A DNA stretch of 27,940 nt from a virus. The DNA lies in the IMG/VR virus record IMGVR_UViG_3300030117_004777, positions 3,324 to 31,263 of that record, one strand, 5' to 3'. Of this stretch, positions 1 through 27,940 are shown piece after piece (within the stretch, counting starts at the first letter, position 1; each line of letters opens with the position of its first letter). The notes under the pieces were generated by a model. That model saw only the letters and a list, made by a program, of their open reading frames with translations, was not told the DNA's origin and did no database searches. A program made the translations under genes and the position numbers.

Positions 1-20
1 GCCCCGCCGTGACGCAGAAT

Positions 21-501
21 TACTACACCCGCATGCCTTGGACGATACGCTAGGCGTCGGTCGGCTGCCATCAATCCCCGAACAAGGCAGGCGCGAACGC
101 GCCAAGCAAAGCCTTGTGAGAGAGGATTGATAGGTAGGGCGGGCGTATCGTCCGGTCGGGTGTGGTACATTCTAAGACTAGGCGTGGCTGTAACCAGTGC
201 CGCAGTCATGGTGCAAAGGACATTATGACAAACAAACACACCCTGCATCGACCTGACTGTCAGGCAGTTAGTTTGTAGTATGCTGATAGTGAGCAGCGAA
301 TTGGAAGGCTAGTGACGCACTACAAGCAACACTCGAGACAGGCAGGTCAGTTGGCAGTTGCAGAACTAGATGCGTGAGCAACCAATGCCTGGTAGTCGCA
401 ATGCATGACGCAGAAAGCTGACACCTCATCAACTAAATTCCGAACTTAGCAGAGAATGCATTGACAAGCAGATAAGAAGAAGTTTACAGTGCTTTCTGCG
501 T
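21..501 (+). ncRNA. candidate large structured non-coding RNA (left end may lie outside the window)
   Basis: No convincing protein gene lies before 520, and the first 120 bases are about 62% GC in an otherwise AT-rich genome. Complementary segments nest. 21-31 pairs with 157-167 (11 bp, one G-U), 40-50 with 143-153 (11 bp perfect), 65-77 with 124-137 (one bulge) and 82-88 with 111-117, ending in a hairpin at 90-103. Further candidates are 177-183 with 387-393, a hairpin at 232-276, a small hairpin at 310-322, and 408-418 with 491-501 (11 bp perfect). By simple counting, about 0.03 perfect 11-bp matches are expected by chance in 500 bases. I infer the plus strand because the flanking genes run that way; complementarity alone does not settle strand. 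Known large phage RNAs such as GOLLD and ROOL, or a packaging RNA like that of phi29, are possible analogues, but I recognise no specific family signature. A DNA-level role (packaging site, genome end) is the main alternative. Confidence 0.55.
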
Positions 502-519
502 ACATAGGAAAGTAAGTCC

Positions 520-885
520 ATGACAAGACAACTCACCACAAAACAGACGGCATTGGTTGATGCGCTCGTAGCAAACGGATGCAGTATCAAAGAGGGTGCT
601 AGATTGGCTGGATACGCAGAAGGGGAAAGCGGCAGAGTCACGGCTAGCAAGGCTTTGAAGCTACCTCATGTCCAAGCATACATGATGCAGCGCGTATCCG
701 AGACAATCGGTCTAAACGCTACGAAAGCTGTAAGTAAGGTACTTGAGTTATCTACGAGCGCAAAGAGTGAGTATGTCCAACTGGAAGCGTCCAAAGACAT
801 CCTAGACCGCGCAGGTCTGAAGGCTCCTGACAAACACATGCACCTACACGCAGGGGATATTAGTGTCAACATAGACTTAAGCTAA
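520..885 (+). CDS. terminase small subunit (TerS-like)
   Basis: A 121-residue protein with an N-terminal helix-turn-helix-like segment (about residues 5-35, TTKQTALVDALVANG then IKEGARLAGY), followed by ASKALKLPHVQAYM and a helical region. This layout is typical of small terminase subunits that recognise phage DNA and load it on the large subunit for packaging. Length fits the family. Its position at the head of the virion block, upstream of the terminase large subunit, supports the call, although about 3 kb of other genes separate the two. The ATG has only a weak purine-rich stretch upstream (around 507-512). The 3' arm of an 11-bp helix of the upstream structured region ends 18 bases before the start, so folding there could affect translation. 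Confidence 0.8.
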   Translation: MTRQLTTKQTALVDALVANGCSIKEGARLAGYAEGESGRVTASKALKLPHVQAYMMQRVSETIGLNATKAVSKVLELSTSAKSEYVQLEASKDILDRAGLKAPDKHMHLHAGDISVNIDLS

Positions 886-1040
886 GCGGGCTAGGGGTCA
901 AAAAGTCGCTGACAGTTGCTAGCGAGTGGTGGCTTACAAACATTATTTCTTCTCAAGGCTCGCAAAAAAAAGACTTGCTTCTCAAATAGGTTTTGCTGGA
1001 TAGTGTGTCTTAGAAATATTTTTTATCTAAAAGGTTCGAT

Positions 1041-2573
1041 ATGGCTATCATTCCAGAGAACTTAACTTCATTTGCTAGGTTTGTGATTGGCAATCAGGTT
1101 GCCTCGGTTCTTGGTAATAATGTTCAGGGTTCAACAATGGATGTGCAGGGTCTAAGCCCTGGTATAAAAGCTGTTATGCATGCAGCTATTGCTAACGCTA
1201 AGAAGGCTGGCAGAACACAGGTTAAGTATGAAGATTATCCAAAGCTAGTTACTGGCGAGAAGGTGCGGGATGTAGTTTATGGTGTAAGGGATAACATCAG
1301 CTATGCTCGAATGATTGGTCAATCTTTTATTGATCCAGTTCTTCAGACTTCTACCTTGCTTGGTCAATTCTCATTTACTGACAAAGGGGATGGGTCTTTT
1401 GACATTGTAGATGAATATGATTTTTCTAAGAAATCTTTTAAGATAGGTTCTTCTGTTAAAGAAGATGATTATCAAAAGATACGAGACTTTGCTGGTACAC
1501 AACAAAAATATTCTTGGAATATTCGTGGTACTTTACCAAGTAATATTACCCCTTCTGGTCAAGCGGTATCTTATGTTGCTGGCAAAGGTAAAAATATAAA
1601 AGAGAATGTTGCGTCTTCTATAGCTTCTATAAGCGATGAGATAAAAGATTTTAGCGAGGCTACAGATGAATTATCTCAAGAAACTATAGCAGATATTGCG
1701 GAAACTTCTGGTAAAATTAGTGCAGGTATTTCAGATATTGCAAGTGTAGTTGCACAAACAGGGACAAACTATGCCTCAAGGTTTTTCACAGCAATAGAAA
1801 ATGAATTATCTTTAGATGCTATTGCAGATGAAAACATAACTACAGAAAAATTTTCACCAGAGGCATTGGCAACTATTAAGCACAGCTTAGATAAATATTT
1901 TACTGCTAATCCTAATCAGACAGAAGTTGAAACAAGCTCTGGTTTTCTTGGCTTTGATAGCGAAACATTAATGGATCAAGTGGTTGCAAAACGCACACCA
2001 GATGGTGGCTATCAGTTGGTAGATGCTAGTGACCCTTCTCAAAATAAAAATATTCTTGTTGCTGGCAGGCGCTATGCACAAGGTCTAGCCGAGCAGGTTG
2101 ACCAAGCAATTACATCAAGCACCGATTGGTTTGCTAATCAATTCCAAGAAGACAGCATTAATATTGATATTAAAATACCGCCAGTAATTGAAGCTGTATC
2201 TGATGCAATGGACGATTACTTTGGTATTGAAGAAACTGCAATGATTCCTAAGTTTAGACCAAATCCATTAACTAAATCACGAAGAGATAAGATGTATGCG
2301 GTTCTTGATAAAACAGAACTACCTGAAGTCGAGCAACCAAATAATTTAGATGTGCTAGGTTTTGGTGAGGCATTTGCTCGTAGCCGTAATGCGGGTCAAA
2401 GAACCTTTACTTGGCGCGGTAATGATTATACAACTTTATATAAGGAAGAGCAGGAGTCATTAGATGGCGAAAACACCAGCATGGACACGCAAGGAGGGCA
2501 AGAACCCAAAGGGGGGATTGAACGCAGCGGGTCGCAGGTCGTACAAACAGGGGACACTCAGACCGCCAGTTAA
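1041..2573 (+). CDS. unrecognised 510-residue phage protein, possibly virion-associated
   Basis: I cannot name a function. Residues about 62-165 look like a compact domain, with the motif LLGQFSFTDKGDGSF followed by EYDF. I have a loose memory of similar YDF-containing segments in other phage proteins. Residues about 185-245 are rich in S, I, E and D with heptad-like spacing, suggesting a long amphipathic helix or coiled coil. The C-terminal third is mixed. The ATG at 1041 has an AAGG stretch upstream. The last about 36 residues overlap the next gene (start 2464) in another frame and are low in hydrophobic residues, so the natural end may be near residue 474. It lies between the small and large terminase genes and reads with them. 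A structural or ejected protein is a guess from size and place. Confidence 0.6.
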   Translation: MAIIPENLTSFARFVIGNQVASVLGNNVQGSTMDVQGLSPGIKAVMHAAIANAKKAGRTQVKYEDYPKLVTGEKVRDVVYGVRDNISYARMIGQSFIDPVLQTSTLLGQFSFTDKGDGSFDIVDEYDFSKKSFKIGSSVKEDDYQKIRDFAGTQQKYSWNIRGTLPSNITPSGQAVSYVAGKGKNIKENVASSIASISDEIKDFSEATDELSQETIADIAETSGKISAGISDIASVVAQTGTNYASRFFTAIENELSLDAIADENITTEKFSPEALATIKHSLDKYFTANPNQTEVETSSGFLGFDSETLMDQVVAKRTPDGGYQLVDASDPSQNKNILVAGRRYAQGLAEQVDQAITSSTDWFANQFQEDSINIDIKIPPVIEAVSDAMDDYFGIEETAMIPKFRPNPLTKSRRDKMYAVLDKTELPEVEQPNNLDVLGFGEAFARSRNAGQRTFTWRGNDYTTLYKEEQESLDGENTSMDTQGGQEPKGGIERSGSQVVQTGDTQTAS

Positions 2574-2772
2574 GTCAGGTGATAACCCTAGACGCGCATC
2601 CTTTCTTGCCAGGATGGGAAACATGCGTGGTCCTGAGCGTGATTCAAAAGGGAGGCCAACAAGATTACTACTATCATTAAGAGCATGGGGCGCATCTTCG
2701 AAAGCAGACGCGAGAAGGAAAGCCGCCGCTATTTCACGCAGAAACAAAGCCAAGAAACAAAAGAAAGCATAG
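2464..2772 (+). CDS. small basic protein, DUF6321-like
   Basis: A 102-residue, strongly basic protein. The N-terminus MAKTPAWTRKEGKNPKGGLN, then SFLARMGNMRG and GRPTRLLLSLRAW, match my memory of the DUF6321 family of small phage proteins. Function is unknown; high Arg/Lys content suggests nucleic-acid binding (inference). AGGAG at 2452-2456 sits 7 bases before the ATG, and a TAG directly precedes the ATG in the same frame, so the start is well defined. It overlaps the tail of the 510-residue gene by 110 bases, and its 3' end overlaps the next reading frame. The clear family match in this frame suggests the upstream gene's tail is the dispensable partner. Confidence 0.75.
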   Translation: MAKTPAWTRKEGKNPKGGLNAAGRRSYKQGTLRPPVKSGDNPRRASFLARMGNMRGPERDSKGRPTRLLLSLRAWGASSKADARRKAAAISRRNKAKKQKKA

Positions 2773-2933
2773 AAAAAGTTTTTGAAATAAAGGTTAGAGT
2801 AAAAGTATTGGAAGCATTAATGAATACAACTGATAAAGCAAAATTTGAAGATGCACTATCTAAGGAGCAAATAGAAGAGCTTCGTAAGATAGCGGAACAG
2901 CAGGAAGAAAATAGACCAGAAGGAGACACATGA
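2685..2933 (+). CDS. small hypothetical charged protein
   Basis: An 82-residue reading frame whose first about 29 residues overlap the previous gene. The part after 2772, from about KVFEIKVRVKVLEALM onward, is rich in K and E, looks helical, and ends in an acidic tail, so it is a plausible real protein. The start is uncertain. The ATG at 2685 has a poor Shine-Dalgarno, while an internal ATG at 2821 is preceded by GGAAG and would give a 37-residue product. It ends in an ATGA-type overlap with the next gene, consistent with translational coupling. I do not recognise the family. Confidence 0.5.
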   Translation: MGRIFESRREKESRRYFTQKQSQETKESIEKVFEIKVRVKVLEALMNTTDKAKFEDALSKEQIEELRKIAEQQEENRPEGDT

Positions 2934-3070
2934 TGCCTATGGGAAAAGGAACATATGGAAGTCAAGTTGGTCGCCCACCTAAGAAGAAGAAGAAATCTCT
3001 TCTTACGGCGAAACAAAAGACATTACCACGTTCGCTTCAAAAGCGTATCTTAGCCTCAAAGAATAAGTAA
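2930..3070 (+). CDS. 46-residue lysine-rich microprotein
   Basis: A short frame opening ATGATGCCTATG (MMPMGKGTYGSQVGRPPKKK). A run of five lysines follows the GRPP motif, then a basic helix-like tail. AGGAG at 2921-2925 gives a good ribosome-binding site, and the ATG overlaps the previous stop. The MGKGTYG...GRPPKKK opening resembles small proteins I recall from marine phages, but I know no function. GRP motifs followed by lysines can bind AT-rich DNA minor grooves (AT-hook-like), so DNA binding is a reasonable inference. Its stop overlaps the next start (TAATG). Confidence 0.65.
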   Translation: MMPMGKGTYGSQVGRPPKKKKKSLLTAKQKTLPRSLQKRILASKNK

Positions 3071-3246
3071 TGGCTAAGTCTAGAGTTAATGAAGCTGGTA
3101 ATTACACTAAGCCTACAATGCGAAAGAACTTGTTTAATCGCATCAAAGCTGGTGGCAAGGGTGGTAGACCTGGGCAGTGGTCTGCTCGTAAAGCACAGAT
3201 GCTAGCTCGTGCTTATAAAAAAGCTGGAGGCGGTTATAGAAACTAA
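3070..3246 (+). CDS. 58-residue basic protein, DUF5872-like
   Basis: A compact protein starting MAKSRVNEAGNYTKPTMRKN, continuing LFNRIKAGGKGGRPGQWSAR and ending KKAGGGYRN. The pattern (VNEAGNYTKP, R-LF--IKA, G-PGQWSARKAQ-LA--YK-AGGGY) matches my memory of DUF5872, a small family of unknown function found in phages and large viruses. It is basic and compact. It starts in a TAATG overlap with the previous gene and ends in the same arrangement with the next, so the whole run is probably translated as one coupled unit. Confidence 0.75.
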   Translation: MAKSRVNEAGNYTKPTMRKNLFNRIKAGGKGGRPGQWSARKAQMLARAYKKAGGGYRN

Positions 3247-3449
3247 TGTTTGAAGCAATTATAAAAGAAATATTTATTAATTGTGTTTACATTTTGCAGG
3301 TAATTGGTGGTAGTCCTGGCGAGTTTGGTCATGGGTATTATTTAGCAAATATATTAATATTTGTTGTTTTACAGCCTAGCCTTATTCTTTTATTCTTTTG
3401 GCTTTGGAGAAAAGAAAGATGGCAAAGAAAAAATCTCAGCAGTCATTAG
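3246..3449 (+). CDS. small membrane protein, function unknown
   Basis: A 67-residue protein with two hydrophobic stretches, about residues 5-22 (IIKEIFINCVYILQVIGG) and about 31-53 (YYLANILIFVVLQPSLILLF), then a basic tail containing WRKERWQRK. By the positive-inside rule the tail should face the cytoplasm. It starts at a TAATG overlap with the preceding gene and overlaps the next by about 30 bases. It is far from the lysis block, so a holin role is not assumed. I recognise no family. Confidence 0.55.
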   Translation: MFEAIIKEIFINCVYILQVIGGSPGEFGHGYYLANILIFVVLQPSLILLFFWLWRKERWQRKNLSSH

Positions 3450-3661
3450 TTAGTTGGACTAAGCAGAAATGGCGCACCAAGAGTGGCAAGCCTTCTGCTA
3501 AAACAGGTGAGCGATACCTACCTAGTGCTGCTATCAAAAGTCTTACTGCCGCAGAGTATGCCGCAACAACAAGAAAGAAACGTAAAGATACTCGTGCTGG
3601 CAAACAGTTCTCCAAACAGCCACGCGCTATTGCCAGAAAAACAAGGTCATATAGAACATGA
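3419..3661 (+). CDS. 80-residue basic protein, conserved small phage family
   Basis: Starts MAKKKSQQSLVSWTKQKWRT, with GERYLPSAAIKSL and EYAATTRKKRKDTRAGKQF in the middle, and a very basic end. The TKQKWRTKSGK...GERYLP...EYAATT pattern resembles a small conserved protein seen near terminase genes of other phages; no function is known to me. A longer start at 3398 is possible, but the ATG at 3419 follows GAAAG and gives the usual MAKKKS opening. It ends in ATGA overlap with the next gene. Its high positive charge fits with the other basic proteins of this run. Confidence 0.7.
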   Translation: MAKKKSQQSLVSWTKQKWRTKSGKPSAKTGERYLPSAAIKSLTAAEYAATTRKKRKDTRAGKQFSKQPRAIARKTRSYRT

Positions 3662-3873
3662 ATCAGATTACATCTAGTAATGGCTTCTTACATACTTTGA
3701 ATGATGAGGAGCGCAGGATACTTAGAAAGATTGTAAAGAAGGTACACCTAGCATATCACCCTACAGAGTTTCAGACTGATAGAGAAGCTGACAAGATGAT
3801 TGCAGTTATCGGACCCGAAGTCGTAGAGCGCATGCTAAAGTTTGGTGTAGATCACAAAGTTGACGAACTTTAA
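3658..3873 (+). CDS. small hypothetical protein upstream of the terminase large subunit
   Basis: A 71-residue protein with the segment LNDEERRILRKIVKKVHLAY and a C-terminal helix EVVERMLKFGVDHKVDEL. It starts in an ATGA overlap and overlaps the terminase start by 14 bases. It is predicted to be helical, with mixed charge and no transmembrane segment. I recognise no family. The tight coupling to the terminase large subunit suggests co-translation with it. Confidence 0.6.
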   Translation: MNQITSSNGFLHTLNDEERRILRKIVKKVHLAYHPTEFQTDREADKMIAVIGPEVVERMLKFGVDHKVDEL

Positions 3874-5380
3874 TTACAAACCTGATGGTCAAATACTCAA
3901 AGACTTTATGAAAGATAACTCTTTCTTTCGTGGTATTCGCGGACCCGTTGGTAGCGGTAAGTCTGTTGGCTGTTCTGTAGAGGTGTTTCGCAGAGCGTGT
4001 ATGCAAGAGAAAAACAAAGATGGTATACGCCAAAGCAGATGGGCTATCATTCGTAACACTAACCCACAGCTTAGAACTACAACAATCAAGACATGGTTAG
4101 ATTGGTTTCCAGAAAATGATTGGGGCAAGTTTACATGGTCTGTCCCATACACTCATCATATTAAGAAGGGCGACCTAGACCTTGAGGTTATCTTCTTGGC
4201 TCTTGATCGACCAGAGGATGTGAAGAAACTATTGTCACTTGAGTTGACAGGCATATGGATTAATGAGGCAAGAGAGTTGCCTAAGTCCATCATTGATGCA
4301 TGCACGATGCGTGTTGGCAGGTATCCTAGTATGCGAGAAGGTGGGCCGAGTTGGTCTGGTGTTATTGCAGATACTAACGCACCAGAAGAAGACCACTGGT
4401 GGTCTATTATGTCGGGTGAAGCACCTGTGCCAGATTATATAAATGCAGAAGAAGCTAAGATGTTAGTCAAGCCTGATAACTGGCTTTTTTTTACACAACC
4501 GCCTGGCATGGTTGAGAAGCGCGATGAAGATGGCAATGTGGATGAGTATCTGCCTAATAAGGACGCAGAGAACTCAAAGAACATGCTTGATAACTATTAT
4601 ACAAATCTTATTAGAGGTAAGAGTAAAAGCTGGATTGATGTCTATGTAATGAACCGACTTGGTGCAATCCAAGATGGTAAACCAATCTACAATATGTTTG
4701 TGCGTGATACTCATGTGGCGCAAGAAGAAATACCTGTTGCTGCAGGTGTGCCTGTCTTCTGTGGACTAGACTTTGGCTTGACCCCAGCGGCTATCTTTGG
4801 GCAAAAGGTGCGCGGTAGATGGCTTATCTTGCAAGAGATAGTTGCCTTTGATATGGGCATAGTGCGTTTCTCTGAAATACTAAGACAAGAGATAGCAACA
4901 CGATATGGTGCTTGCGAAGTAAATATATATGGCGACCCTAGTGGTGATTTTAGAGCGCAGACCGATGAGTCTACACCGTTCCAAGTTTTGCGCGGGGCGG
5001 GTTTAATCGCTCGTCCCGCACCAAGCAATGATGTGAGTTTACGCATTGAAGCTGTGTCTGCACCATTGAATAGAATGGTAGATGGACATGCTGGCTTTCT
5101 GATTGATCAAAGATGCAAAGAAACTATTAAAGGCTTTGAGGGTGGCTATCAGTATAGGCGCATACAAGTATCTGGTGAGCGTTATGATGATAAGCCAGAT
5201 AAAAATAGATTTTCTCATATACATGATGCACTACAATATTTGATGCTAGGAGCAGGGGAAGGGCGCGAAGTTCTAGGCAATTCACGACAAGCAAAGGTAT
5301 TTAACGCTCGTACTGACTATGATGTGTTCACAAGAAAACCAAAAGGAAAACGTAGACAAGGACTGTGGGCAAGGCTATAA
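3860..5380 (+). CDS. terminase large subunit (packaging ATPase and nuclease)
   Basis: The motor that pumps DNA into the prohead and cuts it. The ATPase domain shows Walker A GPVGSGKS at residues 28-35 and a Walker B-like segment GIWINEAREL at 131-140 with E136 as candidate catalytic glutamate. The C-terminal RNase H-like nuclease carries CGLDFG (D304), NIYGDPSG (D359) and a late HDALQY (D456), the expected acidic triad. At 506 residues it is normal length. The best start is TTG at 3860, overlapping the previous gene; it keeps NFNYKPDG, which matches the usual N-terminus. The next ATG (3908) would remove part of the lead-in to Walker A. A low-efficiency TTG start may help keep motor levels low. 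Confidence 0.95.
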   Translation: MTNFNYKPDGQILKDFMKDNSFFRGIRGPVGSGKSVGCSVEVFRRACMQEKNKDGIRQSRWAIIRNTNPQLRTTTIKTWLDWFPENDWGKFTWSVPYTHHIKKGDLDLEVIFLALDRPEDVKKLLSLELTGIWINEARELPKSIIDACTMRVGRYPSMREGGPSWSGVIADTNAPEEDHWWSIMSGEAPVPDYINAEEAKMLVKPDNWLFFTQPPGMVEKRDEDGNVDEYLPNKDAENSKNMLDNYYTNLIRGKSKSWIDVYVMNRLGAIQDGKPIYNMFVRDTHVAQEEIPVAAGVPVFCGLDFGLTPAAIFGQKVRGRWLILQEIVAFDMGIVRFSEILRQEIATRYGACEVNIYGDPSGDFRAQTDESTPFQVLRGAGLIARPAPSNDVSLRIEAVSAPLNRMVDGHAGFLIDQRCKETIKGFEGGYQYRRIQVSGERYDDKPDKNRFSHIHDALQYLMLGAGEGREVLGNSRQAKVFNARTDYDVFTRKPKGKRRQGLWARL

Positions 5381-5398
5381 GGAATTTAGGAGTATATT

Positions 5399-5680
5399 AT
5401 GTGTCTTAAAGCTGTAGGTAAATTATTAGGTTTACGCCCCAAAGCACCAAAGGCTGACCCAGCCAATGATGCTATTATTGCACAACTTGAAGAACAGCGT
5501 AAACAAGCAAAGATAATGGCTCAAGAAGCAGCAGATGAAAGAGCGCGACTCAAAGAAGAGCGTTTGCAACAGACTGTTGCTCGTAAGCGTAAAGGCATAG
5601 GACGGCGTTCATTAATTATGAGTGGCGGTAGCGGCGCAGGATTTTTAAGTCAATTACCAGGACAACAACGCGATGGTTAG
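5399..5680 (+). CDS. small coiled-coil protein, function unknown
   Basis: A 93-residue protein that begins MCLKAVGKLLGLRPKAPKAD, followed by a strongly charged helix (about residues 24-65, containing AQLEEQRKQAKIMAQEAADE) and a glycine-rich end SGGSGAGFLSQLPGQ. The AGGAG just before the ATG is a clear ribosome-binding site. It sits between terminase and portal and overlaps the next gene by 8 bases. Small coiled-coil proteins are common at this place in T7-like marine phages, but I know no proven role. Confidence 0.65.
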   Translation: MCLKAVGKLLGLRPKAPKADPANDAIIAQLEEQRKQAKIMAQEAADERARLKEERLQQTVARKRKGIGRRSLIMSGGSGAGFLSQLPGQQRDG

Positions 5681-6173
5681 TTTTGCAATAGGTTTGGGTG
5701 GTTTATATGGTGGCATGCCAACAAGCATGTTACAGCCAAGAACTACACAACCTAAAAAAACAACAGCAGCTAAGTCTTTAGTTTTGCCAAGAGGTGTTAC
5801 TGAAACATCTCCTGGTCAATTTAAAGACCAAAGAGGTAACACTTTAATTAAACAAGGCGATCAATTTTACTCACTTAGTACTACTGCAGATAGTGCATTT
5901 GGATATATTAGCACACCCACTTTATACAAACCGCCACCTCCAACAAAAAAAGAGCAAGTGCAAGAGAAGCGTGTTGCGATTGAAAAGGCTGTTGGTACTG
6001 CTGCACCTGTTATGGAAGACTTACCTCAACCAGAGGAAAGGCCAACATCTGAACAACCTCGCTTTAGAGATGACCTTGAAGAACAAAGATTGCGCAGAGA
6101 ACAACTACGAGCCTTTAGGGGGCAACGCAGAAGTTTGCTAAAACCTGCAGCGAGAAGACCTTACTATGCATAA
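5673..6173 (+). CDS. hypothetical protein between terminase and portal
   Basis: A 166-residue protein. The middle (about residues 38-70, with TSPGQFKDQRGNTLIKQGDQ) could be a small beta fold. A proline-rich linker follows (YKPPPPTKKE), then a charged, arginine-rich C-terminal helix (DDLEEQRLRREQLRAF). It overlaps both neighbours by 8 bases, so it belongs to the head operon. No family recognised; a minor structural or assembly role is inference from place. Confidence 0.55.
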   Translation: MVSFAIGLGGLYGGMPTSMLQPRTTQPKKTTAAKSLVLPRGVTETSPGQFKDQRGNTLIKQGDQFYSLSTTADSAFGYISTPTLYKPPPPTKKEQVQEKRVAIEKAVGTAAPVMEDLPQPEERPTSEQPRFRDDLEEQRLRREQLRAFRGQRRSLLKPAARRPYYA

Positions 6174-7713
6174 AGATTCTGCTAAATATTATCTTGAAAA
6201 GTATCGCAAGGCAAAAGCAGAGCGTATGCAATTCGAAGAACTGTACGAAGAGTGTTATGACTATGCCCTGCCTCAAAGAGCAGGGTTTCATTATGAAACA
6301 AAGGGGCAAAGAAGAGATGATAAAATATTTGACGAAACTGCAGTCGTTGGTGTCCAAGAGTTTGCGTCGCGTTTACAATCTGGGCTTGTCCCTAATTTTG
6401 CGCGTTGGGCAGACTTTATCGCAGGTTCAGAAATGGCTGAAGAAGATGCTGACGAAGTTAACAACGAACTCGACAAAGTAACAGAATATATCTTTGAGAT
6501 ATTGCAGAACTCAAACTTTAGTCAGGAAGTGCATGAGTCATTTCTTGATCTGGCTGTAGGCACGGCTTGTCTAATTGTTGAAGAAGGTGATGCAATCAAT
6601 CCTGTAAGATTCAATGCAATACCTTTGCCACAACTTGTTCTTGAAAGTGGTCCCGATGATAAGATTGACCATGTGTATCGTCAGCGTGAGGTTCGCTGTT
6701 CGGATATAACTATCATATATCCAAAAGCAGAACTTGCGCCTGAGATGATTAACATGATGAAGAACAATCCAGACGCTAAGACAAAGATACTGGAAGTTGT
6801 TTGTCGTATTTATGATAAGCCAAATGTAGAAAAATATGGCTTCTTTGTGATTGATATTGATCGTCAGAAGATGCTGTTTATGGAAAACTATGAGGGCGTT
6901 GGCTCTAATCCATTTGTATGCTTTCGTTGGTCTAAGGCAGCAGGTGAAACATATGGGCGTGGTCCACTCGTTAATGCGCTAAGCGCAATCAAAACAACAA
7001 ATCTTACTATCGAACTAATCCTTGAAAATGCACAGATGTCTGTGTCTGGTATCTATCAGATGGATGATGATGGTATTATCAATGTTGACACAATCAATCT
7101 CATGCCTGGCACAGTCATTCCAAAAGCGCCAGGCAGCGCAGGATTACAACCAATCCGTGCGGCGGGTGACTTCAATGTTGCAAATCTTATCCTGAATGAC
7201 ATGCGTAATAACATTAAACGTGCGCTCTATAATGATATGCTTGGCGACCCTAATCGTACACCAGCATCAGCAACAGAAGTTGCAGAGCGTATGGCTGATT
7301 TAAGCAGACGCATTGGTGCAGCCTTTGGTAGATTACAAGCAGAAATGGTTCAACCAATATTACAACGTGTAGTATATATCCTGCGCAAGCAAGGGCGCAT
7401 TGAACTGCCTACTGTTAATGGTAGAGAAATAAAAATAAAAAGCATATCTCCACTTGCACAGGCACAGGCAAATCAGGATATAATGGCAGTAAGCCGTTTC
7501 TTAGAAATGGTGAATGGAATGTTCGGGCCTCAGTTAATGAACTTGCTGGTATCTTCTGAAGAAACAGCATTGTATTTAGCTAAGAAGTTTGGTGTACCCG
7601 ATCATTTGGTAAGGGACATGGCAGAGCGTCAAGCAGTAATAGAAATGGCGCAAATGCTACAGCAATCACCAGAAGGGCAAGCAATAGCAGATGGCACGAC
7701 ACCTCTCTCTTGA
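6166..7713 (+). CDS. portal (head-tail connector) protein, T7 gp8-like
   Basis: A 515-residue protein of the podovirus head-tail connector family, the dodecameric ring through which DNA enters and leaves. Recognisable features are the N-terminal helical region with YDYALPQRAGF and the TAVVGVQEFASRLQSGLVPN segment, the central FRWSKAAGETYGRGPLVNAL, and TPASATEVAERMADLSRRIG, a characteristic block of this family. Length matches T7 gp8 (about 535). Order (after terminase, before scaffold and capsid) agrees. It overlaps the next gene by 23 bases. Confidence 0.93.
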   Translation: MHKDSAKYYLEKYRKAKAERMQFEELYEECYDYALPQRAGFHYETKGQRRDDKIFDETAVVGVQEFASRLQSGLVPNFARWADFIAGSEMAEEDADEVNNELDKVTEYIFEILQNSNFSQEVHESFLDLAVGTACLIVEEGDAINPVRFNAIPLPQLVLESGPDDKIDHVYRQREVRCSDITIIYPKAELAPEMINMMKNNPDAKTKILEVVCRIYDKPNVEKYGFFVIDIDRQKMLFMENYEGVGSNPFVCFRWSKAAGETYGRGPLVNALSAIKTTNLTIELILENAQMSVSGIYQMDDDGIINVDTINLMPGTVIPKAPGSAGLQPIRAAGDFNVANLILNDMRNNIKRALYNDMLGDPNRTPASATEVAERMADLSRRIGAAFGRLQAEMVQPILQRVVYILRKQGRIELPTVNGREIKIKSISPLAQAQANQDIMAVSRFLEMVNGMFGPQLMNLLVSSEETALYLAKKFGVPDHLVRDMAERQAVIEMAQMLQQSPEGQAIADGTTPLS

Positions 7714-7972
7714 TGGCTTTACACGCACAAAAGCAGACGACTTAATTATATCACGCAATATAGAAAGCCTGTTTAAATCACCAACTGGTGAAGCTGTCTT
7801 ACAATATTTACGTTCAATAACCATTGAGGCTGTATCAGGTCCCAATATAAGCGCAGACGAATTGCGTCATTTAGAAGGGCAACGCTATCTTGTTGGCTTA
7901 ATAGAGCGGCGCATGAAACAATCGGAGAAAGCAAAAGATGTCGGAAACAGAAGCACCAATGACAGTGAGTGA
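7691..7972 (+). CDS. small hypothetical protein between portal and scaffold
   Basis: A 93-residue protein with LDGFTRTKADDLIISRNIES and a helix HLEGQRYLVGLIERRMKQSE. It looks soluble and helical with no membrane segment. It overlaps the portal by 23 bases and the scaffold by 35, a tight arrangement implying coupled translation. Small proteins of this type are frequent between portal and scaffold genes in marine T7-like phages, but I can assign no function. Confidence 0.6.
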   Translation: MARHLSLDGFTRTKADDLIISRNIESLFKSPTGEAVLQYLRSITIEAVSGPNISADELRHLEGQRYLVGLIERRMKQSEKAKDVGNRSTNDSE

Positions 7973-8678
7973 TGCAATCGCATCAGAAGCTGTAGAAACA
8001 CCAGAAGTACAAGCTGAGACTGTAGAACGTCCAGCATGGCTTCCAGAAAAGTTTGAAACACCAGAAGCATTAGCTGAGTCTTATGGTTCACTAGAAGCAA
8101 AGCTAAGTAAAGGTGAAACAGAACTTAGGGAAACTATTATTAAAGAACTAGAGGAACAGGCATATGCAGAGCGTCCTGCTAGTGCTGGCGAATATCAAAT
8201 GCCAGAAGAGATACCAGATGACTTTGTTGTAGATAATGAACTGTTAGATTGGTGGTCAAATCATTGCTTTGAAAATGGTTTTAACCAAGAAGAGTTTACT
8301 GCAGGACTGCAAGTATGGCAGCAAGCTATTAGTGCAAATCAACCTGATATACCTGCAGAGACAGCAAAGCTAGGTGACAATGCAAATGCTCGTATTGAAG
8401 CTGTTAGTCTTTGGTCACAGAAATTTTTTCCACCAGAGTACGAAGAGTCAATCATGCGCCTAGGTGAAACAGCTGAAGGCATAATGGCACTAGAGCATAT
8501 TATGCAAGCATTAAGTTCTACTCAAATGAGTGACCAAGCATCATCACCAAGCGCAGTTACACAGACTGAACTTGAAGAAATGATGCGCGATGAAAGATAT
8601 TGGAAGTCAGGTAGTCGTGACCCTAACTTTGTAAAACAAGTACAAGAGGGTTATAAGCGTATCTATGGTGATTCCTAG
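7938..8678 (+). CDS. capsid assembly (scaffolding) protein, T7 gp9-like
   Basis: A 246-residue acidic protein: disordered, Glu/Ala/Pro-rich N-terminus, then WLPEKFETPEALAESYGSLE, a motif I associate with phage scaffolds, then a helical middle and the C-terminal ELEEMMRDERYWKSG...DPNFVKQV. T7 gp9 is similarly acidic, largely helical and guides capsid shell assembly before leaving the head. GGAGAAAG precedes the ATG. Placement between portal and major capsid gene is as in T7. Confidence 0.85.
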   Translation: MSETEAPMTVSDAIASEAVETPEVQAETVERPAWLPEKFETPEALAESYGSLEAKLSKGETELRETIIKELEEQAYAERPASAGEYQMPEEIPDDFVVDNELLDWWSNHCFENGFNQEEFTAGLQVWQQAISANQPDIPAETAKLGDNANARIEAVSLWSQKFFPPEYEESIMRLGETAEGIMALEHIMQALSSTQMSDQASSPSAVTQTELEEMMRDERYWKSGSRDPNFVKQVQEGYKRIYGDS

Positions 8679-9201
8679 TAAGATAGGAACAATATCTATA
8701 GAGCGTGCAACAACAAACCACGCTTCTCTTATCTTTGAAAACTTACGCAGTAGTGATGTAACAGAGTGCAAAATACAGGGATACACCCCCTGGCGCGCTT
8801 GCCATGAGGCTGTTCTTGATCAAAGCGGTGAAAACTTTGCTCTTGTTGTAGGAGATATGCCTATTGCATTAACAGGTCATGCACCTGCGCCAGAGGGTTC
8901 TATAGAGTGGGCAGATGCAGGTATTGCATGGTTGCTTGGCACTAATGAGATAGAAAATAACAAAATCAGTTTTTATAAAACTACAAAGTTTCTTATTAAA
9001 TACTATTCAGAACTATATGACTTTGTAACTAACGAAGTGCCTTTGGCTAATGAGAGAACATTGCAGTGGCTTACAATGCTTGGCTGTTTGTTTTCTTTAG
9101 AACCACATATTACCAATGGGCATGAAATGGTTAATTTTATATATTGTCAAAAAAAGTTTTATCATGTTATATCTGGAGTTGAGAAGCCCGAAATTAGCTG
9201 A
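8665..9201 (+). CDS. T7 gp13-like protein (DUF2833, acetyltransferase-like fold)
   Basis: A 178-residue protein opening IGTISIERATTNHASLIFEN, then ALVVGDMPIALTGHAPAPEG, AGIAWLLGT and a C-terminal ANERTLQWLTMLGCLFS. The last segment and the overall layout fit the GNAT-like fold of T7 gp13 relatives (DUF2833). In T7, gp13 is needed for assembly of the internal core although not kept in mature particles in quantity. Here it sits between scaffold and capsid, a common place in marine podoviruses. It overlaps the scaffold by 14 bases. Whether it binds acetyl-CoA cannot be seen. Confidence 0.7.
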   Translation: MVIPSKIGTISIERATTNHASLIFENLRSSDVTECKIQGYTPWRACHEAVLDQSGENFALVVGDMPIALTGHAPAPEGSIEWADAGIAWLLGTNEIENNKISFYKTTKFLIKYYSELYDFVTNEVPLANERTLQWLTMLGCLFSLEPHITNGHEMVNFIYCQKKFYHVISGVEKPEIS

Positions 9202-9282
9202 TGGCCCCCCTAAGGATAACCAGTTGAGGCAAAAGGACGGATAACTGCTCATTGGTGAAACTTTTTTAATAGGACTTTTATA

Positions 9283-10098
9283 ATGGCTAATTCTATTGAT
9301 ACCGCCTTTATTAAGCAGTTCGAATCCGAAGTTCACATGGCTTATCAGCGCATGGGTTCCAAGCTACGGAACACTGTTCGCACAGTCAGCAATGTGCAAG
9401 GAAATGTAGTACGTTTCCAAAAAATCGGTACTGGCACTGCTTCAACAAAGGCTCGCAACGGCTCTATCACTCCGATGGAACTGGCGCACACAACCGCAGA
9501 AGCTACACTTTCTGATTTCTATGCGGCTGAATACATCGACAAGCTCGATGAAATGAAAACTAACATTGATGAGCGTCAAGCTGTGGCAACATCTGCCGCC
9601 GCTGCTCTTGGTCGTAAGACTGATGATTTGTTGGTTACAGCAATGGATGCAGGTGCAAACAGCACACAAATCCATGATACCTCAAGTGCTTTGGAAAAAG
9701 CAGATATCCTTGCTCTCTTTGAGACATTTGGTTCTGCAAACATTCCAGAGGATGGACAGCGTTATCTCGCAATGAATCCGAAAGGATATGCCGACTTGTT
9801 CTTAATTACAGAGTTTGCAAGTTCAGACTTTGTAGGTGAGCAAAACCTACCATATGCTGGTGGCATGACGATGAAAGAATTTCTTGGATTCAAGGTATTC
9901 TCAACATCTGCTATCACAGCAGGTAAAAACCTTGCTTACCACAACACTGCAGTAGGTTTGGGCGTTGGTGCTGATGTCACCACCGAACTTAACTATGTTG
10001 CAGAAAAAGCAAGTCACCTCGCAACTTCAATGATGTCAATGGGCGCAGTAGTTATCGATGATAACGGTATCTACGAAGTTCTTGACAACAACACATAG
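9283..10098 (+). CDS. major capsid protein
   Basis: A 271-residue protein, shorter than T7 gp10 (about 345). It begins NSIDTAFIKQFESEVHMAYQ and contains VRTVSNVQGNVVRFQKIGTG, then FYAAEYIDKLDEMKTNIDER, which fit the shell protein of a group of phages with compact HK97-fold capsids. Position after scaffold and before the tail-tube genes supports this. AGGA lies upstream of the ATG. The 81-base gap before it is the largest in the head block and could hold a promoter or processing site for higher expression, but I see no clear -35/-10 pair. The AGGAGG of the next gene overlaps its stop. Confidence 0.85.
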   Translation: MANSIDTAFIKQFESEVHMAYQRMGSKLRNTVRTVSNVQGNVVRFQKIGTGTASTKARNGSITPMELAHTTAEATLSDFYAAEYIDKLDEMKTNIDERQAVATSAAAALGRKTDDLLVTAMDAGANSTQIHDTSSALEKADILALFETFGSANIPEDGQRYLAMNPKGYADLFLITEFASSDFVGEQNLPYAGGMTMKEFLGFKVFSTSAITAGKNLAYHNTAVGLGVGADVTTELNYVAEKASHLATSMMSMGAVVIDDNGIYEVLDNNT

Positions 10099-10102
10099 GA
10101 GG
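10097..10102 (+). promoter_or_regulatory. strong Shine-Dalgarno overlapping the capsid stop
   Basis: AGGAGG overlaps the TAG of the capsid gene and lies 7 bases before the ATG at 10110, fixing that start over the TTG at 10104. A consensus site here implies high expression of the small downstream protein. Confidence 0.8.
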
Positions 10103-10109
10103 TTTGAAC

Positions 10110-10379
10110 ATGGCGTATGATGCAGCAAATCTTACTCGTTTAGCAGGTGGTTCTGGTGTAAACCTTTGGCATTACACCACAACTGATACGATTGCTACTG
10201 TAAATACCGCAGGTTATTTCAATGACTCTGCTGGTATGTTCAATCTGAACGATGTCATCATTGCTGTCACCTCTACTGGTGGCACACCTGTCGTTACACT
10301 GACATATGCAAATGCAGCGTCAGCAACGGCTGTTGATGTTGTTGATGGGTTGACTGTTACAGCAACCGACTCTGACTAG
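10110..10379 (+). CDS. small head protein, possible capsid decoration protein
   Basis: An 89-residue protein opening MAYDAANLTRLAGGSGVNLW, with HYTTTDTIATVNTAGYFNDS, DVIIAVTSTGGTPVVTLTYA and a C-terminal DGLTVTATDSD. The fold looks all-beta. I have seen similar proteins next to phage capsid genes; a decoration or head-completion role is plausible but not proven. The start is set by the AGGAGG at 10097. A terminator hairpin follows directly, so it ends the head transcript. Confidence 0.7.
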   Translation: MAYDAANLTRLAGGSGVNLWHYTTTDTIATVNTAGYFNDSAGMFNLNDVIIAVTSTGGTPVVTLTYANAASATAVDVVDGLTVTATDSD

Positions 10380-10386
10380 AGGGTTT

Positions 10387-10416
10387 GGAGGCAGGGGACT
10401 CCCTTCACCTGCCTCC
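10387..10416 (+). terminator. hairpin terminator between head and tail blocks
   Basis: A perfect 9-bp stem, GGAGGCAGG at 10387-10395 with CCTGCCTCC at 10408-10416, closes a 12-base loop. It is followed by ATTTCTTACTT, a modest T-rich tail, so it may terminate only part of the transcripts and allow read-through to the tail genes. It starts 8 bases after the small head protein's stop. Confidence 0.7.
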
Positions 10417-10427
10417 ATTTCTTACTT

Positions 10428-11015
10428 ATGACCTCAGAGGCAAGTAATAGTGCGATAGATGTAGCTAGTCGGGCTTTGATCCTCATAGGAGCAGACCCGA
10501 TAACGTCTTTTTCTGAGACAACAACAGAAGCTACTGTTGCCTCTAATCTTTATGAAGATGTTGCCAGGGCGTGTTTAACAAGCACACGTTGGCGATTTGC
10601 AACAAACCAAGCAATTTTAAATGCATTAACTGATGCACCTACAGGTAGATTTGATATTGCACATCAACTACCAAGTGACCTGCTTATGCTTCATGCATTA
10701 ACAGTTAATGATAATTTAGTAGATTTTACACAATATGGTGACAAAGTATTTAGCAATAGGACAGCTGCAGATAGTGTGGTGGCTGACTATACATTTAGAG
10801 CCAACGAAGTTGATTGGCCTTCCTATTTTACTTTAGCTGTAGAGTATATGCTAGCTTCAGTGTTTGCTGGCAGTATTGCTCGCGACCCAGAATTATCACA
10901 ACAGATGCTTGTAGTAAGCGATAGATTTATGGCTAAAGCTAGAACGCTTGATAGCCAAATAAGTACTTCACGCAAAATAGCTACATCAAGGTTTATCACT
11001 GACAGGAGAAGCTAA
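10428..11015 (+). CDS. tail tubular protein A (T7 gp11-like)
   Basis: A 195-residue adaptor that forms the ring under the portal. AIDVASRALILIGADPITSF, ACLTSTRWRFATNQAIL, FDIAHQLPSDLLMLHAL and the late LAVEYMLASVFAGSIARDPE are standard for this family, and the length matches T7 gp11 (196). The ATG lies 11 bases after the terminator hairpin with no clear Shine-Dalgarno, so initiation may depend on the hairpin or be weak. It overlaps the next gene by one base (TAATG). Confidence 0.93.
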   Translation: MTSEASNSAIDVASRALILIGADPITSFSETTTEATVASNLYEDVARACLTSTRWRFATNQAILNALTDAPTGRFDIAHQLPSDLLMLHALTVNDNLVDFTQYGDKVFSNRTAADSVVADYTFRANEVDWPSYFTLAVEYMLASVFAGSIARDPELSQQMLVVSDRFMAKARTLDSQISTSRKIATSRFITDRRS

Positions 11016-13462
11016 TGGCAAGAGTACGCATACCTTTGTCCAGCTTTGAGTTTGGTGAATTAAGTGGTTCTTTAACAAGCCGTGTTGATACTAATGTATA
11101 TACTGCTGCAGCAGAGCAGATTAGAAATCTATATATTCGTGCAGAAGGTGCTGTAGTAAAACGCCCTGGCACAAAGCGTTTATATAACTTTTCTGCACCA
11201 ACTTATGATTCAACTAAACGCATGCAAGTTAGGCTTGAGCCTTTTGTGTTTAGTGATGATGAAAAGTATATCTTTGCGTTTAGTGATAACAAGTTAGATA
11301 TATTCCAGATCAATGCAACCACAGGTGCAGTATCTCATATTCAAGCTGTAACAACAGATGTTAATAGTGTTGCTGTACCTTGGGATGTTACCTATCTTGA
11401 GTCTTTTACATATGTGCAAAAGGGCGATGTGTTTTTTATTACGCATCCATCTTTTGCTATACGCAAGATAGTAAGAACATCTTTAACCACATTCCAAGTA
11501 GAAACATATGCGTTTGATGAATCACCAGCAGGTGATTTGACTTATATGCCTTTTTTCTCGTTTCAAAGTCCAGGCGTAACAATTACGCCAACAGATACGC
11601 AGTCATATACAACAACAGCAGCAGAAGGTATTCACTCCTCTGAACCAGCTATAGACCTTACTGATGCAAGCAGTTTCCCATCATCTGGCAGAATACTTAT
11701 TGGTTCTGAGGTAATTACTTATACAGGTAAATCAGGTAATACACTAAATGGATGCACTAGAGGTACATTTAATACAACTGCTGCGGCGCATGATAATGGC
11801 TCTACTGTTACTTATTGCCCTAAAGTAACAACAAGTGCTGCATACTTTAGTACCGCATATATTGGCTTGAGATTACGCATAGGTGATTCTGAGGTATCTA
11901 TTGTTGGCACAAGTGGCACAACACAAGCAGCTGTTGTTGTCTTGGATGTTATCAGAACAACCCTTGATGTAGATGCAATAAGAACTATTGATGGGTCAAC
12001 AACAATACAAATAACACATGCACTACATGGTTTATCTACAGGTGATAGTGTTACTATTGATCGGGCAGCAGCCGTTGGTGGAATCAATGCAAACCAAATA
12101 AACGGCTCAAGAACAATTACTGTGCTTGATGAAAACAAATATGAAGTTACAGCAGGAGCAAGTGCAAACCTTTCTACTGATGGTGGTGGTCAGCCACGCA
12201 TAGCATCAACAGCTGCTACTACAGAATGGTCAGAACAAAGTTACTCATCATTAAGAGGCTATCCAAGCGCAACAACTTTCCATGAAAATAGATTATGGTT
12301 TGCTGGGACACCATCGCAACCTGATCAAATATGGGCATCGAAGTCTGCGGAGTATTTTAATTTTGATATAGGAACAGCATTAGACAATGAGTCTCTTGAC
12401 CTAACATCTAATGTTGGTGACATCTTTACTATTAGGCATCTTGTAAGTAATCGTGACTTGCAGATATTCTCTACTACTGCAGAACTATATATTCCAACAA
12501 GTACAACAAAACCTATTACACCAACCAGTGCTGTTATTAGAAGACAGACTCCATTTGGCACAGGCTTTGCCAGACCAATACCTTTAGATGGCGCAACTCT
12601 ATTTACTGATCGAAGCGGTAAGTCTGTTCGTGAGTTTTTGTTTACTGAGGGTGAGGATGCTTATACTGGGGGTAGTATATCTGCATTGGCATCGCATTTG
12701 ATTGTAACGCCAACACAACAGCTTGTGGTTTCTGGTGCAACAAATAGACCAGAAACATATGCATACTTTGTAAACAGTGATGGCACGCTTGCTATCTTTT
12801 ATACTATTAGGGGTGAGAAGAAGCAGGGCTGGTCACTTTGGAATACACAGGGTAAGTTTCATTCTGTATGTACTATAGAAAATAGATTGTTTGTAGCATC
12901 TGCCAGGGATGATGGTAGTGGCACTACAAAGTTCTTTTTAGAAGAGTTTGACGATGAAATGCCTATGGACTTCTGTGATGAGTTTTCTGCGACGGCTGGC
13001 GTATTTAGTAGTCTTGGCACTCATTTTGCTAACGATGCTGTTGTAAAAGCTGTAAATGGCACCGATTATCTTGGTGAGTTTACAGTTGCTAGCGCACAGA
13101 TTGACGTTAGCGACGCTAAAGATAATGTTACGACAGGCTTTCTTGGCTATTCATTTACACCGATTTTGAAAACATTACCCATAGATAGCTATGGTACAAG
13201 GCTTGGTGTACAGATGACAGGTATGCCTAGAAAACTAACAAATGTTGTATTAGACTTGGTGGATACAATGTCTATTTCTGTAAACAGTAATGACTTGATT
13301 ACAAGAAATGTAACTGATGATATGTCTACAGATAGAACGCCAGTTACAGGCAAACGTGAATTTAAGTTATTGGGATATAGTCGTGACCCAAGAGTAACTA
13401 TATCTCAAAGTGCGCCATTAGATATGCAACTTAATGGCATGGTAGTAGAGGTAAGTAGATAA
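11015..13462 (+). CDS. tail tubular protein B (T7 gp12-like nozzle)
   Basis: An 815-residue protein forming the tail nozzle. The N-terminal block SFEFGELSGSLTSRVDTNVY, IRNLYIRAEGAVVKRPGTKR and the later HENRLWFAGT are hallmarks of gp12 relatives. Two extra small beta domains lie in the middle: about residues 212-258 (SGRILIGSEVITYTG...TRGTFNTTAAAHDNG) and about 325-390 (THALHGLSTGDSVTI). Both are module types often inserted in phage tail proteins and may be surface decorations or adhesion modules. AGGAG precedes the ATG. Confidence 0.92.
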   Translation: MARVRIPLSSFEFGELSGSLTSRVDTNVYTAAAEQIRNLYIRAEGAVVKRPGTKRLYNFSAPTYDSTKRMQVRLEPFVFSDDEKYIFAFSDNKLDIFQINATTGAVSHIQAVTTDVNSVAVPWDVTYLESFTYVQKGDVFFITHPSFAIRKIVRTSLTTFQVETYAFDESPAGDLTYMPFFSFQSPGVTITPTDTQSYTTTAAEGIHSSEPAIDLTDASSFPSSGRILIGSEVITYTGKSGNTLNGCTRGTFNTTAAAHDNGSTVTYCPKVTTSAAYFSTAYIGLRLRIGDSEVSIVGTSGTTQAAVVVLDVIRTTLDVDAIRTIDGSTTIQITHALHGLSTGDSVTIDRAAAVGGINANQINGSRTITVLDENKYEVTAGASANLSTDGGGQPRIASTAATTEWSEQSYSSLRGYPSATTFHENRLWFAGTPSQPDQIWASKSAEYFNFDIGTALDNESLDLTSNVGDIFTIRHLVSNRDLQIFSTTAELYIPTSTTKPITPTSAVIRRQTPFGTGFARPIPLDGATLFTDRSGKSVREFLFTEGEDAYTGGSISALASHLIVTPTQQLVVSGATNRPETYAYFVNSDGTLAIFYTIRGEKKQGWSLWNTQGKFHSVCTIENRLFVASARDDGSGTTKFFLEEFDDEMPMDFCDEFSATAGVFSSLGTHFANDAVVKAVNGTDYLGEFTVASAQIDVSDAKDNVTTGFLGYSFTPILKTLPIDSYGTRLGVQMTGMPRKLTNVVLDLVDTMSISVNSNDLITRNVTDDMSTDRTPVTGKREFKLLGYSRDPRVTISQSAPLDMQLNGMVVEVSR

Positions 13463-13932
13463 TGCCTAATCCATTTGCAATATTAGCAATAGGCTCAACA
13501 TTAGTGTCTGCTGGTATGTCCTATAAGGCTGGATATACTGCAAAGCAACGTGCAAAAGTTAATGCAAAGCGTGAAGAATATAGAGCAAGGGCAGAAGCTG
13601 AACAGCGTAAAGTAAGAGCGCAACAACAGCATGCAGACCGCTTTCGTACTTATATAGAAGATGATGCAACTAATATTGCATTGGTTGGGATAACTGGTAG
13701 AGACATTAGTGATAGAAGCATACAAGCTATGCGTGATAGACAAGAAGAGGTTGTTGCAAGAGATTTGGCTCGCATTGACTCACAAGCAGATATGGAAATA
13801 GATGCTGTGTTTACACAAAGTCAGCTAACGCAATCACGTTTCCGTCAACAAGGTAGTGCTGCTTATAAACAAGGTATTGCTGGTGCTATAGGCAGTTTAA
13901 CAAGCGCTTCATCCCAAATTGGAAATCTTTAA
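13462..13932 (+). CDS. internal virion protein, T7 gp14-like
   Basis: A 156-residue protein with a hydrophobic N-terminus (NPFAILAIGSTLVSAGMSY), a long charged helix (AKREEYRARAEAEQRKVRAQ) and a Gly/Ala-rich end. T7 gp14 has the same pattern and forms the outer-membrane channel during ejection. It stands between tail tube B and the gp15-like protein as in T7. It starts in a TAATG overlap. Confidence 0.8.
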   Translation: MPNPFAILAIGSTLVSAGMSYKAGYTAKQRAKVNAKREEYRARAEAEQRKVRAQQQHADRFRTYIEDDATNIALVGITGRDISDRSIQAMRDRQEEVVARDLARIDSQADMEIDAVFTQSQLTQSRFRQQGSAAYKQGIAGAIGSLTSASSQIGNL

Positions 13933-16149
13933 ATGGTAGAATTTATTAAACGATCAAGACAAACTGCAACCAACCAACCTATTGGTGTAGTGCGTATTAC
14001 TAATGATGATGGCGGTAAGTTTCGTGCAGACATGGCAATGGCGCGAGCAGTTCAAGGCGTTGCAGACTTTAGTATTAAAAAAGTAAAAGACCAGTATGAG
14101 AAAGAAGATTTAGAAGCAGCAGCATCACAGCCTATATTTTCACGAAATGAAGATGGTCAGCTAGAGCCAAATACTTTTGACAAAGCACCTGGCTTTTTAG
14201 GTATTGGTGAGCGTGAGCGTTCTACAAAAGCGCAAAATCTTTATAATAAACGTTTTGCTATATCTACAGAAAATGCAATGAACACTGAAGCATTAAATAT
14301 AGCTAATAATACAAAAAATGCAGAAGAGTTTAGACAACAGTTTGAAGCATATGTATCAGAGCAATCTGCGCTTATGGGTGAAAACTTTGACCCGATACTG
14401 CAGGCACAATATCAACTAGCAGCAGCTGACGTAGCTAATAAATATATCACAGGCAAACTTAAGGCTAGTCATGTAAAAGCAGAGCAAATGGCAGTTACAG
14501 ATTTAGCTGCAAATGTTAATGATGCTTATCGTGATGTACAAACATTAATTGAAAATGGACAATCTGAAGAAGCAGATTTGCTTCTTAAAGTAATTGAAAA
14601 AAATATAAATGATGAGTTTGAAAACAATAATCAATTTACTGCAAGTTTTCGAAATGATTTATTGCAACAAGGAATAAGAGCAGCAGCATTAGGCACAATA
14701 TTAAATATTAAACAAACGCCTAACGTAAATCCTTTAACAATCACCACTATGTTAGATAAAGCATTGCGTGATGGTAGTTATGTAACAGAACAATTTGGAC
14801 AACAACTTATAGAAGCAGGATTATCTCCAGAACAAGCTGTAAGTATTAGAACTGTATTTCAAGGCGCAAGTCCTGCAACAACAAATAATATTGCACAAGT
14901 TATGAGCGCAATCAAAGATGAAGAAAAACTTTTTGCTTCACAACTTGCATTAGAAAGTGCGTTTCAAAATCCTTCTGATGAAAATTTGAGAAATATATCA
15001 ACAACAGACGCAAATAATTATTTTACAGGACAGGCTATTGACACCTTTTTGCAGGGTCAGGAGTTGATAGGCGATTTACCACCAGTTCTTCAAAATATGG
15101 TAAATTACACAAAGGCAACAGGCAAAATGCCTACAGCATTTGAAGACCGAATCGACCAACTTCTTACAAATGCTGAAATGGATTCTACTACAGCTAAAAA
15201 CATTTTAAGAGTTGCCTTCCTTGCAACGCATAATGAAGTTGGTCAAAGAGTTGTTGATGGTATTAATGATACAAATTTAGGAATTATGTTTGCTGCCAAT
15301 AAAGTATTTGGTGGCGATATTGAAAAGGCAAGAAACCATTTACAGGAAGTTGCAACTGGAGCTTTGCAAGTAAGAAACGAAAAATATGGTAAAGTTTTGC
15401 AAGCACTAAACATACCTATTAAAGATAATTATGATAATCAAATTGGTAATTTATCAAAAGAAGGTAGGGCTGAAGTTAATAAACATCTTGTCAAATTAGC
15501 ATCTGAAGTTACAGGTGTTGATGAAGAAGATTTTAAAAATGTAAGAATGATAAATGCTTTAGAGCAAGCTGGATTAGCCGTATATGGAACATATGATAAT
15601 CCAGATTTGATATTAAAAGAGTTTATTAGATCAAACTTTGTAGAAACAAAATATTTAGTTAATCATAGATTTAGTGAAGTTGCCCCTGAAAGATACTTTT
15701 TTTCTGAGCAAGATGAAAAGAAATTTGTAAGTTTTGTTAATAGACTTATTGTAGAGAATGAAGGTTTATCTGTTTCGGTTACTGATATACCAGTAGGGCA
15801 AATGCCTTTAGCTATGGCAGAAGAATTATCCGCACGGACAGGTCAACCAATAGCTGGTCAAAATTTATTAGGTAATGGTTATTTTCTTGAATATGATAAC
15901 TCTTCTACTATGTCTGAGCCACGATATTTTATTCGTGACCCTAAAAATAACTATCTTACAACTAGCACAGAGTTTGGTGAACAAAATCTAGTAATAGATT
16001 TTAAAAAGGTAAACGCTAACAATGCAATCAAAACAAGGTTAGCTGTAAATAAAGCTATACAAGAAGCAGCTAGAAGAGATGCCCTTGAGCTTTCAGACCC
16101 AGAAAAAACAGCGCGTGGTATTGCTGCGTCAGGCTTTGGTGTAATGTAA
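13933..16149 (+). CDS. internal virion protein, T7 gp15-like
   Basis: A 738-residue, almost wholly helical protein rich in Asn, Gln, Ala and Glu. It opens MVEFIKRSRQTATNQPIGVV and has a helix-rich body typical of T7 gp15, which forms the periplasmic tube of the DNA-ejection complex (747 residues in T7). The assignment rests on length, composition and position between the gp14-like and gp16-like genes. The gene is directly followed by the next ATG. Confidence 0.8.
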   Translation: MVEFIKRSRQTATNQPIGVVRITNDDGGKFRADMAMARAVQGVADFSIKKVKDQYEKEDLEAAASQPIFSRNEDGQLEPNTFDKAPGFLGIGERERSTKAQNLYNKRFAISTENAMNTEALNIANNTKNAEEFRQQFEAYVSEQSALMGENFDPILQAQYQLAAADVANKYITGKLKASHVKAEQMAVTDLAANVNDAYRDVQTLIENGQSEEADLLLKVIEKNINDEFENNNQFTASFRNDLLQQGIRAAALGTILNIKQTPNVNPLTITTMLDKALRDGSYVTEQFGQQLIEAGLSPEQAVSIRTVFQGASPATTNNIAQVMSAIKDEEKLFASQLALESAFQNPSDENLRNISTTDANNYFTGQAIDTFLQGQELIGDLPPVLQNMVNYTKATGKMPTAFEDRIDQLLTNAEMDSTTAKNILRVAFLATHNEVGQRVVDGINDTNLGIMFAANKVFGGDIEKARNHLQEVATGALQVRNEKYGKVLQALNIPIKDNYDNQIGNLSKEGRAEVNKHLVKLASEVTGVDEEDFKNVRMINALEQAGLAVYGTYDNPDLILKEFIRSNFVETKYLVNHRFSEVAPERYFFSEQDEKKFVSFVNRLIVENEGLSVSVTDIPVGQMPLAMAEELSARTGQPIAGQNLLGNGYFLEYDNSSTMSEPRYFIRDPKNNYLTTSTEFGEQNLVIDFKKVNANNAIKTRLAVNKAIQEAARRDALELSDPEKTARGIAASGFGVM

Positions 16150-19100
16150 ATGGGATTATTACCAGTATCATCTGCAAGCGCACTTAGTATAAATCAATCG
16201 GTAGACGATATAAATCAGCGTGTGCAGCCTTCATCATTTACACAAAACTTTTCTGATCAACTTGGTTATTTTTACCAGCCAATAATACGTCAGACAGAAG
16301 AAGCATTACTGTTTGGTAGTGAAGAAGATAATGACTTTGATTTTGTTGATGAACTGACAAAGCTAGATGATAACTTTATCATTAATCATGCGGCTGATTT
16401 GGTTGGCTCAAGAAGCAAAGCACAGTTTGATTATCGTATAGATACAATCAGACAGAACCAGGCAAGACGACAACGCATGGAAACAAAGAGTTGGTATAGC
16501 CCAAGTTCTTTACTTGCTGGTCTTATTGATCCATTGAATATTCTATTTGCTGTTCCATTTATTGGCGTACCTCTGGGTACTATTGTTAAAGGTGGTATGG
16601 GAGTTAAGGCGGCGGCGGCAGCTGGTGCAAAAGGTGGTTTTTATTCTGCGGCGGCTGGTGAGGCTATACGTTATCCATTTGATGATTTAGCTACACCGCT
16701 TGAGGCTACTGGTAATATTGCAGCAACAACTTTGTTTAGTAGTTTGATAGGCTCTGCTCCAAGTGCATTTAGGGCGGCTGCACCTGTTATACGCAAAGCG
16801 GCAAGCCGTACAGCTGAGTATAATGACCCTGTTGTTATGGGTGATACACTGCGTGTGCCTGACACTGTGCCAGCAACTAGAGAAGATGTAATTGCTAATC
16901 AAGAGGCGTATGCAGAAAAAGTACGCAAAGTATATAAAGAAACAGGCGAATATCCAGAAAATAGATTTTATGATGAACTGCCCGAAGGCACAGAATATGT
17001 AGATATAGAGATTGTGCGCGGCAAAGTACCTCAAGAGCCTGGCAGAGAAGATTATGTTGCTGCTAAATTTAAAGGTAAAGAAGGTAAAATATACTGGGAT
17101 GAAGAATATTTAATTAATACTTGGAAAGAAAAGCCTTGGTCAAAACCAAAAGTTGAGGGTGTTGAGCCTTTGCCAGATGTATATTTTCAAACACCAGAAG
17201 AGTGGGCAAGGTTTGTACTATATCATGAAACACGCCATGCACGTTCTTCTCCAAGACCAGATGAGACTACACCACAATACGAAAATAGAATGAATCAAGA
17301 GGCGCTTGCTTTGTTAGCGCAAGGCAATGGTCTTAAAAGTAATCCACTTAATTTTATTCTTAAAACACCAATATACAAAGATAGCCCTGCATTACGGACT
17401 TTATTTGATAAAAAAGCACCTGATACAGTTAAAATGATGGTAGCAAATCTTACAAATAATGCATCTGTAGCTTTAGAAAAAAATATGCCTACAGCCAAAC
17501 TTGGTTTTAATAATCAATCATTACAAGCTAGAGCATTTATTGGCGAACTGATGGGTGAACAATTATATAATGACTTTGCAACTGCATACTCAAGATATAT
17601 TAAAGATGATGTAGATGCAAAACGCGCTCAAGTCCCTTTGGTTGGTTTTGATATTGATCCTGCACTAAATACACTAAATAAAGCCTTTGGAGAAACTAGT
17701 AAATTTAGTTTGCCTGAGTTTATAAGTGGCATGCTTACTAGGCGTATACTTTTTCAAGACCCAAAGTTTGCAGCAAATAATACTAAAACAGATATAGAAA
17801 AAGATTTATTTAATGCCATTGATAAAAAAATGGATGAAATGGGGGACTATCTTGCTGATACAGGTGCAATTGTAGATGCAGCTAGAGCAGATGTTGAAGT
17901 AAAAGCATTAACACCAGAAATAAATAAAATTAAAGAAAAATTAGAAGAATATACAGAAACATCAATAGAAAATGTTGCTGATCAAGAAACTGTTGATTTA
18001 ATTAATTTTGTACAAAAAAATAGTATGGATGCAAACCCACTAAAACTTGAAGATTTGCCTAAATCTCCAGACGAACCTTCTGTTTTTATACACACAATGA
18101 GGAATGAAAAAGGAGCAAATAGAACAAGTGATCAGTTTGTAAGTATTCCTGAAGGCGGTACTTTGGAAATAAAGCATATGGGTAAAGAATTTACATATGA
18201 AGAGGATGGTAAAACTATTGTAAGAAAAGGAGCATTTTATAATGTTTATGGTAATGTTAATAATATAGGTCTTACAGCAGAAGATTTAATTGCAGCTTAT
18301 GGCGAACCACGAATTGGTAATCTTGGATATTTTTATAAATCAAAAAATCGAAACGATGAAATATCAAAAAAATGGCGCAAGATAGATGATGAAGATGTAT
18401 ATACTAATAGAATGACCGACGAAGATTTGTTTCGTCCACTTGAGTTTATATCTACAGAAAAACGTCAAACATTTACAAAACAAAATACAACTTATATTGC
18501 CAGCCTAAGAAATGAACTAGCCTTTAAAGAAGATAAGTTAAAATATTTTAAAGGCGTTGTTGAAGATGGAAGGTCTAATAAAAATTATCAAAGCCCACTT
18601 AAATTTGATGTAGAAAAAAAGTTAGTTACAGAAAAACAGCAACAAAAATTAGTAAACATTTTAACGGAGCATTATAAAGAAAATCCTTTAACTCAATTTT
18701 GGGATTCAAAAAATAAACGATGGGGTAGATATGTTGCTAAAGAAAATTTTGAATTGATAAGGGACACTAATAGAAAAGCTGGAGTTAAAGAAAGTCTGCG
18801 TATTCTTGATCCACGCAAAGATGCTCAAGATACTGTAAATAGAATAGTTAGCAGAAAAGTTGATGATGAGTTGCTTGAAGTCAGTGATGGTGTACCAAAT
18901 GATTACTATTTTATACAGCGCAGAACATTAGATATACCTGAATATAAAATTGTGCAGTTTTTGCGTACAGATATGAGTGGTATGTTTCAATATTTTGCAA
19001 CAACTGGTCGTAGAGCAGAGTGGTCAAGAGTATTTGGTAGGCAAAGTTTAGATGATTTACTTAATGAAATAGAAAAACAAGGTAAACAAAATGGAAATAC

Positions 19101-20571
19101 TGCAAAAGAAATAGCTAGATATAAAGCTGATTTTAAAACTGATGTTGAAAGAATATTTAGAGTACAAATACAAGACCCAACAGCATTAAATACAAGATTT
19201 GCAAATGGCTTGCGTAAAATCACATCAATGACTTACTTGCCACAAACTGCAGTAACATCCGTATCTGAGTTAGGTATCTTTGCCCTTGAAAGAGGTATTG
19301 GAAAAAATATTGCACCACTGATTGATACTGCAAATTATCCAATGCTTACGCAAAACCGTAAAGATGTTTCAAAAATGCTGTATGGGCTAGACCTTGCTAG
19401 CAACTTAGATTTTATGACACGAAGAGTTGATGGCGATCATTTGATAACTTCTAATGAGTCAATGATTGAAAAGGGTCTTGAACGTATGCAAGGCTTATAC
19501 TTTAACTCACCAGTTGGTAACTTTCTTGGTGCATTTACAAAACAATTAAGATTGTTAAATTCTACAATGCAAGCTGATGAAATAGGTGGGCTTGCTTTAT
19601 CTGTTGCAAAAACTGGTAAGTTAGACGCTAAAGATGCAGAAAAAATGTCTAGGCTTGGGCTTGAGATAGAAGACTTAGCAGCCATTGGTAATTTAAAAAA
19701 ACCAACAGGCGAAAATATAATTGAAGCGCAAAAAATAAAGTTTGGCAATTTTCACTTACTTAATACTAGTGAGTGGCCTTTAGACACTTTGGCTCAACGT
19801 GAATTGTATCGCAAAGTGCAAACTGCAATAAATCTACAATCACAAAATACAATACTAATGTCACAAGCAATGGATAGACCAGCAGCTATGGATGGTGTTA
19901 TCTATTTCCAACGTAGTGCTTTGACAGATAAAATAGGGCTTAAGGTTGATCCAAAGCTAACCACAGATGGTGTGGAAATGGTAAGGTTTGAGTCAGGTGC
20001 TATGACTTTACCATATAGTCTTTTAAGCTGGAGTGTTGCAGCTACAAGCAGATTACCCCTGGCAATGGTAGACCCTGCAAGGAAATATCGTATTCAAGGT
20101 GCATTAGGTATGCTTGGCTTTGCGTATTTTTCTTTACATTTACAAAAGCCTGATTGGTGGTTTGAAACAAAAGATAAGCCAGAGTTGTTTCAAAGAATTG
20201 TTGAACGCAGCGGTGTGTTAGGTGTGTATTCAGATATATATTATATGGCTTTGCAGAATATGATTGCTCATGGTGTGGTTGATAAAGATAATCCATTTTT
20301 ACAAGGTAAGTATAATGCAAGTAAGTTCGATGCAGCTACAGAGCCTTTAGGCGCACCATTTGGGCAGATGACAGAACTTACAGAAGCAATATATGAGTTA
20401 ATGACAGGTGATGGTGATTTTGCAAAAGTAGGAAAACAGTTGCCATTCCAGGGAACACCCATAATTGGCGGTACATCTAGTTTACTTTATGGTTGGGTAA
20501 CTGGTGTTGAGCAAGATTCACAAGCGCTGATTGAGGCAGAGCAAGATATAGGTACAGCATTTAGAAGATAG
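16150..20571 (+). CDS. giant internal virion protein, T7 gp16-like, with HExxH motif
   Basis: A 1473-residue protein, close to T7 gp16 (1318), the inner part of the ejection machine. A hydrophobic N-terminal stretch (around residues 118-165) includes LLAGLIDPLNILFAVPFIGV and alanine-rich helices. I see no transglycosylase motif of the kind at the N-terminus of T7 gp16. Instead YHETRHARS at residues 358-366 is an HExxH zinc-protease motif (H359, E360, H363), with E384 as a candidate third ligand. The middle (residues about 290-930) is more AT-rich and Lys-rich than the flanks and may be an inserted region. The rest is long and helical with a hydrophobic C-terminal part (ALGMLGFAYFSLHL). Confidence 0.85.
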   Translation: MGLLPVSSASALSINQSVDDINQRVQPSSFTQNFSDQLGYFYQPIIRQTEEALLFGSEEDNDFDFVDELTKLDDNFIINHAADLVGSRSKAQFDYRIDTIRQNQARRQRMETKSWYSPSSLLAGLIDPLNILFAVPFIGVPLGTIVKGGMGVKAAAAAGAKGGFYSAAAGEAIRYPFDDLATPLEATGNIAATTLFSSLIGSAPSAFRAAAPVIRKAASRTAEYNDPVVMGDTLRVPDTVPATREDVIANQEAYAEKVRKVYKETGEYPENRFYDELPEGTEYVDIEIVRGKVPQEPGREDYVAAKFKGKEGKIYWDEEYLINTWKEKPWSKPKVEGVEPLPDVYFQTPEEWARFVLYHETRHARSSPRPDETTPQYENRMNQEALALLAQGNGLKSNPLNFILKTPIYKDSPALRTLFDKKAPDTVKMMVANLTNNASVALEKNMPTAKLGFNNQSLQARAFIGELMGEQLYNDFATAYSRYIKDDVDAKRAQVPLVGFDIDPALNTLNKAFGETSKFSLPEFISGMLTRRILFQDPKFAANNTKTDIEKDLFNAIDKKMDEMGDYLADTGAIVDAARADVEVKALTPEINKIKEKLEEYTETSIENVADQETVDLINFVQKNSMDANPLKLEDLPKSPDEPSVFIHTMRNEKGANRTSDQFVSIPEGGTLEIKHMGKEFTYEEDGKTIVRKGAFYNVYGNVNNIGLTAEDLIAAYGEPRIGNLGYFYKSKNRNDEISKKWRKIDDEDVYTNRMTDEDLFRPLEFISTEKRQTFTKQNTTYIASLRNELAFKEDKLKYFKGVVEDGRSNKNYQSPLKFDVEKKLVTEKQQQKLVNILTEHYKENPLTQFWDSKNKRWGRYVAKENFELIRDTNRKAGVKESLRILDPRKDAQDTVNRIVSRKVDDELLEVSDGVPNDYYFIQRRTLDIPEYKIVQFLRTDMSGMFQYFATTGRRAEWSRVFGRQSLDDLLNEIEKQGKQNGNTAKEIARYKADFKTDVERIFRVQIQDPTALNTRFANGLRKITSMTYLPQTAVTSVSELGIFALERGIGKNIAPLIDTANYPMLTQNRKDVSKMLYGLDLASNLDFMTRRVDGDHLITSNESMIEKGLERMQGLYFNSPVGNFLGAFTKQLRLLNSTMQADEIGGLALSVAKTGKLDAKDAEKMSRLGLEIEDLAAIGNLKKPTGENIIEAQKIKFGNFHLLNTSEWPLDTLAQRELYRKVQTAINLQSQNTILMSQAMDRPAAMDGVIYFQRSALTDKIGLKVDPKLTTDGVEMVRFESGAMTLPYSLLSWSVAATSRLPLAMVDPARKYRIQGALGMLGFAYFSLHLQKPDWWFETKDKPELFQRIVERSGVLGVYSDIYYMALQNMIAHGVVDKDNPFLQGKYNASKFDAATEPLGAPFGQMTELTEAIYELMTGDGDFAKVGKQLPFQGTPIIGGTSSLLYGWVTGVEQDSQALIEAEQDIGTAFRR

Positions 20572-20607
20572 ATAGACTTTAGTTTTATTTTTTTGTAGGG
20601 TAACGAC

Positions 20608-23600
20608 ATGACTATTAGTTTGGCAGATAATACACCGAGAATATCGTACACTGTAGCCCAGGGGGTAACGCAGACTAGCTTTACTGTGCCTTTTGAGTTC
20701 TTTGATAATGGCGATTTAAAGGTTTATGTTGATGGTACTCTTAAAACAATTACTACCCATTATACTGTATCCGGTGGTGATGGTAGTACTGGCACCATTA
20801 CTATGTCTGTCACTGGTGCTAGTGGCGGTTCTACTGTTGTTATCACTCGTGACATACCTCTTGCTAGGACTACTGACTTTCCTACATCAGGTGCTTTTGC
20901 AGTTGCGACACTCAATCGTGAACTTGACCGCTTTACTGCTATGCAAGCTGATAGAGCAGATGACAACGACAGGTCGATCAAACTAAAAGACCAAGACGCT
21001 ACCTCAAGCATGGAGTTACCACTCAAAGCAGATAGAGTAGGTAAATATCTTAGATTTAATGAAACATCAGGTGACATCGAACCAACAGCACAAGCAGTTG
21101 ATACAAGCGGTATTACAACTACCTTGCTTGCAGATAGTGCAGTTACTACAGCTAAAATAAACGATGCAGCAGTTACAACAGCAAAACTAGATAGTGCATC
21201 TGTAACCACAGCCAAAATAGCAGATACAGGCGTTACAGGCGCAAAACTAAACACAGATGCTATATCAGCCCAAACAGCCCTAACATCAGGTCTAGCGGCT
21301 ACTGACGAGCTTCTTGTGAGCGATGGCGGCACACTTAAGCGCATGGATGTAAGTGTTGTTACTGATTACTACAAAGATTTATCAGTTACAGAAACAAACA
21401 AAACCCTTACAAGCGCAGTTCTCAATGGCACAATAAGCGGCACATCTATTAAAGATGAAGACGATATGTCCTCTAATAGTGCTAGTCATTTAGCTACACA
21501 ACAATCAATCAAAGCCTATGTAGATGCAACAGTTACTGCAGAAGATTTAGATGTAACAACAGACAGTGGTACGATTGCTATCGACCTGGATAGTGAAACA
21601 CTTACTATCTCAGGGGGTGAAGGCATTGATACATCTGCTACATCTAATACTGTCACCATTGCAGCTGAGACGGCTACGACGTCGAATCTCGGTGTTGCTA
21701 GTTTTAGTTCTGACAATTTTGATGTTAGCAGTGGTGCTGTATCAATTAAAGATGGTGGGGTTGTTACTGCAGAATTAGCGGCAGACGCTGTTACTGGCGC
21801 AAAAATAGCAGATAATGCAATAAGTGAAGAGCATCTTGATCCGAGTGTTATTAGTGGTTTGACAGATGCAACTATTGCTTCTGCTGATCATCTTATGTTT
21901 TTAGATGCAACAGATGGTGCGTTAAAGAAAGTTGATGCTGGTGAGTTAGGTGTGGGTGCTGCGCTTACTGATGTTGTGGGGGATACAACACCACAATTAG
22001 GTGGTAATTTAGATGTTAATGGTAATGCTATTGTTTCTGTGTCTAATGGTGATATTGATATTACACCCAATGGCACTGGTGAAGTAAATATATCCAAAGT
22101 AGATATTGATGCAGGCGCTATTGATGGCACAACTATTGGTGCAAATAGTGCAGCAGCTGGTACATTTTCTTCAGCGACTGTCACTGGCGACCTGACTGTT
22201 GACACAGACACGTTATTCGTCGATGCATCTGCAGATGCAGTCGGCATCGGCACGACTTCGCCAGATAATAATTTACATATTCACACGGATGCTGGTGACG
22301 AAGGTATTTTAATTAAATCTACAGGTAACACTTCAAATGCAATTATTTCAGATGCAAACAGAAGCGGCTCTGGCTCTGTTATAAATAATCTTCAAGGTAG
22401 GTGGAACGGAACTGCTGTTGCAGATATGTTATTTCTTACGGGTTCAGATACATCTAACAAAGATGATGGCGTAATAACTTTTAGAACCAGTAGTGCAAAT
22501 AACATTTCAGAACGTATGCGTATCAACAGTTCGGGCAATGTCGGCATCGGTACGACTACTGTTACATCGGGTGCTGGCTGGACACCTAGAATGGTGCTTG
22601 CTGAAACAAGTGGTTCACCTGCTGTTATTTTAAAAGGTGATAACTCACAAGAAGGCTCAGTAGGTGCAAGTAATGGTCTATATATAGATTGTTTTGGTTC
22701 AACAACTGGCACGAACAATAATATCATATTTAGAAACACATCTAGTAATAGTAATTTTAGTGCACAAGAACGCATGCGTATAACACACGATGGCAGTGTG
22801 CTGGTGGGGAAAACTGCCGCCAACACTAGCGTTGCAGGAATAGAAGCAAGAAATGCTGGACTGCTTGTTGCGACTAGGGATGGCGGTCAGCCCTTATTGA
22901 TTGACCGATTAACAGATGATGGTGACTTAGTTTTGTTTCGTCAAGACGGCACAGCAGAAGGTTCAATATCAGTAAGTGGCACAACAGTTTCATACAATGG
23001 TGGTCACTTATCAAGATGGTCACAACTTACTGATGGCACAAAAGATACATCTATTCTTAAAGGCACAGTTATGACAAACTTAGACCAAATGGCAGTCTGG
23101 TCACATGATGCTGTTGCCGCAACATATTATGTTGATGGCGATGAGTTGCCAGAAATTACACCTGCAACATATTACACAGAAGATGACACATTACCTGACG
23201 GAGTATCAGTCGGTGATGAAAAGACCGCCGCAGTCTATGCACAAGTCGGTGACGAAAAAACGCCAGCCGTTGATGCTTTTACAGAAGATAACGAACAACT
23301 TAACTGCATGGCTGTATCATCCGTCGAAGGTGATACAAACGTCGCAGGTGTGTTCGTAAATTGGGATAATGACGATGACCAGTTCAATGACATGAATATA
23401 GCCATGACAGGGGATATGGTTATCCGTATTGCACAAGGCACAACAGTCGCAAGGGGTGACTTGCTTATGTCGGCTGGTGATGGCACAGCCAAGCCGCAAG
23501 ATGATGATATTGTTCGTAGCAAAACGATTGCAAAGGTTACATCAACAAATGTTTCACATACTTATGACGATGGCTCGTATCTCGTGCCGTGCGTATTAAT

Positions 23601-23610
23601 GGCGTGTTAA
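20608..23610 (+). CDS. tail fibre protein, T7 gp17-like N-terminus
   Basis: A 1000-residue receptor-binding fibre. Residues 1-150 (TVPFEFFDNGDLKVYVDGTL, ITRDIPLARTTDFPTSGAFA, ATLNRELDRFTAMQAD) match the T7 gp17 N-terminal domain that docks to the tail. Next come four 10-residue repeats (about residues 176-215) and beta-rich shaft with GIGTTSP-type motifs around 22240 and 22545. The C-terminal about 200 residues contain GHLSRWSQLTDGTKDTSILK, an Asp/Glu-rich insert with repeated GDEKT, and TNVAGVFVNWDND, a module I recall from marine phage fibres. I do not see a clear S74 chaperone motif. AGGGTAAC precedes the ATG. Confidence 0.9.
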   Translation: MTISLADNTPRISYTVAQGVTQTSFTVPFEFFDNGDLKVYVDGTLKTITTHYTVSGGDGSTGTITMSVTGASGGSTVVITRDIPLARTTDFPTSGAFAVATLNRELDRFTAMQADRADDNDRSIKLKDQDATSSMELPLKADRVGKYLRFNETSGDIEPTAQAVDTSGITTTLLADSAVTTAKINDAAVTTAKLDSASVTTAKIADTGVTGAKLNTDAISAQTALTSGLAATDELLVSDGGTLKRMDVSVVTDYYKDLSVTETNKTLTSAVLNGTISGTSIKDEDDMSSNSASHLATQQSIKAYVDATVTAEDLDVTTDSGTIAIDLDSETLTISGGEGIDTSATSNTVTIAAETATTSNLGVASFSSDNFDVSSGAVSIKDGGVVTAELAADAVTGAKIADNAISEEHLDPSVISGLTDATIASADHLMFLDATDGALKKVDAGELGVGAALTDVVGDTTPQLGGNLDVNGNAIVSVSNGDIDITPNGTGEVNISKVDIDAGAIDGTTIGANSAAAGTFSSATVTGDLTVDTDTLFVDASADAVGIGTTSPDNNLHIHTDAGDEGILIKSTGNTSNAIISDANRSGSGSVINNLQGRWNGTAVADMLFLTGSDTSNKDDGVITFRTSSANNISERMRINSSGNVGIGTTTVTSGAGWTPRMVLAETSGSPAVILKGDNSQEGSVGASNGLYIDCFGSTTGTNNNIIFRNTSSNSNFSAQERMRITHDGSVLVGKTAANTSVAGIEARNAGLLVATRDGGQPLLIDRLTDDGDLVLFRQDGTAEGSISVSGTTVSYNGGHLSRWSQLTDGTKDTSILKGTVMTNLDQMAVWSHDAVAATYYVDGDELPEITPATYYTEDDTLPDGVSVGDEKTAAVYAQVGDEKTPAVDAFTEDNEQLNCMAVSSVEGDTNVAGVFVNWDNDDDQFNDMNIAMTGDMVIRIAQGTTVARGDLLMSAGDGTAKPQDDDIVRSKTIAKVTSTNVSHTYDDGSYLVPCVLMAC
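21133..21252 (+). repeat. four 30-base repeats in the fibre gene
   Basis: Four tandem units of ten codons, translating as DSAVTTAKIN, DAAVTTAKLD, SASVTTAKIA and DTGVTGAKLN. They keep the V-TT/G-AK core, diverge at the DNA level, and probably form a regular turn or coil of the fibre shaft. Units of this kind are common in phage fibres and can change in copy number. Confidence 0.85.
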
Positions 23611-23611
23611 G

Positions 23612-23782
23612 ATGGCAAAGCCCACTGTCACAGAAGTAAAGCAACAGATTGATACCCACGAAGCTATCTGCGCTGAGAGGTGGCAGGAAACTATTAATAG
23701 GATCAAGAGACTTGAGTTAGTTATTATTAGCTCTGGTGGGGCTACAATACTTTTATTAGTTAATATAGCTTTCGGTAGTTAA
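23612..23782 (+). CDS. small membrane protein in the lysis block (XhlA-like layout)
   Basis: A 56-residue protein starting MAKPTVTEVKQQIDTHEAIC, with a soluble helix and one C-terminal transmembrane segment (about residues 36-54, VIISSGGATILLLVNIAF). A coiled N-terminus followed by a single tail anchor resembles XhlA-type lysis proteins (inference). It starts one base after the fibre stop and ends one base before the next ATG, so it belongs to the late operon. Confidence 0.7.
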   Translation: MAKPTVTEVKQQIDTHEAICAERWQETINRIKRLELVIISSGGATILLLVNIAFGS

Positions 23783-23783
23783 A

Positions 23784-24368
23784 ATGGTTGAGCCAGTTAC
23801 CACAGTGCTAACTGGTCTTGCTCTTGCCAGGCAAGGAATTGATTTTCTAAAAACTAATATGGATAGTTTGAATGATGCGTCTGAGTTATCAGCGCAGATT
23901 GCTAATATATTTAAAGGTCAAGACGAATTTAATAAAGCTAGATATGACCCTGCAGAAGCAAAGAAGATGGGTATTAAAGATATTGCTTCTGAGATGATCG
24001 AGTTTAAATTACAGCAAGAGCAAATGTATGATTTGAAAAGGCTAGTCAATCATAGGTTTGGTTCGGGATTCTGGGAATCTATTGTTGCTGAACGTGCAAA
24101 ACGTATTGAAGAACATAAAGAATTAATTAAAGAACAAGAAAGAAAAAAGCGACAAGAACGCCAACAGCTTATTGATACAATGCAAACAGTTGGTATTGTT
24201 ATCGCTATAGTACTAGCATTAGTCGGATTGATTATGCTGTTTTTTATTTTAACTAAGGAGGATGGTTTTGCTAAATCAGATACTCGGCCCAGTCAGCACA
24301 TTGGCATCACAGTGGATGAGCAATCGCGCAGAGAAAGCGCAGGCAAAACAAAAGCTAGCCGTAGCTAA
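23784..24368 (+). CDS. tail-anchored membrane protein, lysis-block hypothetical
   Basis: A 194-residue protein with a helical N-terminal half (including DFLKTNMDSLNDASELSAQI), a strongly charged coiled coil (about residues 102-128, ERAKRIEEHKELIKEQERKK) and one transmembrane segment (about 136-157, VGIVIAIVLALVGLIMLFFI). The last about 34 residues overlap the following gene in another frame. Similar proteins occur next to M15 endolysin genes in marine phages, but their role is not known to me; a part in lysis is inferred from position. Confidence 0.65.
   Translation: MVEPVTTVLTGLALARQGIDFLKTNMDSLNDASELSAQIANIFKGQDEFNKARYDPAEAKKMGIKDIASEMIEFKLQQEQMYDLKRLVNHRFGSGFWESIVAERAKRIEEHKELIKEQERKKRQERQQLIDTMQTVGIVIAIVLALVGLIMLFFILTKEDGFAKSDTRPSQHIGITVDEQSRRESAGKTKASRS
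24255..24261 (+). promoter_or_regulatory. Shine-Dalgarno deciding a TTG start
   Basis: AAGGAGG directly abuts ATG at 24262, which leaves no spacing, but lies 6 bases before the in-frame TTG at 24268. The usual spacing favours TTG as the real start of the holin-like gene. Confidence 0.6.
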
Positions 24369-24636
24369 GATTGAAGCGCAAGCCAAGCGTTTAGAGCAGG
24401 ATGGTGCTTGGGAGATTGAACAAGCCAGGGCTAGTCAGGACTCGTGGAAAGACGAACTCTGGACAATTTTTTTCGTTGCTTTGCTATCAGCATGCTTCTA
24501 TCCACCAGCCCAGCCATATATAGAAGATGGTTTTAGATTTTTACGAGAGGATTTACCTGAGTGGCTGTCATGGTCAATCATGGCTTCTATTGCTGCTAGC
24601 TTTGGTTTGAAATCAATAGGTAGAATTAAAGGATAG
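24268..24636 (+). CDS. probable holin (GTA/3TM holin-like)
   Basis: A 122-residue protein starting LNQILGPVSTLASQWMSNRA (first residue read as Met), followed by a coiled basic stretch (KAQAKQKLAVAKIEAQAKRL) and two hydrophobic segments, about residues 67-82 (LWTIFFVALLSACFYP) and 102-116 (LSWSIMASIAASFGL). The arrangement fits the holin-of-three-TM family seen in gene transfer agents and marine phages. Holins permeabilise the inner membrane to let the endolysin reach the wall. It overlaps the preceding gene by about 100 bases and sits 2 bases from the peptidase gene. Confidence 0.7.
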   Translation: MLNQILGPVSTLASQWMSNRAEKAQAKQKLAVAKIEAQAKRLEQDGAWEIEQARASQDSWKDELWTIFFVALLSACFYPPAQPYIEDGFRFLREDLPEWLSWSIMASIAASFGLKSIGRIKG

Positions 24637-24638
24637 TT

Positions 24639-25106
24639 ATGAAAATATCAGAGCATTTTTCTTTGGCTGAGTTTACCAAATCTCAGACTGCCATCAGGAA
24701 AGGCATAGATAATACACCTTCTGATGTGCATATAAATAATCTTACATTAGTTGCAGAGAATATTCTTGAGCCTGTGCGTAAACATTTTGATCGACCAGTA
24801 ATTGTAACGAGTGGTTATAGGTCGGTGCCATTGTGTGCTGCCATTGGTAGTTCTAAATTTAGCCAGCATGCGTTAGGTCAGGCAGTAGACTTTGAGGTTA
24901 TTGGTATAGATAACTATGATACAGCAAATTATATTTTTGATAACTTGCCGTTTGACCAGCTAATACTAGAGTATTATGAGCCTGGCATACCAGATAGCGG
25001 GTGGATACATTGTAGTTATACTACAGTAAACTCGCGGCGCACTGCCCTTATGTATGATGGGAAAGAGTACCGCGATTTTACCGAAGCATCTGTTATGAGT
25101 GCTTAG
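24639..25106 (+). CDS. M15-family peptidase, likely endolysin
   Basis: A 155-residue zinc peptidase of the D-Ala-D-Ala carboxypeptidase-like M15 family. The key motifs are SGYRS (residues 58-62), SQHALGQAVDFE with H77 and D84, and GWIHCSY with H124, giving the His-Asp-His zinc site; E111 in LILEYY is a candidate catalytic acid. Such enzymes cut peptidoglycan peptides and serve as phage endolysins. It lacks a signal peptide, so it depends on the holin-like neighbour. Its stop overlaps the stop of the opposite-strand gene. Confidence 0.9.
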   Translation: MKISEHFSLAEFTKSQTAIRKGIDNTPSDVHINNLTLVAENILEPVRKHFDRPVIVTSGYRSVPLCAAIGSSKFSQHALGQAVDFEVIGIDNYDTANYIFDNLPFDQLILEYYEPGIPDSGWIHCSYTTVNSRRTALMYDGKEYRDFTEASVMSA

Positions 25107-25300
25107 TCAGCATCAGGTATCTGATACATAACTTCACACGCTTTTATTAGTTTTGCATAATTTTCATCAGTTAAATAACTTTGATTACCAATACGAACAA
25201 CAGGTATTTGATGCTTTGTAAGTTGCCTTCTAAGAACTTGATACTCTATTCCAAGTTGTTTGGTAATATCTTCTGATCTAATTAGTTTTATATCAGGCAT
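25103..25300 (-). CDS. small DNA-binding protein (excisionase/MerR-like helix-turn-helix)
   Basis: A 65-residue protein reading MPDIKLIRSEDITKQLGIEY, then VLRRQLTKHQIPVVRIGNQS and a short helix. The pattern (S-DI-K-LGI-Y-VLRRQL---IPVVRIG-QSYL) fits the winged-helix fold of small excisionase/helix-turn-helix-17 proteins. It is last in the leftward operon. A GGGGG stretch is its Shine-Dalgarno. It could regulate phage transcription, but with no integrase in view an excision role is not supported. Confidence 0.65.
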   Translation of the reverse strand: MPDIKLIRSEDITKQLGIEYQVLRRQLTKHQIPVVRIGNQSYLTDENYAKLIKACEVMYQIPDAD

Positions 25301-25309
25301 TACTACCCC

Positions 25310-25714
25310 CTAGAATGGTATCTTGCTGTCGTCTTCTTGGGTCTGTTGTGATATTGCTGCCTGTTGAGGGGGCGCAATATCACCAGACCCTTTCTTGTCT
25401 TGAAGAGATAGTGAGAAATATGGCGCACCATCTTTGGTTTCTTTTTGCCAGTATGATGCGCGACGATGCATGTATGGACCAGTGTATTGTGGCGCTCGTT
25501 CATTGTCATTGTCATTCTCGTAGAGTGTGCCAACTTTTTTGTAGATGTTGCGAACAATGTCACCGCTTGGCAATGTTTCCATTGTCATTATGTGACGCTC
25601 TTCTTCGCCCTGGTTGTTGACTTTGCCAACGAGAGTTAGCTTGACTGTTGGCTCATTGTTGCTGTCGTGAAACGGCATAAACAGAGAGCCTTTGTCTGTA
25701 TCATCATATTCCAT
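25310..25714 (-). CDS. probable phage single-stranded DNA-binding protein
   Basis: A 134-residue protein. The N-terminal about 95 residues (including VKLTLVGKVNNQGEEERHIM and FSLSLQD) look like a beta-rich core, followed by a Gln-rich linker and an acidic end DDSKIPF. A flexible linker plus an acidic tip ending in P-F is the classic SSB tail that recruits replication and repair partners. It sits directly downstream of the annealase and exonuclease genes. AAGGA lies 6 bases before the ATG. I cannot see a conserved OB-fold motif, so this rests on the tail and neighbours. Confidence 0.6.
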   Translation of the reverse strand: MEYDDTDKGSLFMPFHDSNNEPTVKLTLVGKVNNQGEEERHIMTMETLPSGDIVRNIYKKVGTLYENDNDNERAPQYTGPYMHRRASYWQKETKDGAPYFSLSLQDKKGSGDIAPPQQAAISQQTQEDDSKIPF

Positions 25715-25726
25715 TGTGTGTCCTTT

Positions 25727-26200
25727 CTATATGATAGGTTTAGATTTTGGGGTTGGTAATGTATCTTTTGGTGTTTGTTTCTTTGGTGCTTGTTCTTTGT
25801 CTTCACCTTCTGGCAGGTCTTCACCTGCGTAGATGTATAGACCAAGACCATGAAACGCCATTGCTTTGGTTAGGCAGCGCTGTAATGCAGTGTTGATGTC
25901 TTTTGATGTAGGATTAGTTATTGGATTGTTTCTGTTGTCCATAACATAAAGTAACTCAGTCATAGGTGCATAACCCTCTTCTCCAATATCAACTGTAACT
26001 TTTACAAAAGCTGTACCATCGGGTCCAAAAAACGCAGGGTATCCATCTGCATTTGTGTGTTTTTCAAATGATGCATTTGGAAATATACCTTTGAAATATT
26101 GCCATGCCCAAGCCCAAGAGAGATATGTAAATCTACCTTTGGCTTCTGTGTGTTCATTCACATTTAGTTCTCGTATTTCTTTGAATCGTTTATCTGTCAT
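25727..26200 (-). CDS. Sak-type (DUF1071) single-strand annealing protein
   Basis: A 157-residue protein of the Sak/DUF1071 family of phage recombinases. Conserved blocks are YLSWAWAWQYFKGIFPNASF near residues 26-45, and a C-terminal NTALQRCLTKAMAFHGLGLY followed by IYAGEDLP. These proteins anneal complementary single strands generated by an exonuclease. A tail of about 27 charged residues follows. The 11-base overlap with the exonuclease gene upstream and a GGAG before the ATG show tight coupling. Confidence 0.88.
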   Translation of the reverse strand: MTDKRFKEIRELNVNEHTEAKGRFTYLSWAWAWQYFKGIFPNASFEKHTNADGYPAFFGPDGTAFVKVTVDIGEEGYAPMTELLYVMDNRNNPITNPTSKDINTALQRCLTKAMAFHGLGLYIYAGEDLPEGEDKEQAPKKQTPKDTLPTPKSKPII

Positions 26201-26999
26201 CGTTTGTCTCCTTTATCTCTACGATGCGTATTGCGCCACGCTTGTCACGACGGACGCATAATATATCTGAGTAAATCTCAGACTCGTCATTGCCAAGCAT
26301 AGCCTTAAGACTCTTCTTGGCGTTCTCATGCGTTTGTGCATGTGTTCTGTTTTCAATGTAGGTATGGGCAACATCCATGAACTGGTTGTCTAATGATCCG
26401 TCTCTGCGTGTCATTTTATCTACTGGTATCTTGTCAACAACAGCTTGAGAAATAGGCGGTACGCCTACTTCTGGTTCTGTATCATCTTCAACATGTTGCC
26501 AAAACTTATGAGCATAAGTCACCATTGCTTCAATGTAAGTATCATCACGTTCTATTTCGCTTACATGATAACCACTGTTGCCAAAGATAACTGACAACCA
26601 TGCGTGTTGTGTGCCAGACAAATACATATAGAACTGCACTTGCGGCATATATTTTTGTATGCACTGGTTCATGTTTGTAAATGCGTTGGTGTGTTTACAT
26701 TCAACAATCTCACGCTCTTTATCATTACAGAGTATTCCATCTGCAGTACCGCGCAAGTAATCATGCACTGGATGTGTAAGGGGTACGTTGCGTTTGAGTG
26801 TGTGTTGATGCCCAAAGCCTGTCTCTTGCAAAAACCAATCAAGGTTAAAGTCTTCGGTGTGTTTGCCAAGCTGTACAGGAAGCACATCTGATAGGTCAGG
26901 AGGGGCTTCTCGCCCTGTCTTCTCCAGCCATAGGCTGTGCCAATCGTTTTCTAAAATACGGCTCATATCAGAGCCACCAATAAACTTGGTTCTATCCAT
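26190..26999 (-). CDS. YqaJ-type viral exonuclease
   Basis: A 269-residue PD-(D/E)xK nuclease of the YqaJ/lambda-exonuclease superfamily. Motifs are IGGSD at residues 7-11, GKHTEDF with E49 (45-51), GTADGI with D87, VECKHTN with E100 and K102, and PQVQFYMYLSG with Q120 and Q122. These enzymes chew one strand of duplex DNA to expose single strands for the annealase next to it. GGGAG precedes the ATG. The gene overlaps the annealase start by 11 bases, as expected for a coupled pair. Confidence 0.9.
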   Translation of the reverse strand: MDRTKFIGGSDMSRILENDWHSLWLEKTGREAPPDLSDVLPVQLGKHTEDFNLDWFLQETGFGHQHTLKRNVPLTHPVHDYLRGTADGILCNDKEREIVECKHTNAFTNMNQCIQKYMPQVQFYMYLSGTQHAWLSVIFGNSGYHVSEIERDDTYIEAMVTYAHKFWQHVEDDTEPEVGVPPISQAVVDKIPVDKMTRRDGSLDNQFMDVAHTYIENRTHAQTHENAKKSLKAMLGNDESEIYSDILCVRRDKRGAIRIVEIKETNDDR

Positions 27000-27033
27000 A
27001 GTAATCTCCCTTCATATGGATTAATATAATGTA

Positions 27034-27525
27034 TTATGTGTTTATTTCAAGTGGTTTTAGTCTGTTTAAGTAGTTTCTAAGTAATGTACGTTTAGCCAGG
27101 CGCAACTTGATACGTTCTTGAAAAGCATTTAGTGCAGGAAAAAACGTATCTGTTTCTGATAATGACTTGATGACTGATAGAAAAATATCACATGGCGTAT
27201 CTTGAAGCTGCATTGCATACAGCTTTGCTCGTTCATTCATTAGCTTTTCTGTTTTAAGAGTTGATACCATAAGTAATTGCATTGATCGAAGCTGCATAGC
27301 CATATCATTAACTGGCATAGGAACAAACGCATGCTCGACCATTGCTTTGCAATCATCTAGCGCATCCCAATTCGGTGTTTCGGAAAGTATAAAGTTGCTC
27401 ATGTAATCAATCATACCAAGATTATCACAGCAATACTTTACAATATGTTTGTCAGTTTCAGTGTAATGTCTGCGGTACATTTGTTGGAGAGCGTTGTTCT
27501 CCTGGTATGGTGTCAGTGCTGTCAT
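27034..27525 (-). CDS. hypothetical protein in the leftward operon
   Basis: A 163-residue protein, mostly helical by composition, opening MTALTPYQENNALQQMYRRH, with two cysteines at KYCCDNLG and a C-terminal basic segment RLAKRTLLRNYLNRLKP. There is no membrane segment and no motif I recognise. It has a clear GGAG Shine-Dalgarno and overlaps the first gene's 3' end by 68 bases. A role in replication or recombination is suggested only by its neighbours. Confidence 0.6.
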   Translation of the reverse strand: MTALTPYQENNALQQMYRRHYTETDKHIVKYCCDNLGMIDYMSNFILSETPNWDALDDCKAMVEHAFVPMPVNDMAMQLRSMQLLMVSTLKTEKLMNERAKLYAMQLQDTPCDIFLSVIKSLSETDTFFPALNAFQERIKLRLAKRTLLRNYLNRLKPLEINT

Positions 27526-27769
27526 ATGAATCTCCTATCTCTGCCAGCCTTTTGATGTGTCTTAGTATACCAAGTCTTACTGTATGATAATTCTTTTCGC
27601 AAAACTCAGACACCTCTCTCGTCGTAAATGATTTTAATTTTACCATTTCATAGTAATATGCGTCACGCCATTCGCTTTCTGATTGCAAACGCCTACGCAT
27701 AAACCCTGCAGGTAAATCATATTTAAGACTAAATAAAAGTGATTGTTCAAGTAAACTTTGAAAATTCAT
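27458..27769 (-). CDS. putative helix-turn-helix protein, first gene of the leftward operon
   Basis: A 103-residue protein. Residues about 48-72 (FTTREVSEFCEKNYHTVRLG followed by ILRHIKRL) look like a helix-turn-helix with a recognition helix around HTVRLGILRHIKR. The C-terminus (DSTDTIPGEQRSPTNV) is low complexity and overlaps the next gene, so it may be dispensable. AAGGAG lies 7 bases before the ATG and a hairpin stands just upstream. It may regulate the operon, but this is inference. Confidence 0.6.
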   Translation of the reverse strand: MNFQSLLEQSLLFSLKYDLPAGFMRRRLQSESEWRDAYYYEMVKLKSFTTREVSEFCEKNYHTVRLGILRHIKRLAEIGDSYDSTDTIPGEQRSPTNVPQTLH

Positions 27770-27793
27770 TTAAATCTCCTTTTTTTTTAAAAA

Positions 27794-27835
27794 GGGGCAG
27801 TAGTATAAAATGAAAGGAAAAACTACTACTGCCCC
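27794..27835 (-). promoter_or_regulatory. 11-bp inverted repeat in the operon leader (attenuator, terminator or operator)
   Basis: 27794-27804 and 27825-27835 are perfectly complementary (GGGGCAGTAGT on the plus strand) with a 20-base loop. Read leftward, the stem is followed by TTTTT, then a run of A and the Shine-Dalgarno of the first gene, so a terminator or attenuator fits. A TATACT box lies at the loop edge, so a repressor operator over a promoter is an alternative. Confidence 0.6.
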
Positions 27836-27904
27836 AAATCAACTAGCCCGAGTTCGCAATTCTAGCTAGTCAATAACTTTACAATACCATGTCTTTTTTA
27901 AGTG

Positions 27905-27936
27905 GCGCAAAAAACGGTAACTTTTTTATTCTGCGC
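27905..27936. other. imperfect inverted repeat near the right window edge
   Basis: GCGCA at 27905-27909 pairs with TGCGC at 27932-27936, and an A-run (27909-27914) can pair with a T-run (27922-27927). A second short repeat, ACTAGC at 27842-27847 with GCTAGT at 27865-27870, lies upstream. Bases 27836-27940 show no credible gene; they probably belong to the leader region of the leftward operon. Confidence 0.35.
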
Positions 27937-27940
27937 TATA

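Follow-up and report, generated by a model that had tools for sequence, protein, structure and literature searches.

The question raised by this locus is what kind of element fills the 519 bases leading up to the terminase small subunit gene (terS) of a marine phage. The sequence analysed (hereafter the window) is the 27,940-nucleotide interval G000:C1:3324-31263 within a virus record of 31,263 bases. On its plus strand, terS (window 520-885; phrog_2538, E 7.7e-13) is followed by the late genes, with terL at 3860-5380 and thereafter a portal-type adaptor and the major head protein. Immediately left of the window edge, the record sequence holds a run of 10 N and, beyond it, a block of minus-strand genes; given this order of left block and terS, window 1-519 separates the late operon from a divergent early gene, which will be called X. 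The sole cultured close relative found is the Pelagibacter phage EXVC031P Hodr, accession OQ414635, in which the corresponding region is at record bases ~11880-12800; its terL and its terS are 66% and 60% identical to those of the window genome, respectively.

A nucleotide search with window 1-900 against phage records returned no match. Among the surrounding genes, a DUF932 gene lies farther to the left (L002 948-1820), and a 510-aa reading frame at window 1041-2573 is without a PHROG match; its 3' end is shared, in a different frame, with the following gene (2464-2772), and its homologue in locus L003 is similar in the second part only.

Folding of the stretch upstream of terS

The initial annotation had described window 21-501 as a large, highly structured, non-coding RNA of no recognised family and with a GC-rich left side. 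These general properties were borne out: window 1-519 is non-coding and folds far better than shuffled sequences (z -5.2 on the plus strand and -3.4 on the minus strand), the GC content is 60% at 1-200 and drops to 44% by 401-600, and searches against Rfam came back empty for the window (at gathering score), for window 1-540 (at E<=10) and for 19 related loci. The rod noted near 21-167 was likewise recovered, with 15-170 folding at -81.7 kcal/mol (z -6.9), a value equalled by no shuffle. This inner rod (window 16-173, plus strand), which sits near the tip of the hairpin described below and is retained when the whole element is folded, comprises the helices 16-20 with 169-173, 21-31 with 157-167, 40-51 with 142-153 (including the exact 11-bp inverted repeat 40-50/143-153), 65-69 with 133-137, 70-77 with 124-131, 82-88 with 111-117, and 90-94 with 99-103, the last bearing an apical GGCGCGAACGCGCC that is also present in L003. 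In the whole-element fold, two small plus-strand hairpins (window 184-229; 184-188 with 199-203 and 205-213 with 221-229) stand between the inner rod and the right arm, and the ATG at 225-227, with ACAAAC after it, is a mirror of the X start region.

The suggested tie to GOLLD, ROOL or the packaging RNA (pRNA) of phi29 turned up nothing in its favour. The phi29 pRNA has a conserved fold and fewer than 200 nt; the element here resembles it as a structured phage element near packaging genes and differs in having no Rfam match to the packaging RNA family. GOLLD and ROOL are large ornate phage RNAs with conserved branched folds recognised by Rfam, often located near tRNA islands (PMC12286853). They share with the present element a large, structured, RNA-like character in a phage and a function that is unknown there too. 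Unlike these RNAs, the element studied here lacks a conserved sequence and forms a rod without branches, tied to the gene next to it; no tRNA was found in the window, and no covariance-model match to GOLLD, ROOL or OLE was obtained in the window, window 1-540 or the 19 related loci.

A hairpin of about 1,000 bases shared with gene X

Each region was aligned with its reverse complement, sequence beyond the left window edge being included, and its right part proved to be complementary to X. In the window genome, the right arm (window 232-611, plus strand) pairs with X at G000 2876-3310 (window -447 to -13), in the minus-strand gene left of the window, and the aligned arms (G000 2878-3310 and 3555-3932, the latter being window 232-609) reach a score of 210. 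A scan of the whole 31 kb for self-complementarity has a median of 27 and one peak, which is the hairpin, and Hodr shows an equal score, likewise as one peak. Against shuffled arms, the main part stands at z 52 and the parts reaching into terS at z 10-17. The minimum-energy fold of G000 2876-3934 (window -447 to 611) is one continuous rod of about 1.06 kb, and the folded stretch G000 2871-3960 attains -512 kcal/mol on the plus strand and -476 on the minus strand, compared with -330 +/- 12 for shuffled sequence. The stretch within the window is the tip and right arm of a hairpin of about 1,000 bases, the other half of which lies inside X.

Several features of the earlier model were superseded by this larger fold. 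Once the sequence to the left is included, pairing with X takes the place of the long-range helices that had been put inside 177-501, and the 11-bp inverted repeat 408-418/491-501 is exact as described, its halves lying opposite gene X in the full fold and not paired with each other. The limits of 21-501 also gave way on either side, the rod extending left past the window edge and right by about 90 bases into terS, the first ~90 bases of which are the outer end of the right arm in the window genome. An inverted chimera produced by assembly or amplification was rejected as the origin of the hairpin because the arms differ at many positions, and because the repeat occurs in independent contigs and in the cultured Hodr and is absent elsewhere in the same contigs. 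The 10-N scaffold gap (L002 3314-3323) falls near the start codon of X, within the hairpin, and the break in the assembly at this point was probably caused by the inverted repeat.

Gene X itself comprises several sequence families that are not joined by BLASTP (22, 13, 9, 6 and 5 members, plus singletons). The family containing the X of the window genome has a conserved core, ARDACYTSNN in most members, on which ground X is regarded as a real protein; it has no significant match in Pfam or PHROG. A member of this family is predicted to fold as a long helical hairpin (pLDDT 82), for which the PDB offered generic matches only, a few uncharacterised phage proteins being matched as well. The nearest relative, L003, is 85-92% identical to the window genome in both flanks, with no detectable similarity between them. 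The two hold wholly different X genes and intergenic regions in the same place (L002 2478-3857 and L003 2374-3772), as an exchanged cassette. X and the hairpin having been swapped jointly between flanks that are alike, the gene and its mirror travel as a unit.

Spread of the hairpin and its coupling to X

The inverted repeat was sought in the 66 loci with enough sequence, some near-identical contigs being counted, and a score above 60 was taken as significant. Such a repeat lies near terS in 42 of the 66 and elsewhere in the same contigs in none (0/66); the five loci added after the test had been set up all pass (5/5, scores 65-484). In 51 distinct loci, the 300 bases lying 100-400 upstream of terS have a mean z of -5.0; the value for control coding stretches is -0.36.

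Across the loci, the rod is kept through wide variation in sequence and length. The arms of L077, L035 and L028 reach some 520-600 bases and take in X entirely, those of L077 and L035 having the appearance of near-whole inverted copies of X, and the scores of L111 and L112 are as high. In the longest versions, the end of the hairpin is the X terminator, the natural 3' end of the X mRNA. Most other loci have arms spanning the X leader, the Shine-Dalgarno sequence, the start codon and the early part of the coding sequence. Right arms are frequently truncated, and the X side then bulges out. Long arms are missing from L003 and about a third of the loci, several of which still fold strongly. The idea that bulges recur regularly with each helical turn, taken from L028 and L035, was discarded as the block lengths are too variable (CV 0.4-1.2).

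The feature common to nearly all repeat-bearing lineages is not rod length, loop or sequence; it is the presence of the X translation start in the left arm. Almost every such lineage mirrors the X start region, and the Shine-Dalgarno sequence of X is usually paired. A packaging or assembly role, put forward from the position beside terS, is unsupported: the near-constant paired part is the X start region and not terS, and the right arm in most lineages stops about 85-125 bases before terS, just upstream of the terS promoter. The rod might instead act as a structural or decoy RNA, a long and imperfect double strand that would occupy a host RNA-binding protein or RNase, with the overlap of X doing no more than saving space. 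Its persistence through wide variation in sequence and length, as well as the shortened right arms with their bulges on the X side, would fit such a role, which is nevertheless considered very unlikely, as it leaves unexplained why the X start should lie inside the arm in nearly all repeat-bearing lineages.

Judged from its sequence, the right arm is an inverted and degraded mirror of the X of its own phage, covering the leader, ribosome-binding site and start, and sometimes the whole gene. Right arms match their own X with a mean score of 82, compared with 20 for the X of other lineages, and the own X is the best fit in 20 of 24 cases; the remainder are weak or involve very close relatives. 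In L086/L088, identity between X and arm of one lineage is 73-77%, as against 61% between the two X genes and 46% between the two arms. Across four related loci, 29 of 114 consensus pairs carry two-sided, pair-keeping changes, several of them inside the X coding region; coming from four sequences and an energy-chosen structure, these changes support the coupling, short of proving selection on the structure. The two-sided changes in the close pairs L030/L025 and L035/L039 cluster near the tip, may reflect block replacement and were given no weight. The GC content of X at fourfold sites inside the arm is 0.34 versus 0.29, an excess so slight that it is mainly the right arm which adapts to X. The start codon of the X mimic in the right arm is lost or altered in 11 of the 22 lineages tested, and also in L015, L034, L026, L068 and L013; a mimic without a start codon is to be expected if it is transcribed but must not be translated. 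A diversity-generating retroelement was rejected as the source of the changes, which are not adenine-specific: C and T change as well as A, and the shift is towards G and T. As a separate observation, L049 (~1485-1950) and L050 have right arms that are 99% identical and left arms that differ at 21%, with 23 pairs broken, apparently the result of a recent recombination that left a poorly matched hairpin.

Strand bias of the mismatches and possible control of X

Wherever one strand has a G.U pair, the opposite strand has an A.C mismatch, and the imperfections of the rod can hence be read for the strand on which pairing is kept. Over 34 loci, plus-strand G.U outnumbers A.C by 450 to 105, with 31 loci leaning towards G.U and 1 the other way. 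The controls give about 1.3-1.4 to 1 overall (220:169 for right arms set against the left arms of other lineages as a control for composition, and 439:304 for late coding DNA), and among positions at which neither arm is coding the excess persists at 109:36. There is little strand bias in the window itself (11:8) or in Hodr (6:6). Mutation bias was rejected as the source of the excess in view of these composition controls and of the fourfold, neutral sites in these genomes, which are AT-rich and G-poor; changes towards G are therefore not ascribed to mutation pressure. The bias points to selection for pairing on the plus strand, most simply in an RNA that would be transcribed towards terS; the pattern would be no different if pairing were selected against on the X mRNA strand.

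The same bias bears on two further explanations. As a DNA element, the hairpin could form in single-stranded plus DNA, or as a cruciform, and serve replication, recombination or the start of packaging at terS. It does sit at a divergent junction beside terS, its pairing enters terS in some genomes, and the early block of the phage encodes a recombination pair, the single-strand annealing protein Sak and an adjoining YqaJ-type nuclease (window 25727-26999, minus strand). Since a cruciform predicts no strand bias, and an excess of G.U over A.C is an RNA-like signature, this explanation is considered very unlikely. About as improbable is that inverted duplications of X arise repeatedly at this place and then decay with no function: the copies do look lineage-specific, and L077 and L035 resemble near-whole inverted copies, but such duplication accounts poorly for the confinement of the repeat to one position in most lineages, whose genomes are compact, for strong folding in lineages with unrelated sequence, and for strand-biased changes towards G against an AT-rich neutral composition.

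The reading preferred here, held tentatively and with somewhat less than even confidence, is that the locus encodes a lineage-specific hairpin or antisense RNA which controls X. X is the likely target because its translation start lies inside the left arm in nearly all repeat-bearing lineages. The plus strand would be transcribed as an RNA running towards terS, the 5' arm of which, being antisense to the X leader, Shine-Dalgarno sequence and start, could pair with the X mRNA and block ribosome binding. The 3' arm, as a mimic of X, would keep the RNA folded and thereby limit or time its action around the early-to-late switch; the antisense arm would be held in the hairpin by the mimic, and its release would be needed for action.

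Control by fold-back on the opposite strand is an unlikely alternative, with precedents in the fold-back inhibition of IS10 and in the early and late messages of T4. A minus-strand X mRNA starting near terS would carry the right arm as a 5' leader folded over the ribosome-binding site and start of X, and X would be translated only from transcripts starting inside the hairpin. Consistent with this, the constant paired part is the X start region with its usually paired Shine-Dalgarno sequence, the longest hairpins end at the X terminator, and the rod also folds well on the minus strand (mean z -5.5), the two strands of Hodr folding equally. Against it, the mismatches on the minus strand are A.C and not G.U, by 31 loci to 1, and no recurrent minus-strand promoter was found at the outer end of the right arm. 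The scan for promoters of both transcripts found no recurrent plus-strand promoter at the left end of the hairpin either; the terS promoter alone recurs.

The antisense reading finds its closest bacterial parallels in cis-antisense RNAs over translation starts and in IS10-type fold-back leaders, in which the pairings are of tens of bases. Complementarity to the X translation start is present here by construction, on the plus strand of the left arm. The complementarity that an IS10-type leader would need at the X ribosome-binding site is also seen, with the mismatch bias pointing to the other strand from that of such a leader. The predicted RNA is like these regulators in matching, by complementarity, a nearby gene at its ribosome-binding site and start, and unlike them in a pairing of 100-600 bases and in a second arm that mimics the gene. 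Obelisks, viroids and hepatitis delta RNA likewise form one continuous rod of about 1 kb that includes coding sequence; the hairpin here differs from them as part of a DNA phage genome, with no sign of an independent circular RNA.

Young plant microRNA genes arise by inverted duplication of their target. Hairpin RNAs (hpRNAs) of Drosophila are born in the same manner (PMC10317233). The phage hairpin shares with both its length, arms derived from the gene they match, lineage specificity and fast change, and its arms resemble the target of the same lineage (82 versus 20, as above). In contrast to hpRNAs, it overlaps the gene itself in antisense, and to our knowledge RNAi machinery is absent from bacteria. 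More doubtful than this control of X is the broader proposal that Hodr-related marine podoviruses make a giant hairpin RNA, with one arm antisense to the adjoining early gene and the opposite arm remade time and again as an inverted mimic of that gene, as a phage counterpart of target-derived regulatory hairpin RNAs.

No description of such an element was found in the literature, most subscription papers lying outside the search. Phage non-coding RNAs are usually found through a conserved sequence or fold, and this hairpin has neither; it is missed by family-based searches because it is conserved only as complementarity to whichever gene adjoins. It occurs across a broad group of marine phages, one of which has been grown on Pelagibacter, and should the control of X prove true, it would represent an unrecognised kind of gene control in ocean phages that is testable in the cultured phage.

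Last of all, the leader of terS has features of its own. A promoter-like TTGACA-18-TTACAG (window 461-490, plus strand), assigned by consensus match only, precedes terS, and TTGACA recurs at this place in most relatives. Most relatives have a pair of G runs, each of six to eight bases and separated by a few others, between a TTTGTGCGTTGACA promoter box and terS, about 20-65 bases before terS (for example GGGGGGGAACACAAGGGGGGG; L023 1400-1490). The pair is absent from the window, L003 and L083. With four GGG tracts, these runs could possibly form a G-quadruplex in the late leader or serve as a regulator site.
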